Positions 1 to 64,000 of a stretch of DNA of 64,000 bases are shown one piece after another. The position numbers and the translations under genes are program-made. The stretch covers positions 4,990,070-5,054,069 of the forward strand of contig NZ_KI911782.1 in NCBI RefSeq assembly GCF_000515395.1. The letters are read 5' to 3'. The first letter of the stretch is position 1. The number at the start of each line of letters is the position of its first letter. Under the pieces are notes generated by a model. That model was given only the letters and a program-made list of their open reading frames with translations. It did not search any database and was not told the origin of the DNA. The stretch is from Jiangella gansuensis DSM 44835 (lineage in GTDB: Bacteria; Actinomycetota; Actinomycetes; Jiangellales; Jiangellaceae).

Positions 1-468
1 GGCGGCGGGCACAGCCTGCACGTCGTCTGCGACCTCACCCTCGCCAGCGCCGAACACGCCCGCTTCAAGCAGACCGACGCCGACGTCGGCTCGTTCGACG
101 GCGGGTACGGCTCGGCCTACCTCGCCCGGCAGGTGGGTCAGAAGTTCGCCCGCGAGGTCTTCTTCCTCGGTGACGAGTACAGCGCCGCCGACGCGCATCG
201 CATGGGCATGGTCAACGCCGTGGTCCCGCACGCGGACCTGGAGACCGTCGCGCTCGCCTGGGCGGCGAAGATCAACGGCAAGAGCCCGACTGCCCAGCGG
301 ATGCTGAAGTACGCCTTCAACGCCATCGACGACGGCATGGTCGGCCAACAGGTCTTCGCCGGCGAGGCGACCCGGCTCGCCTACATGACCGACGAGGCGG
401 TCGAGGGCCGCGACGCGTTCCTGGAGAAGCGCGAGGCGGACTGGTCGCGCTTCCCGTGGTACTACTGA
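1..468 (+). CDS. menB: 1,4-dihydroxy-2-naphthoyl-CoA synthase, 3' part
   Basis: The 5' end lies outside the window; 155 C-terminal residues are visible in frame from base 1. MenB closes the second ring of menaquinone by Dieckmann-type cyclisation of o-succinylbenzoyl-CoA in the cytoplasm. The visible part opens with GGGHSLHVVCDLT, the crotonase-fold oxyanion-hole region, followed by VGSFDGGYGSAYLARQVG and the FPWYY terminus, all hallmarks of MenB rather than generic enoyl-CoA hydratase. menE and menA follow on the same strand, supporting the assignment. A toxin-gene remnant sits between menB and menE. Orthology is close to certain; only the start is unknown. Confidence 0.96.
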   Translation, partial: GGGHSLHVVCDLTLASAEHARFKQTDADVGSFDGGYGSAYLARQVGQKFAREVFFLGDEYSAADAHRMGMVNAVVPHADLETVALAWAAKINGKSPTAQRMLKYAFNAIDDGMVGQQVFAGEATRLAYMTDEAVEGRDAFLEKREADWSRFPWYY

Positions 469-474
469 GCACCA

Positions 475-769
475 ATGATCTCACCTCGAGTAGTAGACCC
501 GTTCCTACTCACGGCAGGATCCCGGGGCGACGTCTACTGGGTGCGGCTGGAACCGGTCACCGGCTCGGAGCCGGACAAGACCCGCCCCGCGGTCATCGTC
601 AGCAACGACGCGCTGAACCGCACAACCGAACGGTTGCGTCACGGGGTCGTCACCGTCGCGCCCGTCACCGGCAGCGTCCACCAGGTCCACACGTTCCAGG
701 TCTGCCTCCCGGCCGGCACCGCTGCTGGCCCAACTCGATGCGGCCCTCCGAATCCACCTGAGGCTCTGA
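475..769 (+). pseudogene. MazF/PemK-type toxin remnant with internal deletion
   Basis: An ATG at 475 opens a MazF-like N-terminus (RGDVYWVRLEPVTGSEPDKT, then RPAVIVSNDALN and VVTVAPVTG). MazF enzymes are ribosome-independent mRNA endonucleases. After CLPAGT near 720 the frame runs into non-homologous sequence. The typical MazF tail LLAQLDAALRIHLRL followed by TGA is present in another frame at about 719-769. The middle of the fold, roughly 35-45 residues, is missing, so the N- and C-terminal pieces are joined out of frame by a deletion. No antitoxin gene is visible beside it. It lies inside the men operon, 6 bp after menB, and is read as a dead gene. Confidence 0.75.
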
Positions 770-797
770 ATCTCCGCTCCTCTAGGCTGAACGTGCG

Positions 798-2015
798 ATG
801 CAGACGACCCCTTCGACCAACCGGCCCCCCACCCGCGCCCTGGCCACGGTCGAGGTCCCGCTCCGGCCGGCCGTGGTGCCCCGGTTGCTGCCCGCGGTCG
901 CCGCGGCCCTGACCGACGGCCCACCGCTGCTCCCGCTCCCGACGGCACCCCCGGCGGTCCGGGACGCGCTGCTGGCGGAACTGCGCCCGGCCCGCCCGGC
1001 CGAGGACGACGTCGCGCTGGTCGTGCCGACATCCGGGTCCACCGGCCGGCCCAAGGGCGCCCTGCTCACCGCCGCCGCAGTCCGGGCATCCGCCGAGGCC
1101 ACCCACGAGCGGCTGGGCGGCCCCGGCCGGTGGCTGCTGGCTTTGCCGGCCACTCACATCGCCGGGCTCATGGTGCTGGCCCGGTCGGTGGTGGCCGGCA
1201 CCGAACCGGTAGCGGTCGATCTCACCGGCGGCTTCGACCCGGAGCTGTTCGCCGCCGCCAGTATCCAGCTGTTCGCCGGCACCTCGCGGCGCTACACCGC
1301 GCTGGTGCCGCGCCAGCTGGCCGCGCTGCTCGACGCCGGCGGCGCACCCACGCAGGCGCTGGCGGGTTACGACGCCGTCCTCGTGGGCGGCGCCCGGGCC
1401 GGCGACGACGTCCTCGCACGTGCCCGCGCCGCCGGGGTCCAGGTCGTCACCACCTACGGCATGACCGAGACCTGCGGCGGCTGCGTGTACGACGGCGTCC
1501 CCCTCGAGGACGTCAAGGTGGCCGTCGCCGACGACGGCCGCATCCGGCTCGCCGGCCCCATACTGGCCAGTGGCTACCGGCTGCGGCCGGACCTCGCGGA
1601 GGCGTTCGCCGACGGCTGGTTCACCACCTCCGACCTCGGGTCGCTGCGGCCGGACGGCAGCCTCGAGGTCATCGGCCGGGCCGACGACGTCGCCGTGTCC
1701 GGCGGGGTCAACGTCCCCCTGGCAGCCGTCGACGCCCTGGTCGCCTCGCACCCGCAGGTGGCCGAGGCGCTCACCGTCGCCGCCGACGACGAGCAGTGGG
1801 GCGAGCGCATCGTCGTCGCTGTCGTGCCGGTGTCCGCGGATCAGCCGCCGGACCTCGACTCCATCCGGGCGCACGTGCGCCGGAGCTCTCCCGTCGCCTA
1901 CGCACCCAAGGAGCTGGTCGTGCTCGACGCGTTGCCCACCCTCCCCGGCGGCAAGACCGACCGCCGTGGCCTGGCCTCGCAGCTGGGCCTCACCGAGCCG
2001 GGGACGAGCCGCTGA
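798..2015 (+). CDS. menE: o-succinylbenzoate-CoA ligase
   Basis: 405-residue member of the ANL adenylate-forming family. It activates o-succinylbenzoate with ATP and CoA to give the substrate of MenB. The P-loop-like TSGSTGRPKG lies at about residues 78-87, the TTYGMTETCGG aromatic/A5 motif near 217, TSDLG near 277, and the C-terminal hinge and lysine region LPGGKTDRRG near 388. The protein is shorter than many ANL enzymes at the N-terminus, which is usual for actinobacterial MenE. Its TGA overlaps the menA ATG (TGATG), so the two are translationally coupled. The position between menB and menA gives the pathway. Confidence 0.93.
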   Translation: MQTTPSTNRPPTRALATVEVPLRPAVVPRLLPAVAAALTDGPPLLPLPTAPPAVRDALLAELRPARPAEDDVALVVPTSGSTGRPKGALLTAAAVRASAEATHERLGGPGRWLLALPATHIAGLMVLARSVVAGTEPVAVDLTGGFDPELFAAASIQLFAGTSRRYTALVPRQLAALLDAGGAPTQALAGYDAVLVGGARAGDDVLARARAAGVQVVTTYGMTETCGGCVYDGVPLEDVKVAVADDGRIRLAGPILASGYRLRPDLAEAFADGWFTTSDLGSLRPDGSLEVIGRADDVAVSGGVNVPLAAVDALVASHPQVAEALTVAADDEQWGERIVVAVVPVSADQPPDLDSIRAHVRRSSPVAYAPKELVVLDALPTLPGGKTDRRGLASQLGLTEPGTSR

Positions 2016-2890
2016 TGGCGACGGTGGGCCAGTGGGTCGAGGGCGCCCGCCCGCGCACCCTGCCGGCCGCGGTGGCGCCGGTGCTCGTCGGGACGGGCGC
2101 GGCCGCGGCCGCGGAGTCCGCACACCTCGGACGCGCCCTGCTGGCGCTGGCCGTCGCCCTGGCACTGCAGGTCGGCGTGAACTACGCCAACGACTACTCC
2201 GACGGGGTCCGCGGCACCGACGACAACCGCGTCGGGCCGTTCCGGCTGGTCGGGTCCGGGTCGGCCACGCCCGCACGCGTCAAGACCGCGGCCCTGGGCA
2301 GCTTCCTCGCGGCAGGTGTGTTCGGAGCGGTCCTGATCGCCTGGTCCGGACACTGGTGGCTGTTCGCCGTCGGCGCCCTGGCCATCGGCGCCGCCTGGTA
2401 CTACACCGGAGGCCGCAGCCCGTACGGCTACCGCGGGTTCGGTGAGATCTCGGTGTTCCTCTTCTTCGGGCTGGTGGCCGTCGCGGGCACCACCTATGTG
2501 CAGGCCGATCGGATCACCGCGACAGCGCTGGTCTCCGCGGTGGCCGTCGGCTGCCTGGCCTGCGCGCTGCTGCTGGTCAACAACATCCGCGACGTGCACA
2601 CCGACGTCGTCAGCGGCAAGCGGACCCTCGCGGTCATTCTCGGCGAGCAGCGCAGCCGGATGTTGTACGCCCTGCTGATGGCGGTTCCGTTCGCCATTGT
2701 GGCGGGCCTGGCCGCGGCCGGGCAGCCGTGGAGCGCACTGGCCCTGCTGTGCGCCCCACTGGCCGCCGCGACCGCTCGCCCCGTCCTCGGCAAGGCCACG
2801 GGTACCGCGCTGATTCCGGCACTACGCCGGACCGGCATGACCGAGCTGGTCTTCGCGATCCTCCTGACGGTGGGTCTGACCGTCAGCTGA
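2015..2890 (+). CDS. menA: 1,4-dihydroxy-2-naphthoate polyprenyltransferase
   Basis: 291-residue polytopic membrane prenyltransferase of the UbiA superfamily. It attaches the polyprenyl chain to 1,4-dihydroxy-2-naphthoate, giving demethylmenaquinone. The first Asp-rich prenyl-diphosphate/Mg site is NYANDYSDGVRGTD near residue 51, and the second is NNIRDVHTDVVSGKRT near 188. Seven to nine hydrophobic segments can be seen. I chose the ATG at 2015, which overlaps the menE stop and gives the normal MenA N-terminus (VGQWVEGARPRTLPAAVAPV). The convergent small gene at 2892 ends one base after the menA stop. Confidence 0.94.
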   Translation: MATVGQWVEGARPRTLPAAVAPVLVGTGAAAAAESAHLGRALLALAVALALQVGVNYANDYSDGVRGTDDNRVGPFRLVGSGSATPARVKTAALGSFLAAGVFGAVLIAWSGHWWLFAVGALAIGAAWYYTGGRSPYGYRGFGEISVFLFFGLVAVAGTTYVQADRITATALVSAVAVGCLACALLLVNNIRDVHTDVVSGKRTLAVILGEQRSRMLYALLMAVPFAIVAGLAAAGQPWSALALLCAPLAAATARPVLGKATGTALIPALRRTGMTELVFAILLTVGLTVS

Positions 2891-2891
2891 C

Positions 2892-3065
2892 TCACGCGTG
2901 CCGGCGCGCCCGGCGGGGGCCGGTGTAGCCGCGGTCCTCGCTGGGGATCCGGGCGACAATGGCCGCGCGCAGGTCCTGGAACAGCGACATCGACTCGCCG
3001 CGGTGACGGCCGCGCTTCGTCCGGGTGTCGTTCGTCGCGTGCCGCTCGTATTCGTCGTTCACCAT
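2892..3065 (-). CDS. small hypothetical basic protein (57 aa)
   Basis: A short ORF on the minus strand with a good AGGAGG site six bases before its ATG (complement of 3063-3065). The product is highly charged: an Arg/Lys/His-rich first half (RTKRGRHRGES), one amphipathic stretch (MSLFQDLRAAIVARIP), and a basic tail (GPRRARRHA). There is no signal peptide or membrane segment, and I do not recognise the family. It is convergent with menA, and their stops almost touch. The ribosome site is the main evidence that it is translated. Confidence 0.55.
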   Translation of the reverse strand: MVNDEYERHATNDTRTKRGRHRGESMSLFQDLRAAIVARIPSEDRGYTGPRRARRHA

Positions 3066-3167
3066 GAGAACCTCCTGTGTTGAGGACGGCGCCTTTCGGC
3101 CCCGTCTGCCCCTCAAGACAGGAAGCGGCCGGGATCATGACGCGGCCCACGCAAGATTTTCCTGGAG

Positions 3168-3401
3168 TCAGTTCTCGTGTCGCGCAGACGGCACGTCGGG
3201 TGCGTCATCGAGATCGTTCAGGTCCCGGCCAGGTGCGTCCGAGCTGATTCCCAGACCGCCGGACGGCCGCTGTGGGTGCACCATGCCGTCCTGAGCGCCG
3301 ATTTCGTCGAGGGCGGCGTCGGTGGTGCGTTCCCGATCGATCTCACGAGGGTCCTCGCCCGGCGTCGGACCCGGCTTGGTGCGTCGATCTTCCTCGGTCA
3401 T
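3168..3401 (-). CDS. hypothetical disordered acidic protein (77 aa)
   Basis: Minus-strand ORF encoding a hydrophilic, Asp/Glu/Pro/Arg-rich polypeptide (start MTEEDRRTKPGPTPGEDPRE, end DVPSARHEN). It has no predicted fold, membrane segment or known motif. It lies between the 57-aa gene and the DUF4229 gene on the same strand, so the three may be transcribed together. No family recognised; it could be a non-coding stretch with an open frame. Confidence 0.4.
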   Translation of the reverse strand: MTEEDRRTKPGPTPGEDPREIDRERTTDAALDEIGAQDGMVHPQRPSGGLGISSDAPGRDLNDLDDAPDVPSARHEN

Positions 3402-3438
3402 GGCCGGTATCTACCCACTCATGCCGGTTGTACGCGCC

Positions 3439-3753
3439 TCAGCGCTCCTGGCGGTGATCGGTGTCCGCGCGGTCATGCTGCTCGGTCGCGTCCGGACTGT
3501 CGGCGGACCGAGTCCGTCGCTCGTCGTCCCACGCGTCCTCGGCGGCGGTGCGCTCACGGATGGTGCTCAACCGCCGGTCCCAGGCGACCGACACCTGATC
3601 GCGGCTGCGGCGCAGGGCGAACAGGCTGACCAGGCCGGAGACGAAGAGCGCCCCGGCCACGAGCACGAAGCCACGCAAACCCACCAGCCACAGCAGCGCG
3701 CCGACGACCACCAGGACGAGCGCCCGCAGCAGGGTGTACCGGAGAAGTGCCAT
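3439..3753 (-). CDS. DUF4229 membrane protein
   Basis: 104-residue protein with two adjacent transmembrane helices (residues about 5-25 and 28-46), then an Arg-rich cytoplasmic part and a long charged, probably disordered tail. The pattern LLRYTLLRALVLVVVGALLW with SGLVSLFALRRSRD matches the DUF4229 family, usually found near menaquinone genes in actinobacteria. No function is known. It reads away from the 666-bp non-coding stretch 3754-4419. Confidence 0.72.
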   Translation of the reverse strand: MALLRYTLLRALVLVVVGALLWLVGLRGFVLVAGALFVSGLVSLFALRRSRDQVSVAWDRRLSTIRERTAAEDAWDDERRTRSADSPDATEQHDRADTDHRQER

Positions 3754-3809
3754 AACGGCTTCAGTCTACGGGCTGGTCCGCCGCCGGCCGTTCCGCCGGT
3801 GCGCTGGCT

Positions 3810-3889
3810 TCCTGGCTGTGGGTGACGTCCTGGCCCTCCGTACCGCAAAACGCCGGAAAGCGGACCTCGAACGTCACCCAGAGCCAGGA
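3810..3889. repeat. long inverted repeat in the 3754-4419 non-coding stretch
   Basis: The arms 3810-3828 and 3871-3889 are 19 bp each and complementary with one mismatch (left arm contains CTGGCTGTGGGTGACGT). The 42-base loop can itself form a small GC stem (ACCGC with GCGGA). No T-run follows, so it is not a standard terminator. It lies upstream of both divergent neighbours. A further partial copy of the arm (GTGACGT, CCCAGGACG) continues to about 3910. I cannot assign it to a known RNA or element. Confidence 0.6.
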
Positions 3890-4139
3890 CGTGACGTAGA
3901 CCCAGGACGCTGGTACGCCCGCGCCGTATCCAGCCAATTCCACCAAATCGGTACCGCCACGGCCGCCGGTGTCGTAGGGTCGGTCCAGCGGGTCCGGGAA
4001 GTGACTTTCCGAAGAGCTGGCATCCGGGGTTCACAGCCAGCCGCGCTGGATTTCGAGTCGCCCCCGTTCTGTCCATCCCGGGCCCGCGCCACTCCTCGAG
4101 GCCGTCATGGAGATCGACGAGGGCGCCGTCGGCGGGAAC

Positions 4140-4299
4140 GATCAGGTGACTGTTCGGGCCGCATCCTCGTCCTGATGTCACCTGATCACTTTGTGTCCAC
4201 ATGCTGGGCACGATCAGGTGCCCGACCCGCCCCCTGGTGCGGCCGTCACCTGATCGTCGTCACGGCTCCGATCATGCGACAGATCGACGATCAGGTGAC
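4140..4299. repeat. five alternating copies of an 11-bp motif (GATCAGGTGAC)
   Basis: The motif occurs at 4140-4150 (+), 4177-4187 (-), 4212-4222 (+, one mismatch), 4245-4255 (-) and 4289-4299 (+), at spacings of 33-44 bp with strictly alternating orientation. Adjacent copies can form three to four stem-loops. The cluster ends 120 bp before the flavin oxidoreductase start at 4420. It could be a multi-operator for that gene or a REP-like cluster. The rest of 3754-4419 holds nothing recognisable except the inverted repeat at 3810-3889. Confidence 0.7.
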
Positions 4300-4419
4300 A
4301 CCCCGCCGATCACGATGCCGCCGCGCCGGACACGCACACCCGGGCGGCCGGTCCCGATCGGCACGGGAGGCGACGCCCAGGTCGTCACCCTCGGCGGCGC
4401 ACACCCCTAAGTTGGGTAC

Positions 4420-5460
4420 ATGACTTCTTCTCCCATGCGTTTCGGGCTCTTCGTGCCGCAGGGCTGGCGGCTCGACCTCGTCGACATCGCCCCGGAGGAC
4501 CAGTGGGCGACGATGTCGCGGGTAGCCGGGCACGCCGACCGCGGCGAGACCTTCGAGTCGCTCTGGGTCTACGACCACTTCCACACCACGCCGGAACCGA
4601 CCGAGGAGGCAACCCACGAAGCGTGGTCGCTGATGGCCGCGCTCGGCGCCGCCACCCAGCGCATCCGCCTCGGTCAGATGTGCACCTGCATGGCGTACCG
4701 GAACCCCGCGTACCTGGCGAAGGTCGCCGCGACCGTCGACATCGTGTCCGGTGGCCGGGTCGAGATGGGCATCGGCGCCGGCTGGTACGAGCACGAGTGG
4801 CGGGCGTACGGGTACGGCTTCCCGTCCGCCGGCGACCGGCTGGCCATGCTCGACGAGGGCGTGCAGATCATGCGGCAGGCATGGACCCACGGCGTCGCGA
4901 CGCTCGACGGCGAGCACTACCAGGTGGACGGCGCCATCTGCCGGCCGCTGCCGTTGCAGGACGACGGGATTCCGCTGTGGATCGCCGGCGGTGGCGAGAA
5001 GGTCACGCTGCGCATCGCGGCGAAGAACGCCCGCGGAGCACGGGACGCCGGCCTACGCAGTCACACGTCGTACACGAACTTCGGCGGGCTGCCGGACCTG
5101 TTCCGGCACAAGTCGGAGGTGTTGCGGCAACACTGCGTCGACCTCGGGACCGATTTCGACTCCATCACCCGTTCGGCGAACTACAACGTGGTCGTCGGGC
5201 AGACGCAGTCCGAGGTCGACGACCAGTTGGCCCAGTTGGCCGACCGGAACGCCCGGTTCCTCAGCAAGGAGAAGGCCGAGTCGTCCATGAAGGCCGTCGT
5301 CAACAGCCCGGCGGTCGGCACGACCGAGCAGGTCGCCGAGGCGCTGCGGGAACTGCGCGCTCTCGGCATGACGTACGCCATCTGCTACTTCCCGTTCGCC
5401 GCGTACGACCTCGGCACGGTCGAGCTGTTCGAGAAGGAGGTCGCGGCCGCGCTGCGCTAG
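4420..5460 (+). CDS. LLM-class F420-dependent (luciferase-like) oxidoreductase
   Basis: 346-residue single-domain luciferase-like TIM-barrel protein. The family uses reduced F420 or FMN to oxidise or reduce small organic substrates; the substrate here is unknown. The N-terminal MRFGLFVPQGW strand, FESLWVYDHFHTTP, and the VDIVSGGRVEMGIGAGWYEHEW cofactor region near residue 110 are typical. Around residue 205 the usual RIAAKYADYTNFG-type strand appears to be interrupted by about 14 extra residues (NARGARDAGLRSHTS). A GC-rich hairpin directly after the stop looks like its terminator. Confidence 0.85.
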   Translation: MTSSPMRFGLFVPQGWRLDLVDIAPEDQWATMSRVAGHADRGETFESLWVYDHFHTTPEPTEEATHEAWSLMAALGAATQRIRLGQMCTCMAYRNPAYLAKVAATVDIVSGGRVEMGIGAGWYEHEWRAYGYGFPSAGDRLAMLDEGVQIMRQAWTHGVATLDGEHYQVDGAICRPLPLQDDGIPLWIAGGGEKVTLRIAAKNARGARDAGLRSHTSYTNFGGLPDLFRHKSEVLRQHCVDLGTDFDSITRSANYNVVVGQTQSEVDDQLAQLADRNARFLSKEKAESSMKAVVNSPAVGTTEQVAEALRELRALGMTYAICYFPFAAYDLGTVELFEKEVAAALR

Positions 5461-5467
5461 CCAGCCG

Positions 5468-5496
5468 GACGGCGGGCGGGTGTGCCGCCCGCCGTC
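5468..5496 (+). terminator. GC hairpin after the flavin oxidoreductase
   Basis: Perfect 12-bp arms GACGGCGGGCGG (5468-5479) and CCGCCCGCCGTC (5485-5496) around a 5-base loop, beginning 8 bases after the stop codon. There is no long T-run, as is common in high-GC actinobacteria. Further on, 5512-5523 carries a small ACCGGT/AACCGGTT palindrome that could be an operator for the lyase gene at 5683. Confidence 0.7.
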
Positions 5497-5682
5497 GACC
5501 CGCGAGATACCGGTCAACCGGTTGTCCGCTTGCGGCCAAGGATGGTCCGAAACGTTGCTCACCACCCGATTCGGCCACTTACGTTGTGACACGCCACTGC
5601 ACGCGCAGTCTCGCCCGACCGGCAGCAGCCAGGAAGGCGCCGCGAAGGTGTTCCGTGCATCGTCATGACTGGAGGAGTTCCG

Positions 5683-8085
5683 GTGACCGAAACGCCCCCG
5701 CCCAAGCCGGCCAACGGGATCGGCCGGCGCAGTTTCCTCGTCGGCGCGGCCCTCACGCCTCCGGCCATCATGGCCGTCCAGCAGGTGCGGGCACCCGCGG
5801 CTCGAGCCGAACCCGGTGCTGCCCCCGCCGCCGCTCAGACACCGGCGGGAGGCGGGGCGCCCGACGTCCCGGCTCCTGGAAAGCTCGAGAAGCGCACGCC
5901 GCCTGCCCAGCAGCAGGCCGTTGTCGGCAACACGGTGCCGGCGTTCCCCGGCGCCGAGGGTGCCGGCAAGCTGACCACCGGCGGCCGCGGGCACGCGGTC
6001 TACGAGGTGACGACGCTCGCCGACTCCGGCCCCGGGTCGCTGCGGGACGCGGTGTCACAGAGCAACCGCATGATCGTCTTCCGCGTGGGCGGCACGATCG
6101 AACTCGAGGGCGGGCTCGACGTCGTCGGGTCGAATCTCACGATCGCAGGACAGACAGCGCCGGGCGACGGCATCGCGGTGGTCAACAACGAGTTCAGCAT
6201 CAAGGGCGACAACATCATCGTCCGCTACCTGCGGGTCCGCGCCGGGGACCGGATGCAGGCGGCCATCGACACCTTCAACGGACGGGGACGGCGCAACCTC
6301 GTGATCGACCACTGCTCGATCGCGTGGGGCATTGACGAGTGCTTCTCCCTCTACGGCAACTACGACGTCACCGTGTCGCACTGCATCATCGCCGAGGGGC
6401 TGACGATGTCGGCACACGAGAAGGGCCGGCACGGGTACGGCGGCCTGTGGGGCGGCGAGAACGTCACCTACCACCACAACCTGCTGATCCACCAGGGCGG
6501 GCGGAACCCGCGGTTCAGCTTCACCGAAGACATGGAGCAGCTGGTCGATCACCGCAACAACGTCATCTACGACTACGGGTTCACCTCGTGCTTCGGCGGC
6601 GAGTGGTGCGAGGGCGTGAACCTCGTCGCCAACTACTACAAGCCCGGGCCGGCCACACTCGCCGAGATCGCGCCCGAGATCCTCGCGGCCGGACGGGGCG
6701 GCGCGTGGCACGTGTCCGGGAACGTCATCGAAGGGCATCCGGAGGTCACCGAGGACAACCGGGCCGGCATCGACGTCCCCGTCGGCGGCATCACGCTCCT
6801 GCCGGACCCGGTCCCGTTTCCCCATGAGGTCAGCACGCAGCCGGCGGCGGAGGCCTTCGAGACGGTGCTGGCGGGAGTCGGCGCGAGCCTGCCCCGCTAC
6901 GACGCGGCCGACGCCCGGTTGCTCGCCGATGTCCGCAACGGCACCGGCCGGCTGATCAACTCCCAGAGTGAGGTCGGCGGTCATCCGCCGCTGGAGTCGG
7001 CCGTGCCGCCCGTCGACTCCGACCACGACGGGATCCCGGACGAGTGGGAGCTCGCGCACGGCCTGGATCCGAACGACCCGTCCGACGGTCAGGCGATCGG
7101 CAAGGACGGCTACAGCAACCTGGAGCGGTACCTGAACTCCCTCCAGCCCGACGCGGCAGCCAACCCACAGGTGGCGATCACCTCGCCGACGCTCAACCAG
7201 GTCTTCTCCGCGACCGCGGCCGAGCAGGAGATCGTGATCGTCGCCGAGGCGACGCCCGACGGGGACGCCGAGATCACCGCGGTCGACTTCTTCGCCGGCG
7301 AGACGCATCTCGGCACGGTGGAGAAGGCGCCGTACCGGTTCGTCTGGAGCGGGGTCACCGACGGCACCTGGTTCCTCACCGCCCGGGCCACCGACAGCCG
7401 TGGCTTGAAGACCCAGTCCACGGGAACCCCCGTGCACGTGAACCGCACCACCAAGCTCACCGGCTGGACCTCGACCGACGTCGGTGACGTACCGATCGCC
7501 GGGTCCGCTGCGATGACAGCTGCCGACGCGTTCACGATCAAGGGCTCGGGCAAGATCTGGGCCGGCAACGACGCCTTCCAGTTCGTTCACCAGCGGATCG
7601 ATGCGGGGCCGTCACGCGTCGTCGAGATCATCGCCCGGATCGACCGGATCGGGCGGCCGTACGAGGGCGTCTACGCCGGACTAATGATCAGGGAATCCCT
7701 CGAACCGGACTCGTCTTACTTCACCGGGGGCATCGGCCGGGCCCTGGCCGAGGGGCGGCGGGGCCCGATCGGCCCCCAGGGCGGAGTGCTGGGGAAGGCG
7801 TCCCGGTTCGCCGTCGACGGCGACGAGCCCAGCATCAGCCTGCACCCGGCCGGCGACAATGACGGCATGGAGGAACGGCCGTACTGGATCCGCGTGATCA
7901 AACGTGGCCTCGAGTTCGAGGCGCACCTGAGCCCCGACTCGCTGCAGTGGACCCGGATCGGCTACGAACGCATCCCGATGGCCGACCGGGTGTACATCGG
8001 CCTGGTGGTCGACGCCAACAAGGAGGCGAACGCGATCGACAACTATGTCTCGGCCGACTTCTCCGAGGTGCGGGTGCTCTCCTGA
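5683..8085 (+). CDS. exported pectate-lyase-like polysaccharide lyase, multidomain
   Basis: The start is taken at GTG 5683 because GGAGGAG (5671-5677) sits 5 bases upstream; an in-frame ATG at 5665 has no such site. The 800-residue product begins with a Tat signal (GRRSFLVGAAL). It continues into a right-handed parallel beta-helix of the pectate lyase superfamily (FPGAEGAGKLTTGGRG, ADSGPGSLRDAV, HHNLLIHQGGRNPR). A calcium-binding type-3-like segment follows (DSDHDGIPDEWELAHGLDP, near residue 445), then a bacterial Ig-like domain (about 495-590) and a C-terminal jelly-roll-like domain. Likely secreted to cleave uronate-containing plant polysaccharide. The sugar specificity is inferred from the fold only. 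Confidence 0.85.
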   Translation: MTETPPPKPANGIGRRSFLVGAALTPPAIMAVQQVRAPAARAEPGAAPAAAQTPAGGGAPDVPAPGKLEKRTPPAQQQAVVGNTVPAFPGAEGAGKLTTGGRGHAVYEVTTLADSGPGSLRDAVSQSNRMIVFRVGGTIELEGGLDVVGSNLTIAGQTAPGDGIAVVNNEFSIKGDNIIVRYLRVRAGDRMQAAIDTFNGRGRRNLVIDHCSIAWGIDECFSLYGNYDVTVSHCIIAEGLTMSAHEKGRHGYGGLWGGENVTYHHNLLIHQGGRNPRFSFTEDMEQLVDHRNNVIYDYGFTSCFGGEWCEGVNLVANYYKPGPATLAEIAPEILAAGRGGAWHVSGNVIEGHPEVTEDNRAGIDVPVGGITLLPDPVPFPHEVSTQPAAEAFETVLAGVGASLPRYDAADARLLADVRNGTGRLINSQSEVGGHPPLESAVPPVDSDHDGIPDEWELAHGLDPNDPSDGQAIGKDGYSNLERYLNSLQPDAAANPQVAITSPTLNQVFSATAAEQEIVIVAEATPDGDAEITAVDFFAGETHLGTVEKAPYRFVWSGVTDGTWFLTARATDSRGLKTQSTGTPVHVNRTTKLTGWTSTDVGDVPIAGSAAMTAADAFTIKGSGKIWAGNDAFQFVHQRIDAGPSRVVEIIARIDRIGRPYEGVYAGLMIRESLEPDSSYFTGGIGRALAEGRRGPIGPQGGVLGKASRFAVDGDEPSISLHPAGDNDGMEERPYWIRVIKRGLEFEAHLSPDSLQWTRIGYERIPMADRVYIGLVVDANKEANAIDNYVSADFSEVRVLS

Positions 8086-8090
8086 CGTGG

Positions 8091-8139
8091 TGATCACGTT
8101 CCCTCGCGGCGCATATGAAACCGCGAGGGAACATGATCA
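8091..8139. terminator. bidirectional hairpin between convergent genes
   Basis: Arms 8091-8109 and 8121-8139 (19 bp, one mismatch; core GTTCCCTCGCGG) around an 11-base loop. It sits between the lyase stop at 8085 and the stop of the convergent GH109 gene at 8152. The outer bases TGATCACGTT recur at the other intergenic hairpins of this window (40571, 48736 and 58501 regions). Confidence 0.8.
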
Positions 8140-8151
8140 TGGGGAACGGGG

Positions 8152-9597
8152 TCAGCCGTCCAGCCAGGGGTCCTCGGGGCGCTCGCGGTCGAACGTGGGA
8201 CGCGGGTCCTTCCAGTGGCCCCGGGTGAAGTCGGGCACCTTGACCGACTGCATGCGACCGCGCTTCATCGACTCGTGGCTCAGCGGGATGACCGAGCACC
8301 AGGCCGCGGAGTCGTAGACGTCGATGTCGGGCGTCATGCCCAGGCGCATCAGCTGGACCAGCCGGAAGATGGCGATGAAGTCACCGCCGCCGTGGCCGCC
8401 GTACTGGTCGGCCAGGTCCTCGAGGGCCGGCCACAGCCAGTGGTCGTGCTCGGCCATGATGGAGTTGAAGGTGCTGCCGGTCCGCCAGGCGTGGTTGGTG
8501 TGCCCCAGCGACTCCAGGTAGATGCGGGCGTTGTCGAGCTGGACGGTGCCGCGGGTGCCGGTGAGGCTGGTCTCGCGGGAGTACGGGTGCGGCGAGTTTA
8601 CGTCATGCTCGACCCGGATCATCAGGCCGTTCGCGGTCTTGATGAGAGCGGTGTGGCGGTCGCCGGAGATGTACTCGTCGTCGTCCCAGGAGGAATGGTC
8701 CGGCCCGACGCGGGGGTCCTCCTCGCGGAACAGGGCGAGGTTCATGGGCGGTGAGGCCACCGCGACGAGTTCGTCGAAACGGTCGCCGCGATTGATGTCC
8801 ATGGCCGCGGAGACCGGGCCGAGGCCGTGCATCGGGTAGTGCAGGGCGTTCATGCGGGTCTGCCACCGCCGCCGCCAGTGCTCCGGGTGGTAGGCGCCGC
8901 CGAAGAGGTACGGCCAGCGCAGGTCGTGCACGTAGCCGCCGGAGGCGTGCTGCAGGTCGCCGAAGAGGCCGGCCTTGGCCATGTTGAACATCCGCAGCTC
9001 GGGCCGGAAGTAATTCACGTTCTCCAGCAGCATGCAGTGCTTGCCGGTGCGCTCGGAGGTGCGCACCAGGTCCCAGATCTCGTCCAGGTACGGCGAGATG
9101 GGCAGCTCGATGGCGACGTGCTTGCCGTTCTCCATGGCCGCCTTGGCCTGCGGGTAGTGCCATTCCCACGGGGTGGCGATGTAGACGAGGTCGATGTCGT
9201 CCCGCCGGAGCAGGTTGAGGTAGTCCTCCTCACCGTTCGAGTAGCCCACCGGCTCGACGTCCTGGAAGCCCTGGGCCATGATCCGCCCGATGGTGCGGTT
9301 GACCCGCTCCGGCACGATGTCCGCGACGGCGGTGACCTTGGAGACAGCGCCCCAGCGCACGTCCTGGCCGCCGCCACGCTGGCCGACCCCGATCAGGCCG
9401 ACTCTGACCTCCTCGAAGCCTTCGAACGGCACCTCGGCCATGGACTTCTCGCGGCCGGGGACGCGAGGCGGCTCGCGGCGAGTGTCCGCGGCTGCGGTTG
9501 TAGTGGCGGCCGCGCCGGCGACACCGGCTGCGCCCAGGGCCGCACCCGACCGGATGACGTCACGGCGGGACGGTCGGAACCTGTTCGGACGGGACAC
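8152..9597 (-). CDS. exported Gfo/Idh/MocA protein, GH109-like glycosidase
   Basis: Starting from GTG 9597, with GAGGAG 8 bases upstream, the product is 481 residues. It opens with a Tat signal (RPSRRDVIRSGAALGAAG). A Rossmann NAD-binding motif (VGLIGVGQRGGG) and the KHVAIELPISPY segment follow. The C-terminal part has the GGHGGGDFIAIFRLVQ and DIDVYDSAAWCSVIPLS signatures seen in GH109 alpha-N-acetylgalactosaminidases, which use tightly bound NAD to cleave GalNAc. Export plus the GalNAc-type catabolic operon directly upstream on the same strand (125-bp gap) fits a role in releasing GalNAc outside the cell. Substrate is inferred from family and context. Confidence 0.82.
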   Translation of the reverse strand: MSRPNRFRPSRRDVIRSGAALGAAGVAGAAATTTAAADTRREPPRVPGREKSMAEVPFEGFEEVRVGLIGVGQRGGGQDVRWGAVSKVTAVADIVPERVNRTIGRIMAQGFQDVEPVGYSNGEEDYLNLLRRDDIDLVYIATPWEWHYPQAKAAMENGKHVAIELPISPYLDEIWDLVRTSERTGKHCMLLENVNYFRPELRMFNMAKAGLFGDLQHASGGYVHDLRWPYLFGGAYHPEHWRRRWQTRMNALHYPMHGLGPVSAAMDINRGDRFDELVAVASPPMNLALFREEDPRVGPDHSSWDDDEYISGDRHTALIKTANGLMIRVEHDVNSPHPYSRETSLTGTRGTVQLDNARIYLESLGHTNHAWRTGSTFNSIMAEHDHWLWPALEDLADQYGGHGGGDFIAIFRLVQLMRLGMTPDIDVYDSAAWCSVIPLSHESMKRGRMQSVKVPDFTRGHWKDPRPTFDRERPEDPWLDG

Positions 9598-9644
9598 CCG
9601 AATCACTCCTCTGATCGAACCTGCAAATTTTGATCCGATAGCGA

Positions 9645-9675
9645 GCATTATTGAGCAGCCAGGCTCGGCCCACAA
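9645..9675 (-). promoter_or_regulatory. possible promoter of the GH109-like gene
   Basis: On the minus strand TTGTGG (complement of 9670-9675) is followed after about 18 bases by ATAATG (complement of 9645-9650), 47 bases before the GTG start. This is an AT-rich island in an otherwise GC-rich gap of 125 bp, so the gene may have its own promoter besides read-through from the upstream operon. Confidence 0.4.
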
Positions 9676-9722
9676 GGGGTGGAACGGGTGAAATCCCCCG
9701 AGCGTCACCGCCGCCCGGCGAA

Positions 9723-10556
9723 CTACGCCCGCAGCACGCCCAGCAGCCGGGCCGCCTCGGCCGCCACGGCGTCCCGGCCGGCGCCCACGTAGCGGCGCGG
9801 ATCGGTCAGCGCGGCATCGCCGTCCAGCCGGCGGCGCACCTCGGCGGTGAACACGCCGTTGAGGTGCGTGGCGATGTTGACCTTGGTGATGCCGCTCTCG
9901 ACGGCCTTGGTCAGCTCAGCGTCCGGCACCCCGGACGAGCCGTGCAGGACCAGCGGGACCGCGACGGCCGCGCGCAGGTCGGCGATGAGGCCGTGGTCCA
10001 CGACGGCGTCGCGGGTGCGCATGGCGTGGGACGTCCCGACCGCCACGGCCAGCGAGTCGACCCCGGTGGCACCGGCGAAGGCGGCCGCCTCGGCGGGGAC
10101 GGTGCGCGCGCCGGGTGCGTGTACGCCGTCCTTGCCGCCCACCTCGCCCAGCTCCGCCTCCACCGCCACGCCACGGGCATGGCAGTGCTCGACGACGGAC
10201 CGCGTGGCCGCGACGTTGTCGTCGTAGTCGAGCTTTGAGGCGTCGAACATGACGCTGGGGAAGCCGAGCTCCACCGCCTCGCGGACCAGGGCGGCGTCCT
10301 CGGCGTGGTCGAGGTGGACGCACACCGGCACGCTGGCCGCCCGTGCCACGGCGAGCGTCGCCAGCCCGATCGGTTCCAGCGTGCCGTGGTAGCGCACGCA
10401 GTTCTGGCTGATCTGCAGCACCACCGGGGTGCCGGCCAGCTCGGCGCCGGCCACCAGGGCCTCGGCGTGCTCGAGCAGGATGACGTTGAAGGCGCCGACG
10501 CCGCGGTCGCGGGCGACCGCCCGGTCGAACAGCTCGGTGATCGGGGTCAGGGTCAT
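9723..10556 (-). CDS. class II fructose/tagatose-bisphosphate aldolase
   Basis: 277-residue class II aldolase of the GatY/KbaY/FbaA family: Zn-dependent cleavage of a ketose bisphosphate to dihydroxyacetone phosphate and glyceraldehyde 3-phosphate. Visible features are GAFNVILLEHAEA near the N-terminus, the metal-binding HLDHAED segment near residue 80, FDASKLDYDDN, AELGEVGGKDG, the second metal histidine in VLHGSSGVPD, and GITKVNIATHLN. Its ATG overlaps the stop of the PfkB kinase gene (ATGA). The neighbouring kinase and SIS protein favour tagatose 1,6-bisphosphate over fructose bisphosphate. The last gene of a four-gene operon. Confidence 0.88.
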   Translation of the reverse strand: MTLTPITELFDRAVARDRGVGAFNVILLEHAEALVAGAELAGTPVVLQISQNCVRYHGTLEPIGLATLAVARAASVPVCVHLDHAEDAALVREAVELGFPSVMFDASKLDYDDNVAATRSVVEHCHARGVAVEAELGEVGGKDGVHAPGARTVPAEAAAFAGATGVDSLAVAVGTSHAMRTRDAVVDHGLIADLRAAVAVPLVLHGSSGVPDAELTKAVESGITKVNIATHLNGVFTAEVRRRLDGDAALTDPRRYVGAGRDAVAAEAARLLGVLRA

Positions 10557-11482
10557 ACGACTCGCTCCGCGGACAGGGTGGGCAGGAAACGGCGATAGGC
10601 GGCGAGGTCGACCTCGCCGGCGACGTCGGCGAGCACCGCCGCGGCACCCAGCGCGGCCGCGCCGGCCAGCGCGTCGGGCCAGGGCGTGCCGGACAGCTGG
10701 GCATGCACGAGAGCGGCGACGGCGGCGTCCCCGGCACCCGTCGGGTTGCCGGTCACGCCGGCCACCGCGGGGACCCGCCACACGCCGTCGGCGTCCGCGC
10801 CGAGCAGGCCGTCGGCACCGCGCGACACGACGACGTGCCGAGCCCCGAGCGTCACCAGCCGGCGCGCGGCCGCCAGGACGTCGTCGCCGGTGGCGATGCC
10901 GGCCAGCTCGTCGGCGTTCGGCTTGACGAGGTCGGGCCCGGCCTCGATGGCCGCCAGCAGCGGCGGCCCGGAGGTGTCGACGGCGACGGGCACACCGGCG
11001 TCGCGGGCCAGCCCGACCAGCCGGGCCGGCAGGTCCGGTGGCGCCGCGGCCGGCAGGCTGCCGGAGACCACCAGCGCCCCCGCACCGGACAGCGCGTCGG
11101 CCGTGGCGGCCAGGAAGGCGACCCATTCGGCCTCGGTCAGCGGGCGGCCGGGCTCGTTCAGGGCCGTGGCCTCCCCATGAGCGTCGACGACGGTGACCGT
11201 GCGGCGGGTCTCGGCCGCAACCGGCACCGCCTGCACCCGGAAGCCGTCGTGGGCGGCGGCGCGCAACGCGTCGACCAGCCAGGTACCGGTCGGCCCGCCG
11301 GCGGGCACCACGACCCGGACGGGCACATCGAGCGCGCGCAGGACCCGGGCCACGTTGACGCCCTTGCCTCCGGGCCGTTGCAGCACCCGGCCGACCCGGT
11401 GCGACGCGCCCGGCGTGAGCGCTCCGACTTCATACGTGACGTCGGCGGCCGGGTTCGGTGTCACGCAGACCACGTGGCTCAC
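10553..11482 (-). CDS. PfkB family 1-phosphofructokinase/tagatose-6-phosphate kinase
   Basis: 309-residue ribokinase-fold sugar kinase. GTG start at 11482 overlaps the upstream ROK gene stop (GTGA). Motifs: VVCVTPNPAADVTYEV at the N-terminus, the GGKGVNVARVL substrate loop near residue 37, LVKPNADEL, and the catalytic/anion-hole GNPTGAGDAAVAA near 250. The family phosphorylates fructose 1-phosphate, fructose 6-phosphate or tagatose 6-phosphate. Coupled translation with an aldolase and position after a SIS isomerase suggest tagatose 6-phosphate. Fructose 1-phosphate kinase remains the alternative, but no PTS genes are nearby. Confidence 0.88.
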   Translation of the reverse strand: MSHVVCVTPNPAADVTYEVGALTPGASHRVGRVLQRPGGKGVNVARVLRALDVPVRVVVPAGGPTGTWLVDALRAAAHDGFRVQAVPVAAETRRTVTVVDAHGEATALNEPGRPLTEAEWVAFLAATADALSGAGALVVSGSLPAAAPPDLPARLVGLARDAGVPVAVDTSGPPLLAAIEAGPDLVKPNADELAGIATGDDVLAAARRLVTLGARHVVVSRGADGLLGADADGVWRVPAVAGVTGNPTGAGDAAVAALVHAQLSGTPWPDALAGAAALGAAAVLADVAGEVDLAAYRRFLPTLSAERVV

Positions 11483-12396
11483 GAGATCAGCTCCCAGGCC
11501 AGCAGCCCGGCGCCGACGCACCCGGCGAGGTCGCCAAGTTCGGCCGGCACCACCCGCGGCACCCGGTGGAACGTCAGCCGCTGCGCCAACCGCTCCCCCA
11601 GCGGATCGACCACGAGGTCGGCGGCCTCGCCGAAGCCGCCCCCGACAGCGATGATCTCCGGCGCGACGATCCCGGTCAGCATCGCCAGCCCGCGAGCCAG
11701 TGCGTCCAGTGCCTCGTCCCACACGGCGACGGCCGCCGGCTCGCCCGCGCGCACCAGTGCGGCGACGTCACGGCTGCCGTCGACCGGCCGTCCCGTCGCG
11801 GCCGTGTACCGGCGGGCCACCGCTGCGGCCGAGGCGACGGTCTCGAGGCAGCCGCGCCCGCCGCACGCGCACGGCAGACCGGTGCCGACGTCCACGTGCC
11901 CGATCTCGCCGGCATACCCCGCACCGGCGAACAGCCGCCCGTCCAGGACGAGCGCGGCCGCGATCCCCGTACCGACCGGCAGGAAGACGCTGTCTCGGGC
12001 GCCGCGGCAGGCGCCCACACGGTGCTCGGCCAGGCCACCGGCACGCACGTCGTGCCCCAGCACCACCGGGCAGTCCAGCCGCCGGGCCACGAGGTCGCGC
12101 AACGGCACGTCGCGCCACCCGAGGTTCTCCGCGGCGACCGCCAAGCCGGCCTGCTCGTCGACGATGCCGGGCACCACCAGGCCCAATGCGGCCGGCCCAC
12201 CCGAGTCGGCGGCGGTCAGCTTCTCGACCACCGCAACGACGGCGTCGACGACCGGCTGTGCGTCGAGCCCGGGCGGTGGCGTGGCGACGCGGGTCAGGCG
12301 GCTCACGGTGCCGTCGGCGGCGACCACGCCGGCCTTGACGGAGGTGCCGCCGACATCGACGGCGACGACCGGCGGAGCGCTCTCGATGGGCCGCAT
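11479..12396 (-). CDS. ROK family sugar kinase
   Basis: 305-residue ROK kinase. It has the ATP-binding VAVDVGGTSVKAGVV at the N-terminus, the catalytic GHDVRAGGLAEH region, LPVGTGIAAALVLDG, and the zinc motif CACGGRGCLE near residue 175 with an upstream histidine (GEIGHVDVG). ROK kinases phosphorylate glucose, N-acetylglucosamine, N-acetylmannosamine and similar hexoses at O6. In this operon it would give the 6-phosphate of the imported amino sugar, since the importer is an ABC system that delivers unphosphorylated sugar. One base separates its ATG from the stop of the upstream SIS gene. Confidence 0.88.
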   Translation of the reverse strand: MRPIESAPPVVAVDVGGTSVKAGVVAADGTVSRLTRVATPPPGLDAQPVVDAVVAVVEKLTAADSGGPAALGLVVPGIVDEQAGLAVAAENLGWRDVPLRDLVARRLDCPVVLGHDVRAGGLAEHRVGACRGARDSVFLPVGTGIAAALVLDGRLFAGAGYAGEIGHVDVGTGLPCACGGRGCLETVASAAAVARRYTAATGRPVDGSRDVAALVRAGEPAAVAVWDEALDALARGLAMLTGIVAPEIIAVGGGFGEAADLVVDPLGERLAQRLTFHRVPRVVPAELGDLAGCVGAGLLAWELIS

Positions 12397-12397
12397 C

Positions 12398-13291
12398 TCA
12401 GCCGGCCGGGAGGACGACCGACCGGGTCAGGTGCCGCGGCTGGTCCGCATCCAGCCCGCGGGACTGCGCGACGGCGACCGCCAGCCGCTGCGCCACGACG
12501 AGATGGGCCATCGGGTCCAGGTCGCTGGTGACGAAGCCGGCACCGGTGGCGGCGACGTCCGCGGCCAGCCCGGACGGCGGCGGGCCGAAGGACCACACCA
12601 GCCGTCCCTGCTCGGCGATCGAGATGGGCCCGTGCCGGTAGTCCATTGCCGGGTACGCCTCGGCCCAGAACTGCGCCGACTCGCGCAGCTTCAGCGCCGC
12701 CTCGTGGGCCAGGCCGACGGTCCAGCCACGCCCGACGAAACTGATCTGCTCCGCGCCGGTCCACGCGTCCAGCGGCTCCGCGAGCGCCTTCTCCGCGTCG
12801 TCGATGACCGGGCCGAGATCGTGCCCGAGGTGGGCACGCAGCAGGGCGAGTGTCGTCGTCGCGCACCGGGTCTGCACCACCGACCGCTCGTCGGCGAAGT
12901 CCAGCACGACCGACTCGGCGGCCGCGCCCACGACCGGCGAGTCCGCCACCGCGGTGATGGCGACCGTCCGGGTGCCGGACCCGGCCGCGTCGACGGCTGC
13001 CAGCAGGTCGAGGATCTCGGTGGTCGTGCCCGAACGGGTGATGGCCACGATGGTGTCGTAGCGGCGACCCCGGGGCACCTCGGACGCGGCGAACGCGTCG
13101 GTCTCGCCGGCTCCGGCCGCCTCGCGTAGGGCGGCGTAAGCCATGGCCATGAACCACGACGTGCCACAGCCGACCACCGCTACCCGTTCACCGGCGGCCG
13201 GTAACACCCGCATGGCCGGATCCAGGATGTCGGCGACGCGGCCCCAGCAGGCCGGCTGGCTGGCGATCTCCGCCCGGACGTGTTCGCTCAT
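12398..13291 (-). CDS. SIS-domain sugar isomerase/deaminase (AgaS/GlmS-like)
   Basis: 297-residue protein with two SIS domains and no glutaminase domain. The first has VAVVGCGTSWFMAMAYAAL and ITRSGTTTEILD (phosphosugar loops); the second has FVGRGWTVGLAHEAALKLRE. SIS proteins of this type isomerise or deaminate amino-sugar phosphates. Next to ROK, PfkB and tagatose-type aldolase genes, the best fit is galactosamine-6-phosphate deaminase/isomerase giving tagatose 6-phosphate. Start ATG 13291 is preceded by GAGGAG. It is the first gene of the operon and faces the divergent importer across a 261-bp regulatory region. No N-acetyl deacetylase gene is seen in the window. Confidence 0.85.
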   Translation of the reverse strand: MSEHVRAEIASQPACWGRVADILDPAMRVLPAAGERVAVVGCGTSWFMAMAYAALREAAGAGETDAFAASEVPRGRRYDTIVAITRSGTTTEILDLLAAVDAAGSGTRTVAITAVADSPVVGAAAESVVLDFADERSVVQTRCATTTLALLRAHLGHDLGPVIDDAEKALAEPLDAWTGAEQISFVGRGWTVGLAHEAALKLRESAQFWAEAYPAMDYRHGPISIAEQGRLVWSFGPPPSGLAADVAATGAGFVTSDLDPMAHLVVAQRLAVAVAQSRGLDADQPRHLTRSVVLPAG

Positions 13292-13370
13292 CGAGTGATC
13301 GTCTCCTCGTCCCCTGTCGAGCCCACGTCGGGCTCTGTCGCGGCTTGCATCATATCGAGCGAACAACGGA

Positions 13371-13510
13371 TGAAACGAGCAGAGTCGGTCAGCGTCGGTC
13401 ACCGCGATCATGATTGCGGTCGGGTCACGAACCATTGACACGGCTCGGCGACTCCACAAACATGGGTACCCACATTCGACAGATTGTGCGCGAAACGCGC
13501 ATGAAACGCG
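13371..13510. promoter_or_regulatory. divergent control region with repeated GAAACG half-sites
   Basis: Three copies of a GAAACG half-site lie between the two operons: TGAAACGAGC (13371-13380), CGAAACGCGC (13491-13500) and ATGAAACGCG (13501-13510), the last two in direct tandem at 10-bp spacing. TTGACA at 13435-13440 is a candidate -35 box for the importer operon. The DeoR regulator encoded at the end of that operon (16686) is the obvious candidate to bind these sites and would then be autoregulated. Confidence 0.5.
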
Positions 13511-13552
13511 TATAAACAATCATCGATCATCGGACCCTTGTTGGAGGCGGAC

Positions 13553-14806
13553 GTGAGACGACTGGTGTCTTTGGCGGCGGCTGGCGTGGCGGCGGGCCTG
13601 ACGCTCACCGCCTGCGGGTTCGGCGGCGACGACAGCGGTAGCGGCGGTGACGGCGACGGCGACGGCGGTTCGACCAGCCTGGACCTGCTGGTGCCGCAGT
13701 ACAGCGACGGCACCACGGCGCTGTGGGAAGAGATCATCGCCTCTTTCGAGGAGGAGAACGACGGCATCACGGTCAACCTCGAGGTGCAGTCGTGGGACAA
13801 CATCAACGACGTCATCCGCACCAAGGTGCAGGCCGGTCAGGCGCCGGACATCCTGAACATCGACGCGTTCAGCGGCTTCGCCAAGGACGACCTGCTGTAC
13901 CCGGCCGAGGACGTGGTGTCCGCGGAGACTCTGGACGACTTCCAGGAGTCCTTCGTGGAGAACGCGTCGTTGGACGGCACGGTGTACGGGCTGCCGATGA
14001 TCGCCTCGGCGCGAGCGCTGTTCTACAACCAGGATGTGCTGACCCAGGCCGGCATCACCGAGCCGCCGGCCACCTGGGACGACCTCCTCGCCGCGGCCAC
14101 GGCCGTCACCGATCTGGGTACGGGCGTGTACGGCTACGGTATGCCGCTGGGCAGTGAGGAGGCTCAGGCCGAGACGTCCATCTGGACCTTCGGCGGCGGC
14201 GGTTCGTGGAGCGACGGCGACACGATCACCGTCGACACCCCGGAGAACCTGGCCGCGCTCGAGTTCATGAAGACCATGATCGACGCCGGCGCCACCCAGC
14301 CGGACCCTGGCGCCACCGACCGCACCCCGATGCTGGACGTGTTCGTGCAGGGCCAGATCGCCATGGCGGTCGGGTTGCCGCCCACGATCGGGCAGATCGA
14401 GGAGCGCAACCCCGAGCTCAACTACGGCATCGCGCCGGTACCCACCCAGGACGGCTCCCCGGTCACCCTCGGTGTCGCCGACCACCTGATGGCGTTCCGC
14501 AACGACGACGACAAGCAGGACGCGATCCGCGCCTTCCTCGACCACTTCTTCAGCCCCGAGGTCTACCTGAGCTTCGTCGACACCGAGGGCTTCCTGCCCA
14601 CGACGATGTCCGGCGCCGAGGGAACGGCCAACGCCGAGCGGTTCGCCGACTTCCTCGCCGTGCTGCCGGACGCGCGGTTCTACCCGAGCACCAATGAGGC
14701 CTGGGCCGCCACCCAGGGTGCGCTGCAGACCCTCGTCGGGCAGATCCAGACCCAGGACGCCGCGTCCGTCCTGCAGCAGATCCAGGCCAGCGCCGACGAC
14801 GCATGA
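13553..14806 (+). CDS. ABC transporter sugar-binding lipoprotein (family 1)
   Basis: The start is GTG 13553, 5 bases after GGAGG. The 417-residue product has a short signal peptide ending in the lipobox LTAC, then an acidic Gly/Ser linker (GGDDSGSGGDGDGDGG). The family 1 solute-binding fold follows (LVPQYSDGTTALWEEI, NIDAFSGFAKDDLLYP). It would sit on the outer face of the membrane and deliver a sugar to the two permeases that follow. No ATPase is encoded here; a shared MsiK-type ATPase elsewhere is expected, as usual for actinobacterial carbohydrate importers. Likely ligand: the amino sugar processed by the divergent operon, or a GalNAc-containing oligosaccharide. Confidence 0.9.
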   Translation: MRRLVSLAAAGVAAGLTLTACGFGGDDSGSGGDGDGDGGSTSLDLLVPQYSDGTTALWEEIIASFEEENDGITVNLEVQSWDNINDVIRTKVQAGQAPDILNIDAFSGFAKDDLLYPAEDVVSAETLDDFQESFVENASLDGTVYGLPMIASARALFYNQDVLTQAGITEPPATWDDLLAAATAVTDLGTGVYGYGMPLGSEEAQAETSIWTFGGGGSWSDGDTITVDTPENLAALEFMKTMIDAGATQPDPGATDRTPMLDVFVQGQIAMAVGLPPTIGQIEERNPELNYGIAPVPTQDGSPVTLGVADHLMAFRNDDDKQDAIRAFLDHFFSPEVYLSFVDTEGFLPTTMSGAEGTANAERFADFLAVLPDARFYPSTNEAWAATQGALQTLVGQIQTQDAASVLQQIQASADDA

Positions 14807-15741
14807 CCGCCCAGACCCAGACCCGCCCCGGCGGCCGGCCCACCCGCCGGCCGCGGGGCGGGCCCTCCCGCTGGGGCGCGTTGGCCCGGGCGCTGCCCTG
14901 GCTGGGTCCCACGCTGGTGCTCATGGCCGGGATCGTGTTCTTCCCGGCCGGCTACATGCTCTGGACGTCGTTTCGCGACCTGAGCCAGTTCGGCGTCGAC
15001 AACGGACCGGCCGGCTTCGACAACTACGCCCGGCTGCTGGATTTCACCGCGCTGCCGCGGGTGCTGGGCAACACGGTGCTGTGGGTGGTCGGCGTGGTGG
15101 TCGTCACCGTGGTGATCTCGCTCGGGCTGGCCCAGTTCCTCGACAAGGCGTTCCCCGGCCGCCGGCTGGTGCGGCTCACCATCATCATCCCGTGGGCGGC
15201 CAGCGTCGTCATGACCACCACGGTCGTCTACTACGGGCTCGACCCGTTCTACGGCATCATCAACACCTTCCTGGTGGACGTCGGACTCCTGGACCGGCCG
15301 TACGGCTTCACCCGCAACGCCGTCCCCGCGTTCTTCACCGCGATGGGCATCGCCGTGTTCGTGTCGCTCCCGTTCACGACGTACACCCTGCTGGCCGGGC
15401 TGCAGACCATTCCGCCGGACATCCGCGAGGCCGCGCAGATGGACGGTGCCGGCCCCTGGGCGACCTATCGGCGCATCATCCTGCCGCTGCTGCGCCCGGC
15501 GCTGGCCGTGGCCACGATCATCAACATCATCAACGTGTTCAATTCGCTGCCGATCCTGCAGGTCATCACCGGCTCGATCCCCGGCTACAACGCCGACACG
15601 ACCACCACGCTGATCTTCAAGTTCATCCGGGCGGACCGGCAGATCGACACCGCCAGCGCGCTGAGCGTCGTCAACTTCCTGATCGTGCTCGCCGTCATCC
15701 TCGTCTACCTGCGGGTCGTGCGGCCCATGAGGGAGGACTGA
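14803..15741 (+). CDS. carbohydrate ABC transporter permease 1
   Basis: 312-residue MalF-type permease with an Arg/Pro-rich cytoplasmic N-terminus and six transmembrane helices. The EAA loop that docks the ATPase is seen as DIREAAQMDGAGPWATYRRIILPLLRPA near residue 206. The start overlaps the binding-protein stop (ATGA), so the two are translationally coupled. Works with the permease at 15749. Confidence 0.92.
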   Translation: MTAQTQTRPGGRPTRRPRGGPSRWGALARALPWLGPTLVLMAGIVFFPAGYMLWTSFRDLSQFGVDNGPAGFDNYARLLDFTALPRVLGNTVLWVVGVVVVTVVISLGLAQFLDKAFPGRRLVRLTIIIPWAASVVMTTTVVYYGLDPFYGIINTFLVDVGLLDRPYGFTRNAVPAFFTAMGIAVFVSLPFTTYTLLAGLQTIPPDIREAAQMDGAGPWATYRRIILPLLRPALAVATIINIINVFNSLPILQVITGSIPGYNADTTTTLIFKFIRADRQIDTASALSVVNFLIVLAVILVYLRVVRPMRED

Positions 15742-15748
15742 CCCCTCC

Positions 15749-16669
15749 ATGACCACTGCCGCCACCACCACGCCACCACCGGCCGACCCGGCCGCGGGCG
15801 CCGCCGCGCTGCAGCTCGACGCCCGGCGCCGCCCCCGCCGGCCCGGTGGAGCCCGCCGTCCGCTCATGGCCGCCGGCGGCGCCGTCATCGCCCTGGTGTT
15901 CGTGCTGCCGTACCTGATCATGCTGATCGGCTCGTTCAAGTCGCGGGCGGAGATCCTGCAGGTGCCGCCGACGTACCTGCCGCAGGAGTGGCTGCCGTCG
16001 AACTACGTGAACATGTGGTCGACGCCGGAGACGCCGCTGCCGTACAACCTGGTGTCCACCATCGTCATCGCCGTGAGCGCGACGCTGCTGGTGCTCTGCG
16101 TCGCGGCGCCCGCGGCCTACTACACCGCGCGGTTCCGGTTCCCCGGCCGCCTGGTCTTCCTGCTGCTGGTGTTGTGCACGCAGATGCTGCAGCCGACGGT
16201 GCTCGCGGCCGGGCTGTTCCGGCAGTTCGTCACCCTCGGCATCAACGACACCTGGCTGGCGATGATCCTGGTCAACGGCGCGTTCAACCTCTCCTTCGCG
16301 GTATGGATCATGCACAGCTTCTTCGCCGCGATCCCGCGTGAACTGGACGAGGCGGCCGCTCTGGACGGCGCGTCGCGGCTGCAGATCCTGCGCCGCGTGA
16401 CCCTGCCGCTGGTCTGGCCAGGCGTCGTCACCGCCATCATCTTCACGTTCGTGGCGTGCTGGAACGAGTTCGCCGCCAGCCTCGTCATCCTGACCACAGC
16501 TGAGAACCAGCCACTCTCGGTCGCGCTGACCAAGTTCGTCGGCCAGTACGAATCGGCCTGGCAGTATGTGTTCGGGGTGTCGATCGTCGGCATCGTCCCG
16601 GTCGTGATCCTGTTCGCGCTCATCGAGAAGCGCCTCGTGGCAGGACTCACCGCAGGAGCCGTCAAGTAG
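15749..16669 (+). CDS. carbohydrate ABC transporter permease 2
   Basis: 306-residue MalG-type permease. A Pro/Ala-rich N-terminus precedes six membrane helices. The EAA loop reads ELDEAAALDGASRLQILRRV near residue 200. The gene starts seven bases after permease 1, and the regulator at 16686 follows 16 bases after its stop, so all four genes form one operon. Confidence 0.92.
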   Translation: MTTAATTTPPPADPAAGAAALQLDARRRPRRPGGARRPLMAAGGAVIALVFVLPYLIMLIGSFKSRAEILQVPPTYLPQEWLPSNYVNMWSTPETPLPYNLVSTIVIAVSATLLVLCVAAPAAYYTARFRFPGRLVFLLLVLCTQMLQPTVLAAGLFRQFVTLGINDTWLAMILVNGAFNLSFAVWIMHSFFAAIPRELDEAAALDGASRLQILRRVTLPLVWPGVVTAIIFTFVACWNEFAASLVILTTAENQPLSVALTKFVGQYESAWQYVFGVSIVGIVPVVILFALIEKRLVAGLTAGAVK

Positions 16670-16685
16670 GAAAGGGGACGCCCAC

Positions 16686-17537
16686 GTGACGGACCAGCCG
16701 CTCGCGGAGCCCGGCGACGAGGGCACCAGCGAGGACGCCGAGGGGCAGACGCCCGATCGGGCCCGCCGCTGGCGGCAGATGCTCGACCTGCTGGCCGAGC
16801 GCGGGCGCCTCAGCGTCACCGACACCGCCGCCGCGCTGGCGGTGTCCGAGGCCACGGTGCGGCGCGACTTCACCGAGCTCGCCCGCCAGCAGCTGGTCAC
16901 CCGCACCCATGGCGGTGTCCTGGCCACCTCGGTCGCCTACGATCTGCCTGCCCGCTATCGCTCGTCGTCCGGGCACGACCCGAAGGAACGCATCGCCGCC
17001 GCGGCCGCGGACATGGTGGAGCCCGGCATGGTGGTCGGCTTCAACGGCGGCACGACGACGTCGGCGACGGCGCGCCGCCTGGCCGCTCGCATCGAGCACG
17101 GGCCGCATTCCGGCGACCCGGCGTTGACCGTGGTCACCAACGCACTGAACATCGCCACCGAGATGGTGCTCCGGCCACACATCCGCACGGTGTCCCTCGG
17201 CGGCGTGGCCCGGCCGCAGTCGTACGAGATGACGGGGCCGTTGGCGACACTGGTCCTCAACGAGCTCTGGCTGGACATGCTGATCCTGGGCATCGACGGC
17301 CTCACCGCCAGCGGCGGTGCCTCGTGCCGGCACGTCGGCGAAGCCGGCATCAACGCTCTGATGGTGCAACGCGCCAGCAAGGTCGTCGTGGTGGGCACCG
17401 GCGACAAGATCGGGCACCGCGCGTTCGCCCGCATCTGCGACATCGACCAGGTCAACGTCCTGGTCACCGAGCCCAGCGCTGCCGAGGACGACCTCGCGGC
17501 GCTGCGATCCGCCGGCGTCGACGTCCGCGTCGTCTGA
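16686..17537 (+). CDS. DeoR/GlpR family transcriptional regulator
   Basis: 283 residues from GTG 16686, with AGGAAAGGGG upstream. An acidic N-terminal extension precedes the DeoR helix-turn-helix (LLAERGRLSVTDTAAALAVS followed by EATVRRDFTELARQQLV) and the THGGVL signature. The C-terminal sugar-phosphate sensor (DeoRC) has the FNGGTTTSATARRL loop near residue 118 and LGIDGLTASGGAS. DeoR proteins are usually repressors released by a phosphorylated intermediate such as tagatose 6-phosphate. As the last gene of the importer operon, it probably controls both this operon and the divergent catabolic one through the sites at 13371-13510. Confidence 0.9.
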   Translation: MTDQPLAEPGDEGTSEDAEGQTPDRARRWRQMLDLLAERGRLSVTDTAAALAVSEATVRRDFTELARQQLVTRTHGGVLATSVAYDLPARYRSSSGHDPKERIAAAAADMVEPGMVVGFNGGTTTSATARRLAARIEHGPHSGDPALTVVTNALNIATEMVLRPHIRTVSLGGVARPQSYEMTGPLATLVLNELWLDMLILGIDGLTASGGASCRHVGEAGINALMVQRASKVVVVGTGDKIGHRAFARICDIDQVNVLVTEPSAAEDDLAALRSAGVDVRVV

Positions 17538-17561
17538 CTCCGGCGGGGCCGGCGCGCCAGC

Positions 17562-17635
17562 GCTGACGGCGAGCACCTTGCGGCGTCGTCGATCGCGCCC
17601 AGCGCGGCACGCTGGGGGTGCTCGGCCGCTGTCAG
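17562..17635. terminator. imperfect long hairpin between convergent genes
   Basis: CTGACGGCGAGCACC (from 17563) can pair with GGTGCTCGGCCGCTGTCAG (to 17635) with small bulges, between the DeoR stop at 17537 and the LCP stop at 17632. It overlaps the last codons of the LCP gene. It may end both transcripts; no T-run is present. Confidence 0.4.
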
Positions 17636-19308
17636 CAGACCTCGTCGATGGACTGGGCGCCCCCGGGCTCGTCCGCACCCGGCGACTCCTCGCCCTCGGG
17701 CGCCGGGGACTCACCGCCGTCCTCTCCCTCGGCTGTCGGGTCGGTCGGCTCATCCTCGCCCGACGGCGTCTCGTCCGACCCGCCTGTCGGGTCACCGGTC
17801 GGGTCGCCGGTCGGGTCGCCCGTCGGCTCCTCAACCGGCGCCTCGGTCTCGGCCGGCGGCTCCAGCGACTCCGCGACGAACTCGCGGATGAGGTCGTAGT
17901 CGGCGTCGTCGTAGGCGATGATGTCGTTGGTGAACGGGAGGCTGCGCAAGCCGGCCTCCTGCACCTTGAGCGCCAGTTCGGCGAAGGCGGAGAGCCTGCT
18001 GGCCGGGATGTCCGTGGACATCGTCTCCTCGGCCGCGCTCGCCAGTTGCTGGTACCGGGTCAGCAGGTTGAACGGGTCCGCCTGGGACGCGATGGCACCG
18101 ATGACACAACGTTGCCGGCGCATCCGCTCGTAGTCGTCGGACACCGGGCCGGGGCCGCAGCGTGCGCGGGCGAACCACAGCGAGTGGTAGCCGTCGAGGT
18201 GCTGGTTCTCCCCCGGCTCGATCCAGCCCTTGGCCTCGGTGCAACCGCCGTTGCGCTCCCTGGTGCCGATCGGAATGCGGTACGGGACGTCCAACTCGAT
18301 GCCGCCCAACGCGTCGACGAGGTACTGGAAGCCGCGCAGGTTCACCATGACGTAGTAGGAGATGTCGAGCCCGAGCGCCTCACCGACCACCAGCTTCATC
18401 GCCTCGGCGCCCGGGTCGGCGATGCCTTCGAAGAACTCCGGGAACTCATAGGGCACGAACCGGTACATCGACGACAGCCAGTAGTACGCGTCCTCCTCGG
18501 GGCCGCGGAAGCCGTCGGGATACGCCTCGTGCAGCGGTGTGCCCTCGGGCATCGGGACGTCCAGCAGGTTGCGCGGCAGCGAGAACAGCGCGGCGTCGCC
18601 GGTGTCCGTGTCGATGCTGGCGACCATGACGGTGTCGGTCCGGGTCTCGTCGCGGCCCGGCCCCGCGTCGGAACCGAGAATGAGCACGTTGACGCGGTCC
18701 TGCCCCGCCCACGGGTCGGTGTCGGAGGCATCCTCCGGAATGGTGTGACTGGGCTGGTCGTCGTCGGCGAAGACGTTGCCGATGAACTCCACCTGCCGGA
18801 ACGCGTACCGGCTGCCGAAGCTGATGGGCACGACCACGAGCGACACCAGGGTGATGACCAGCGCCGCCGAGACGAGACGCTGCGGCGCCCGCAACCCGCG
18901 TGGCTGCAGCAGGTAGAGGCCGAGGACGGCGATGAGGAGCCAGACGACCGCCAGCGCCAGCAGGCCCCGGGCCAGCCAGGTCAGGGTGTCCGGGTCAGTG
19001 CCCATGCGCGCGGCTTCGGTGATGTCGGTGCGCAGCAGTGCGACGATGGCGGCACCTACCGCCAGGACGAACAGGGTGAAGACGGTCCAGCCGAGCTTCT
19101 TCCGGCCGGCCGCGATGAGGCCGAGGCCCGGGACGAGCGCGCCGACGCCGACCTGACGCAGGAACCGGCGATACTCGGCCGGGCGCACGGCGGCGGATCG
19201 CTGCCCAGCGTCGGGCGCGGATGCCGCGGACGATTCCGGCGACGCCGGGCGCCCGGCCCCGCGTCTCCTGCGGCCCGTCGAGCCGCCCGTCTCGTCGCCG
19301 ATCATCAC
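17632..19308 (-). CDS. LytR-CpsA-Psr (LCP) family cell-wall ligase
   Basis: 558-residue membrane protein. A basic/disordered N-terminus is followed by four hydrophobic segments (about residues 50-155). The external LCP catalytic domain has NVLILGSDAGPGRDETRTD, SLPRNLLDVPMP, GIELDVPYRI, and the substrate Arg/Asp cluster GYHSLWFARARCG with DDYERMRRQR. LCP enzymes move lipid-linked wall polymers (teichoic acid, arabinogalactan-type) onto peptidoglycan. The tail is a 90-residue acidic Pro/Thr/Glu region with DPTGDPTGDPTG repeats. It lacks a LytR_C domain; a separate LytR_C protein with a similar repeat is encoded at 49975. Confidence 0.9.
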   Translation of the reverse strand: MMIGDETGGSTGRRRRGAGRPASPESSAASAPDAGQRSAAVRPAEYRRFLRQVGVGALVPGLGLIAAGRKKLGWTVFTLFVLAVGAAIVALLRTDITEAARMGTDPDTLTWLARGLLALAVVWLLIAVLGLYLLQPRGLRAPQRLVSAALVITLVSLVVVPISFGSRYAFRQVEFIGNVFADDDQPSHTIPEDASDTDPWAGQDRVNVLILGSDAGPGRDETRTDTVMVASIDTDTGDAALFSLPRNLLDVPMPEGTPLHEAYPDGFRGPEEDAYYWLSSMYRFVPYEFPEFFEGIADPGAEAMKLVVGEALGLDISYYVMVNLRGFQYLVDALGGIELDVPYRIPIGTRERNGGCTEAKGWIEPGENQHLDGYHSLWFARARCGPGPVSDDYERMRRQRCVIGAIASQADPFNLLTRYQQLASAAEETMSTDIPASRLSAFAELALKVQEAGLRSLPFTNDIIAYDDADYDLIREFVAESLEPPAETEAPVEEPTGDPTGDPTGDPTGGSDETPSGEDEPTDPTAEGEDGGESPAPEGEESPGADEPGGAQSIDEVC

Positions 19309-19520
19309 TGCTGCCCGCGCTCAAAGGGCGTGGTCACCCGCGCGTGCGCGCCTCCTTCGTCGCGTATCCGCCCGGCGGGTGGTGCTGCCGGCCGTCATCC
19401 ATGATTGTCAAGCCGATCCGTCGCCGGGTCATTGTGCCCGACCAGGACAAAAGTAACCCAGCCGCCCTGGTCCGGACGTGTATGACGGTCCCCGTGACAC
19501 CGCACCGTGATGATGCGTCG

Positions 19521-20036
19521 CTACAGCTTGCGGACCATGAGCACCGAGTCCCGGTCGTCGCCCGGCGCGACCCGGATCATACCGGGCAGCCGGCCAACCT
19601 CGACGTAGCCGGCGGCCTCGTAGAACTGCCCCAGCCCTAGCCCGTCACGGTACGTGAGATGCAGGAACTCGAGTCCGTCGGCGCGCGCGATGTCGGCCAG
19701 ACCGTCCAGCAGCACCCGGCCAGCGCCACGTCCCTGGAACCGCGGATGGATCTGCAGCCGCAACACGGTGGCCCAGTGCCGGAACAGCGGGTTGCCGGTG
19801 CCGACGATGAACGCGAAGCCGGCCCGCTCGCCGTCGACCCGCAGCAGGCCGACCGTCGTCGTGCCGGCGGCGACTCCGGCGAGCCCGTCCTCGAGTGCCG
19901 GGCGGACGTCGTCGGGACCCACCGGCGGGACGAAGCCCACCGCACCGCCGGCATTGGTGACGTCGACCCAGCAGCTCAGCATCCACGCCCGAAGGTCGTC
20001 GTCGACCTGGACGACGCGTTCGACCATTTCGCTCAC
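19521..20036 (-). CDS. GNAT family N-acetyltransferase
   Basis: About 171 residues from GTG 20036 (an ATG at 20027 is the alternative). The C-terminal half shows the GNAT acetyl-CoA loop LRLQIHPRFQGRGAGRVLLD, then ADGLEFLHLTYRDGLGLGQFYEAAGYVEVGR. The substrate is unknown. It is divergent from the XPB helicase gene, with only 19 bp between the starts, so both promoters must overlap coding sequence. Confidence 0.8.
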   Translation of the reverse strand: MSEMVERVVQVDDDLRAWMLSCWVDVTNAGGAVGFVPPVGPDDVRPALEDGLAGVAAGTTTVGLLRVDGERAGFAFIVGTGNPLFRHWATVLRLQIHPRFQGRGAGRVLLDGLADIARADGLEFLHLTYRDGLGLGQFYEAAGYVEVGRLPGMIRVAPGDDRDSVLMVRKL

Positions 20037-20055
20037 GCCCCGACGGTACGGGACA

Positions 20056-21714
20056 ATGGTGCACGTGAACGATGGCCCGTTGATCGTGCAGAGCGACAAG
20101 ACCCTCCTCCTCGAGGTCGAGCATCCGCAGGCCGCCGAGTGCCGGCGGGCCATCGCGCCCTTCGCCGAGCTCGAACGTGCGCCCGAGCATGTCCACACCT
20201 ACCGGCTCACGCCGCTCGGGCTGTGGAACGCACGCGCGGCCGGCCACGACGCCGAGCAGGTGGTCGACACCCTGCTCACCCACTCCCGCTACCCGGTCCC
20301 GCACGCGCTGCTGGTCGACGTCGCCGAGACGATGGCGCGTTACGGCCGGCTGCGGCTGGAGGGCCACCCGGTGCACGGGCTGGTGCTGATCTCCAGTGAC
20401 CGCGCGGTACTCGAGGAAGTGCTGCGTTCCAAGCGCGTCACGCCTCTGGTGGGTGCCCGCGTCAGCGACGACACCGTCGTCGTCCACCCGTCGGAGCGTG
20501 GCAACCTCAAGCAGGCACTGGTCAAGCTGGGCTGGCCCGCCGAGGACCTGGCCGGCTACGTCGACGGCGAGGCCCACGCGATCGCGTTGGACGAGAGCGG
20601 CTGGCAGTTGCGCCCGTACCAGCGCGACGCCGCGGAGGGCTTCTGGCACGGCGGCTCCGGCGTCGTGGTGCTGCCGTGCGGGGCCGGCAAGACACTCGTC
20701 GGTGCCGCCGCGATGGCGCAGGCCCAGGCCACCACGTTGATCCTGGTCACGAACACCGTGGCGGCGCGGCAGTGGCGCGACGAGTTGCTGCGCCGCACCA
20801 GCCTCACCGAGGACGAGATCGGCGAGTACTCCGGGGCCAAGAAGGAGGTCCGTCCGGTCACCATCGCGACCTATCAGGTGCTGACCACCCGCCGGAAGGG
20901 CGTGTACACCCACCTGGAACTGCTCGACGCCCGCGACTGGGGGCTCGTCGTCTACGACGAGGTCCACCTGCTGCCGGCGCCCATCTTCCGCATGACGGCC
21001 AACCTGCAGGCCCGTCGCCGGCTCGGGCTCACCGCGACCCTCGTCCGCGAGGATGGCCGCGAGGACGACGTCTTCACCCTGATCGGGCCGAAGCGCTACG
21101 ACGCGCCCTGGAAGGAGATCGAGAACCAGGGCTACATCGCGCCTGCCGACTGCGTCGAAGTGCGGGTGACGCTCTCGGACGGCGAGCGGCTCGCCTACGC
21201 CACCGCCGAGCCGGACGAGCGCTACCGCCTCGCCTCCTCCACCGATGCGAAGACGCGGGTCGTCGAGGGTCTGGTCAAACGGCACGCGGGCGAACCGACC
21301 CTGATCATCGGGCAGTACATCGACCAGCTCGACGAACTCGGCGAACGCCTCGACGCCCCGGTCGTCAAGGGCGAGACGACGGTCCGGGAGCGGCAGCGCC
21401 TCTTCGACGCGTTCCGGACCGGCGAGATCACCACGCTGGTCGTCAGCAAGGTCGCCAACTTCTCCATCGACCTGCCCGAAGCCAGCATCGCCATCCAGGT
21501 CTCCGGGACGTTCGGGTCGCGGCAGGAGGAGGCGCAGCGGCTGGGCCGCATCCTGCGCCCCAAGGCCGACGGCCGGACCGCGCGCTTCTACTCCGTCATC
21601 GTCCGCGACACCGTCGACCAGGACTTCGCCCAGCACCGGCAGCGCTTCCTCGCCGAGCAGGGCTACGCCTACCAGATCGCCGACGCCGAGGACGTCCTGC
21701 GCGGCGAGGGCTGA
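20056..21714 (+). CDS. XPB/Ssl2-type DNA repair helicase
   Basis: 552-residue superfamily 2 helicase. A Rad25/XPB-like N-terminal region precedes the Walker A segment VVLPCGAGKTLVG near residue 205, the DEVH box (VVYDEVHLLP, near 302), LGLTATLVREDGRED, and the C-terminal RecA domain with SGTFGSRQEEAQRLGRILRP (motif VI with ED/RED-like elements). Bacterial XPB homologues unwind DNA 3'-5' and are linked to repair and recombination. The ATG at 20056 is used; GTG 20065 is also possible. It lies head-to-head with the GNAT gene. Confidence 0.9.
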   Translation: MVHVNDGPLIVQSDKTLLLEVEHPQAAECRRAIAPFAELERAPEHVHTYRLTPLGLWNARAAGHDAEQVVDTLLTHSRYPVPHALLVDVAETMARYGRLRLEGHPVHGLVLISSDRAVLEEVLRSKRVTPLVGARVSDDTVVVHPSERGNLKQALVKLGWPAEDLAGYVDGEAHAIALDESGWQLRPYQRDAAEGFWHGGSGVVVLPCGAGKTLVGAAAMAQAQATTLILVTNTVAARQWRDELLRRTSLTEDEIGEYSGAKKEVRPVTIATYQVLTTRRKGVYTHLELLDARDWGLVVYDEVHLLPAPIFRMTANLQARRRLGLTATLVREDGREDDVFTLIGPKRYDAPWKEIENQGYIAPADCVEVRVTLSDGERLAYATAEPDERYRLASSTDAKTRVVEGLVKRHAGEPTLIIGQYIDQLDELGERLDAPVVKGETTVRERQRLFDAFRTGEITTLVVSKVANFSIDLPEASIAIQVSGTFGSRQEEAQRLGRILRPKADGRTARFYSVIVRDTVDQDFAQHRQRFLAEQGYAYQIADAEDVLRGEG

Positions 21715-21772
21715 GCGCCGCCCTCGCGCGTGCGTCCGGCGGGGCGCCGCATTCGCGACAGACCGTTGCAGG

Positions 21773-21796
21773 TCTGAGCGCAGCGCTGCGCTCAGA
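21773..21796. promoter_or_regulatory. perfect 24-bp palindrome upstream of the HelR-like gene
   Basis: Half-site TCTGAGCGCAGC is followed directly by its exact complement with no spacer. It lies 58 bp after the XPB stop and 119 bp before the HelR-like start. A possible -10 box (TAGGAT, 21829-21834) follows 32 bp downstream. Position and symmetry favour an operator or an upstream activator site; a terminator for the XPB gene is the alternative, although a spacerless palindrome is a poor RNA hairpin. Confidence 0.55.
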
Positions 21797-21914
21797 GTCG
21801 CGGGCCAGTACGGGCCAGCCGGCTGTGCTAGGATCCCATGCCCTTCGCGACCGGACCGGTTCCCGGGCCGTCGGAAATGCCCCATCTTCCGCCGAGCCCC
21901 AGGAGGCCGTGACC

Positions 21915-23969
21915 GTGTCCGGGACCGATCCCACTCTCGAAGCCGAGCGCGAACACCTGCGCCGCGCCCGTGCTGACCTGCGCGCCATGCGCGAGCACAC
22001 GCTCTCGCTCGACGCGCAGGGTGGCGACCACGTCTCCACCGAATATCTCAAGGCGGCGCTGTACCGGCGGGCCAAGGCGTTGGAGGACGACCCGTCCCTG
22101 CCGCTGTTCTTCGGCCGCATCGACCGGGTGGAGGCAGGCGCACCCGATGCTCCCGCAGAGGGGCAGGAGACCTTTCACATCGGCCGCCGGCACGTCATGG
22201 ACGGCAACGGTGACCCGATGGTCGTCGACTGGCGAGCCGACGTGTCGCGGGCCTTCTACCGGGCCACCCGGGCCGACCCGATGGGCGTCGTGCTGCGTCG
22301 CCGGTACGGGTTCGCCGACGGCGACCTGACCTCGTTCGAGGACGAGCACCTGCTGGACACCAGCGAGGCCGACATCACCAGCCGCATCCTCACCGAGGAG
22401 ATCGAGCGGCCGCGCGTCGGCCCGATGCGCGACATCGTCGCCACCATCCAGCCGGAACAGGACGAGGTGGTCCGCTCCGGCCTGGACCGTACGGTGTGCG
22501 TCCAGGGCGCTCCGGGCACCGGGAAGACCGCGGTCGGGCTGCACCGGGCCGCATACCTGCTGCACACCTACCGCAACCGGCTGGCTCGCAGCGGCGTCCT
22601 GGTCATCGGGCCGAACCAGGCGTTCCTCCACTACATCGCCCAGGTGCTGCCCACGCTCGGCGAGGTGGACGTCCGGCAGGTCACGGTCGCGGAGCTGGTC
22701 GGCTCGGTCCCGGTGCGCGCCGCCGACGTGCCGGCGGCCGCCGCACTCAAGGGCGACGCGCGGATGGCCGAGGTGATCCGGCGGGCGATCTGGTCGCACG
22801 TCGCCGAGCCGGCCGAGACGCTCTACGTCAGCCGCGGCACCCGGCGCTGGCGGGTGCCCGTGCACGAGGTCGCCGAAGCGATCGCCGTGCTGCGCGAGCG
22901 CGGCGACGGGTACGCGACGGCACGGTCGCTGCTCGGGCAGCGGCTCGCGCACCGCATCCTGCTGCGGATGGAGGCCGCCGGTGAGATCACCGACGACCGC
23001 GTGCAGAACGCCGTCGCCCGGTCGCGGCCGGTGAAGCAGTACGTCGACCAGCTGTGGCCGCCGCTGGACCCGGTGAAGCTGGTGATGCGGCTGCTCGGCG
23101 ATCCGGACCTGCTGGCCACCGCCGCCGACGGGGTCCTGAGCGGCGACGAACGGGACCTGCTGCTCTGGGCCAAGCCGGCCAGAGGCCCGAAGACCGCGCC
23201 GTGGTCGCAGGCCGACGCCGTCCTCGTCGACGAAGCCACCGCCCTGCTGGAACGGGTACCCGGCGTCGGCCACGTGGTGCTGGACGAGGCCCAGGACCTG
23301 TCCCCGATGGAACTGCGCGCCGTCGCCCGCCGCGCCGGCAGCGGTTCCCTGACGGTCCTCGGCGACATCGCCCAGGGCACCACGCCATGGGCGACGCCGT
23401 CGTGGCCGGACGCGCTGCGGCACCTGGGCCGCGACGACGCCCACCTCGAGGTCCTGCGCAAGGGTTACCGCGTGCCGGCCGCCGTCGTCGGCTTCGCGGC
23501 CCGGCTGCTGCCGCTCATCGCGCCCGGCATCGCGCCGCCCGAAGCGGTCCGGTCCAACCCTGGCCGGCTGGACATCATGGCGGCCGACGGCGATCTGCCG
23601 GCCGCGCTCGCCTGGGTGGCGGCCGACGTGGCCGGGCGGATCGGTTCGGTCGGGGTCGTCGCCGCGGACGACACGGTCGACGACGCGGCCGCGGCGCTCA
23701 CCGCCGCCGGGGTGGAGCACGGCCGGCTCGCCGACGACCTGCGCGTCACGCTGGTGCCCGCGACCCTCGCCAAAGGCCTGGAGTACGACCACGTGATCGT
23801 CGTGGAGCCGGCCCGCATCGTCGCCGCCGAGCCGAGCGGGCTCCGCCGGCTCTACGTGGTGCTGACCCGAGCCGTGTCGTCGCTCACCGTGGTGCACGAC
23901 GCCGCCCTGCCGGAACCGCTGTCCGGGCCTGTGTCCAGGCCGGAACCGGTGGCCCACCAGGACGTATAG
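21915..23969 (+). CDS. HelD/HelR-like superfamily 1 helicase, RNA polymerase-associated
   Basis: 684 residues from GTG 21915, chosen because AGGAGG (21901-21906) is 8 bases upstream; GTG 21909 would be too close. An N-terminal coiled-coil arm (EAEREHLRRARADLRAMREH) is followed by the Walker A CVQGAPGTGKTAVGLHRAAYLL near residue 195, VLDEAQDLSPMELRA (Walker B), GDIAQGTTPWA and GYRVPAAV. The layout matches actinobacterial HelD/HelR proteins, which dislodge stalled or rifamycin-bound RNA polymerase from DNA. A palindrome and -10-like box lie upstream. Role in drug tolerance is inferred from the family. Confidence 0.85.
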   Translation: MSGTDPTLEAEREHLRRARADLRAMREHTLSLDAQGGDHVSTEYLKAALYRRAKALEDDPSLPLFFGRIDRVEAGAPDAPAEGQETFHIGRRHVMDGNGDPMVVDWRADVSRAFYRATRADPMGVVLRRRYGFADGDLTSFEDEHLLDTSEADITSRILTEEIERPRVGPMRDIVATIQPEQDEVVRSGLDRTVCVQGAPGTGKTAVGLHRAAYLLHTYRNRLARSGVLVIGPNQAFLHYIAQVLPTLGEVDVRQVTVAELVGSVPVRAADVPAAAALKGDARMAEVIRRAIWSHVAEPAETLYVSRGTRRWRVPVHEVAEAIAVLRERGDGYATARSLLGQRLAHRILLRMEAAGEITDDRVQNAVARSRPVKQYVDQLWPPLDPVKLVMRLLGDPDLLATAADGVLSGDERDLLLWAKPARGPKTAPWSQADAVLVDEATALLERVPGVGHVVLDEAQDLSPMELRAVARRAGSGSLTVLGDIAQGTTPWATPSWPDALRHLGRDDAHLEVLRKGYRVPAAVVGFAARLLPLIAPGIAPPEAVRSNPGRLDIMAADGDLPAALAWVAADVAGRIGSVGVVAADDTVDDAAAALTAAGVEHGRLADDLRVTLVPATLAKGLEYDHVIVVEPARIVAAEPSGLRRLYVVLTRAVSSLTVVHDAALPEPLSGPVSRPEPVAHQDV

Positions 23970-24086
23970 GGTCCCGATGCCCGCGAAGAGCTACATTCTG
24001 TGTATTCTCTGCACCGCGTAAGGGGTCATCGGCACCCCCCGAGATTCGCTCGGCTGCCGAGCGACGGCACGGCCTGGGGAGGGCGC

Positions 24087-24149
24087 ATGGCATCTGACTT
24101 CGAGCTGACTGCGGCCATACGCGGTACCCGTCCGGGAACCCAGCGGTGA
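24087..24149 (+). CDS. 20-residue leader ORF coupled to the ether-lipid operon
   Basis: ATG 24087 follows a GGGGAGGG stretch (24076-24083) closely. The frame encodes MASDFELTAAIRGTRPGTQR and ends in TGA, whose first bases are shared with the GTG start of the next gene (GTGA at 24146-24149). The reductase gene has no convincing ribosome site of its own, so its translation probably depends on this short ORF. It could be a regulatory leader peptide or simply a coupling device. Not matched to any family. Confidence 0.5.
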   Translation: MASDFELTAAIRGTRPGTQR

Positions 24150-26443
24150 GCGCGGGCACCAACGGCGCTCGCTCCGTGCTCGGTGACGGCGCGCATGTCC
24201 TGCTCACCGGCGCCACCGGCTTCGTCGGCCAGGCCGTCCTGGAGAAGCTGCTGTCCAGCTATCCCGGGACCCGCGTCAGCGTGCTGGTCCGGCGGCGTGG
24301 CGCGCTCAGCGGCCAGCAGCGGATGGAGCGGCTGTTCCGCAAACCCGTCTTCAGCACCTGGCGCGGCGCTGTCGGCGAGGAGACCGCGCTGCGCGAGTTC
24401 CGGGAGCGGGTCGGCGTCATCGAGGGCGACCTCGGCGATCTCCCCGAGCTGCCCGACGACGTCGACGTCGTCATCCACTCCGCGTCCACGGTCTCCTTCG
24501 ACCTGCCCATCGACGAGGCGTTCGCGTCCAACGTCGGCGGTCCGGAGTCGCTGTACCGGGCCCTGCTCGCCAGCGGGTCGCGTCCGCACGTCGTGCACGT
24601 CTCCACCAGCTACGTCGCCGGCCTGCGCAAGGGGATCGCCGAAGAGGGGTCGCTCGATCACGAGGTCGACCGGCACGTCGAGCTGACGCATGCGCTGGCC
24701 GCACGCACCGACGTCGAGCAGCTGTCCCGCAGCCCGAGGCTGCTCGGCAAGCTGCTCGCCCAGGCGCGCGACAAGCACGGCAGGGCGGGCTCGCGAGTGG
24801 TCACCGACGCCGCCGAGCAGGCGCGACAGGACTGGGTGCGCGACCAGCTGGTCGAGGCCGGCCGGACCCGGGCGCAGAGCCTCGGCTGGCCGGATGTGTA
24901 CACCTACACCAAGGCCCTGGGCGAGCGAGTGGCCGAGGACCTGTGGGCAGGCGCCGGCCACCGGCTGTCCGTCGTCCGCCCCACCATCATCGAGTCCTCG
25001 CTCAAGCACCCGTATCCCGGGTGGATCGACGGCTTCAAGGTCGCCGACCCGCTCATCGCCGCCTACGGGCGGGGCCTGCTGCCGCAGTTCCCGGCGCTGG
25101 CCGACACCGTGCTCGACGTCATCCCGGTCGACTTCGTCGTCAACGCCGTCCTGGCTGCCGCCGACGCCCCGCTGCCCGGCGGCGATGTCCGGTACCTGCA
25201 GGTCAGTTCCGGCATCACCAACCCGCTGCCGTTCGGCCGGCTGTTGCGGCTGGTCCGCGAGTACTTCGAGGCCAACCCGCTGAAGGACGCCAAGGGCGGC
25301 TATCTCTCCGTCCCGTCGTGGTCGTTCCCGCACCGGGGCGCCGTGGAGCGCGCGCTGCGCCGCCGCGAGAAGGCCATCGACATCGCCGACCGCGCCGTCG
25401 ACCGGCTGCCACCGGGTCAGCGCACCCGCAGCTGGATCTCGGCCATCTACCGCACGCGGCGCGACCTGGAGACGCTGCGGAAGTTCACCTCGTTGTATCA
25501 GCCGTACACCGAGACCGAGGTCATCTTCGACGACGCCCAGCTGCGGGCCCTGCACGCCTCGTTGCCCGACGACCGCAAGGCCGAGCACGGCTTCGACGTC
25601 ACCGAGATCGACTGGGCGCACTACCTGCAGAAGATCCACATCCCCGGCGTGCCCGGCCTCAGCCGCGGCGGTTCCGGCGACACCGCCAGCACGGCGAACC
25701 TCCCGGTGGACCTGCCGGCACGCAGCGACGTCATGGCGGTCTTCGACCTGCAGCGCACTGTCGCCGCTGCCACCCTGGTCGAGCACTACATGTGGATTGA
25801 ACTGGCCGCGAAGCCGCTGTCGCGGTGGCCGGTCGTCATGAGCAACCTCGTCGCGCTCGGCCCGCGGTACCTGCAGGCCGAGCGGCGCGACCGCGGCGAT
25901 TTCATCCGCACCTTCATGCGCCGCTACGAAGGCGTCCACGAGGACGAGCTGCGCAAGGTCATCGCCGACGAGGTCACGGTGTCGCTGCACCGGGGGCTGT
26001 TCGAGCAGGCGCTGGAGCGCATTCGCGCGCACCACGACGCCGGACACCGCACGGTCCTGCTGACCGGCGAGATCGACGTGTTCGTCGAGCCGCTCGCGCC
26101 GCTGTTCGACGTCATGGTCGCCGGCCGCATGGAGTCCGACGCCACCGGCCGATGGACCGGCCACCTGGCCACGCCGCCGCTGGTCGGCGAGGCCCGGGCG
26201 GCCTGGCTGCGTCGCTACGCCCGCACCGAAGGGCTCGACCTCGCCGGGTCGTACGCGTACGGCGACAGCTACGGCGACCGGTCCTGGCTCGAGGTGGTCG
26301 GCAACCCCAACGCAGTCAACCCGGACGCCAGCCTCTACCGCTACGCCAAGTCCAAGCGCTGGCCCGTGCACAGCTGGACCACCACCGCCGAGGGCCGGCT
26401 CTCGCCGGTGTTCCGCAGCATCAAGGGAGCGCGACGGGGATGA
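24146..26443 (+). CDS. fatty acyl-CoA reductase fused to an HAD-like domain
   Basis: 765 residues. The N-terminal male-sterility/FAR Rossmann domain shows LLTGATGFVGQAVLEKLL near residue 20, VIHSASTVSF, the catalytic VYTYTKALGE (YxxxK) near 253, and RPTIIESSLKHPYPGWIDGF. It should reduce acyl-CoA to fatty aldehyde or alcohol with NADPH. A middle sterile-like region follows, and from about residue 530 an HAD-IB-like domain (late motif SYAYGDSYGDRSWLEVVGNP). HAD motif I reads FDLQRT, so the second aspartate of DxD is glutamine, which suggests an altered or lost phosphatase activity. First enzyme of the coupled four-gene ether-lipid operon. Confidence 0.85.
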   Translation: MSAGTNGARSVLGDGAHVLLTGATGFVGQAVLEKLLSSYPGTRVSVLVRRRGALSGQQRMERLFRKPVFSTWRGAVGEETALREFRERVGVIEGDLGDLPELPDDVDVVIHSASTVSFDLPIDEAFASNVGGPESLYRALLASGSRPHVVHVSTSYVAGLRKGIAEEGSLDHEVDRHVELTHALAARTDVEQLSRSPRLLGKLLAQARDKHGRAGSRVVTDAAEQARQDWVRDQLVEAGRTRAQSLGWPDVYTYTKALGERVAEDLWAGAGHRLSVVRPTIIESSLKHPYPGWIDGFKVADPLIAAYGRGLLPQFPALADTVLDVIPVDFVVNAVLAAADAPLPGGDVRYLQVSSGITNPLPFGRLLRLVREYFEANPLKDAKGGYLSVPSWSFPHRGAVERALRRREKAIDIADRAVDRLPPGQRTRSWISAIYRTRRDLETLRKFTSLYQPYTETEVIFDDAQLRALHASLPDDRKAEHGFDVTEIDWAHYLQKIHIPGVPGLSRGGSGDTASTANLPVDLPARSDVMAVFDLQRTVAAATLVEHYMWIELAAKPLSRWPVVMSNLVALGPRYLQAERRDRGDFIRTFMRRYEGVHEDELRKVIADEVTVSLHRGLFEQALERIRAHHDAGHRTVLLTGEIDVFVEPLAPLFDVMVAGRMESDATGRWTGHLATPPLVGEARAAWLRRYARTEGLDLAGSYAYGDSYGDRSWLEVVGNPNAVNPDASLYRYAKSKRWPVHSWTTTAEGRLSPVFRSIKGARRG

Positions 26444-27228
26444 CCGGCGGGCCGAAGCTCACCGGCCGGGCACTGGTCACGGGCGGCACGTCGGGCATCG
26501 GGCTGGCCTTCGCCGAGGCGCTGGCCGCGCGCGGCTGCGATCTCGTGCTGGTGGCCCGTGACACCGAACGGCTCAAGCAGACCGCCGATGCCCTACGCGG
26601 CCGCCACGGGGTCCAGGTCGAGATCCTCCCGGCCGACCTCGCCGTCCGCGAGCAGGCCGGTGAGGTCGCGGCCCGGCTGGCCGACGCCGAAGCCCCCGTC
26701 GACATCCTGATCAACAACGCCGGCAAGGGAGTGCACTCCCCGCTCGCGACCGAGGACACCTCCGAGCACGAACAGGCCATCGATCTGATGATCACCGCCG
26801 TGGTGGTGCTCGGCGCCGCCGCGGCCCGCGCCATGCGCGAGCGCGGACACGGCGTCATCGTCAACGTCTCGTCGGTGGCCGGGCTCATCACCATGGGCGG
26901 GTACTCGGCGGTGAAGTCGTTCGTGCGCACCTACTCCGAGAGCCTGTCGATGGAGCTGGCCGGCACCGGCGTGCAGGTCACGGCCCTGCTGCCGGGCTGG
27001 GTGCGCACCGAGTTCCACGAACGTGCGGGCATCCGCACCGGCTCGATCCCGTCGTCGCTGTGGCTACGCGCCGACCGCGTCGTCGCCGACTGCCTGGCCG
27101 ATGTCGAGAAGGGGCGGGCCCGTTCGGTACCGTCGGCTCGGTTCAAGGTCCTGGCGTGGCTGGCCGAGCACGCACCCCGAGCGGCGGTGCGGCGCGTCAC
27201 GGCCAGGCTGGTGAGCGGGCGGCGGTGA
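26440..27228 (+). CDS. short-chain dehydrogenase/reductase
   Basis: 262 residues; ATG overlaps the reductase stop (ATGA). Classical SDR features: VTGGTSGIGLAFAEAL cofactor loop at residue 13, NNAGKG, catalytic Ser in NVSSVAG, and YSAVK near residue 154, with LPGWVRTEF after it. The gene is embedded between an acyl-CoA reductase and PlsC/AGPS homologues. A likely job is reduction of 1-alkyl-dihydroxyacetone phosphate to 1-alkylglycerol 3-phosphate, or of the aldehyde made by the reductase to alcohol. The assignment within the pathway is inference. Confidence 0.85.
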   Translation: MTGGPKLTGRALVTGGTSGIGLAFAEALAARGCDLVLVARDTERLKQTADALRGRHGVQVEILPADLAVREQAGEVAARLADAEAPVDILINNAGKGVHSPLATEDTSEHEQAIDLMITAVVVLGAAAARAMRERGHGVIVNVSSVAGLITMGGYSAVKSFVRTYSESLSMELAGTGVQVTALLPGWVRTEFHERAGIRTGSIPSSLWLRADRVVADCLADVEKGRARSVPSARFKVLAWLAEHAPRAAVRRVTARLVSGRR

Positions 27229-27986
27229 GCGGCATGGCGAGTACGAGGAGGTACCACGCGGCCTGGCACCGCTGGGCGAGGTTCGTCGCCCAGCGGATGG
27301 TGCTGCGGCCGGTGGTGTACGCCGTCACGAAGGTGTCGGTGCTGGGCACGGACAACCTCGACGGACTGTCCGGGCCGTTCGTCGTCGTCGCCAATCACAG
27401 CAGCCATCTCGACGCGCCACTCCTGGTCACCGCGCTGCCGCGGCGCTACACCCGCAGCCTCGCCGTCAACGCCGCGGCCGACTACTTCTACCGGCAGTGG
27501 TGGATGAAGGCGGCCACCTCGTTGTTCTTCAACACCTACCCCGTCAGCCGCACCAACGCCGACATGGGCAAGGGCAAGGGACTGGCCAACCAGCTGCTCA
27601 GCGAGAAGGTCCCGGTGGTGATCTTCCCCGAGGGCACCCGGCGCAACACCGAGAACGGCGTCAAGCGGTTCAAGCCCGGTGCCGCGGCCCTGAGCATCAC
27701 CCAGGACGTGCCGTGTGTCCCGGTCGCCATCGTCGGCACCGACGAGGCCATGCCGGTGGGCCGTTCCTGGCCCGTCCCCGGGCGCCCGCCGGTCACTCTC
27801 ATCGTCGGCGCCCCGATCAACCCGGAACCGGGTGAGCGGGTGCGCGACCTCAACGACCGGCTCGAGGCCCAGGTGGCGGCGATGGTCGCCACCCGCGACC
27901 CGAACGCGAAGCCGGACCTGACCCGCCACAAGGCGCGGCCGGATGACCATCCCAGCGAGCGTGCGCAGAAGGAGGAGGCGTCGTGA
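27225..27986 (+). CDS. plsC: 1-acyl-glycerol-3-phosphate acyltransferase family protein
   Basis: 253 residues from GTG 27225 (GTGA overlap with the SDR stop; ATG 27234 is the alternative). The acyltransferase motifs are clear: VVANHSSHLDAPLL (HX4D) near residue 57, a middle Arg/Asn region (YPVSRTNADMGKGKG), and VIFPEGTRR near 134, followed by FKPGAAAL. PlsC enzymes acylate lysophosphatidate at sn-2. In this operon it may acylate glycerol phosphate, DHAP or 1-alkylglycerol 3-phosphate. The C-terminal 40 residues are hydrophilic and charged. Confidence 0.9.
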   Translation: MSGMASTRRYHAAWHRWARFVAQRMVLRPVVYAVTKVSVLGTDNLDGLSGPFVVVANHSSHLDAPLLVTALPRRYTRSLAVNAAADYFYRQWWMKAATSLFFNTYPVSRTNADMGKGKGLANQLLSEKVPVVIFPEGTRRNTENGVKRFKPGAAALSITQDVPCVPVAIVGTDEAMPVGRSWPVPGRPPVTLIVGAPINPEPGERVRDLNDRLEAQVAAMVATRDPNAKPDLTRHKARPDDHPSERAQKEEAS

Positions 27987-29671
27987 CCGGTGTGCAGCAC
28001 CAGAAGTGGTGGGGCTGGGGGGTCGAAGGCATCACCTTCACCCACGAGGACAAGCCGAAGCTCGCGCCGTTCGTCATGGAGAAGGTCGGCATCGACCTGA
28101 ACGCGCCGGGCACCCCGCCGCCGGACTTCGAGGACCTCAAGGTCCCGGCGTCGCTGCTGGACGGTGAGCTCGCCACCGCGCTGCGCAGCGCCGTCGGCGA
28201 CGCGTACGTCGCCACCGACGACATGGACCGGGTGGTGCACACCTACGGCAAGGGCCTGGTCGATCTCGTCCGGGTCCGCGCCGGCGATCTGCCGCGGGTT
28301 CCCGACGCCGTCGTCTACCCCGCCGACGAGGACGAGGTGCGGCAGGTGGTCGACGCCGTCGTGGCGGCCGAGGGCGTGCTGATCCCGTTCGGCGGCGGGT
28401 CGAACATCTCCGGGTCGCTGACCCCGCCGCCGGACGAGAAGCGGGTCGTCGTCTCACTCGACCTCGGCCGGCTCAACCGGGTCCTCGAGGTCGACGAGCA
28501 CGCCGGGCTGGCCCGGGTCCAGGCGGGGGTGCTCGGCCCGGACCTCGAGGATCAGCTGAACGCCCGTGGCTGGACCACCGGCCACCAGCCCGACAGCTTC
28601 CGCCACTCCACCCTTGGCGGGTGGGTGGCGACGCGCAGCTCGGGAATGCAGTCGGACAAATATGGAGACATCAGTGACATCGTTCGGGGCATGCGGGTGG
28701 TGCTGCCCGGCAAGGTGATCGTTCTCCGGCCGCTGCCCAGCACGTCGTCGGGGCCGAGCGTGCGCGAGATGATCCTGGGCTCGGAGGGCCGCCTCGGCGT
28801 CATCACCGAGGTCTGGGTCCATGTCCACCGGGTGCCGAAGAACCGTGAAATCGTCGCCTACCTGTTCCCGACGTGGGCGGCCGGGCTGGCGGCGATGCAC
28901 GACATCTCGGAGTCCGATGCTTCGCCCACCGTGACCCGCGTGTCCGACGCGAACGAGACCGCGTTCTCGCTGTCCATGCAGAAGCCGTCGACGGGTCTGG
29001 CCGCCAAGGCGGGACCGATCCTGTTCAACGTCCTGGAGCGGCGCGGCTGGGATCTCGACGCGGCCTGCCTGTCCTACATCGGCTACGAGGGCGACGAGGG
29101 CCACCTCAAACACGAGAAATCGATCGTCGGCAAGATCGTCCGGAAGCACGGCGGCATCAAGCTCGGCAAGGGCCCCGGCGCGCTGTACGACCAGAAGAAG
29201 TTCGACACGCCCTACATCCGCGACTTCCTGCTCGACATCGGCGCCTTGGGCGACGTGTCGGAGACCGCCGCCCCGTGGTCGAAGCTGATGGACCTCTACG
29301 CCAACACGATCCGCACCGCCACCGACGCCTTCGCCGAGCTCGGGGTCAAGGGCTTCGTGATGTGCCACCTGTCGCACAGCTACCACTCCGGCGCGTGCCT
29401 GTACTTCACCTTCGCGTTCCCGCCCAGCGGCGATGTGGCCGCCGAGCAGATCGAGCAGTACTGGGTGGTCAAGCGGGCGATCCAGCAGTCGTTCATCGAC
29501 AACGGCGCCACCATCTCGCACCACCACGGCGTGGGCACCGACCACGCTCACTGGCTGGAGGACGACATCTCACCGGCCGGCACCGATGTGATGGCCGGGC
29601 TGCTGAAGGCGGTGGATCCGGGCCGCAACCTCAATCCTGGGACGCTGCTGCCATCGCACCGGGAGTGGTAG
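27983..29671 (+). CDS. alkyldihydroxyacetonephosphate synthase (AGPS) homologue
   Basis: 562 residues; GTG 27983 overlaps the PlsC stop (GTGA). FAD-binding PCMH oxidase fold: PADEDEVRQVVDAV, IPFGGGSNISGS near residue 135, RHSTLGGWVATRSSGMQSDK and GSEGRLGVITEV. It also has features special to AGPS: the N-terminal QKWWGWGVEG segment, the C-terminal SHHHGVGTDH active-site histidines near 513, and the final NPGTLLP. AGPS replaces the acyl group of acyl-DHAP with a fatty alcohol to form the ether bond. The preceding acyl-CoA reductase can supply that alcohol. Its last 41 bp overlap the convergent MFS gene. Confidence 0.9.
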   Translation: MTGVQHQKWWGWGVEGITFTHEDKPKLAPFVMEKVGIDLNAPGTPPPDFEDLKVPASLLDGELATALRSAVGDAYVATDDMDRVVHTYGKGLVDLVRVRAGDLPRVPDAVVYPADEDEVRQVVDAVVAAEGVLIPFGGGSNISGSLTPPPDEKRVVVSLDLGRLNRVLEVDEHAGLARVQAGVLGPDLEDQLNARGWTTGHQPDSFRHSTLGGWVATRSSGMQSDKYGDISDIVRGMRVVLPGKVIVLRPLPSTSSGPSVREMILGSEGRLGVITEVWVHVHRVPKNREIVAYLFPTWAAGLAAMHDISESDASPTVTRVSDANETAFSLSMQKPSTGLAAKAGPILFNVLERRGWDLDAACLSYIGYEGDEGHLKHEKSIVGKIVRKHGGIKLGKGPGALYDQKKFDTPYIRDFLLDIGALGDVSETAAPWSKLMDLYANTIRTATDAFAELGVKGFVMCHLSHSYHSGACLYFTFAFPPSGDVAAEQIEQYWVVKRAIQQSFIDNGATISHHHGVGTDHAHWLEDDISPAGTDVMAGLLKAVDPGRNLNPGTLLPSHREW

Positions 29672-30911
29672 CGGCGGGCTGATCCGGCTCGCTCGGCCGG
29701 AGCCGTCGGCCGGGGCCGCCGGTGGCTCGGGCCCGGACGGCGGCCGCGAGCAGTGCCACCGCCGCGGCCGTCACGGTGACGGCGAATGCCGGACGGTGCC
29801 CGCCGAGGTCGGCCAGCCGTCCGGCCACGCCGGAGCCGACGGCGTACCCGATGCCGGTGGCTCCGGCCAGCACGGTCAGCGCGGCACCGACCCGGGACGG
29901 CGGCACCAGTTGCTCGGCGGCGGCGAACACGCTGATCATGTACGGCGCGATGGCCAGGCCCAGCACCAGCACCGCCGGCACCAAGGCCGCCAGCGAACCG
30001 ACCAGCAGCAGCGGCGCCGACAGCACCAGCAGCGCGCCGGCGAACACCAGGATGCGGCGCTGGTATCCGAACCGTTCCGGCAACGCGGCGGTGGCCAGAC
30101 CGGCCAGCACGCTCCCGACGCCGAGCAGCGCGTGCACGAGCCCGGCCAGCCCCGGGCGCCCCTCGGCGGTGGCCAGTGCCGTCGTACCGGTCTGGGTGGC
30201 GCCGAAGATGACCCCGATGAGCAGCTGGGCCAGCGCGAGCGCGAGGAACGCGGAAGTGACGAATCGCCGCGACCCGCTGGTGGTGTCCGGCCGTAGCGTG
30301 TGGGCCAGCCGCGCGGTCGGGTGCAGCGCGAACCAGGAACCGAACACGATCAGGAGGGCGGCCGCGGCCAGCAGCGCACCGCTCGGGCTGAGTGCGACGG
30401 CACCGACACCGACGAGCGCCGGGCCGAGCACGAACGACGCCTCGTCGGCCGCGCCCTCGTAGGAGAACGCGGCGTCGACCAGCCGCCGCTGGTGCGCGCC
30501 GGTGCGATGGGTGATGGGCCGCCACCGGGTCCGTGCCAGCGGCCCGACCTGGGGCATCGCCAGCCCGGCGGCTGCCGCGGCGGCGACCAGGAGCGGGGTG
30601 GCCAGGCCGGCGTCGACCGCGGCGACGAGCACGGTCAACCCGACGCCGGCAGCCAGTGACTGCGCCAGCACCACCGGCCGTTGACCGAACCGGTCGGCGA
30701 TGGCGCCGGCCACCGGGGCGCCGATGGCGTTGGCCACGGCGAGCGCCCCCGCGGCCAGCCCGCCGGCGGTGTACCGGCCGGTGGCGTCGGAGACCAGGAG
30801 CAGGGTGCCCAGCTGGCTCATGGCGAGCGGCAGCCGGCCGAGGAAGGCGACGGCGACGTAAGCCGGCCCGGCCAGGGCGATGAGACGGCGGTAAGACGAC
30901 AGAGGCGACAC
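29631..30911 (-). CDS. MFS transporter
   Basis: 426 residues from GTG 30911, with GGAG 8 bases upstream. Twelve hydrophobic helices; the loop 2-3 signature is seen as GAIADRFGQRPVVLA near residue 67, and the second-half counterpart as LPERFGYQRRIL. Close to YbfB/AraJ-type drug or metabolite exporters in arrangement, with no substrate clue. The tail (GGPGRRLRPSEPDQ) is hydrophilic. Convergent with the AGPS gene and overlapping its 3' end. Confidence 0.88.
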   Translation of the reverse strand: MSPLSSYRRLIALAGPAYVAVAFLGRLPLAMSQLGTLLLVSDATGRYTAGGLAAGALAVANAIGAPVAGAIADRFGQRPVVLAQSLAAGVGLTVLVAAVDAGLATPLLVAAAAAAGLAMPQVGPLARTRWRPITHRTGAHQRRLVDAAFSYEGAADEASFVLGPALVGVGAVALSPSGALLAAAALLIVFGSWFALHPTARLAHTLRPDTTSGSRRFVTSAFLALALAQLLIGVIFGATQTGTTALATAEGRPGLAGLVHALLGVGSVLAGLATAALPERFGYQRRILVFAGALLVLSAPLLLVGSLAALVPAVLVLGLAIAPYMISVFAAAEQLVPPSRVGAALTVLAGATGIGYAVGSGVAGRLADLGGHRPAFAVTVTAAAVALLAAAVRARATGGPGRRLRPSEPDQPAATTPGAMAAASQD

Positions 30912-31010
30912 GACAGGGCTCCACAACGGACACTCGACCTGCGCGCCTCCCCACCACCAGGTCGCGCCGAAACCCTGTGCTGTGTCGGAGTCTACCGCGA
31001 TGATGGCCGC

Positions 31011-31637
31011 ATGGACGAGCTGCGACGGCAGTGGGCGGTACTCGCGGGCACCGGCCCGGAGGCCGAGGCGGCCGGCGACGACCTGCTGCGGCGCTGGCAG
31101 GAACCGCACCGGCACTACCACGCCGTCGGGCACCTGCGGGCGGTGCTGGATGCCGTGGACGAGCTGGCCGATGCCGCCGACGACGTCGACGCGGTGCGCC
31201 TGGCCGCGTGGTTCCACGATGCCGTCTACGCCGGCCGGCCCGGCGACGACGAGCGCGCCAGTGCGGTGCTGGCCCGCGACATGCTGACGGGGCTGGGGGC
31301 GGCCCCTGCCCGGGTGGACGAGGTGGCGCGGCTGGTGCTCGTCACCGTCGCCCACGACCCCGCGCCCGGCGACGCCGACGGCGCGGTTCTGTGCGACGCC
31401 GACCTCGCCGTCCTGGCGGGTTCGCCCGCCGAGTACGCGGCGTACGCGTCCGCCGTCCGCGACGACTACGCGCAGGTGTCCGACGCGGACTTCGCCGCCG
31501 GCCGGGCCGCCGTGCTGGAGCGTCTCCTGGACCGGCCGGCGTTGTTCCACACCGCCACCGGCCGGCGGCGGTGGGAGGAACCGGCCCGGCACAACCTGCA
31601 CACCGAGCTGGTGCTGCTGCGCGCGGCCGGCTCCTGA
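31011..31637 (+). CDS. HD-superfamily metal-dependent phosphohydrolase-like protein
   Basis: 208 residues from ATG 31011. The N-terminal half holds the metal ligands of the COG4339 type: HRHYHAVGHLRAVLD, AAWFHDAVYAGRPGDDERAS and LCDADLAVLAG, so the His/Asp cluster is intact. Biochemical role unknown for the family. Its start is 99 bp from the divergent MFS gene start. Confidence 0.85.
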   Translation: MDELRRQWAVLAGTGPEAEAAGDDLLRRWQEPHRHYHAVGHLRAVLDAVDELADAADDVDAVRLAAWFHDAVYAGRPGDDERASAVLARDMLTGLGAAPARVDEVARLVLVTVAHDPAPGDADGAVLCDADLAVLAGSPAEYAAYASAVRDDYAQVSDADFAAGRAAVLERLLDRPALFHTATGRRRWEEPARHNLHTELVLLRAAGS

Positions 31638-31677
31638 CCGGCGGTGATGGGCGCAGCGGTCCGCTCCGCCCCCTCCC

Positions 31678-31755
31678 CGCGTTGATCTTGGAGTAATCGC
31701 AGAATCGCCGGGTGAAATGTCCGATAGATTCCGCCGTTACTCCAAGATCAACGCG
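31678..31755. terminator. 19-bp perfect inverted repeat between convergent genes
   Basis: Arms 31678-31696 (CGCGTTGATCTTGGAGTAA) and 31737-31755 are perfectly complementary across a 40-base spacer. They lie between the stops of the HD gene (31637) and the DUF4031 gene (31777). The AT-containing arm sequence is unlike its surroundings. It may be a bidirectional terminator or a member of a dispersed repeat family; no second full copy exists in this window. Confidence 0.6.
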
Positions 31756-31776
31756 CCATCGGGCCCGGACGCGCGG

Positions 31777-32040
31777 TCAGTGGCGGCGGCGTTTACGCCG
31801 GCGCAGCCCGGCTGCGTGCAGCCGGGCGACGATCTCGCGGCTGCGCGCCGGCACGGCTCCGGCATCGACCACGCGCTGGTAGTCCGTCTCCGGCACGTCG
31901 TAGTGGTCGCCGTCGAAGCCGCGCGCCGGCAGCCCGAGCCGCGCGGCGAACTCGTGCAGTTCGTCGAAGGAGCGGTCGGAGGCCAGGTGTGACCACAACC
32001 GGCCGTGTGCCGGCCAGGCAGGCGGATCGATGAGGATCAT
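31777..32040 (-). CDS. DUF4031 protein
   Basis: 87 residues: MILIDPPAWPAHGRLWSHLA at the N-terminus, DELHEFAARLGLPARGFDGD, YDVPETDYQRVVDAGA, and an Arg/Lys-rich tail (GLRRRKRRRH). This matches the DUF4031 family of small actinobacterial proteins of unknown function. It follows the cutC-like gene by 15 bp on the same strand and is probably co-transcribed with it. Confidence 0.82.
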   Translation of the reverse strand: MILIDPPAWPAHGRLWSHLASDRSFDELHEFAARLGLPARGFDGDHYDVPETDYQRVVDAGAVPARSREIVARLHAAGLRRRKRRRH

Positions 32041-32055
32041 GACCAGGGGTGTCTC

Positions 32056-32766
32056 CTAGAGCGCCGCCGCGACGGCGTCGTCGATCAGGATGCGCCACGA
32101 CCGCACCAGTGCGGCGTCGACGTACGCCTTCCAGGAGCCGCCCGGCCGAACCCGGCTGCCGACGTGGAACTGCCGGACGCCGGCCCGCGCCAGCCAGGGC
32201 ACGTGATCGGCCTCCAGTCCGCCGCCGGCCATGATGAGCCGGGCAGCCGTGGCGTCGCCGGCGGCCCGGCTGCACAGCTCGTCCAGGCCGGACGCGACGC
32301 CGCGCGGCGAACCGGCAGTGAGGATGGCGTCCAGGCCGGGCAGGCCCGGGACCACGTCCCAGGCCGCCTCGTGGTCGAGGGTGTGGTCGATGGCACGGTG
32401 GAACGTCCACGGCATGCCGTCGAGCTCGTCGGCCAGCGCGATGGTCGCCTCGACGTCGACCTCCGCATTGAGCCCCAGGAAGCCCAGGACGAAGCTGTCG
32501 GCGCCGGCGGCGGCCAGCTGATGTGCGGCGATCTTGAGCCTGGCCAGTTCGGACCCACTGGTTGAGAAGCCGTCGTTGGAACGCAGCATGACCCGCAGCG
32601 GGAGGTCGCAGGCGCGTTTGAGGTCGCGGACGGCGTCGAGGGTGGGCGTGAGACCGTCGGCGTCCATGTCGGCTACGACTTCGAGCCGGTCGGCGCCGCC
32701 TTCGGCCGCGCCGGACGCGTCGCCGGGACCCAGCGCGATGACCTCCAGGAGCGGACGCACGTGCAT
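32056..32766 (-). CDS. cutC: CutC family protein
   Basis: 236 residues from ATG 32766 (an upstream ATG at 32796 would add 10). TIM-barrel CutC features: LLEVIALGPGDASGAAEGGADRLEVV, DLPLRVMLRSNDGF, SFVLGFLGLNAEVDVEA, MPWTFHRAIDH and ILTAGSPRGVASG. CutC was named for copper homeostasis, but its biochemical function is unsettled. Upstream of DUF4031 on the minus strand and divergent from the 113-aa gene at 32798 (31-bp gap). Confidence 0.88.
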   Translation of the reverse strand: MHVRPLLEVIALGPGDASGAAEGGADRLEVVADMDADGLTPTLDAVRDLKRACDLPLRVMLRSNDGFSTSGSELARLKIAAHQLAAAGADSFVLGFLGLNAEVDVEATIALADELDGMPWTFHRAIDHTLDHEAAWDVVPGLPGLDAILTAGSPRGVASGLDELCSRAAGDATAARLIMAGGGLEADHVPWLARAGVRQFHVGSRVRPGGSWKAYVDAALVRSWRILIDDAVAAAL

Positions 32767-32797
32767 AGTGTGCCAGCGAAATGGCACGATCGACATC

Positions 32798-33139
32798 GTG
32801 GTTGACGACGTGATGCTCGCGGCGCGGGCACTGGTGCTGCGCGACCTGGGCGCGCGCCGGCTCGACGTGCCGGCCGCCGTCGACGCGCTGGACGCCGCCG
32901 TGCGCGAGCGGCGCTGGTGGGTGGAGCAGTGGCCGGACGGTGCGGCGTTGGTGTCCGGGCAGCTGGCGCAGGACGTACAGGACCGGCTGCTGGACTCCGG
33001 TGTGGGGCGCTGGCCGCGGTGCCGGTCGTGCGACGAGACCGTCCCGCACGAACTGCGGATCGAGCCCGAGTTGGGGCCCGATCCGCAGTGGGTGTGCGAG
33101 AAGTCCGGCGTGCACGTCGCGCCGCTCGGCGCGTTGTGA
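32798..33139 (+). CDS. hypothetical protein with a CxxC motif (113 aa)
   Basis: From GTG 32798. The N-terminal half is helical (DDVMLAARALVLRDLGARRL, DALDAAVRERRWWVEQW), and the second half carries CRSCDETVPHELRIEPELG and a third Cys near the end (VCEKSGVHVAPLG), which could hold a metal. Codon use is normal for the window. I do not recognise the family, but the divergent position close to cutC and good coding bias support a real gene. Confidence 0.65.
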   Translation: MVDDVMLAARALVLRDLGARRLDVPAAVDALDAAVRERRWWVEQWPDGAALVSGQLAQDVQDRLLDSGVGRWPRCRSCDETVPHELRIEPELGPDPQWVCEKSGVHVAPLGAL

Positions 33140-33144
33140 GCCGG

Positions 33145-33294
33145 TCACGCCACGCGCGCCGCCGCCTGCTGTAGGTGTTCGTCGGCCGCCGGCTCCGGGA
33201 CCCAACGAAGTTCCGTCCGCTCGCGGCCGGAGATGTCCGTCACGGTCACCCACCGGGCCACGAGACCGGAGCGCTGGACCATCGTCGTCGCCAT
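33145..33294 (-). CDS. small hypothetical protein (49 aa)
   Basis: Minus-strand ORF with an AAGGGGG site 7 bases before its ATG (complement of 33292-33294). The translation MATTMVQRSGLVARWVTVTD then ISGRERTELRWVPEP has one beta-rich motif and an Ala-rich helix end. A PHO-box-like sequence lies directly upstream. No known function. Confidence 0.5.
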   Translation of the reverse strand: MATTMVQRSGLVARWVTVTDISGRERTELRWVPEPAADEHLQQAAARVA

Positions 33295-33329
33295 GTCCGC
33301 CCCCTTCGGCCACTCCTGAGTCGGGTGCT

Positions 33330-33351
33330 GTTCACCTTCTGTTCACCTACA
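33330..33351. promoter_or_regulatory. candidate PHO box (two 11-bp direct repeats)
   Basis: GTTCACCTTCT (33330-33340) is followed directly by GTTCACCTACA (33341-33351). Two GTTCACC units at exact 11-bp spacing match the PhoP direct-repeat pattern described for actinomycetes. It is 36 bp upstream of the 49-aa gene start and just after the epoxide hydrolase stop (33381 on the minus strand). The target is presumably the 49-aa gene. Confidence 0.55.
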
Positions 33352-33380
33352 GTACCAGAGGTGTTCGGCTGGCCGCGCGG

Positions 33381-34529
33381 TCAGTGCCGGCCGCTGAAGA
33401 ACTCGATGACGTCGGCGGCCAGCAGGTCCGGCGTCTCCAGCGCGGCGAAATGGCCGCCGCGGTCGAACTCCGTCCAGCGCACGACGCTGCCCATCGGGTC
33501 GACGAGGTGCCGGACGGAGGTGTCGGCGGCGAACACCGCGACAGCACCCGGCGGCAGGGCCGGCGGCACACCGTCGTCGGCCCCGGCACCCGCCGACGCC
33601 ATGAACTGCTTGAACGCCTGCATCCCCTCGTAGACGACATGCGCGGCCGACGCACCGCTGCCGGTGAACCAGTAGATGCTGACGTTGGTGAGCAGCCGGT
33701 CGCGGTCGACGGCGTCCTCGGGTAGTTCGGCGGCCGGGTCGGTCCACTCCCTGTACTTCTCGGCGATCCAGGCGAGCTGCCCGACCGGCGAGTCGGTGAG
33801 CCCGTACGCCAGCGTCTGCGGTCGGGTCGCCTGCTGCACGAGGTAGCCGATGCCGTCCTCGCGGAACAGGTTGAACCGCTCGGCGCGCGCCCTCTCCGCA
33901 TCCGGCAGCCCGGCCAGCTCGACCGGCGGCCCGAACGGGTACGGCGACGGGCCGTTGACGTGGGTGCCGATCACTCGGTCGGGGTGCAGCATCGCCAGCA
34001 GGCCGACCACGCCGGCGCCCACGTCTCCACCCTGAGCGGCGAACCGCTGGTAGCCCAGGCGAGTCATCAGCTCGGCGACCGCGCCGGCGACGCGCATCAG
34101 ATTGCCCCAGCCGGTCTCGCGCAGCGGCGTGGAGAACCCGAACCCGGGCAGCGACGGGACCACCAGGTGGAACCGGTCGGTGAGCAGCGGGATGAGGTCG
34201 AGGAACTCGACCACCGAACTCGGCCAGCCGTGCAGCAGCACCAACGGTGTCGCGTCCTCGTTCGCGGAGCGGACATGCAGGAAGTGCAGGTCCTGCCCGT
34301 CGACCGTGGTGACGAACTGCGGGTGTGCGTTGAGCTCGGCCTCGCCGGCGCGCCAGTCGAAACCGTCGCGCCAGTACTCGGCCAGCTCCTTCAGGTAGCC
34401 GACCGGAACACCGCGCTCCCAGCCGGTATCGGTCAGCTGCGCCGGCCAGCGGGTGGCGGCCAGCCGCCTCCGCAGGTCGTCCAGATCGGCCTGCGGGATC
34501 TCGATGCGGAACGGGCGGATCTCGTTCAT
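33381..34529 (-). CDS. EHN-type epoxide hydrolase (copy 1)
   Basis: 382-residue alpha/beta hydrolase with an N-terminal EHN domain (IRPFRIEIPQADLDDLRRRL). Catalytic features: oxyanion-hole LLHGWPSS near residue 100, nucleophile Asp in AAQGGDVGAG near 176, lid Tyr in VSIYWFTGSG, and catalytic His in FDRGGHFAALE near the end. The family opens epoxides to diols without cofactor. It is the second gene of a tandem pair, 17 bp after copy 2, and shares an exactly identical 182-bp tract with it. Confidence 0.9.
   Translation of the reverse strand: MNEIRPFRIEIPQADLDDLRRRLAATRWPAQLTDTGWERGVPVGYLKELAEYWRDGFDWRAGEAELNAHPQFVTTVDGQDLHFLHVRSANEDATPLVLLHGWPSSVVEFLDLIPLLTDRFHLVVPSLPGFGFSTPLRETGWGNLMRVAGAVAELMTRLGYQRFAAQGGDVGAGVVGLLAMLHPDRVIGTHVNGPSPYPFGPPVELAGLPDAERARAERFNLFREDGIGYLVQQATRPQTLAYGLTDSPVGQLAWIAEKYREWTDPAAELPEDAVDRDRLLTNVSIYWFTGSGASAAHVVYEGMQAFKQFMASAGAGADDGVPPALPPGAVAVFAADTSVRHLVDPMGSVVRWTEFDRGGHFAALETPDLLAADVIEFFSGRH
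34276..34457. repeat. 182-bp tract identical to 35415-35596 (tandem paralogues)
   Basis: Bases 34276-34457 and 35415-35596 are identical without gap. They cover codons for the region from the EHN domain end to the strand before HGWP in both epoxide hydrolases. A second 81-bp block (33661-33741 and 34803-34883) differs by one base. The flanking parts of the genes diverge strongly, including at synonymous sites, which is the pattern of recent gene conversion. Confidence 0.85.
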
Positions 34530-34546
34530 GGCTCCCCCTCGACGGG

Positions 34547-35677
34547 TCAGTGGGTCAGGTCCGCGAAGAACCCGCGGACGTCGGCGGCCAGCAGGTCTGG
34601 CGCCTCCATCGCGGCGAAGTGGCCGCCGCGGTCGAACGTCGTCCAGCGGACGATGGTGTGGTCGCGTTCGGCGAACCGGCGGATCGCGATGTCGGTGGCG
34701 AAGTTCGCCACCGCCGTCGGGACGGTGAACCGCTCCCGCGGCGCCCAGAAGGCGGCATCGTGTAACCGCTCGTAGTACGAGTGCGCGGTCGACGCGGCGG
34801 TCCCGGTGAACCAGTAGATGCTGACGTCGGTGAGCAGCCGGTCGCGGTCGACGGCGTCCTCGGGTAGTTCGGCGGCCGGGTCGCTCCATTCCTGGAACTT
34901 CTCGACGATCCAGGCCAGCTGCGCCACCGGCGAGTCGGTGAGCCCGTACGCCAGCGTCTGCGGCCGAGTGCCCTGCAGCCGCAGGTAGCCACTCCCGTCC
35001 TCCTGGAACTGCTGGAACAGCGCCAGGCGCCGCTGCTCGTCCTCGGTCAGCCCGGCCAGGTCGGACGGGTCGTCGGACGGGAAGGTCACGAACGCGTTCG
35101 CGTGCACCCCGACGACGCGGTCCGGCGCCAGCCGGCCGATCTCCGGGCCGAGGAAGCCTCCGACGTCGCCGCCCTGCACGCCGTAGCGGTCGTAGCGCAG
35201 CCGGTCCATCAGCTCCACCAGCGCGGACGCGGACCGGCCGTCGGTCCAACCGGCGGCGGTGACCGAGCCGGAGAATCCGTACCCGGGTAGCGACGGGACC
35301 ACCAGGTGAAACTCGTCGGTGAGCAGCGGGATGAGGTCGAGGAACTCGACCACCGAGCCGGGCCAGCCGTGCAGCAGCAGGAGCGGCGTCGCGTCCTCGT
35401 TGGCGGAGCGGACGTGCAGGAAGTGCAGGTCCTGCCCGTCGACCGTGGTGACGAACTGCGGGTGTGCGTTGAGCTCGGCCTCGCCGGCGCGCCAGTCGAA
35501 ACCGTCGCGCCAGTACTCGGCCAGCTCCTTCAGGTAGCCGACCGGAACACCGCGCTCCCAGCCGGTATCGGTCAGCTGCGCCGGCCAGCGGGTGGCCGCC
35601 ACCCGGGCGCGCAGGTCGGCGACGTCAGCGTCCGGGATCTCGATCCGGAAGGGCCGGAGGTCCATGGAATTCGTCAT
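34547..35677 (-). CDS. EHN-type epoxide hydrolase (copy 2)
   Basis: 376 residues from ATG 35677 (ATG 35665 also possible). EHN domain (RPFRIEIPDADVADLRARV), LLHGWPGS, nucleophile GVQGGDVGGF, VSIYWFTGTA, and FDRGGHFAAMEAPDLL. The core between about residues 150 and 220 differs clearly from copy 1, so the two enzymes probably differ in substrate even though large blocks are identical. Divergent from the WYL regulator at 35740 (62-bp gap), which is the likely controller of both genes. Confidence 0.9.
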   Translation of the reverse strand: MTNSMDLRPFRIEIPDADVADLRARVAATRWPAQLTDTGWERGVPVGYLKELAEYWRDGFDWRAGEAELNAHPQFVTTVDGQDLHFLHVRSANEDATPLLLLHGWPGSVVEFLDLIPLLTDEFHLVVPSLPGYGFSGSVTAAGWTDGRSASALVELMDRLRYDRYGVQGGDVGGFLGPEIGRLAPDRVVGVHANAFVTFPSDDPSDLAGLTEDEQRRLALFQQFQEDGSGYLRLQGTRPQTLAYGLTDSPVAQLAWIVEKFQEWSDPAAELPEDAVDRDRLLTDVSIYWFTGTAASTAHSYYERLHDAAFWAPRERFTVPTAVANFATDIAIRRFAERDHTIVRWTTFDRGGHFAAMEAPDLLAADVRGFFADLTH

Positions 35678-35739
35678 ACACCCACGGTCGCGGCAATCGC
35701 GGCCAGTTACGGGCCGCAATAGCTGGCAATATCGACGAC

Positions 35740-36696
35740 ATGGTGGAAACCTCGGCCCGGCTGCTGAAGCTGCTGTCGTTGCTGCAACTGCGCCGCGAGT
35801 GGGCCAGCGCCGACCTCGCCGCCCGGCTCGGCGTCGCGGTCCGGACGGTGCGCCGCGACGTCGAGCGGCTGCGGACGCTGGGGTATCCGGTCGATTCCAC
35901 GCCCGGCGTGTCCGGCGGCTACCGCCTCGGGTCCGGCGCGGACATGCCGCCGCTGCTGCTCGACGACGAGGAAGCGGTCGCCGTAGCCGTCGGGTTGCGG
36001 ACGGCCGCCAGCGGGTCGGTCACCGGCATCGAGGAGACCTCGGTGCGGGCGCTGGCCAAGCTGGAGCAGGTGCTGCCGGCCCGGCTGCGGCACCGGGTGG
36101 CGACGTTGTCGTCGGCGACGGTGCCACTGACCGGCGGCGGCCCCACCGTCGACGCGGACGTGCTGACGGCCATCGCGGCCACCGTCCGCGACCACGAACG
36201 GCTGCGCTTCGACTACGTCGGCCATGACGGCAGGTCGTCTCGCCGCGAGGTCGAGCCCCATCGGCTGGTCACCCGCGGCCGCCGCTGGTATCTGGTGGCC
36301 TGGGACGTCGGACGGTCGGACTGGCGCACCTTCCGGGTCGATCGACTGACGCCGAAGATCCCGACCGGGCCGCGGTTCACCCCACGCGAGGCACCGTCGG
36401 GCGATGTCGCCGACTTCGTCGCCCGCGGACTTGACTACGCGCTCTGGGAGTACCGGGTGAGCCTGCGCCTGCACGCGCCGACGGAGGCCGTCGCGAGCCG
36501 GCTGCCGTCGTCGATCGTCGTCGAGCCCGAGGACGAACACACCTGCGTCGTCCACACCGGTGCCGACAGTTTCGAGATGATCGCCGTCTACATCGCCATG
36601 CTCGACGTCGACTTCGACGTCCTCGACCCGCCCGAGTTCGCCGACCACCTACGCGCGCAGGCCGCCCGCTATCTGCGCGCCGCCGGCACGGTGTAG
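35740..36696 (+). CDS. WYL-domain transcriptional regulator
   Basis: 318 residues. N-terminal HTH_11 winged helix (ARLLKLLSLLQLRREWASAD, VRTVRRDVERLRTLGYPVD) and STPGVSGGYRLG, then a WYL domain with LRFDYVGHDGRSSRREVEPH, RRWYLVAWDVGRSDWRTFRVDR (the W-Y-L residues), and a C-terminal WCX part. WYL regulators sense small ligands or nucleic acids. It is transcribed away from the epoxide hydrolase pair, which suggests local regulation of epoxide detoxification. Confidence 0.9.
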   Translation: MVETSARLLKLLSLLQLRREWASADLAARLGVAVRTVRRDVERLRTLGYPVDSTPGVSGGYRLGSGADMPPLLLDDEEAVAVAVGLRTAASGSVTGIEETSVRALAKLEQVLPARLRHRVATLSSATVPLTGGGPTVDADVLTAIAATVRDHERLRFDYVGHDGRSSRREVEPHRLVTRGRRWYLVAWDVGRSDWRTFRVDRLTPKIPTGPRFTPREAPSGDVADFVARGLDYALWEYRVSLRLHAPTEAVASRLPSSIVVEPEDEHTCVVHTGADSFEMIAVYIAMLDVDFDVLDPPEFADHLRAQAARYLRAAGTV

Positions 36697-36717
36697 ACCT
36701 CGTAGGAGACGGGCCGG

Positions 36718-36735
36718 ATCTACAGCCCCGTAGAT
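36718..36735. promoter_or_regulatory. small palindrome before the antitoxin
   Basis: ATCTAC (36718-36723) and GTAGAT (36730-36735) flank a 6-base spacer and end 7 bp before the antitoxin ATG. The position is typical of autoregulatory operators of toxin-antitoxin operons bound by ribbon-helix-helix antitoxins. Confidence 0.4.
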
Positions 36736-36742
36736 TCGACAC

Positions 36743-37000
36743 ATGTCGACGACGACGATCCGGGTGTCGCGCGAACTGCACGAGCGGCTGGCCAGGCACG
36801 CCGCGGAACGGAACACCCTCACTGGCCGGCGCGATCGCGCATGCCCTCGACACTGAGGAGCACATCGCGTTCTGGGCTGCGGCCCGAGCCACCATGGAAA
36901 CGCGCGAGGCAACCGCCGTCCTGCGCGCCGAGGCCGAAGCACACGCGGGTTCACTCAAGGACGGCCTCGATCCGGATGAGCGGTGGGACGACCTGCTGTG

Positions 37001-37001
<1 letters not shown>
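36743..37001 (+). pseudogene. MazE-like antitoxin with a one-base frameshift
   Basis: ATG 36743 opens STTTIRVSRELHERLARHAA, a ribbon-helix-helix DNA-binding segment, but the frame ends at 36856. Removing one C from the CCC run at 36816-36818 restores a normal reading: NTSLAGAIAHALDTEEHIAF, then a helical toxin-binding tail ending in DPDERWDDLL and a TGA that overlaps the toxin ATG (TGATG at 36999-37003). Either the antitoxin is inactivated in this strain or the base is a sequencing error. The toxin gene after it is intact. Confidence 0.75.
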
Positions 37002-39119
<2,118 letters not shown>

Positions 39120-39134
39120 TCACCGACCGAAGTC

Positions 39135-39161
39135 CTGTCACTCTCACCTTGAGAGTGCTAA
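39135..39161. promoter_or_regulatory. CIRCE element 1 (HrcA operator)
   Basis: TGTCACTC (39136-39143), nine bases, GAGTGCTAA (39153-39161). One half-site is perfect and the other has two changes from TTAGCACTC. It lies about 115 bp upstream of the groEL start on the minus strand. Confidence 0.85.
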
Positions 39162-39169
39162 CACTGTGT

Positions 39170-39196
39170 TTAGCACTCTGCCCTGGAGAGTGCAAG
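39170..39196. promoter_or_regulatory. CIRCE element 2 (HrcA operator)
   Basis: TTAGCACTC (39170-39178), nine bases, GAGTGCAAG (39188-39196). One perfect half-site and one with two changes. It ends 22 bp before the divergent gene at 39219, so HrcA bound here may also affect that gene. Confidence 0.88.
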
Positions 39197-39218
39197 CTCG
39201 CCCGTATACTCCTGCCCT

Positions 39219-39683
39219 GTGAGCTCCGAACCGACCCTCCGACGGCTGTCCCGCGCGGGAAAGGGGTGGCGGCTGGGCGTCACCGCGGTCGCTCTGGTCA
39301 TCCTGACCATGGGTCAGCTGCACGACACGAACGACTACTTCCCGCTCGGCTCACTGTCGCAGTACGCCACCCCGCGTGACATGGACGGCACGGTCCGCTC
39401 GGTCTACATGCTGGCCGACACCGCGGGCGGCGAACAGGTACGGGTGCCGCTCAACCCCCACGGCGTGGGCGTCGGCCGCGCCGACATCGAGTCCCAGCTC
39501 GACCGCATCGTCGACGACCCGGCCCTGCTCCAGGGCATCGCCGACGCCTGGTCGGAGCTGCACCCGGACGCCGACCCCTACGTGAAGCTGTACGTCATGC
39601 GTGACACCTACCAGCTGGCTGACGGCCGCCAGCAGGGCGCACCCGACACCGAGGAGCTCACCACGTGGGAGGTGCGCCGATGA
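39219..39683 (+). CDS. membrane-anchored protein partnered with an HTTM protein (154 aa)
   Basis: GTG start 39219. A basic N-terminus, one hydrophobic segment ([13 protein letters not shown], residues about 20-33), then an external domain with [20 protein letters not shown] and [20 protein letters not shown]. Coupled by ATGA overlap to the HTTM gene; the pair occurs together in other actinobacteria. Function unknown. Its 5' region carries a CIRCE box shared with groEL. Confidence 0.75.
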
Positions 39684-40573
39684 CCGCGCTGAGCGGCGCC
39701 GGCCGCGCGGTTGCCGGCTGGTGGACCCGCCCGGTCCCCCTGGCCCGGGTGGCGGTGTTGCGGGTCGCCATCTACCTGTTCCTGCTCTACGACATCTTCG
39801 TCCTCACCAACGACGTCATCCCGATGGCGCACGCGCCGGAGTTCTACCAACCCACCTGGATCGGCCGGGCGCTGCCGCTGCCGGAGCCGTCGGTGCCGCT
39901 GGCGCAGACGCTGCAGATCGTCATCGTCGTCGGGGCCCTGATCGCCGCGACCGGACGGCTGCCACGGGTGGCCGGGTGGGTGGTCGCCGGCGCCTACTTC
40001 CAGTGGATGGTGTTCAGCCAGGGCTACGGCTACGTCTCCCACGACCACCTGGCGCTGATGGTCGCCGTCGCCGCGCTACCCACCATCGGCCGGGCCGGCT
40101 TCACCGAGCGCGACTCCAGCGAGGCGGCCGGCTGGGCGTTCCGGTGCATCCAGGTGTCCACCATCGCCACCTACTTCGCCTCGGCCGTCGTCAAATGGGT
40201 TCGCAGCGGCTCACCGCAGGCCTGGGCCAACGGGGCGGTCTTCATCTGGGCGCTGATCCGGCGCGGATCCGACCTGTTCCGCTGGACCACCGACTACCCG
40301 TGGCTGCTGATCATCGCCCAGTGGGGGCTGCTGATCATCGAGTTCCTGTCGCCGGTGGTGCTGTGGCTCAAGGGCAAGGCGCTGTACCTGGCCGTGCTCA
40401 TGTTCGCCGGCTTCCACCTGATGACCTACCTGGCGCTGGGCATCCACTTCCTGCCCACCGTCATCTGCTGGCTGGCGTTCCTGCCGCTGGAGCGGCTGGT
40501 GCCGCTGGCACAGCGGGCCGTGAACGGCGTGCGGCGCCGGCCCCCGGTCCCTGCCGGGCCGCCGAGCAAATGA
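39680..40573 (+). CDS. HTTM-domain membrane protein
   Basis: 297 residues with six or more membrane helices, containing the horizontally transferred transmembrane (HTTM) domain related to vitamin K-dependent gamma-carboxylase: LRVAIYLFLLYDIFVLTNDV near residue 30, WMVFSQGYGYVSHDHLALM near 112, and FAGFHLMTYLALGIHFLPTV near 250. ATG 39680 overlaps the upstream stop. No catalytic role can be proven. The last codons (PPSK, TGA) lie inside the inverted repeat 40561-40662. Confidence 0.85.
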   Translation: MTALSGAGRAVAGWWTRPVPLARVAVLRVAIYLFLLYDIFVLTNDVIPMAHAPEFYQPTWIGRALPLPEPSVPLAQTLQIVIVVGALIAATGRLPRVAGWVVAGAYFQWMVFSQGYGYVSHDHLALMVAVAALPTIGRAGFTERDSSEAAGWAFRCIQVSTIATYFASAVVKWVRSGSPQAWANGAVFIWALIRRGSDLFRWTTDYPWLLIIAQWGLLIIEFLSPVVLWLKGKALYLAVLMFAGFHLMTYLALGIHFLPTVICWLAFLPLERLVPLAQRAVNGVRRRPPVPAGPPSK

Positions 40574-40662
40574 TCACGTTGCCCATGGGTGTATTCGCCG
40601 CACGCGGAATGCTTGCCTGGTGAGGCGGGAGCACCCATGGGGGACGTGATCATTTGCTCGGC
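40561..40662. repeat. palindromic dispersed repeat, copy A
   Basis: Arms 40561-40591 and 40632-40662 match at 29 of 31 positions. They include GCCGAGCAAATGATCACGT and carry the stop codons of both convergent genes. The loop side holds GGAATGCTTGCC (40606-40617) and the GCGGGAGCACCCAT segment shared with copy B (48696-48746) and, in part, copy C (58406-58452). Serves as a bidirectional terminator by position. Confidence 0.85.
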
Positions 40663-42128
40663 GCCGACGGGGCCAGCTCAGGCAGGGTACGAATGCCGAA
40701 GCGGGCCCTCAGCGCATGACGGGCGGCGTTGAGCCCGCACATGCCGTGCACCGCCGGGCCCGGCGGGGTGGACCCTGAGCACAGGTACACCCCGGGCGCA
40801 CCGGTGGCGTAGGGGTTCCACCGCAGCGTCGGCCGTTTGAACAGCTGCCAGAAGCTCATGGCGCCGGCGGCGATGTCGCCGTCGACGTAGTTGGCGTTGT
40901 GGTCTGCCATCTTCGCCGCCGGGATGGTGTGCCGCTCGACGACGAGGTCGCCGAAGCCGGGCGCGAACCGCTCGATCTGCGCCTGCACGGTGTCGCCGAC
41001 GTCCATGGTGGACCCAGCGGGTACGTGCGCGTAGGTCCAGAACGGCCGCAGCCCGCCGACGGCGCGGCCGGGATCGAACAGCGCGGGATCCGACGCGAGA
41101 ATCATCGGCCGCTCGGCGTGCCGGCCCGCCGCCACCTCGGCCTCGGCGAGCGACATCTCCGCCAGCGTGCCGCCGACGTGAACAGTGCCGGCCCGGCGGA
41201 CCTCCGGATGCTCCCACGGCACCGGACCGGACAGCACGAAGTCGACCTTGGCCGCCGCGTTGCCGTACCGGAACCGTTCGACGGCGTTGCGGTAGCGCGC
41301 GGGCAGCTGGTCGCCCATGACCCGGGCAAGCGTGCGGGGCGTGGTGTCGAACAGGTAGGTGCGAGCCTTCGGGAGCTGCCCGAGGGACGTGACCTCGATG
41401 CCGGTGTGCACGACACCGCCGTGCGCGGACAGGTCGGCCACCATGGCGTCGATGATCGCCTGGCTGCCGCCCACCGGCAGCGGCCAGCCCGGCGAGTGCG
41501 CCAGCGCGCCCAGCGACAGCGCGGTACCGGCGGCGGTCAGCGTGGGCAAGCGGCCGATGGCGTGCGCGGCCACACCCATCAGCAGCGCCGGCGCCACCTC
41601 GCCCTTCCACCGGATGCCGTTCAAGCCGGTGCCCTGCTCGAGCATCGACAGCGCGAACTGGGCGGCCGTGAGCAGATCGGCGGGAAGGCCGCGACGGTCG
41701 GACAGCGCGAGGTCGACCACCGCCGGCGAGTGGCGGGACAGCGGGCCCATCAGGCGTCGCCAGGCCGGGCCGTCGGGGCCCAGACCGTCGACGGTGTCGT
41801 CGAGGTCGCGGTAGGCGATACCGGCCCGGCCGCCGTCCAGCGGCTGGGCGTACGACACATCCGGGTAGCTCAGCCGGACACCACGCGACGGCAGGTCGAA
41901 AGCGCGGAAGAACGGTGACGCCGCGGCCATCGGATGGACGGCGGAGCAGATGTCGTGGACGATGCCGGGAGCCAGGCCGAGGTCGAGCGTGCGAGCGCCA
42001 CCGCCGATGGTGTGCTGCGCCTCGAAGACCTGGACGCTCAGCCCGGCCCGGGCCAGGACCACCGCCGCCGCCAGGCCGTTCGGGCCGGATCCGACGACGA
42101 CGGCATCACACTGCTCGGATGCCTCCAC
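40650..42128 (-). CDS. FAD-dependent oxidoreductase, phytoene desaturase-like
   Basis: 492 residues. N-terminal dinucleotide-binding motif (DAVVVGSGPNGLAAAVVLARAG), EAQHTIGGGART, and the C-terminal FAD motif GVYLCSGSTPPGPAVHGMCG. This matches the COG1233 NAD(P)/FAD oxidoreductases related to carotenoid desaturases and amine oxidases. No carotenoid genes are nearby, so the substrate is open. It ends PSAPSK with its stop inside repeat copy A. Confidence 0.87.
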   Translation of the reverse strand: MEASEQCDAVVVGSGPNGLAAAVVLARAGLSVQVFEAQHTIGGGARTLDLGLAPGIVHDICSAVHPMAAASPFFRAFDLPSRGVRLSYPDVSYAQPLDGGRAGIAYRDLDDTVDGLGPDGPAWRRLMGPLSRHSPAVVDLALSDRRGLPADLLTAAQFALSMLEQGTGLNGIRWKGEVAPALLMGVAAHAIGRLPTLTAAGTALSLGALAHSPGWPLPVGGSQAIIDAMVADLSAHGGVVHTGIEVTSLGQLPKARTYLFDTTPRTLARVMGDQLPARYRNAVERFRYGNAAAKVDFVLSGPVPWEHPEVRRAGTVHVGGTLAEMSLAEAEVAAGRHAERPMILASDPALFDPGRAVGGLRPFWTYAHVPAGSTMDVGDTVQAQIERFAPGFGDLVVERHTIPAAKMADHNANYVDGDIAAGAMSFWQLFKRPTLRWNPYATGAPGVYLCSGSTPPGPAVHGMCGLNAARHALRARFGIRTLPELAPSAPSK

Positions 42129-42149
42129 GACGCCATCCTACGGCGGTGA

Positions 42150-42560
42150 TCACTCCTGCATGGGCGGAGGCGTCATCGTGTCCTCGTACATCAGCCGGCC
42201 GCTCGGGCCGACCCGGAGGGTGGCATCGCGCAGCAGCAGGTCACGAAGCTCGTCGACGGTGGTGTTGTTGATCTCGGCGACCTGTTCGATGCGCTCGCCG
42301 AGGGCGTCGATGGCTTCCTGGCCTCCCATCGGCGATGGCAGCACCTCGACCGGCTCACCGGAACGCAGCGCCGGATCGGAGCCGCTGCCCTGGGAGCCTT
42401 CGGTCGCTGGTCCGTCGGTCGCGGGCACCGCCACGGCGTCGGGCTCGTCGTCGTCGCCGCCGGTGAGCCAGATCGCGAGCACCACCACGACCGCGGCCAC
42501 CGCCACCGCACCCACGACGGCGAGCAAGCTGTTCCGCCTCTGCTGCGGTGCGTCCGGCAT
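42150..42560 (-). CDS. membrane-anchored hypothetical protein with a propeptide-like motif
   Basis: 136 residues. One membrane helix (residues about 12-33) precedes an acidic linker (GGDDDEPDAVAV) and a C-terminal domain with IEQVAEINNTTVDELRDLLL then LRVGPSGRLMYED. The same spacing of VA, helix, L, SG.L.Y.D is found in the N-terminal region of the metallopeptidase encoded at 42721-45078 (ILEVAADRADLSLQTVREL, then ESGMLSYTD). This suggests a shared domain of unknown function. It lies 93 bp before the hairpin that ends the peptidase gene. Confidence 0.6.
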   Translation of the reverse strand: MPDAPQQRRNSLLAVVGAVAVAAVVVVLAIWLTGGDDDEPDAVAVPATDGPATEGSQGSGSDPALRSGEPVEVLPSPMGGQEAIDALGERIEQVAEINNTTVDELRDLLLRDATLRVGPSGRLMYEDTMTPPPMQE

Positions 42561-42656
42561 GGTTCCGGCCTCCCGTGATCCGGTGACTGTCTCTTACCCA
42601 TGAGACGGCAGGGACGGCGCCGCGGTTTCGTGTGGGCGCAGGGCTCCGGAGACGCA

Positions 42657-42692
42657 GCTGGGGCCCGGGACGACAGTGTCCCGGGCCCCAGC
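42657..42692 (-). terminator. strong hairpin after the metallopeptidase gene
   Basis: GCTGGGGCCCGGGA (42657-42670) and TCCCGGGCCCCAGC (42679-42692) are perfect 14-bp arms with an 8-base loop, 28 bp after the peptidase stop. The remaining 42561-42656 stretch shows nothing else recognisable beyond the promoter side of the 136-aa gene. Confidence 0.85.
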
Positions 42693-42720
42693 GCCTTCAG
42701 CGGATGACGCGTGTGAAGCG

Positions 42721-45078
42721 TCAGCCGGTCACGCTACGACGGGTGCGGGCGTAGAGCGCCGCGCCCAGACCGAGCAGGAGCAGCCCGGCAGCCATGACCA
42801 GCGTGTTGGTGGAAGCACCGGTGTCCGGCAGGTCCTCGCCGCCGTCCTCGGTGCCGTTGTCGCCGCCGTCCTCGGCGCCACCCTCACCGTTCTCGTCGCC
42901 GTTCTCGTCACCGGACTCGACGTCGATGGTGAAGGTGACCGGCCCGGCCTCCGGCGACGTGGCGCCATTGATGGTCTGCACCGCGGTGACGGAGCACTCG
43001 CCGTTCGGGAGGCCCTCCTCCGGGGTGAACGACCAGGCACCCTCGGCGTCGACCTCGGCAGCACCGGCCCAGGTGTCGTCGCCGCAGGCGATGGTCAGCT
43101 CGACCGTGGCACCCGGGATGCCCTCACCACTGAAGGTGGGGGTGGCCGTGGTGGCGGTGTCGCCTTGCTCCGGGCGGACGATCGACGGAGCGTCGACCGG
43201 GACCACGACGGTGACCTCAGCGGTCTCCGGGACCTGGATGCTGCCGACGATCTGCCGCGCGGTGATGATGCTCTCGCCGTACGGCAGGTCGCCCTCGAGC
43301 ACGATGCTCCAGGTGCCTTCCTCGTCCGTGGTGCCGGTGCCGACGACGCCGTCGCCGATGCTCAGCGTCACGGTCGAGCCGGGCTCGGCGGAGCCGGTGA
43401 CCTCGACCGGAGACGGCTGGACCTCAGCGCCGTCCTCAGGCGAGATGATGGTGATCGGCGCGGCCTCGAACGCGGCGGCCGTACCGGTCAGGGTGTAGTT
43501 GCCCAGGCTGCCGTACGAGGTGTAGCCCGAGCCGTTGCTCGGCGTGTTGGCGGCCGGGTCGCCCTGGCCGGCACCGCTGACGCGCACGGAGTACGCACCG
43601 GCCTCGACCTCGGTCTCGATGGTGGCGCCCAGGCCGGTGGCCTGGCGGTCCAGCGGCGAGCTGGCCGGGTCGGTGGCCGTCTCCGGGTTCGCCTCGGCGA
43701 CGCGGTTGCCCTCGGAGTCGATGAGCTCCAGGTAGACGTCGAGGTTCGGCCCGACGGACGCCGGGTCGGCGGTGATGGTGACCGGGCCGCCGTTGGTGAC
43801 CAGCGAGAAGACGTCGCGCTCGTCGGGGGCACCGATGACGCCGGCGGCCTCGAACTCGCCACTGGCGTTGTCCAGCGCGCTGCCCTCGCCGATCTCGTCC
43901 GCGTGGTCGTCGGCCGCATAGGCCGCCCGACCACCGTAGTAGAACTGCAGCGTCAGCTCGTCACCGGGCGGGTTGCAGCCCCCGTCCGCGTTGGGCTTGT
44001 AGGCGCTGTCACCCGGCTGCGGGTTGTTCGAGTCCTCGGCGTCGGTGCAGAAGCCCTCGTTCCACATCTGGTCACCGTCGTACACCATGAACGACTGGAA
44101 CGCCGCGTCCGCGTTGGTGATCTCGGCGAGGTCGTCCTGCTCCGGGTTGGTGGTACCGGAGTACTGACCGTTGTCCCACTGCGACAGCGGCGCGTACCAG
44201 GGAGCGCCCATGATCGGGCCCCACAGCGTCTCCGGCTCGGCCGGGGTGTCGCCGTAGTACTCGTCGTCGCCGATGCCGTCGTGGGTCAGGTTGAACGTGT
44301 GGCCGACCTCGTGCGACACGATGTTGCCGACGTCGGACGGGTTGCTGTCACGCGCGATCGGGGCGAAGATCAGCGCCGGCGAGTAGAACTGGTTGCCGAA
44401 GCCGCCCAGCCACGCCCGGCCGCTGGCACCGTCGGCCGGAGCGATGTCCGTGGTGTCGGTGATGACGGCGGTCATGCCGTACTCGCCGTCGTCCATGGAC
44501 GTCTTGTGCAGCGCGTCCGCACCCGGGTCAGTGGTGGTGACGTTGATGTCGAACGGCGCGAAGTCCTCCGCCACCCGGGCCCACACCTGCTGGACGTAGT
44601 CCGCGTCCGAGGCCGCCGCGTTGGCGTCGAGCTCGAACACGTCCTCCTGGTAGTAGCGGTTCCACTCCGTGTCCTGGATGGTGGCGCCGTCGAAGTCGAG
44701 GTAGACCGTGTACGGCGCGCCTGGCTTGGAACCGCCGGCCGGGTCGCCCGGGACGTCGGCGGCGGGCGCCAGCTCCTCGGCGTGGTCGTGGTCGTGATCG
44801 TGGTCAGGTGCCTCGAAGCGGTCGGTGTAGGACAGCATGCCGGACTCGGCGACGACAGCCTGCTCGGTCTCGACCAGCTCACGCACCGTCTGGAGGCTCA
44901 GGTCGGCCCGGTCGGCCGCCACCTCGAGGATGCGGTCGGTCGTCGACGTCGCCCGCTCGACGAGCTCAGGCAGTCTGTCGGAGGAGCTGGCCGGCGACGC
45001 CACACCGGCGACCGTGAGGGCCGCGGCACCGGTGGTCGCCACCGCGGCAAGCAGCCGCCGTGGTGTTCTCGAACTCAT
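42721..45078 (-). CDS. secreted zinc metallopeptidase with LPDTG wall anchor
   Basis: 785 residues. Signal peptide (RRLLAAVATTGAAALTVAGVASP), a pro-like region, then an M6/reprolysin-like catalytic domain with VSHEVGHTFNLTHDG (HExxHxxxxxH) near residue 256. A pre-peptidase C-terminal domain follows (about 370-490), then two Ig-like repeats and an acidic spacer (DENGDENGEGG). The C-terminal sorting signal is LPDTG plus a hydrophobic helix and an Arg-rich end. It is expected to be exported and linked to the wall by the class E sortase encoded divergently next to it. The proteolytic target is unknown. Confidence 0.88.
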   Translation of the reverse strand: MSSRTPRRLLAAVATTGAAALTVAGVASPASSSDRLPELVERATSTTDRILEVAADRADLSLQTVRELVETEQAVVAESGMLSYTDRFEAPDHDHDHDHAEELAPAADVPGDPAGGSKPGAPYTVYLDFDGATIQDTEWNRYYQEDVFELDANAAASDADYVQQVWARVAEDFAPFDINVTTTDPGADALHKTSMDDGEYGMTAVITDTTDIAPADGASGRAWLGGFGNQFYSPALIFAPIARDSNPSDVGNIVSHEVGHTFNLTHDGIGDDEYYGDTPAEPETLWGPIMGAPWYAPLSQWDNGQYSGTTNPEQDDLAEITNADAAFQSFMVYDGDQMWNEGFCTDAEDSNNPQPGDSAYKPNADGGCNPPGDELTLQFYYGGRAAYAADDHADEIGEGSALDNASGEFEAAGVIGAPDERDVFSLVTNGGPVTITADPASVGPNLDVYLELIDSEGNRVAEANPETATDPASSPLDRQATGLGATIETEVEAGAYSVRVSGAGQGDPAANTPSNGSGYTSYGSLGNYTLTGTAAAFEAAPITIISPEDGAEVQPSPVEVTGSAEPGSTVTLSIGDGVVGTGTTDEEGTWSIVLEGDLPYGESIITARQIVGSIQVPETAEVTVVVPVDAPSIVRPEQGDTATTATPTFSGEGIPGATVELTIACGDDTWAGAAEVDAEGAWSFTPEEGLPNGECSVTAVQTINGATSPEAGPVTFTIDVESGDENGDENGEGGAEDGGDNGTEDGGEDLPDTGASTNTLVMAAGLLLLGLGAALYARTRRSVTG

Positions 45079-45259
45079 TCGTCATATCTCCCGTGTCATG
45101 CGAATCACGGCAGCCCGATGGTGCCCATCGACCATGTAGTCCACCAGGCATACGCCGCCGCACGCTAGCAGATATGACACGTGAATCAACCGAACGGACA
45201 TGACTTCCGACAAACGGTCCGGTCCCGGGCACCCAGTGTCGCCGGTTAGGCTTCTGACC

Positions 45260-45988
45260 ATGCATCGCAAGGCGACTCGGGGGCGCCGCAGAGCCCCACG
45301 CCGTAAGAAGGCTCCCCAGAAGGCTCCGCAGCGCAACATCGCAGCCCTGGTCGCCGGCGGCTTCGGCGAACTCATGCTCACCGCGGGCGCGGTCGTGCTG
45401 CTGTTCGTCGTCTACACGCTGTGGGGCACGGGCATCCAGACGGCCAGCGCCCAGAACGACCTGCGCGACCAGCTGGGCCTCGACTCCGGGCAGATCGAGA
45501 AGGAGCCCGTCCCGCTGGACCAGCTCGAGGTCGGCGACGCCTACGGCATCATCCGCATCCCCCGCTTCGGCGAGGACTGGGAGTGGATCATCGTCCAGGG
45601 CACCGAGGACAGCGATCTGAAGAACGGCCCGGGCCACTACCTCGACAGCGTCGACCCCGGCGAGGTCGGGAACTTCTCCATCGCCGCGCACCGTTCTGGA
45701 CATGGCGAGCCGTTCGCGCAGTTCCCGGAGCTCCAGGTCGGCGACGTCGTCGAGATCGAGACGGCCACCGGGACGTACGTCTACCAGCTGGACAACGCCC
45801 CGAACGGCGACCCTGACGGCAACCGGATCGACGTCACCGACACCTGGGTGGTCGACCCAGTGCCCGGTGAGCCGTCGGACATCGAGCCCACCGAACGACG
45901 CATCACGCTCACTACGTGCTGGCCCCGGTGGGGGTCGTCACACCGGATGTACGCGACCGGCGTCCTGGTCGGCGGAGAGGAAATCTAG
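45260..45988 (+). CDS. class E sortase
   Basis: 242 residues from ATG 45260 (an ATG at 45200 is the alternative; neither has a strong ribosome site). A Lys/Arg/Pro-rich cytoplasmic N-terminus, a membrane helix (about 38-57), then the sortase barrel with catalytic His144 in IAAHRSGHGEPF, Cys220 in ITLTTCWPRW, and Arg229. Class E sortases join LAXTG- or LPXTG-type proteins to peptidoglycan. The divergent LPDTG metallopeptidase is a likely substrate. Followed five bases later by a conserved 51-aa membrane protein. Confidence 0.9.
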   Translation: MHRKATRGRRRAPRRKKAPQKAPQRNIAALVAGGFGELMLTAGAVVLLFVVYTLWGTGIQTASAQNDLRDQLGLDSGQIEKEPVPLDQLEVGDAYGIIRIPRFGEDWEWIIVQGTEDSDLKNGPGHYLDSVDPGEVGNFSIAAHRSGHGEPFAQFPELQVGDVVEIETATGTYVYQLDNAPNGDPDGNRIDVTDTWVVDPVPGEPSDIEPTERRITLTTCWPRWGSSHRMYATGVLVGGEEI

Positions 45989-45992
45989 ATAG

Positions 45993-46148
45993 ATGTACGC
46001 CTGGATATGGCGGCACCTGCCCGGACCATGGCCGGTTCGGCTGCTCATCTACCTGGTCCTCATCGCGGCCGTGGTGTACGCCCTGTTCATCTGGGTGTTC
46101 CCGTGGGCCGAGGACGCCTTCAACATCAGCGAGGTCACCGTCGGCTGA
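45993..46148 (+). CDS. small membrane protein following the sortase (51 aa)
   Basis: ATG 45993; the frame ends at TGA 46146-46148. The product begins MYAWIWRHLPGPWPVRL, has one membrane helix (LIYLVLIAAVVYALFIWVF) and a short acidic external tail (AEDAFNISEVTVG). GGAGAGG lies 12 bases upstream. Small proteins of exactly this kind follow class E sortase genes in many actinobacteria, so they probably act with the sortase; the role is unknown. Confidence 0.78.
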   Translation: MYAWIWRHLPGPWPVRLLIYLVLIAAVVYALFIWVFPWAEDAFNISEVTVG

Positions 46149-46170
46149 GCGGCGGCCGACCACGAGACGA

Positions 46171-46216
46171 CGACGGCGGATCGGGACGCCCACTCGGGCG
46201 AGCCGATCCGCCGTCG
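46171..46216. terminator. bidirectional hairpin
   Basis: CGACGGCGGATCGG (46171-46184) and CCGATCCGCCGTCG (46203-46216) are perfect 14-bp arms with an 18-base loop. They lie between the 51-aa gene stop (46148) and the stop of the convergent ThiS-like gene (46232). Confidence 0.85.
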
Positions 46217-46231
46217 CGGGTCTGTCCGGCC

Positions 46232-46516
46232 TCAGCCGCCGGCGACCGCCGGGATGACCGACACCTTGGTTCCGTCCGGCGTCGCCGTCTGCAGGCCGGA
46301 GGCGAACCGGACGTCGTCGTCGTTCACGTAGACGTTGACGAAGCGGCGGATCTGGCCGGTGTCGTCGAGGACCCGCGCGCCGATACCCGGATACTGGGCG
46401 TCCAGCGCCGCGAAGACGTCGGACAGCGTGGCGTCGGCCGCGACGTCCACGGTGACGTCGGACTCGCCCTTGGTGTAGGTGCGCAGGATGGTCGGAACGC
46501 GTACCGCAACGCTCAT
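46232..46516 (-). CDS. MoaD/ThiS-family sulfur carrier protein
   Basis: 94-residue beta-grasp protein (VAVRVPTILRTYTKGESDVT, LDAQYPGIGARVLD) ending in the diglycine VIPAVAGG. That terminus is adenylated and thiocarboxylated by an E1-like enzyme so that the protein donates sulfide. CysO of Mycobacterium and HcyS-type carriers have the same design. It is encoded three bases after the threonine-synthase-like gene in the same SAM-riboswitch-controlled transcript, which points to sulfur delivery for an amino acid rather than molybdopterin or thiamine synthesis; no moa or thi genes are near. Confidence 0.85.
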   Translation of the reverse strand: MSVAVRVPTILRTYTKGESDVTVDVAADATLSDVFAALDAQYPGIGARVLDDTGQIRRFVNVYVNDDDVRFASGLQTATPDGTKVSVIPAVAGG

Positions 46517-46519
46517 GGC

Positions 46520-47767
46520 TCAGCCTCCGTTGACGAGGCGGTGGAATGCCTCGGTAGTGGGTTCGATCGTGCCCGCCGGCCCGACAACCGGCGAGACGGC
46601 GTCGAGCGTCTTCAACCCGTCGCCGGTGTTGAAGACGACGGTCTCCGCCTCCGGGTCGAGCTTGCCCTCACGCAGCAGCTTCGCCAGGACGGCGACGGTG
46701 ACACCGCCGGCGGTCTCGGCGAAGATGCCCTCGGTGCGGGCCAGCAGCCGGATGCCGTCGACCACCTCGTCGTCGCTGACGTCCTCGACCGCGCCACCGG
46801 TGCGCCGGGCGACGTCGAGGACGTACGGGCCGTCAGCGGGGTTGCCGATGGCCAGCGACTTCGCGATGGTGTCCGGACGGACCGGGCGGACGACGTCGTG
46901 GCCGGCCTTGAACGCCTCGGCCACCGGCGAGCAGCCGGTCGCCTGCGCGCCGAAGATGGCTGGTGCGTCGCCCTCGACGAGGCCGAGTTGCACGAGCTCA
47001 CGGAAGGCCTTGTCGACCTTGGTCAGCTGCGAGCCGCTGGCCACCGGGATGACCACCTGGCGGGGCAGCCGCCAGCCCAGCTGTTCGACGGTCTCGTAGC
47101 CGAGCGTCTTGGAGCCCTCGGCGTAGTACGGGCGCACGTTGACGTTGACGAACGCCCAGTCGTCGTGCTCGCCGGCCAGCTCGGAGGCGAGCCGGTTGAC
47201 GTCGTCGTAGTTGCCGTCGACGGCAACGAGCGTGGTGCCGTAGACGGCGCTGGTCACGATCTTGGGCTGTTCGAGGTTGCTCGGGATGAACACGAAGCTG
47301 CGGATGCCCGCGCGGGCCGCGGCGGCGGCAACGGCGTTGGCGAGGTTGCCCGTGGACGGACAGGCCAGCACGGTGAAGCCCAGCTCGCGGGCCGCGGCGA
47401 GCGCTACAGCGACCACCCGGTCCTTGAACGAGTGGGTCGGGTTGGCGGCGTCGTTCTTGATCCACAGCGCCCGTAGACCCAACTCGCGAGCCAGGTTGTC
47501 CGCGCGCACCAGCGGGGTGAAACCGGGATCGGTGTTCGGGGTGTCCGCCACGTCGGCCGGCACCGGCAGCAGGTCGCGGTAGCGCCAGATGGAGCGGGGC
47601 CCGCTCTCGATGCGCTCGCGGGTGATGGTGCCGTAGTCGTAGGCGACCTCCAGCGGCCCGAAGCACTCCAGACAGGCGTAGTGCGGCCCGAGCTCGACGG
47701 TCGCGCCGCACTCACGACATGACAGGTGCGTGGCGCGTCCCAAGGAGGTGGCGGTGGTGACGGTCAT
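46520..47767 (-). CDS. thrC: threonine-synthase-like PLP enzyme (possible homocysteine synthase)
   Basis: 415-residue fold-type II PLP protein. An N-terminal four-cysteine motif (Cys17, 20, 32, 35; SCRECG and ACLECFG) precedes the catalytic core with THSFKDRVV (PLP lysine near 113), ACPSTGNLANAVAAAAAR and VASGSQLTKVDKAF. By sequence it would be called threonine synthase (O-phosphohomoserine to threonine). The SAM riboswitch just upstream and the ThiS-like sulfur carrier just downstream fit better with a sulfide-using reaction on O-phosphohomoserine or a related ester to give homocysteine. AGAAGGG before the ATG touches the riboswitch P1 stem. Confidence 0.85.
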   Translation of the reverse strand: MTVTTATSLGRATHLSCRECGATVELGPHYACLECFGPLEVAYDYGTITRERIESGPRSIWRYRDLLPVPADVADTPNTDPGFTPLVRADNLARELGLRALWIKNDAANPTHSFKDRVVAVALAAARELGFTVLACPSTGNLANAVAAAAARAGIRSFVFIPSNLEQPKIVTSAVYGTTLVAVDGNYDDVNRLASELAGEHDDWAFVNVNVRPYYAEGSKTLGYETVEQLGWRLPRQVVIPVASGSQLTKVDKAFRELVQLGLVEGDAPAIFGAQATGCSPVAEAFKAGHDVVRPVRPDTIAKSLAIGNPADGPYVLDVARRTGGAVEDVSDDEVVDGIRLLARTEGIFAETAGGVTVAVLAKLLREGKLDPEAETVVFNTGDGLKTLDAVSPVVGPAGTIEPTTEAFHRLVNGG

Positions 47768-47778
47768 GCGAGATCCCT

Positions 47779-47902
47779 TCTCATCTCTCCCACCGGGTCG
47801 CGGCGGGCCGGAGTTGGCACCGTCGTCGCACGTGGCCCAGGGCCTCGCGCGGACGGTTGCCGGAGCTTCATCGGGCCGGTCCCTCAGCTCCTCTGGATGA
47901 GG
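47779..47902 (-). promoter_or_regulatory. SAM riboswitch (SAM-I/SAM-IV clan)
   Basis: Minus strand, upstream of the threonine-synthase-like gene. The conserved core is clear: CTCATCCAGAGGAGC, GAGGGACCGGCCC, GATGAAGCTCCGGCAACC, then after a variable arm GGTGCCAACTCCGGCCC and the closing GAGATGAG that pairs with CTCATC (P1). These are the joining and kink-turn sequences of the SAM-I/SAM-IV aptamer. The P1 3' strand ends 13 bases before the start codon and abuts the AGAAGGG ribosome site, so SAM binding probably blocks translation. SAM-I and SAM-IV cannot be separated without folding the 3' pseudoknot. Confidence 0.9.
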
Positions 47903-47951
47903 ACAACTGGCCGCCACTGTACGTGGGACGGCACGACAGCAGCATCGCTAG

Positions 47952-47987
47952 TCCGCGATGCGAGACATTTTTGTCTCACATCGCGGA
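47952..47987. terminator. hairpin with a T-loop downstream of the Doc-type toxin
   Basis: TCCGCGATGCGAGACA (47952-47967) and its complement (47972-47987) form 16-bp arms with one mismatch and a TTTT loop. It lies between the 3' end of the minus-strand Doc gene (48014) and the riboswitch start, and so isolates the thrC-like transcript. Confidence 0.75.
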
Positions 47988-48013
47988 TGTATGCGGTGTG
48001 CGGTGCGACGACG

Positions 48014-48397
48014 TCAGCCGACCGCCTTCGCGTGGGTAGCCAGCCAGGACGCCATCACGGCCAGCTCGAGCCGCCCCTCGGCGACCGCGATCACGAAGTC
48101 GTACGCTTCATCCTGGTCCACCTCGAGCAGGCTGAGCCCGTTGTCGAGCAGGAACACCACCGTGGCCGCCCAGGCCAGACGCTTGTTGCCGTCGACCAGT
48201 GGGTGGTTACGAGCCAGCGACTCCAGCAGCGCCGCCGCCTTGGTGGGCAGGTCCGGATAGGCGTCGGCTCCGAACATCGACGCCTGGGGTCGGTGCCCCG
48301 CGGAGTCGAGTAGACCTAAGTCGCGGATCTCGGCGGGGTGACCGAAGATCTCGTCTGCCGCGGCGAGCACGTCCTCCAGGCTCAGGTAGGCCGTCAC
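48014..48397 (-). CDS. Doc/Fic-family toxin (death-on-curing)
   Basis: 127 residues from GTG 48397, which overlaps the antitoxin stop (GTGA). The Fic/Doc active-site motif is RNHPLVDGNKRLAW near residues 64-76, with HAVDGNKR-type catalytic His and Lys retained. N-terminal YLSLEDVLAAADEIFGHPAEIRD fits Doc. Doc toxins phosphorylate EF-Tu and stop translation. Paired with the small antitoxin just upstream. Confidence 0.88.
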   Translation of the reverse strand: MTAYLSLEDVLAAADEIFGHPAEIRDLGLLDSAGHRPQASMFGADAYPDLPTKAAALLESLARNHPLVDGNKRLAWAATVVFLLDNGLSLLEVDQDEAYDFVIAVAEGRLELAVMASWLATHAKAVG

Positions 48398-48597
48398 TCC
48401 GCCAGCCGGGCCAGCAGCCCGGCGTGCCTCTCCTTGACCTGCCGGGCGAGGTCGCGGACGTGTCCTTCGCGCTCGGCGACCGCGATCCGGTCCAGGATGG
48501 CGAGCCGGGCAACCTCCTGCATGGATCGGTGCTCGCGCTCGGCCTGCCGCCGCAGCGCCTCGGTCTCTTCCTCGGTGAGTCGCAGGGTCATCGCCAT
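48394..48597 (-). CDS. ribbon-helix-helix antitoxin of the Doc-type toxin
   Basis: 67 residues from ATG 48597 (AMTLRLTEEETEALRRQAER, MQEVARLAILDRI), a CopG-like DNA-binding N-terminus, then a charged helical tail (KERHAGLLARLAE) that should bind the toxin. Gene order antitoxin-toxin with a 4-bp overlap is typical of a type II system. Confidence 0.8.
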   Translation of the reverse strand: MAMTLRLTEEETEALRRQAEREHRSMQEVARLAILDRIAVAEREGHVRDLARQVKERHAGLLARLAE

Positions 48598-48695
48598 GCA
48601 TCGATGATACCGCCGCGATACCACCCATGCCAGTTCGTGCGGCCGCGGTGGCGGACCGGGCTGGGCAGCCCACCAGGCGAACTCCCACTCCACGT

Positions 48696-48746
48696 GGCAA
48701 GCATCCGTGGTGCGGCGGGAGCACCCATACTGGACGTGATCATTTG
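48696..48746. repeat. dispersed repeat, copy B
   Basis: GGCAAGCATCC at 48696-48706 and a 32-base block at 48715-48746 that is 29/32 identical to 40625-40656 (GCGGGAGCACCCAT, three variable bases, GGACGTGATCATTTG). The copy lies in the gap 48598-48762 directly before the AGGAGG of the next gene. The long outer arm of copy A is not repeated here. Confidence 0.75.
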
Positions 48747-48762
48747 GAGTCAGGAGGCCGGC

Positions 48763-49194
48763 GTGCGGCGGCAGCATCGGGTGCGGCAGGTGGTGAACTG
48801 GCTCAATCTGTCCACCCCGATCGGGCTGCTGATCGGCGTCATCGGCAGGGTGCGGTTCGGTCGCGGGCCGGACGGGCTCATCCTCGGCCGGAGATACCGC
48901 CTGCCGATCCCGCCGGCGCCGGCGTTCACCGTCGGCAACGTCGTCCTCGTCCGCATCGACGACACCGCGCTGGCGCGCCGGCCGGCGCTCCTGGCACACG
49001 AGGCCCGGCACGCCACCCAGTACGCGTGGTTCCTCGGCCCGGTCATGCTGGTGCTCTACGCGTTGACGTCGCTGTGGTCCTGGCTGCTCACGGGGGATCC
49101 GGCATCGCGGAACCCGTTCGAGCGCCACGCCGGGCTCGCCGACGGCGGATACACCGAGCGCCCGGTGCGGCGCTGGCGGCGACTGCGCCGGTAG
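48763..49194 (+). CDS. hypothetical membrane protein with an HEARH motif
   Basis: 143 residues from GTG 48763, with AGGAGG 5 bases upstream (48752-48757). The N-terminal half contains a hydrophobic stretch (NLSTPIGLLIGVIG) and a basic region. Near residue 92 LLAHEARHATQYAWFLG holds an HExxH zinc-protease signature next to a membrane helix (LVLYALTSLWSWLL). The C-terminus is Arg-rich. Similar short proteins occur in actinobacteria, but no function is known to me. Downstream of repeat copy B. Confidence 0.7.
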   Translation: MRRQHRVRQVVNWLNLSTPIGLLIGVIGRVRFGRGPDGLILGRRYRLPIPPAPAFTVGNVVLVRIDDTALARRPALLAHEARHATQYAWFLGPVMLVLYALTSLWSWLLTGDPASRNPFERHAGLADGGYTERPVRRWRRLRR

Positions 49195-49201
49195 GCCCGC
49201 G

Positions 49202-49978
49202 CTACGGCAACGCGGCCAGCTCGCGCAACAGTGCCTGCACTCCCGGCGGGCCGGGCACGACGACGTCGGCGGCGGCCCGTAGCTCGGCCGAGGCCTCCTC
49301 GGCGTCGCTGCACACCACCACGCCCACGACGCCGTCGCCGGCGAGGGACCGGACGGCCGCGACCGCCGGCAGGTCGCCGAGGTCGTCGCCGGCATAGACG
49401 ACGGCGCTGGCGCCGGTCTCGGCCACCAGAGCCCGGATGGCCACGCCCTTGTCCATGCCGACCGGGCGCAGCTCCAGCACGAAGCGCCCCGGAGTGACCT
49501 GCAGACCGGCCGCGGCGGCGACGGCGTCGGCCTGCGGACGCAGCTCGGCGAGGGCAGCGGCGGGGTCAGGCGCGTTACGTGTGTGCAGAGCGACGGAGTG
49601 GCCCTTGTCCTCGACTGTGACGCCCGGCCGCGCGGCCGCCAGTTCGGTGACCCGCCGACGGGCGCTGTCGACGCCGTCGTCCGCACCCGGGGTGGACAGC
49701 CGCCCGTTCTCCCAGCGCTCCAGGCCGTAGTGACCCAGAACGCTGAGCCCCGGCACCTCGAACAGGCCGCCGAGCCGGACCGCGTCGGCGGCGGGCCGGC
49801 CGGTGACCACGGCGACCTTGGCCACCCGGGCGGCCACCGCGGTGAGCACGCCGGCGGTTTCCGGCAGCGCGACGGCGTCTTCGGGGCGGGGCACGATGGG
49901 CGCGAGCACGCCGTCGAAGTCCAGCGCGACAAGAGTGCGGTCCAGGCGGCCGGTCAGCCCGCGCAGCTGCGGCGTCAT
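49202..49978 (-). CDS. otsB: trehalose-6-phosphate phosphatase
   Basis: 258-residue HAD phosphatase. Motif I is VALDFDGVLAPI near residue 19, followed by VAVVTGRPAADAVRL, GHYGLERW, LELRPVGMDKGVAIRAL, and VYAGDDLGDLPA (motif III/IV). Releases phosphate from trehalose 6-phosphate made by OtsA, encoded on the opposite strand at 50994. Start overlaps the stop of the LytR_C gene (ATGA). Confidence 0.93.
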   Translation of the reverse strand: MTPQLRGLTGRLDRTLVALDFDGVLAPIVPRPEDAVALPETAGVLTAVAARVAKVAVVTGRPAADAVRLGGLFEVPGLSVLGHYGLERWENGRLSTPGADDGVDSARRRVTELAAARPGVTVEDKGHSVALHTRNAPDPAAALAELRPQADAVAAAAGLQVTPGRFVLELRPVGMDKGVAIRALVAETGASAVVYAGDDLGDLPAVAAVRSLAGDGVVGVVVCSDAEEASAELRAAADVVVPGPPGVQALLRELAALP

Positions 49979-50559
49979 TCCGGCTCGCCGACCTCGTCGA
50001 CGAAGTCCTCCACCAGCACCACGACCAGCCGGGTGTCGTTGAACGGCTCGACGGTGGGCATGATGCGGCCGATCTCGGGGAACTGCGCCATCAGCGCTTC
50101 CGCGGACTCCTCCATGCCTTCGGGGAAGTAGACCGTCGTCTCCGGGACGTTGCCGGTGAACGAGCCGACAGCGGCGACCTCCCAGCCGCCGTCGGTGAGC
50201 CGCTCACTCGCGAACTCGGCCAGGCCACTGACGCTGGTCTGGTTGAGCACGCCGATCGGCTCGCGCAGTTCCTCCGGGGCGGTCTCACCCTCGGTGGGCT
50301 GGTCGGTCGGCGCGTCCGTCGGCGCTTCGGTGGGGTCGCCGGTCGGGTCACCGGTCGGCGCCTCGGTGGGATCTTGAGTGGGCGGCGGCTCCTCGGCAGG
50401 CTCCTCACCCGCACCGCCATCGCCGCTGGCAGCGACGTCGTCGCCCGAACTACCGCCGCCGGTGTCGTCGCCGAACTGCCACAACAGAACGAGGACCACC
50501 GCCACGACGCCCACGAGCGCGACGAGCGACGGCCACAGCCGCTCCAGTCGTTCACTCAT
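49975..50559 (-). CDS. membrane-anchored LytR_C-domain protein
   Basis: 194 residues from ATG 50559 (a GTG two codons upstream is possible). One membrane helix (about 9-28), a long low-complexity linker with PTGDPTGDPTEAPTDAPTDQ repeats, then a LytR_C-like domain: IGVLNQTSVSGLAEFASERL, GGWEVAAVGSFTGNVPETTV and LVVVLVEDF. This domain is normally the C-terminus of LCP enzymes; here it is a separate protein, co-translated with otsB. Its linker resembles the tail of the LCP protein at 17632. Confidence 0.8.
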   Translation of the reverse strand: MSERLERLWPSLVALVGVVAVVLVLLWQFGDDTGGGSSGDDVAASGDGGAGEEPAEEPPPTQDPTEAPTGDPTGDPTEAPTDAPTDQPTEGETAPEELREPIGVLNQTSVSGLAEFASERLTDGGWEVAAVGSFTGNVPETTVYFPEGMEESAEALMAQFPEIGRIMPTVEPFNDTRLVVVLVEDFVDEVGEPE

Positions 50560-50671
50560 GGTCACAGGATCAGGAGACTACGCCACAGCCACGTGTCCAT
50601 GCGACACGCCCGGCGCTGGCATTCATGATCAAGATCGGCGAAACTGACATATGGCCCAGCGACGACGTCCC

Positions 50672-50917
50672 TCAAGTCCGGACCCCGGCGCGGCGGCCGG
50701 TTCTGGCCTGCTGACGGGTGGCGCGCTGCCGGCGCAGCCGCTTGACCAACAAGGGGTCGAGCGCGAGCGCCTCCGGGCGGTCGATGAGCGCGTTCAGCAC
50801 CTGGTAGTAGCGAGTGGCAGAGATGCCCAGCCGCGACCGGATGGCTTGTTCCTTGGATCCGGGGTACTTCCACCACCGTCGTTCGAAGTCGAGGATCTCG
50901 CGCTCCCGATCGTCCAT
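50672..50917 (-). CDS. DUF3263 protein
   Basis: 81 residues: REREILDFERRWWKYPGSKE and SRLGISATRYYQVLNALIDR, a helix-turn-helix-like fold, then a basic tail (RRQRATRQQARTGRRAG). The DUF3263 family is small, actinobacterial and probably DNA-binding. It is divergent from otsA (76 bp between starts). Confidence 0.88.
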   Translation of the reverse strand: MDDREREILDFERRWWKYPGSKEQAIRSRLGISATRYYQVLNALIDRPEALALDPLLVKRLRRQRATRQQARTGRRAGVRT

Positions 50918-50993
50918 ATCGCCATCGTAGGCGCGGGCTGTGACATCCCCGCAACGCAACTCGGATACCGTTGACAGCACGAGGAGGCCCCAT

Positions 50994-52394
50994 TTGTCCA
51001 CGACTGGAACGAGTAGCTTCGTCGTAGTAGCCAACCGTCTGCCGGTCGACCGCGTCACCGCGGCCGACGGGCGGACCACCTGGCGCCGCAGCCCGGGCGG
51101 GCTGGTCACGGCCATGGCGCCGGTCATGCGCGCGTACGACGGCGCCTGGGTGGGCTGGACCGGCTCGCCCGACGACGCCCCGGACAACTTCTCGACCGAC
51201 GACATGGATCTGGTCGCCGTGCCGCTGTCGGCCGAGGAGATCGCCATGTACTACGAGGGCTTCTCCAACGCGACGCTGTGGCCGCTGTACCACGACGTCA
51301 TCGTCCAGCCGGAATACCACCGCGAGTGGTGGGACGCCTACCGTCAGGTCAACCAGCGCTTCGCCGAGGCGGCCGCGGAGGTCGCCGACCAGAACGCGGT
51401 CGTGTTCGTCCAGGACTATCAGCTGCAACTGGTGCCGAAGTTGCTGCGGCAGCTGCGTCCGGACCTCAAGATCGGTTTCTTCCTGCACATCCCGTTCCCG
51501 CCCACTGAGCTGTTCGCGCAGCTGCCGTGGCGGCGGCAGATCCTCGAGGGCCTGCTCGGTGCCGACCTCGTCGGCTTCCAACGCACCGGCGCGGCCAGCA
51601 ACTTCGAGTCCCTGGCCGACCATTTCACCAGCGCCACCCTGGCAGGCGACCACCTAGTCACCGAGGACGGCCGCGAGGTGCTGGCTCGGGCGTTCCCCAT
51701 CTCCATCGAGGTCGAGGAGGTCACCCGGCTGGCAGCCGACCCGGAGGTCAGAGCCCGCGCCGCCACCATCCGCGAGGAAGTGGGTTCGCCACGGCACATC
51801 CTGCTGGGCGTCGACCGGCTCGACTACACCAAGGGCATCGGGCACCGGCTCAAAGCCTTCGGCGAGCTGCTGAGCGACGGCGTGGTCACGCCGGAGGAGG
51901 CGGTGTTGCTGCAGGTGGCCACGCCCAGCCGAGAACGGGTCGAGGCATACCAGACGCTGCGCGACGACGTGGAGCTGCAGGTCGGCCGCCTCAACGGCGA
52001 CTTCGGCCGCATCGGGACCCCGGCCGTGCACTACCTGCACTCGTCGTACGAGCGAGCCGAACTGGTCGCGCTGCTGCTGGCGGCCGACGTGATGGTGGTG
52101 ACGCCCCTGCGCGACGGTATGAACCTGGTGGCCAAGGAGTACGTGAGCGCGCGCACCGACCTGCGTGGCGCGCTCGTGCTGTCGGAGTTCGCCGGCGCAG
52201 CCGACGAGATGGGCGACGGCGCCTTCCTGGTCAACCCGCACGACATCGACGGGCTCAAGCGAACCATGCTGGCCGCGATGCGCATCGACGACGCCGAGGC
52301 CGAGCAGCGGATGAAGCTGCTGCGCGACCACGTCATCAGCCACGACATCGCCCGCTGGGCCAAGGACTTCCTCACCGCGCTGCGGGCGATCTGA
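50994..52394 (+). CDS. otsA: alpha,alpha-trehalose-phosphate synthase
   Basis: 466 residues if started at TTG 50994, which has GAGGAGG (50981-50987) 6 bases upstream; GTG 50940 gives a longer form without such a site. GT20 glycosyltransferase: [75 protein letters not shown], and the nucleotide-sugar site [13 protein letters not shown]. Makes trehalose 6-phosphate from UDP- or GDP-glucose and glucose 6-phosphate for osmoprotection. OtsB is nearby on the other strand. Confidence 0.95.
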
Positions 52395-52417
52395 CACTGT
52401 CTCCCGCGCCTTGCGGA

Positions 52418-52460
52418 GGCTTGTGCACCCCCTTCCGGGCCCGCGGAAGGTGCACGAGCC
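52418..52460. terminator. bidirectional hairpin after otsA
   Basis: GGCTTGTGCACC...CCTTCC (52418-52436) pairs with GGAAGGTGCACGAGCC (52445-52460) with one wobble and a small bulge, between the convergent stops of otsA (52394) and the 90-aa gene (52487). Confidence 0.75.
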
Positions 52461-52486
52461 CCCGAGAGGCGCGGCTCAGGAGCCGC

Positions 52487-52759
52487 TCAGCGGCGGGTCT
52501 CGGTGTCCCGGTCCGGGTCGACCTCGGTGTAGGCCAGCCACGCCTGGGTGTCCGCGGCGTCCACCGGCTCCGGCGCCGGTACCGGCTCGGACAACGAGGC
52601 CAGCCGCTGCTCGGCCGATTCCGCGGTGCGCAGCTCCATCGTGGCGACGGCGATGAGGTCACGCAGGCCCTCGGCTCCGAACCGATCACGGACATTCTTC
52701 ACCGTGGTGGTGACCATGGGGTCGACCTCTGGCGTCTTCGGCTGCATGCGAGGGTCCAT
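52487..52759 (-). CDS. hypothetical protein (90 aa)
   Basis: Residues 15-55 form a predicted helical region (MVTTTVKNVRDRFGAEGLRD, ATMELRTAESAEQRLASL); the rest is acidic and disordered (DAADTQAWLAYTEVDPDRDT). No membrane segment. A TGATCGCTGATGG-type region before the ATG contains no strong ribosome site apart from GGAGTGATC. Family not recognised. Confidence 0.6.
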   Translation of the reverse strand: MDPRMQPKTPEVDPMVTTTVKNVRDRFGAEGLRDLIAVATMELRTAESAEQRLASLSEPVPAPEPVDAADTQAWLAYTEVDPDRDTETRR

Positions 52760-52940
52760 CAGCGATCACTCCTGAACATTCACTCGAAGTCGAGAAGTAC
52801 GTTAACGCGCCCGGCCGCGGAGCTCACGGCGGGCCGCCGTGACAGGATCGAGGCGCATCAACGATGATGTGGCTGCACAGGCCTGCGTGGCACGGGGGTG
52901 ACGTCCGGCCTGCCCGGAGACTCTACGTAACGGTGGTCGC

Positions 52941-53672
52941 TTGCTCCCACGCCGCTTCGCCCTCGTTCGCCACGTCGACTACACCGGTGTCTCGGGAGTC
53001 GGCGTGGTGGCCTACGGCGTGGTGTTCGGTGACGGCCACGTGGCACTGCGCTGGACGTCCAGCTATCCCGCCACCAGTCTGTGGAACTCCGTCGACGACC
53101 TCGTGGCGGTACACGGCCATGGCCACGCCACCAGCATCGAGTGGCTCGATCCGGCGACGGACCCGTTCGGCCGCACGGACCGTCCCCGCCTGGCCGAGCC
53201 CGCGCCCCGGGCACAGTCCGAGCCCGCGCCGCTGCCAGAGCCCGCTCCCCGCCTGAAGCCCGAGCCCGCGCTCCGGCCAGAGCCCGAGCACGCACCGGAA
53301 CCGCCCACTCCGCCGGCTCCGCAGCCCATCCGCGACCTCGTCCGGGAACCGACACCCACGCCGTCGGCCGGCCAGACCGACTCCGCGCCGCGGACCCGGG
53401 TGACCGGGCGCCGGGCCCGTCGCGTCGCCGTGGACTCCCCGGCCGTGCTGAACGCCCCGGCCGCGTCCGACTCGCATGCGGCCGACGCTCCCGCTGCGCT
53501 CGATGCCCCCGAAGCGCCGGCGGTGCCGCCACCACCGCCGGCTGATCCTGCCGGCGGCCGGCCGCCCCATTCACGGGTGCCGGGCCAGCGCCGCGCCGGG
53601 CGGCACCGCCGGGCCTCAGCGGAGCCCGGCTCCCACACCTCCACGCAGCCGATCGAAAGGGACGGACCATGA
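52941..53672 (+). CDS. hypothetical protein with Pro/Ala-rich tail
   Basis: 243 residues from TTG 52941; no ATG or GTG fits the conserved start. The folded N-terminal part (RRFALVRHVDYTGVSGVGVV, YGVVFGDGHVALRW, HGHGHATSIEWLDPAT) resembles small actinobacterial proteins of unknown function. After residue 85 there is a long low-complexity tail of EPAP/PEPA repeats, then Ala/Pro stretches and an Arg-rich end. The tail overlaps the next start (ATGA). Confidence 0.6.
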   Translation: MLPRRFALVRHVDYTGVSGVGVVAYGVVFGDGHVALRWTSSYPATSLWNSVDDLVAVHGHGHATSIEWLDPATDPFGRTDRPRLAEPAPRAQSEPAPLPEPAPRLKPEPALRPEPEHAPEPPTPPAPQPIRDLVREPTPTPSAGQTDSAPRTRVTGRRARRVAVDSPAVLNAPAASDSHAADAPAALDAPEAPAVPPPPPADPAGGRPPHSRVPGQRRAGRHRRASAEPGSHTSTQPIERDGP

Positions 53673-54055
53673 CCAGTCCCGCCGACCACGACGACGCACC
53701 TCGCCGCTGGCCGCGCGGCGTCTATGCGGCCGGCAGCGAGCCCGACCCCCGGTTCACGTTCGCCAACGAGCGCACCTTCCTGGCCTGGATTCGCACCGCC
53801 CTGGCGCTGCTGGCGGCGGGCATCGCGCTGGAGGCGCTGGAGATCCCGGCGCAGGACACGCTCCGGCTGCTCCTCGTGCTCGTGCTCGCGCTGCTCGGGG
53901 CGATCAGCAGCGTGCTGGCCTTCTTCCGCTGGGCGCGCGCGGAGAAGGCGCTGCGGGAGTCGCGGCCGCTGCCGTCGCCGGCGTTGGCCCCCGTGCTGGC
54001 ATTCGGGCTAGCCGTGACCGCCGTCGTCATCGTCGTCGCGCTCGTCGCGTCGTGA
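53669..54055 (+). CDS. DUF202 membrane protein (YidH-like)
   Basis: 128 residues with a hydrophilic N-terminus, the family signature RFTFANERTFLAWIRTALAL and three membrane helices. Function unknown; DUF202 proteins often occur in pairs. The second copy starts five bases after this stop. Start overlaps the upstream gene. Confidence 0.88.
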   Translation: MTSPADHDDAPRRWPRGVYAAGSEPDPRFTFANERTFLAWIRTALALLAAGIALEALEIPAQDTLRLLLVLVLALLGAISSVLAFFRWARAEKALRESRPLPSPALAPVLAFGLAVTAVVIVVALVAS

Positions 54056-54059
54056 GCCG

Positions 54060-54380
54060 ATGATCGACCAGACCTTCGACGACGGCGCACAGAACGAACG
54101 GACCGCGCTGGCCTGGACCCGCACCGCACTGGCCCTCCTGGTGGGTGTCGTGCTGGCGACGCGGCTGGCGGCCGAACCGCTGGGCGTGGTCGCGGTCGTG
54201 TTCGGAGTGGTGGTCGCACCGATCCCGGTGGCGATCCTGGCGCTCGCCCGCCGCCGCTACCGCCGATCGCACGAGGCGCTGCACGCCGAACGCGCGCTCC
54301 CGGACGGGAAGCTCCCGGCTCTGGTGGCTGTCGTCGCCCTGCTCCTGGCGCTGCTGGAGGTCGCCTACGCTGTTGCATAA
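54060..54380 (+). CDS. DUF202 membrane protein, second copy
   Basis: 106 residues with NERTALAWTRTALALLVGVV followed by two more membrane helices; the same family as the gene before it, but with a short N-terminus. The pair is likely a heteromeric membrane unit of unknown role. Confidence 0.87.
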   Translation: MIDQTFDDGAQNERTALAWTRTALALLVGVVLATRLAAEPLGVVAVVFGVVVAPIPVAILALARRRYRRSHEALHAERALPDGKLPALVAVVALLLALLEVAYAVA

Positions 54381-54406
54381 AGGCCGCGCAACCGCGCCGA
54401 CACCGC

Positions 54407-54796
54407 TCACACGACGATGACGTCCAACCCGGCCACGCCGCCGGGGAAACCTTGATCCTGCGTGACGACAGGCCAGCCGTGCGCGATGGCGGTCGCGGCG
54501 ATCCAGGAGTCGTTGACGCCCATCTTCACGCCGACGCTCTTGAGCCGCTGTCGCAACAGCGTCCATGCCGCGGCTACGTGTTCGTCCACGACCACGGGCT
54601 CGAACCGCTGGGCCGCGGTCAAGGTATCGAGGCGGCGCGACCGGGACTCGTCGTCCGGCGCCATGAGCACGCCCCACCTGAGCTCGCCGATGGTCACGGC
54701 ACTGACGGCCGATTCGGCCGGAAGACGGGCGAGGTCGATGGGCCGACCAGACTCGCGGGCGATGAAGATGGACGTGTCCAGCAGTCCGACGCTCAT
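54407..54796 (-). CDS. VapC-like PIN-domain toxin
   Basis: 129 residues from ATG 54796. PIN nuclease acidic residues: GLLDTSIFIARE (Asp), SAVTIGELRWG (Glu), MGVNDSWIAATA (Asp) and VTQDQGF (Asp) are all present. VapC toxins cleave tRNA or rRNA. The start overlaps the antitoxin stop (ATGA). Confidence 0.92.
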   Translation of the reverse strand: MSVGLLDTSIFIARESGRPIDLARLPAESAVSAVTIGELRWGVLMAPDDESRSRRLDTLTAAQRFEPVVVDEHVAAAWTLLRQRLKSVGVKMGVNDSWIAATAIAHGWPVVTQDQGFPGGVAGLDVIVV

Positions 54797-55059
54797 TCCA
54801 GCCACGGATCAGCCAGGTCGTCCGTCGTCTCGTCCAGAGCCTCATCGAGCTGGTGCCGCAACCCGCTGTCCGCCTGGGGCAGGGTGGCGAAGAACTCCTG
54901 CGTAGGCAGGGTGCTACGCCTCGTCTGCCGGGGGGTCATGAGCGCCACTGGGCGATCGTTCACCGTCACTTCGAGTGTCTCTCCGGCCTCGACTCGGCGC
55001 AGCACCTCGCTGACGTGATTGCGCAGTTCCCGCACTGGTACGCGAGCAGGTTCGCCCAT
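54793..55059 (-). CDS. Phd/YefM-like antitoxin of the VapC toxin
   Basis: 88 residues: VPVRELRNHVSEVLRRVEAG, ETLEVTVNDRPVALMTP, the Phd/YefM DNA-binding fold, then a disordered toxin-binding tail (LPTQEFFATL, DDLADPWLE). Upstream and overlapping the toxin gene, as usual for type II systems. Confidence 0.92.
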   Translation of the reverse strand: MGEPARVPVRELRNHVSEVLRRVEAGETLEVTVNDRPVALMTPRQTRRSTLPTQEFFATLPQADSGLRHQLDEALDETTDDLADPWLE

Positions 55060-55080
55060 GTGCGAAGTGTAGCAATGGTT

Positions 55081-55986
55081 CTACACCGCAGCGATCGCGT
55101 CGCGGACCTTGCCATCGGCGGCGGCCAGCCGCCGCCGGGCCTCGTCGGCGCCGACGCCGGCGAGCAGCATCACGGTGGCGGCCTTGGTGTCGCCGCCGCT
55201 GGCGCGCAACGCCTCGGCCACGGCGTCGTCGTCTTCGCCCGTGGCCGTGGCCACGATGCGGTGCGCACGGCGGCGCAGCTTCTCGTTGGTGGCCCGCACG
55301 TCGATCATGAGGTCGCCGTACGTACGCCCGAGCTGCACCATGACCAGCGTGGAGATGGTGTTGAGCACCAGTTTCGCGGCAGTGCCGGCCTTGAGGCGGG
55401 TGGAGCCGGCCAGGATTTCCGGCCCGGTCAGCGCCTCGACGGCGACATCACAGGCCGCCGCGATAGGCGAGCCGGGATTGTTGACGACGGCGACGGTGTA
55501 CGCGCCGGCCGCGCGGGCGGTGTCGAGGGCACCGAGCACGTACGGGGTACGGCCCGACGCACTGACCGCGACCACGATGTCGTCGGGGCCCAGTCGCAGC
55601 GACGCCAGGTCGGCGCGGCCGCCGTCGCGGTCGTCCTCGTCGTGCTCAGCGGCGGAGCTGACGGCGCCGAATCCACCCGCCATGACGGCCACCACCTGGC
55701 GTTCGTCGACGCCGAACGTGGGGCCGCACTCGGCCACGTCGAGCACCGCCAGCCGGCCGGGCGTGCCCGCGCCGACCTCGATGAGCCGGCCGCCGCGGCG
55801 CATCCGGGCCACGATGCCGTCCACGGCCTCCACCAGGCGGTCCTGCGTGGCGGCGACGGCGTCGACGGCGACCCTGTCCTGACTGGCCATCAGCTCGACC
55901 TGCTCACGGGTGCTGCGCAAGTCGAGGTCGGCGGCAGCGGGCAGCCGCGCCTCGGTGGCCAGCCCGTCCAGGTCGGCGTTCCTCAC
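55081..55986 (-). CDS. murQ: N-acetylmuramic acid 6-phosphate etherase
   Basis: 301 residues from GTG 55986, which overlaps the GntR stop. SIS-fold etherase that splits MurNAc 6-phosphate into GlcNAc 6-phosphate and lactate in cell-wall recycling. Seen: the N-terminal TEARLPAAADLDLRSTREQV, LIEVGAGTPGRLAVLDVAEC and GPTFG with the acid/base Glu, VAVSASGRTPYVLGAL, and LKAGTAAKLVLNTISTLVMV. Slightly diverged from typical MurQ (GAGTPGR in place of GAGTSGR). Control by the adjacent GntR protein and dre-like sites is likely. Confidence 0.92.
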   Translation of the reverse strand: MRNADLDGLATEARLPAAADLDLRSTREQVELMASQDRVAVDAVAATQDRLVEAVDGIVARMRRGGRLIEVGAGTPGRLAVLDVAECGPTFGVDERQVVAVMAGGFGAVSSAAEHDEDDRDGGRADLASLRLGPDDIVVAVSASGRTPYVLGALDTARAAGAYTVAVVNNPGSPIAAACDVAVEALTGPEILAGSTRLKAGTAAKLVLNTISTLVMVQLGRTYGDLMIDVRATNEKLRRRAHRIVATATGEDDDAVAEALRASGGDTKAATVMLLAGVGADEARRRLAAADGKVRDAIAAV

Positions 55987-56702
55987 TCGGCTGCCCCGAT
56001 CCGGTGGGCAGGCTGCAGTTCGACGCGGAACTGGTACCGGTCGCCGCGATAGACCGATCGGACGAACTCGACCACCCGGCCACGGGCGTCGCGGGAGATG
56101 CGCTCGAACAGGAAGGCCGGCGAATGCAGGGGCACGCCGAGTGTGTCGGACTCCGTCTCGTCGGTCACCGTCGCCTCGATCGTTTGGACTCCGCCGGACA
56201 GCTCCAGACCGTACACGTCGTGCAACAGCTCGTAGAACGAGCCGTCCGCGAGCGTCGTACCGTCGAGGCCGGGCGCGATGTGCGCGGGCACGTGGAGCGT
56301 CTCGACCGCCATCGGGGCGTCGTCGGCCAGCCGCAGCCGGACCACCCGGACGACCCGTTCACCGGGGGAGATCTCCAGACGCCGGCCCAGCTGGGCGCCG
56401 GCCAGGACGTCGTCGACGGCGAGCGTCCGGCTGGACGGCACCGAACCGCGCTGGCGCATGTCCTCGGAGAACGACGTGGCGGCGAGACCCTGGGCGATCT
56501 TCGGGCCGGCGACGAACGTGCCGGCGCCCTGCCGCCGCACCAGCCGGCCCTCTCGGACCAGCTCCTCCACGGCGCGGCGCAGCGTCATCCGTGAGACCCC
56601 GAAGTGCGGGGCGAGGGTGCGCTCGGCCGGCAACGCGTCGCCGACGCCCAGTTCGGCCACCAGATCGAGGATCTCGTCACGGATCGAGTGATACTTCGCC
56701 AC
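55983..56702 (-). CDS. GntR/HutC-family regulator (DasR/NagR-like)
   Basis: 239 residues from GTG 56702, 8 bases after GGGGG. The winged helix (YHSIRDEILDLVAELGVGDA, LPAERTLAPHFGVSRMTLRRA) is followed by a UTRA ligand domain (GVQTIEATVTDETESDTLGV, YRGDRYQFRVELQ). HutC-type GntR proteins such as DasR and NagR sense amino-sugar phosphates. The two TGGTCTAGA-type sites upstream are of the DasR-responsive kind. Coupled to murQ, so its ligand may be MurNAc 6-phosphate or GlcNAc 6-phosphate. Confidence 0.9.
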   Translation of the reverse strand: MAKYHSIRDEILDLVAELGVGDALPAERTLAPHFGVSRMTLRRAVEELVREGRLVRRQGAGTFVAGPKIAQGLAATSFSEDMRQRGSVPSSRTLAVDDVLAGAQLGRRLEISPGERVVRVVRLRLADDAPMAVETLHVPAHIAPGLDGTTLADGSFYELLHDVYGLELSGGVQTIEATVTDETESDTLGVPLHSPAFLFERISRDARGRVVEFVRSVYRGDRYQFRVELQPAHRIGAAE

Positions 56703-56718
56703 GGCCCGCACCCCCTTT

Positions 56719-56776
56719 TGGTCTAGACGTATCGGGCAAAGTCTTCCAGACTTGGCGCCCATATTGGTCTAGTCCA
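56719..56776. promoter_or_regulatory. two dre-like operators between gntR-murQ and the GHL10 gene
   Basis: TGGTCTAGAC at 56719-56728 and TGGTCTAGTCCA at 56765-56776 match the core of the DasR-responsive element (TGGTCTAGACCA). Between them a perfect AAGTCT-TCC-AGACTT palindrome lies at 56739-56753. All sit in the 90-bp divergent gap, so one regulator can control both transcripts. Confidence 0.75.
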
Positions 56777-56792
56777 GCGAGGAGGCACCAGC

Positions 56793-58373
56793 GTGACACG
56801 ATCGCGTCGCAGTTCCCTCGTCACAGCAGCGGCGGCTTTGGGCCTGATCGGGGCCGCCCTGATCGCGACCACCCCCGCCACCGCGAACACCGAGGCGCCC
56901 GAACAGTGGCGCAGCTACTGGGTGGACGCCTTCAACGAAGGCATCTACACGCCTGCACAGGTCGAAGAGCTGGTCGGGGACGCCCAGGAAGTCAACGCCA
57001 ACGCGCTGATCGTCCAAGTGGCACGTCGATACGACTGCTTCTGCAACCGGGCGCTGTATCCCCGGACCGACGCCGCCATCGCTCCGGCACCGTACGACCC
57101 GCTGGACGAGGTGATCGAGCAGGCGCACGCGGCCGGTCTCGAAGTCCACGCCTGGGTCAACGTCGGCACCCTGTGGAACTCCACCACGCCGCACAGCTCC
57201 CCCGACCATGTCTTCAACGCACACGGTCCCAGCGCCACGGGCGCGGACCGCTGGCTGAACAAGCGCCACGACGGCACCGAGCTGGTCGGCGCGAACGCGT
57301 TCATCGACCCGGCCAACCCGGCCGCCGTCGACTACATCGTCGACGCAGTCCAGAGCATCACCCGCGAGTACGACGTCGACGGCATCAACCTCGACTACAT
57401 CCGCTACCCGGACTACAACTCCACCACCACGCACAGCGACTGGGGTTACAGCGAGACCTCGATCGCCCGGTTCCAGGCGGCCACCGGCCGTACCGACGTG
57501 CCGGAGCCGTCCGACCAGCAGTTCACCGACTGGCGCCGCGAGCAGATCACGAACCTGGTACGCAAGATCTACCTCGGCATGCTGGAAGTCGACCCGACCG
57601 ACAGGCTCACCAACGACGGCATCACCTACGGCTTCGGCCCGCAGAGCGTCGGCGGCTGGGAGCGGACCCGTACCTACGCCGAGGTCCTCCAGGACTGGAA
57701 GGGCTGGCTGGAGGAAGGGATCATCGACACCGTCGTGGCGATGAACTACAAGCGCGAGTGGATGCCCGACCAGGCACAGATGTACGCCGAGTGGAACGAG
57801 GTCCTGGCCGACTGGCAGGGCGACCGCCAGGCCGTGTCCGGACCCGCGCTCTACCTCAACGAGATCGACGACAGCGTCCAGCAGGTCCGCGACCTCCTGA
57901 CGCCCACTGCCGCCGGCAACACCGTCGCAGGCTGGAGCGGCTACTCCTACGCCAACCCCTCACTGACCGCGGCGAGTGGTTCCGCGGCCGTCAAGGACGC
58001 CGAACGGGCCGCACTGGCCGCTGCCTTGACCACCGGCCCGGACGCTCCGTTCGCCGAGGACGCCGCCGTGCCGTCGATGCCCTGGAAGGAGAACCCGACG
58101 ACAGGCAACGTGACCGGCGCGCTCGCACTGCGCAACGGCGCCGCGCTGGACGGCGTGCCGGTGACGCTGGAGCCGGTGGGCGGCGGCGAGTCGCAGTCGC
58201 ACACCACCGACGGCTCCGGCTGGTTCGGATTCGTGGACGTGCGGCCGGGCGTCTACCTGCTGCGGGTGGACCTGCCCGACGGCGTGGTGGGCCAGCCGGT
58301 GTCCGTGGTGCGGGTGCGCGCCGGACAGATCGCGACCGCCCGCACGGCGCCGTACGTCCAGGTCCCGCGGTAG
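56793..58373 (+). CDS. exported GHL10 (DUF187) peptidoglycan glycosidase-like protein
   Basis: 526 residues from GTG 56793, with GGAGG upstream. Signal peptide (SSLVTAAAALGLIGAALIAT). TIM-barrel GHL10 domain: WRSYWVDAFNEGIYTPAQVE, ANALIVQVARRYDCFCNRAL, HAWVNVGTLWN, IDPANPAAVDYIVDAV and VDGINLDYIRYPD (catalytic acid region near residue 205), with VVAMNYKREW later. A C-terminal carboxypeptidase-regulatory-like beta domain follows (from about 440). GHL10 enzymes such as DigH act on denuded peptidoglycan glycans. Divergence from murQ and shared operators fits wall recycling. Confidence 0.85.
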   Translation: MTRSRRSSLVTAAAALGLIGAALIATTPATANTEAPEQWRSYWVDAFNEGIYTPAQVEELVGDAQEVNANALIVQVARRYDCFCNRALYPRTDAAIAPAPYDPLDEVIEQAHAAGLEVHAWVNVGTLWNSTTPHSSPDHVFNAHGPSATGADRWLNKRHDGTELVGANAFIDPANPAAVDYIVDAVQSITREYDVDGINLDYIRYPDYNSTTTHSDWGYSETSIARFQAATGRTDVPEPSDQQFTDWRREQITNLVRKIYLGMLEVDPTDRLTNDGITYGFGPQSVGGWERTRTYAEVLQDWKGWLEEGIIDTVVAMNYKREWMPDQAQMYAEWNEVLADWQGDRQAVSGPALYLNEIDDSVQQVRDLLTPTAAGNTVAGWSGYSYANPSLTAASGSAAVKDAERAALAAALTTGPDAPFAEDAAVPSMPWKENPTTGNVTGALALRNGAALDGVPVTLEPVGGGESQSHTTDGSGWFGFVDVRPGVYLLRVDLPDGVVGQPVSVVRVRAGQIATARTAPYVQVPR

Positions 58374-58405
58374 GGCCTGGATCCGCGGTGGGCACACCAC
58401 CAGGT

Positions 58406-58452
58406 GTTCTCCCGCTTCACCAGGCAAGCATCCCTGGTGAAGCGGGAGAACT
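58406..58452. repeat. dispersed repeat, copy C (hairpin)
   Basis: GTTCTCCCGCTTCACCAGG (58406-58424), loop CAAGCATC, then its complement (58433-58452) with one bulged A. The core GGCAAGCATCC and the CTCCCGC/GCGGGAG arms are shared with copies A and B. Lies 32 bp after the GHL10 stop. Confidence 0.8.
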
Positions 58453-58490
58453 CCAGCCATTCCCGCCCTCGGCGGAGAAGATGGCCTCGG

Positions 58491-58522
58491 CCGCCCCGAA
58501 CGTGATCACTTTCGGGGCGGCG
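58491..58522. terminator. hairpin with ACGTGATCAC in the loop
   Basis: GCCGCCCCGA (58491-58500) and TCGGGGCGGC (58513-58522) enclose ACGTGATCACTT, the same AACGTGATCA string found at the other repeat copies. It is 21 bp before the methyltransferase start, so it could act as a terminator or as a 5' structure of that gene. Confidence 0.55.
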
Positions 58523-58542
58523 GCGGCTGTAGGCTGCGGCGG

Positions 58543-59103
58543 ATGAGCGGCTTCGGCGCGATCGCATCGCGCTTCTACGCCTTGTTCAACCGCAACCCGG
58601 CATCCAACCGCATCGTGGTGGACGTCGCGGAGCTGACTGCGCACGACCGGGTGCTGGAGGTCGGCTGCGGCCCTGGCGCGGCGGTCGAGCTGGCCGCCAG
58701 GACGGTCGGACCGGAGCAGATGGCCGCGGTGGATCCGTCCGAGACGTTCGTCGCCATGGTGTCCAAGCGGGTGCCCGGCGCGGACGTCCGGGCGGCCGGC
58801 GCGGAGGACGTCCCCTTCGACGACGGGACGTTCACCGTCGTCTACTCCATCATGTCCATGCACCACTGGAACGACCGCGACGCCGGGCTGGCCACGCTGA
58901 CCAGGAAGCTCGCGCCCGGCGGCCGGCTGCTGCTGGCCGAGCGGCTGCTCGCCCGGCCCGGCCACGGCATCACTGCGGCACAGATCGCGGACGTCGAGGT
59001 GCAGCTGGCCCGGCTCGGCCAGACCGATGTGCACACCGTTCAGCGCCCCGACGGGCGCAAGACCATCGCCGTCGTCATCTCGACGCGACCTACCACCCGT
59101 TGA
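58543..59103 (+). CDS. class I SAM-dependent methyltransferase
   Basis: 186 residues. Methyltransf_11 type: motif I VLEVGCGPGAAVELAAR near residue 37, AVDPSETFVAMVSKRV, AEDVPFDDGTFTVVYSIMSMHHW and LAPGGRLLLAERL. The target is unknown. Gene stands alone between repeats and the GH116 remnant. Confidence 0.87.
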   Translation: MSGFGAIASRFYALFNRNPASNRIVVDVAELTAHDRVLEVGCGPGAAVELAARTVGPEQMAAVDPSETFVAMVSKRVPGADVRAAGAEDVPFDDGTFTVVYSIMSMHHWNDRDAGLATLTRKLAPGGRLLLAERLLARPGHGITAAQIADVEVQLARLGQTDVHTVQRPDGRKTIAVVISTRPTTR

Positions 59104-59189
59104 TATGAAACGTCGTTGCACGTTGGGTGGACGGCGACGCTGAGCCCGCGCGCAGAGCTGCGCCGTTCCACCGTGATCAGGGAACCTCC

Positions 59190-59540
59190 ATGACCGCCTG
59201 GCCGGTCCTTCGCCGCTACGACGCCGACCACTCGCTGCGCATCGCCCTCCCACTCGGCGGCATCGGCACGGCGACCGTCTCCCTCGGCGGCCGCGGTGAC
59301 CTGCGCGACTGGGAAGTCATGAACCGCCCGGCCAAGGGCTGCACCCCACGCCTGGGGCACTGTCACCCAGGAACGGGCCGGCGATGGTGTCGAGGTCGTC
59401 GTGGAGGTCCGTGGTGGGCGACTGCGGCTGCGCTCGCTCGCGCTGACCGGGGTCGGCGTGGCGAACTCGCGGACCGCACCCTGACCGGCGGCGACGCCGT
59501 CCAGGTCACGGTGGCCCACGAGGCCGTCCTCAGCCGGTGA
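59190..59540 (+). pseudogene. remnant of a GH116-like glucosylceramidase gene
   Basis: ATG 59190 opens SLRIALPLGGIGTATVSLGG, RGDLRDWEVMNRPAKGCTP, the N-terminal signature of GH116 beta-glucosidases (normally 800-900 residues). After about 50 residues the homology stops. Fragments of a C-terminal beta domain follow in two other frames (DGVEVVVEVRGGRLRLRSLA, then LTGGDAVQVTVAHEAVLSR before TGA). A large deletion plus frameshifts left only the ends. 59104-59189 shows no other feature. Confidence 0.65.
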
Positions 59541-59567
59541 GCCGCGGACTCCCCGTGGTGACCGGGA

Positions 59568-59834
59568 CTACTGAGCCGGCCGTGGCTGCGGCTCCGCCGG
59601 GGCAGCCGGCTGGGCCGGCGGCGCCGAATCGGCCGGCTGGGCCGGCTGGGCGTCGGCCGCGGTGGGTGCCGGTGGAGTTGCGGCCTCGGTGGCCTTCGGC
59701 TGCTGCATCTCGGTCTTGAAGATCCGCAGCGACTGGCCGATGCCGCGGGCCATGTCCGGCATCCGCTTGGCACCGAAGAGCAGGAACACGACGATGAGCC
59801 CGATGATCAGCTCAGGTGTACCGATGTTGGGCAT
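59568..59834 (-). CDS. tatA: twin-arginine translocase subunit TatA
   Basis: 88 residues: short N-terminal membrane helix ([20 protein letters not shown]), amphipathic helix ([17 protein letters not shown]), then an Ala/Pro/Gln-rich tail. TatA forms the channel for folded Tat substrates, which in this window include the lyase and the GH109-like protein. Stands alone without tatC; probably an additional TatA/E copy. Confidence 0.9.
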
Positions 59835-59943
59835 GTGGCCACTTCTTCCTGACAGGTACCGGTCCACCCCATCGTACGCCGCCGTTCGCACGGGTAAGGT
59901 GGGCGCCGATTCGCGGGACACCTGTCGGAGGGAGGTCGGAGCC

Positions 59944-60360
59944 GTGACCGGTCGGCGGTCCGGGCGACGCCTGCTCCCCGGGACGAGGCCACTGCTGGCC
60001 GTCTTGTACTCCGGCGTCCTGATGGTGTTGTCGGGTGCGCTGATGCTGCTCGCGGCCGCATTGCCGACCTCGGCAAACCCCGCCGCACAGCCGCGTGGGC
60101 ACGCTGTCGAGGCCCGCCACGCCACGCCACCGGCGGAACCGTCCGCTGTCGGCGCCGAGGAGCGCGGCGACGCCGTCGCCCCACCCGCCGCACCGACCGG
60201 AAAGCTGGGCTATGCGCCGCCCGGGTCGTCCGGCACCGAGGTCAACCCGCTCGACCTGTTCACCCTGGACACCGGGGCGGGCCGCGGCGACGCCGCCACC
60301 GTCGAGTCCGCCTGGGCAGCCACGGACCCCGACCGCGGGCCGCCGGCGCACCGGCAGTAG
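59944..60360 (+). CDS. hypothetical membrane-anchored protein (138 aa)
   Basis: GTG 59944 follows GGAGGGAGG. A basic start ([14 protein letters not shown]) and one hydrophobic helix ([20 protein letters not shown]) precede a Pro/Ala-rich, probably disordered external part ([20 protein letters not shown]). It lies 81 bp before secDF on the same strand. Function unknown. Confidence 0.6.
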
Positions 60361-60441
60361 ACGCTCTCCCTGCCATCGCTGTCGTCCCTCGCCTGGTCGC
60401 GCGCCTGTTCGGCCGCCGGGCATGTCTCCTGGAGACCCACT

Positions 60442-63048
60442 GTGGATCGCATGTCCGCTCTCTACCTGGTCCTCGCGGCCACGGCCCTCGTCCTCGCGAC
60501 GTACAACCTGTTCCGCTTTCGGGCCAGGCGTCGCGGCCAGGAGAGCCCAGGCGGCAGTCGCGTCGTCCGCGTCGTCGCCTCTGTCCTCGTGCTCGCCGGG
60601 GCCGGGTTCGTCACCCTGACCAGTAGCCCCAACCTCGGGCTCGACCTGGAAGGCGGCGCCCAGATCGTCCTGGAGACACAGGACACGGACACCGTCGATG
60701 CGAACTCGGAGTCCACCGACCGGGCGCTGGAGGTGCTGCGGCGCCGGGTCGACGCCCTCGGCGTCTCCGAACCGTCACTGAGCCGATCCGGCGACCGGCG
60801 CATCATCGTCGAACTGCCGGGCGTCTCCGACCCCCGCGAGGCCTCCGAGGCGCTCGGCCAGACCGCCCAGCTGAACATCCACGCCGTCCTGGGCTACGAC
60901 ACCTCCGGCCTCACTCCGCCGACGGACGCCCCGGCCGAGACGCCGGCACCGGACGCTCCGGCCGAGACGCCGGCACCGGAGGCCACGCCCGGCGCGGCGG
61001 AGACGGAAGGCGCCGCCGGCGGTGCGATCGAACCGGCGACACCCCAGGGCGACACCGGCACCGACGTCGAGGCCGCTGGTGCGACGCCGCCACCTGCCGA
61101 GACACCCGCCCCCACCGAGACCCCGGCGCCCGAGACGCCCGGGGCCGAGGGTCAGATCGTGCTGCCCGACGAGTCGGGGCAGCCGCTGGTCCTGGCCCAG
61201 TCGGCGATGACCGGTGAAGAGATCGACGGCGCGGACGCTCTCTTCGACCCGCAGCGCGGCTGGCTCGTCACCATCGACTTCAGCGGCAGCGGCGGCAGCA
61301 CCTGGGCGCAGCTGACCAGCGACGCCGCCTGCCAGCCCGAGGGCGACCCGCGGCGGCGGATCGCCATCGTGCTGGACAACGAGGTCATCTCCTCGCCCAA
61401 CGTCACCAGCGGGGTGCCCTGCGGCGTCGGTATCCGCGGCGGCCAGACCGAGATCACCGGCGACTTCGACGAGGAGGAGGCGAAGGACCTCGCCGCCCTG
61501 ATCGAGGGCGGCGCGCTCCCCGTCCCCGTCGAGGTCATCGAGCAGCGCGTCATCGGCCCGACCCTGGGCGACGAGGCCATCGAGGCAAGCGCCTGGGCCG
61601 CCATCATCGGCATGGCCCTGACGGCCGTCTTCATCGCCGTCACCTACCGGCTGATCGGCGTCATGGCCATCATGGCGTTGATCGGCTACGCCCTGATGTC
61701 CTACGCCGCGCTCAGCGCGCTCGGTGCCACCCTGACGCTGCCCGGCCTGGCCGGCTTCGTACTGGCCATCGGCATGGCCGTCGACGCCAACGTGCTGATC
61801 TTCGAACGAGCACGTGAGGACTTCGTCGACGGCAGGACGAAGAGCCTGCGCGGCGCGGTCCGCAGTGGTTTCAAGAACGCGCTCTCGGCCATCGCCGACT
61901 CCAACATCACCACTCTGCTCGCCGCGGCGCTGCTGTTCTTCCTCGCGTCCGGGCCGGTGCGCGGATTCGGTGTCACGCTGACCATCGGTGTGCTCGCCTC
62001 GCTGCTGTCCGCGCTGGTCCTCAGCCGCGTGCTGTGCGAGTGGCTCGCCGACCGGACGTGGATGCGCAACCACCCGAACGCCAGCGGCCTGGCCAAACAC
62101 GGCCGGGTGCGGCTGTGGCTGCGCCGCCGCAATCCGAACCTCATGGCCCGCCCGGCCCGGTGGCTTATCGTGTCGGCTCTCGCAGTCGTGATCGCCGGCA
62201 GCGGCATCTTCCTGCGCGGCCTCGAGTACGGCATCGAGTTCACCGGCGGCCGGCTGGTCGAGGTGTCCACGACCGAGCAGCTCGACGTCGACGACGCTCG
62301 CACGGTGGTCGCCGACGCCGGTTTCCCGACGGCGATCGTCCAGGAGTCCGGCGACGACGACATCACCGTCCGGGCCAGCGACATGAGCGACGACGAGGCC
62401 GCCGCCGTCATCGAGGCGCTCGGCGACGCCGGCGGCGGCTCCGAGCTGATCCGCGACGAGCTGGTCGGTCCGAGCCTCGGCGACGAGCTGCGCCGCAACG
62501 CGCTCATCGCGCTGGGCGTCGCGCTGATCGCCCAGCTGACGTATCTCGCCATCCGGTTCCGCTGGACCTTCAGTACCGGCGCGGTCGTCGCACTGTTCCA
62601 GAACGTCATCATCACCGTCGGCATCTTCGCCTGGATCGGCAAGCCGCTGGACGGCATGTTCCTGGCCGCGATCCTGACGATCATCGGCTACACGGTGAAC
62701 GACTCCGTCGTCGTCTTCGACCGCATCCGCGAAACCTGGACCCGCAAGGAGGACGAGGACTTCGCCCAAGTCACCAACACGGCGATCCTCAACACCCTGC
62801 CGCGGTCGGTCAACACCGGTGTCAGCACGTTGTTCATTCTGCTCTCGCTGCTGTTCCTGGGCGGTGACTCGCTGTCGGACTTCGCGCTCGCGCTGGTGCT
62901 GGGCATCGTGATCGGCACCTACTCGTCGAACTTCACCGCCTCGCCGCTGGCGGTCGTGTTGGAACGCAAGAAGCCCGCGCCGCCGCCCGAACCGAAGAAG
63001 GCCGACAAGCGCGACCGGGAGGATCCGAACTACGGCGCCGTCGTCTGA
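60442..63048 (+). CDS. secDF: protein translocase SecD-SecF fusion
   Basis: 868 residues from GTG 60442. SecD half: first helix near residue 10, second near 45, NLGLDLEGGAQIVLETQ near 70, P1 domain with a Pro/Ala/Thr/Glu-rich insertion (about 157-240), and helices with LAIGMAVDANVLIFERARED near 445. SecF half: IEFTGGRLVEVST near 597, YTVNDSVVVFDRIRETW near 752, and the final helices. SecDF uses proton motive force to pull exported proteins through SecYEG. Most actinobacteria encode secD and secF separately beside yajC, so the fusion at an isolated site suggests a second system. Confidence 0.94.
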   Translation: MDRMSALYLVLAATALVLATYNLFRFRARRRGQESPGGSRVVRVVASVLVLAGAGFVTLTSSPNLGLDLEGGAQIVLETQDTDTVDANSESTDRALEVLRRRVDALGVSEPSLSRSGDRRIIVELPGVSDPREASEALGQTAQLNIHAVLGYDTSGLTPPTDAPAETPAPDAPAETPAPEATPGAAETEGAAGGAIEPATPQGDTGTDVEAAGATPPPAETPAPTETPAPETPGAEGQIVLPDESGQPLVLAQSAMTGEEIDGADALFDPQRGWLVTIDFSGSGGSTWAQLTSDAACQPEGDPRRRIAIVLDNEVISSPNVTSGVPCGVGIRGGQTEITGDFDEEEAKDLAALIEGGALPVPVEVIEQRVIGPTLGDEAIEASAWAAIIGMALTAVFIAVTYRLIGVMAIMALIGYALMSYAALSALGATLTLPGLAGFVLAIGMAVDANVLIFERAREDFVDGRTKSLRGAVRSGFKNALSAIADSNITTLLAAALLFFLASGPVRGFGVTLTIGVLASLLSALVLSRVLCEWLADRTWMRNHPNASGLAKHGRVRLWLRRRNPNLMARPARWLIVSALAVVIAGSGIFLRGLEYGIEFTGGRLVEVSTTEQLDVDDARTVVADAGFPTAIVQESGDDDITVRASDMSDDEAAAVIEALGDAGGGSELIRDELVGPSLGDELRRNALIALGVALIAQLTYLAIRFRWTFSTGAVVALFQNVIITVGIFAWIGKPLDGMFLAAILTIIGYTVNDSVVVFDRIRETWTRKEDEDFAQVTNTAILNTLPRSVNTGVSTLFILLSLLFLGGDSLSDFALALVLGIVIGTYSSNFTASPLAVVLERKKPAPPPEPKKADKRDREDPNYGAVV

Positions 63049-63065
63049 CGCCACTGGTTGGAGGG

Positions 63066-63087
63066 ACGGTACCCGCTCGGGTACCGT
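63066..63087 (+). terminator. hairpin after secDF
   Basis: ACGGTACCC (63066-63074) and GGGTACCGT (63079-63087) are perfect 9-bp arms with a GCTC loop, followed by TTC; it separates secDF from the tRNA gene. Confidence 0.75.
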
Positions 63088-63097
63088 TTCCTCTCCC

Positions 63098-63174
63098 GCC
63101 CGAATAGCTCAGCTGGTCAGAGCAACCGCCTTGTAAGCGGTAGGTCGTCGGTTCGAATCCGACTTCGGGCTCCA
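63098..63174 (+). tRNA. tRNA-Thr (anticodon UGU)
   Basis: Acceptor GCCCGAA pairs with TTCGGGC; D-arm AGCTCAGCTGGTCAGAGC; anticodon stem ACCGC/GCGGT with loop CTTGTAA (anticodon TGT at 63132-63134, reading ACA); T-arm GTCGGTTCGAATCCGAC; CCA is encoded. All cloverleaf parts are intact. Confidence 0.97.
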
Positions 63175-63272
63175 CCTGCACAAGCAGTGATCTCGGGGTT
63201 GAGCCGAGTAGCCCAGGACCACACCATAGGCACCAGTGGCACGTGGTGTAGCGAGCCGGCGGAGGTGGTCGT

Positions 63273-64000
63273 GTGGCGGAGTTCTGGCGCAGTGCCGCGC
63301 TGCCTCATCTGGAGGCCCGGCGATCGTGCCAGGAGAACCTCTGCTACCGGCCGCATACCCACGACTCGTTCTCGATCGGCGTGATCGACGCGGGAACCTC
63401 GGTGCTCACTGGCCCGCTCGACGGCACGATCCGCCTGGAACCCGGTGACGTCGTCGTCATCCCGGTCGGTCAGGTTCATGCCTGCAATCCGGACGCGGGC
63501 CGTTGGCTGTACCAGATGGTCCACATGGATCAGAACTGGGCGGTCTCACTCGCACCGCGCCAGGAGGCGAGTCGCCAGTTCGACGGGATCAGAGTGCTGC
63601 GCCGCCCCGACCTGCACCAGCGGGTCAGCGTGCTGAACGACGCGATCTTCACCGACGAGGCCCGCGAACCGATCGAGGCGCAGTTCACCGCCCTGTTCGC
63701 CGAGATCGAAGCCGCGTCACCGGCGCATTTCGCAGCGAGTGATGCCGACCCGGAGCTGCTCGCCCGTCTCGCCCCGGTCATGCGTCGGCTTCGCCACGAC
63801 GAGTCGAATCCAGCGCTGAGCGAACTGGCCGGCATGGTCGGCATGACGAAGTACCAGCTCGTCCGTGCGATGCGACGTGCCACCGGGCTCTCCCCGCTGG
63901 CCTGGCGGCAGAATGCCCGCATCGTCCAGGCTCGACGCATGCTCCGAGGGGGTCGGCCCATCGCCGAGACCGCTCACGCGCTGGGATTCACCGACCAGAG
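63273..64000 (+). CDS. AraC family regulator, 3' end outside the window
   Basis: GTG 63273 follows GGAGG (63261-63265) by 7 bases. 242 residues are visible. A cupin-type sensing domain (CYRPHTHDSFSIGVIDAGTS, LEPGDVVVIPVGQVHACNPD) is followed by the first AraC helix-turn-helix (ALSELAGMVGMTKYQLVRAM, RRATGLSPLAWRQNARI) and the start of the second (IAETAHALGFTDQ). Only the last few tens of residues are missing. Likely regulates a neighbour beyond the window. Confidence 0.88.
   Translation, partial: MAEFWRSAALPHLEARRSCQENLCYRPHTHDSFSIGVIDAGTSVLTGPLDGTIRLEPGDVVVIPVGQVHACNPDAGRWLYQMVHMDQNWAVSLAPRQEASRQFDGIRVLRRPDLHQRVSVLNDAIFTDEAREPIEAQFTALFAEIEAASPAHFAASDADPELLARLAPVMRRLRHDESNPALSELAGMVGMTKYQLVRAMRRATGLSPLAWRQNARIVQARRMLRGGRPIAETAHALGFTDQ

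What the first reader, a model, noticed from the sequence alone, without database searches (positions are those of the whole stretch)
46232..47902. SAM riboswitch controls a threonine-synthase-like enzyme and a ThiS-like sulfur carrier: candidate protein-thiocarboxylate homocysteine pathway
Seen: a well-conserved SAM-I/IV aptamer ends 13 bases before the ATG of a ThrC-like gene, and three bases after that gene comes a MoaD/ThiS-like protein ending in Gly-Gly. Known: SAM riboswitches control methionine/SAM supply; CysO and HcyS carriers deliver sulfide as C-terminal thiocarboxylates. Inference: this 'threonine synthase' is a homocysteine (or related thiol) synthase that uses O-phosphohomoserine or another homoserine ester plus the carrier. 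A SAM-repressed real threonine synthase would be hard to explain.
Basis: partly seen in the sequence, partly recalled or inferred. Interest (0 to 1): 0.9.

Follow-up and report, generated by a model that had tools for sequence, protein, structure and literature searches.

The report
SAM-riboswitch MetM/MetO homocysteine synthase operon

Summary
On the - strand lie a SAM-I riboswitch (47903-47778, 78.6 bits), a ThrC-like gene (47767-46520) and, three bases on, a ThiS/MoaD-type carrier ending in Gly-Gly (46516-46232). A canonical hom-thrC-thrB operon lies elsewhere in the genome. The window enzyme sits in a separate, well-supported clade in which residues constant in ThrC are changed. 0 of 81 such loci have hom or thrB nearby, 71 of 80 have a carrier beside the enzyme and 64 of 80 a SAM riboswitch. 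In its genus 12 of 12 genomes have riboswitch and gene, but only 5 of 12 have MetX and MetY. One prediction failed: this genome does have metY-metX and metB. The idea is not new: Hasebe et al. 2024 reported MetM (ThrC-like) with carrier MetO making homocysteine from O-phosphohomoserine in Streptomyces (paper not held; recalled), and passages of a citing paper say that metM there has an upstream SAM riboswitch. Verdict: new member of a known kind. Extras: a predicted translational switch, patchy co-existence with MetX/MetY, and Nitrospirota clusters with cysM- and moeB-like genes and often a JAMM protease.

The parts
47778..47903 (-). SAM-I riboswitch aptamer (RF00162), the only one found in the genome
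   Evidence: 78.6 bits, gathering score 44.4; single hit; 150 of 290 candidates scored
47774..47782 (-). Shine-Dalgarno-like stretch GAGAAGGGA that overlaps the 3' strand of aptamer helix P1: predicted translational expression platform
   Evidence: sequence; folding with P1 forced or forbidden (prediction only); no terminator-like site in 47700-48000
46520..47767 (-). metM-like gene: PLP-dependent, ThrC-like, probable homocysteine synthase, 415 aa, with an N-terminal CxxC...CxxC stretch
   Evidence: clade; residue signature
46232..46516 (-). metO-like gene: ThiS/MoaD/CysO-type sulfur carrier, 94 aa, C-terminus AVAGG
   Evidence: adjacency elsewhere; 50% identical to the other CysO-type carrier of the genome

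Best explanation
The locus is a SAM-repressed metM-metO operon. MetO is adenylated and thiocarboxylated at its C-terminal Gly-Gly, most likely by the MoeZ (ThiF plus rhodanese) encoded elsewhere in the genome. MetM, a PLP enzyme of the threonine synthase family, takes O-phosphohomoserine (the product of homoserine kinase ThrB), eliminates phosphate and adds the sulfur of MetO-thiocarboxylate to give homocysteine. MetH or MetE methylates this to methionine, and SAM made from methionine closes the loop by binding the riboswitch. Here SAM binding most likely stabilises helix P1, which overlaps the ribosome-binding site, so control is probably of translation. Shown by computation: the parts, their conservation, the separate clade and the presence of the supporting genes. 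Inferred: substrate, sulfur donor, which protein loads the carrier, SAM binding and the switch mechanism.
For: Riboswitch, enzyme and carrier in tandem. Separate canonical hom-thrC-thrB operon. Tree of 70 rows: the 35 MetM-like rows are one side of a branch (SH-aLRT 100), the 30 ThrC rows another (100). Residues, 82 MetM-like against 30 ThrC rows, T. thermophilus numbering: R160 is Y in 82 of 82, N188 S in 82 of 82, T88 L in 82 of 82, N157 R in 82 of 82, Q164 S in 82 of 82, S155 N in 81 of 82; K61 and S84-T85-G86-N87 are kept in 82 of 82. Context: 30 of 30 ThrC loci have thrB and 28 of 30 hom; 0 of 81 MetM-like loci have either in the fetched flanks. Riboswitch upstream in 64 of 80 loci (recounted) and, among 40 genomes, directly upstream of the second ThrC-type match in 32 of the 32 with a riboswitch over the cut-off. 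Carrier beside MetM in 71 of 80 loci. MetX and MetY both not found in 7 of 12 genus genomes and in 20 of the 31 good-quality genomes that have MetM. MoeZ present, 731.1 bits, cut-off 647; two MetH over the cut-off and one strong MetE-type match. Literature: passages of PMC12172450.
Against: This genome also has metY-metX (781.7 bits, cut-off 703; 549 bits, cut-off 475) and metB (668.3, cut-off 513), so MetM/MetO is not its only predicted route. Curated models call the enzyme threonine synthase (TIGR00260 over its cut-off) and the carrier a ubiquitin-like modifier. A cyanobacterial relative, 51.6% identical to S. albulus MetM and next to a metO-like gene, was reported to act as threonine synthase and deaminase; with a sulfur source it gave only an unidentified peak near methionine (passages of PMC12172450). 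7 of 80 loci with about 2.9 kb or more downstream have no carrier found nearby, and in 5 of 32 genomes none was found adjacent, one of them with MetM at a contig end. 16 of 80 loci have no riboswitch. The tree program warned that the ThrC and MetM stems are long branches that may join falsely. In the unconstrained fold P1 forms even without ligand. No S. albulus MetM sequence was available to align. No assay.
Confidence: 0.9

Rival explanations
1. A second, SAM-regulated threonine synthase (or bifunctional threonine synthase/deaminase) with an unrelated carrier gene beside it.
For: Over the curated threonine synthase cut-off. The cyanobacterial relative was reported as threonine synthase/deaminase (passages).
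Against: A canonical thrC sits with hom and thrB in the same genome. Residues constant in 30 of 30 ThrC rows are changed in 81 or 82 of 82 MetM-like rows (that several of them touch the substrate in ThrC is recalled). SAM control and an adjacent sulfur carrier are hard to explain for threonine supply. 0 of 81 loci lie beside hom or thrB.
Confidence: 0.05
2. A carrier-dependent synthase of a different thiol amino acid, or of homocysteine from another homoserine ester.
For: The carrier is 50% identical to the genome's CysO-type carrier. MetM-like proteins lack the ThrC arginine at T. thermophilus position 160, so phosphate recognition would have to be rebuilt.
Against: A mec-cysO-cysM-type cluster already exists. 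SAM riboswitches regulate methionine and SAM supply (general knowledge). In 21 of 32 genomes with MetM neither MetX nor MetY was found, so O-acetylhomoserine is probably lacking there; MetA was not searched. Hasebe et al. reported O-phosphohomoserine for MetM (recalled).
Confidence: 0.04
3. A relic: since the genome carries metY-metX, MetM/MetO is redundant and decaying here.
For: metY-metX and metB present.
Against: Reading frames, riboswitch, active-site lysine and Gly-Gly end are intact. 98% identical to the J. asiatica protein. metY-metX is the patchy component: 5 of 12 genus genomes, in another gene order here than in the other four.
Confidence: 0.01

Closest known systems
MetM/MetO of Streptomyces albulus (Hasebe et al. 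2024, Appl Environ Microbiol 90:e01247-24)
   Same: ThrC-like PLP enzyme, sulfur carrier gene, upstream SAM riboswitch (from passages of PMC12172450; that metO is directly downstream and the chemistry are recalled from the abstract).
   Different: This genome also has MetX-MetY; many Streptomyces are said to lack the canonical genes (recalled). The sequences could not be compared directly.
CysO-CysM-Mec (M. tuberculosis; recalled)
   Same: Same carrier family; the window carrier's best PDB match is 3dwg_C; MoeZ as likely activator.
   Different: The partner enzyme is ThrC-like, not CysM-like, and lies behind a SAM riboswitch; a separate mec-cysO-cysM-type cluster exists in this genome.
HcyS with a MetY-type sulfhydrylase of Wolinella succinogenes (recalled)
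   Same: Homocysteine from a protein thiocarboxylate.
   Different: That enzyme is of the Cys/Met metabolism PLP family and uses O-acetylhomoserine; this one is of the PALP (fold type II) family.
Canonical threonine synthase ThrC
   Same: PALP family and PLP site; 36% identity to the genome's own ThrC.
   Different: Separate clade, changed conserved residues, N-terminal extension, no hom or thrB neighbours.
Microcystis aeruginosa ThrC (PMC12172450, passages read)
   Same: MetM homologue next to a metO-like gene.
   Different: No SAM riboswitch; reported as threonine synthase/deaminase.

Membership tests
MetM/MetO homocysteine synthase | ThrC-like PLP enzyme outside the canonical ThrC clade | tested here: met
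   35 MetM-like rows on one side of a branch, SH-aLRT 100 (quick tree, long-branch warning); residue signature
MetM/MetO homocysteine synthase | Adjacent ThiS/MoaD-type carrier with a Gly-Gly end | tested here: met
   a carrier lies beside the enzyme in 71 of 80 loci
MetM/MetO homocysteine synthase | Upstream SAM riboswitch, as stated for S. albulus | tested here: met
   statement on S. albulus
MetM/MetO homocysteine synthase | Converts O-phosphohomoserine plus MetO-thiocarboxylate to homocysteine | not testable with these tools
   needs an enzyme assay
MetM/MetO homocysteine synthase | Groups with the characterised S. albulus MetM by sequence | not tested
Canonical threonine synthase | Groups with ThrC and lies with hom or thrB | tested here: not met
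Canonical threonine synthase | Residues S155, R160, N188, T88 (T. thermophilus numbering; role in substrate binding recalled) | tested here: not met
   one-residue insertion in this loop of MetM, so the pairing of S155, N157 and R160 depends on the alignment
Canonical threonine synthase | Curated model TIGR00260 over its cut-off | tested here: met
   279.7 bits, cut-off 167.1; this model does not separate the two groups
SAM-I riboswitch RF00162 | Match to the covariance model above the gathering score | tested here: met
SAM-I riboswitch RF00162 | Binds SAM and represses | not testable with these tools
   needs in-line probing or a reporter
CysO-CysM system | Carrier encoded with CysM and Mec | tested here: not met
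   these lie at L019 with another carrier

The most novel reading that the evidence does not exclude
In this lineage MetM/MetO is the core, SAM-controlled homocysteine route and MetX/MetY a patchy addition taken up more than once. Where metO is missing beside metM, the CysO carrier serves both cysteine and homocysteine synthesis, so that one thiocarboxylate pool would feed both, as the Nitrospirota clusters of cysM-like, moeB-like, metM, metO and JAMM genes suggest.
Probability: 0.35. Interest if true: 0.45.

Novelty: new member of a known kind. Interest (0 to 1): 0.3.

Why it matters
It supports, by comparative genomics, that many actinobacterial genes named threonine synthase are probably homocysteine synthases: the curated model TIGR00260 accepts this one over its cut-off. 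Correct naming would fill apparent methionine gaps in genomes without MetX/MetY, and the residue signature offers a simple way to tell the two apart. As a discovery it was anticipated in 2024.

Tried and rejected
Real threonine synthase: set aside on the second thrC, the clade and the residue signature. Missing metB/metY as proof for this genome: tested and false; replaced by the genus-wide pattern. A CysO-CysM pair: set aside, since a separate mec-cysO-cysM-type cluster exists.

Literature. Searches: MetM and O-phosphohomoserine (2 papers), SAM riboswitch with threonine synthase and actinobacteria (1 paper), thiocarboxylate/homocysteine/threonine synthase/phosphohomoserine (21 papers, 20 listed), ThrC active site (259 papers, 10 listed), MetM with MetO (1 paper), threonine synthase with ThiS/MoaD (70 papers, 15 listed; 'ThiS' also matches the word 'this'), citations of the 2024 paper (2 papers, one by chance). 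Of all these I opened only PMC12172450, and read passages of it; the rest I saw as listings. The residue roles in T. thermophilus ThrC are recalled.

Limits. The 80 loci are the best 80 of 290 relatives found from patterns of the window protein, so they lean to near relatives and Streptomyces is not named among them. MetX was counted at E 1e-50 with TIGR01392, whose own cut-off no genome reached (0 of 40); this genome's MetX passes NF047917 instead. Riboswitch searches in genomes scored only part of the first-look candidates. In one search MetM was counted as a second match over the cut-off directly downstream of a riboswitch; G036 (partial second match) and G028 (second match, 189 bits) were not counted. 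Of the 80 loci 33 went into the tree and all 80 into the residue count. Five further proteins in the tree (L003, L004, L165-L167) include the long branches that the program flagged and carry no weight here. MetA was not searched and no structure was predicted. The terminator scan found a site in L065 but none in L057, whose loop seems too long for it, and none in the window.

Full report
What is there. The - strand carries, in order, a SAM-I riboswitch at 47903-47778 (RF00162, 78.6 bits, gathering score 44.4), an open frame from ATG 47767 to 46520 coding a 415-aa ThrC-like PLP enzyme (TIGR00260 279.7 bits, cut-off 167.1; Pfam PALP 245.1 bits) and, three bases on, a 94-aa ThiS/MoaD-type protein at 46516-46232 that ends in AVAGG (PF02597 55.1 bits). 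The carrier's best PDB match is 3dwg_C (85 bits), from memory M. tuberculosis CysO; it also passes the NCBIfam model for ubiquitin-like modifier SAMP1 (64.4 bits, cut-off 60). The enzyme's best PDB matches are threonine synthases (189 bits for the first).

Where it is. The window lies in a single-contig genome of 5.59 Mb, 99.93% complete. I take it for a Jiangella because the closest named record is J. asiatica, 98% identical in the enzyme. The riboswitch is the only RF00162 match found in the genome (150 of 290 candidates scored).

The second threonine synthase. A canonical hom-thrC-thrB operon lies at 1.56 Mb (L001; homoserine dehydrogenase 545 bits, ThrC 288.7, ThrB 191.7, each over its cut-off). 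The two ThrC-type proteins are 36% identical. In a quick tree of 70 rows the 35 MetM-like rows are one side of a branch (SH-aLRT 100) and the 30 ThrC rows another (100); the program warned that both stems are long. All 30 ThrC loci have thrB and 28 of 30 have hom in their flanks; 0 of 81 MetM-like loci have either (flanks up to 3-4 kb, shorter at contig ends).

Residue signature. In an alignment of 82 MetM-like and 30 ThrC proteins with T. thermophilus ThrC as ruler, the PLP lysine K61 and the STGN motif are kept in 82 of 82. S155, N157, R160, Q164, N188 and T88, constant in the 30 ThrC rows, have become N (81 of 82), R, Y, S, S and L (82 of 82 each). MetM has a one-residue insertion in the 155-160 loop, so the pairing there depends on the alignment. 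From memory several of these positions touch the substrate in ThrC; no structure was examined. A rebuilt pocket would fit an enzyme that must admit a sulfur nucleophile in place of water; that is inference.

Conservation of the unit. One scan of named genome contigs gave 80 loci, the best of 290 (L023-L102). A SAM riboswitch lies upstream in 20 of 20, 16 of 20, 19 of 20 and 9 of 20, 64 of 80 in all; of the 16 without, 12 are Nitrospirota and two (L059, L062) start about 110 bases or less before the match. A carrier was found beside the enzyme in 71 of 80; of the nine without, two are near a contig end and seven have about 2.9 kb or more downstream. Nonomuraea gerenzanensis shows the same three parts. 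Among 40 genomes (own plus relatives) the riboswitch is over the cut-off in 32, one per genome, each time directly upstream of the second ThrC-type match (read off the tables). A carrier match is adjacent in 27 of these 32; in one of the other five (G025) MetM lies at a contig end.

The other route. Across relatives the pattern still favours the reading. In the genus 12 of 12 genomes have riboswitch and MetM, 5 of 12 have MetX and MetY, and in 7 of 12 neither was found. Of 35 good-quality genomes 31 have MetM: 20 with neither MetX nor MetY, 10 with both, one with MetY only. Of the four without MetM three have both and one (G031) has none. MetA was not searched. In this genome metY precedes metX, while in the other four of the genus metX precedes metY, which suggests separate origins.

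Supporting genes. MoeZ (ThiF plus rhodanese; 731.1 bits, cut-off 647) is encoded at L103. Two MetH over the cut-off and one strong MetE-type match are present. A JAMM protease, a CysO-type carrier and a CysM-type enzyme form a separate cluster at L019; its carrier is 50% identical to the window's. In the 12 Nitrospirota loci a CysM-type enzyme and a MoeB/ThiF-type protein were found in 12 of 12 and a JAMM protein in 9 of 12, as expected for a thiocarboxylate carrier.

The switch. The Shine-Dalgarno-like stretch 47782-47774 overlaps the 3' strand of helix P1. With P1 enforced, G47780, G47776 and G47775 are unpaired with probability 0.01, 0.04 and 0.11; with P1 forbidden 0.66, 0.87 and 0.88. The last two are covered not by P1 itself but by a short hairpin that forms beside it, and the unconstrained fold already contains P1, so the model shows two possible states, not a proven switch. 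No terminator-like site was found in 47700-48000. In L065 one lies between aptamer and gene; in Solirubrobacterales loci such as L057 a similar repeat with a T run is visible in the sequence, but the scan, which limits the loop, did not report it.

Known or new. Hasebe et al. 2024 (Appl Environ Microbiol 90:e01247-24) described MetM and the carrier MetO; the paper was not held, and I recall its abstract: O-phosphohomoserine plus thiocarboxylated MetO gives homocysteine. Passages of PMC12172450 say that Hasebe et al. identified the homocysteine synthase MetM, that a gene similar to metO belongs to the sulfur carrier family and that S. albulus metM has an upstream SAM riboswitch. The same paper reports a cyanobacterial relative acting as threonine synthase and deaminase, which is the main published caution. 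I therefore file the locus as a new member of a known kind, with confidence 0.9 in the MetM/MetO reading.

Noticed in passing
L079, L086-L088, L091, L096-L102 (12 Nitrospirota loci): MetM and carrier lie with a CysM-type enzyme (12 of 12), a MoeB/ThiF-type protein (12 of 12) and a JAMM protein (9 of 12), without a SAM riboswitch; one carrier may serve both cysteine and homocysteine synthesis.
   Followed up: partly
carriers beside MetM in L033, L034, L036, L040, L041 (GG-Cys) and others: 13 of 71 carriers have one or two residues after Gly-Gly (C 5, A 3, SP, Q, SI, R, RR), 56 end in GG, two could not be read to the end; the extra residues would need trimming before activation. The CysO-type carrier of this genome ends GG-Ser.
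   Followed up: no
L065 2517-2539; L057, L058, L060, L061, L069, L077 after the aptamer: A terminator-like repeat with a T run lies between SAM aptamer and gene (reported by the scan in L065; seen by eye in the others; not reported in L057), where Jiangella and Nocardioidaceae have the Shine-Dalgarno right after P1: different expression platforms on one gene family.
   Followed up: partly
G000 C1:2953508-2966716 (L011): A second metH lies about 7 kb from the metY-metX pair; gene order differs from that of four genus mates, suggesting a separately acquired methionine cluster.
   Followed up: no
window 46520-47767: The curated threonine synthase model TIGR00260 accepts MetM over its cut-off (likewise Nonomuraea, 270.2 bits), so automatic annotation will probably misname it.
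   Followed up: yes
G023 C11:83813-83948: A weak SAM riboswitch match (41.1 bits, below the cut-off) about 3.5 kb upstream of a MetY gene in a genome where no MetM was found.
   Followed up: no
L073 and L076: A contig titled Bifidobacterium breve MAG carries a carrier protein identical to that of an uncultured actinobacterium from a lake-type sample name; the title may be mis-assigned.
   Followed up: no
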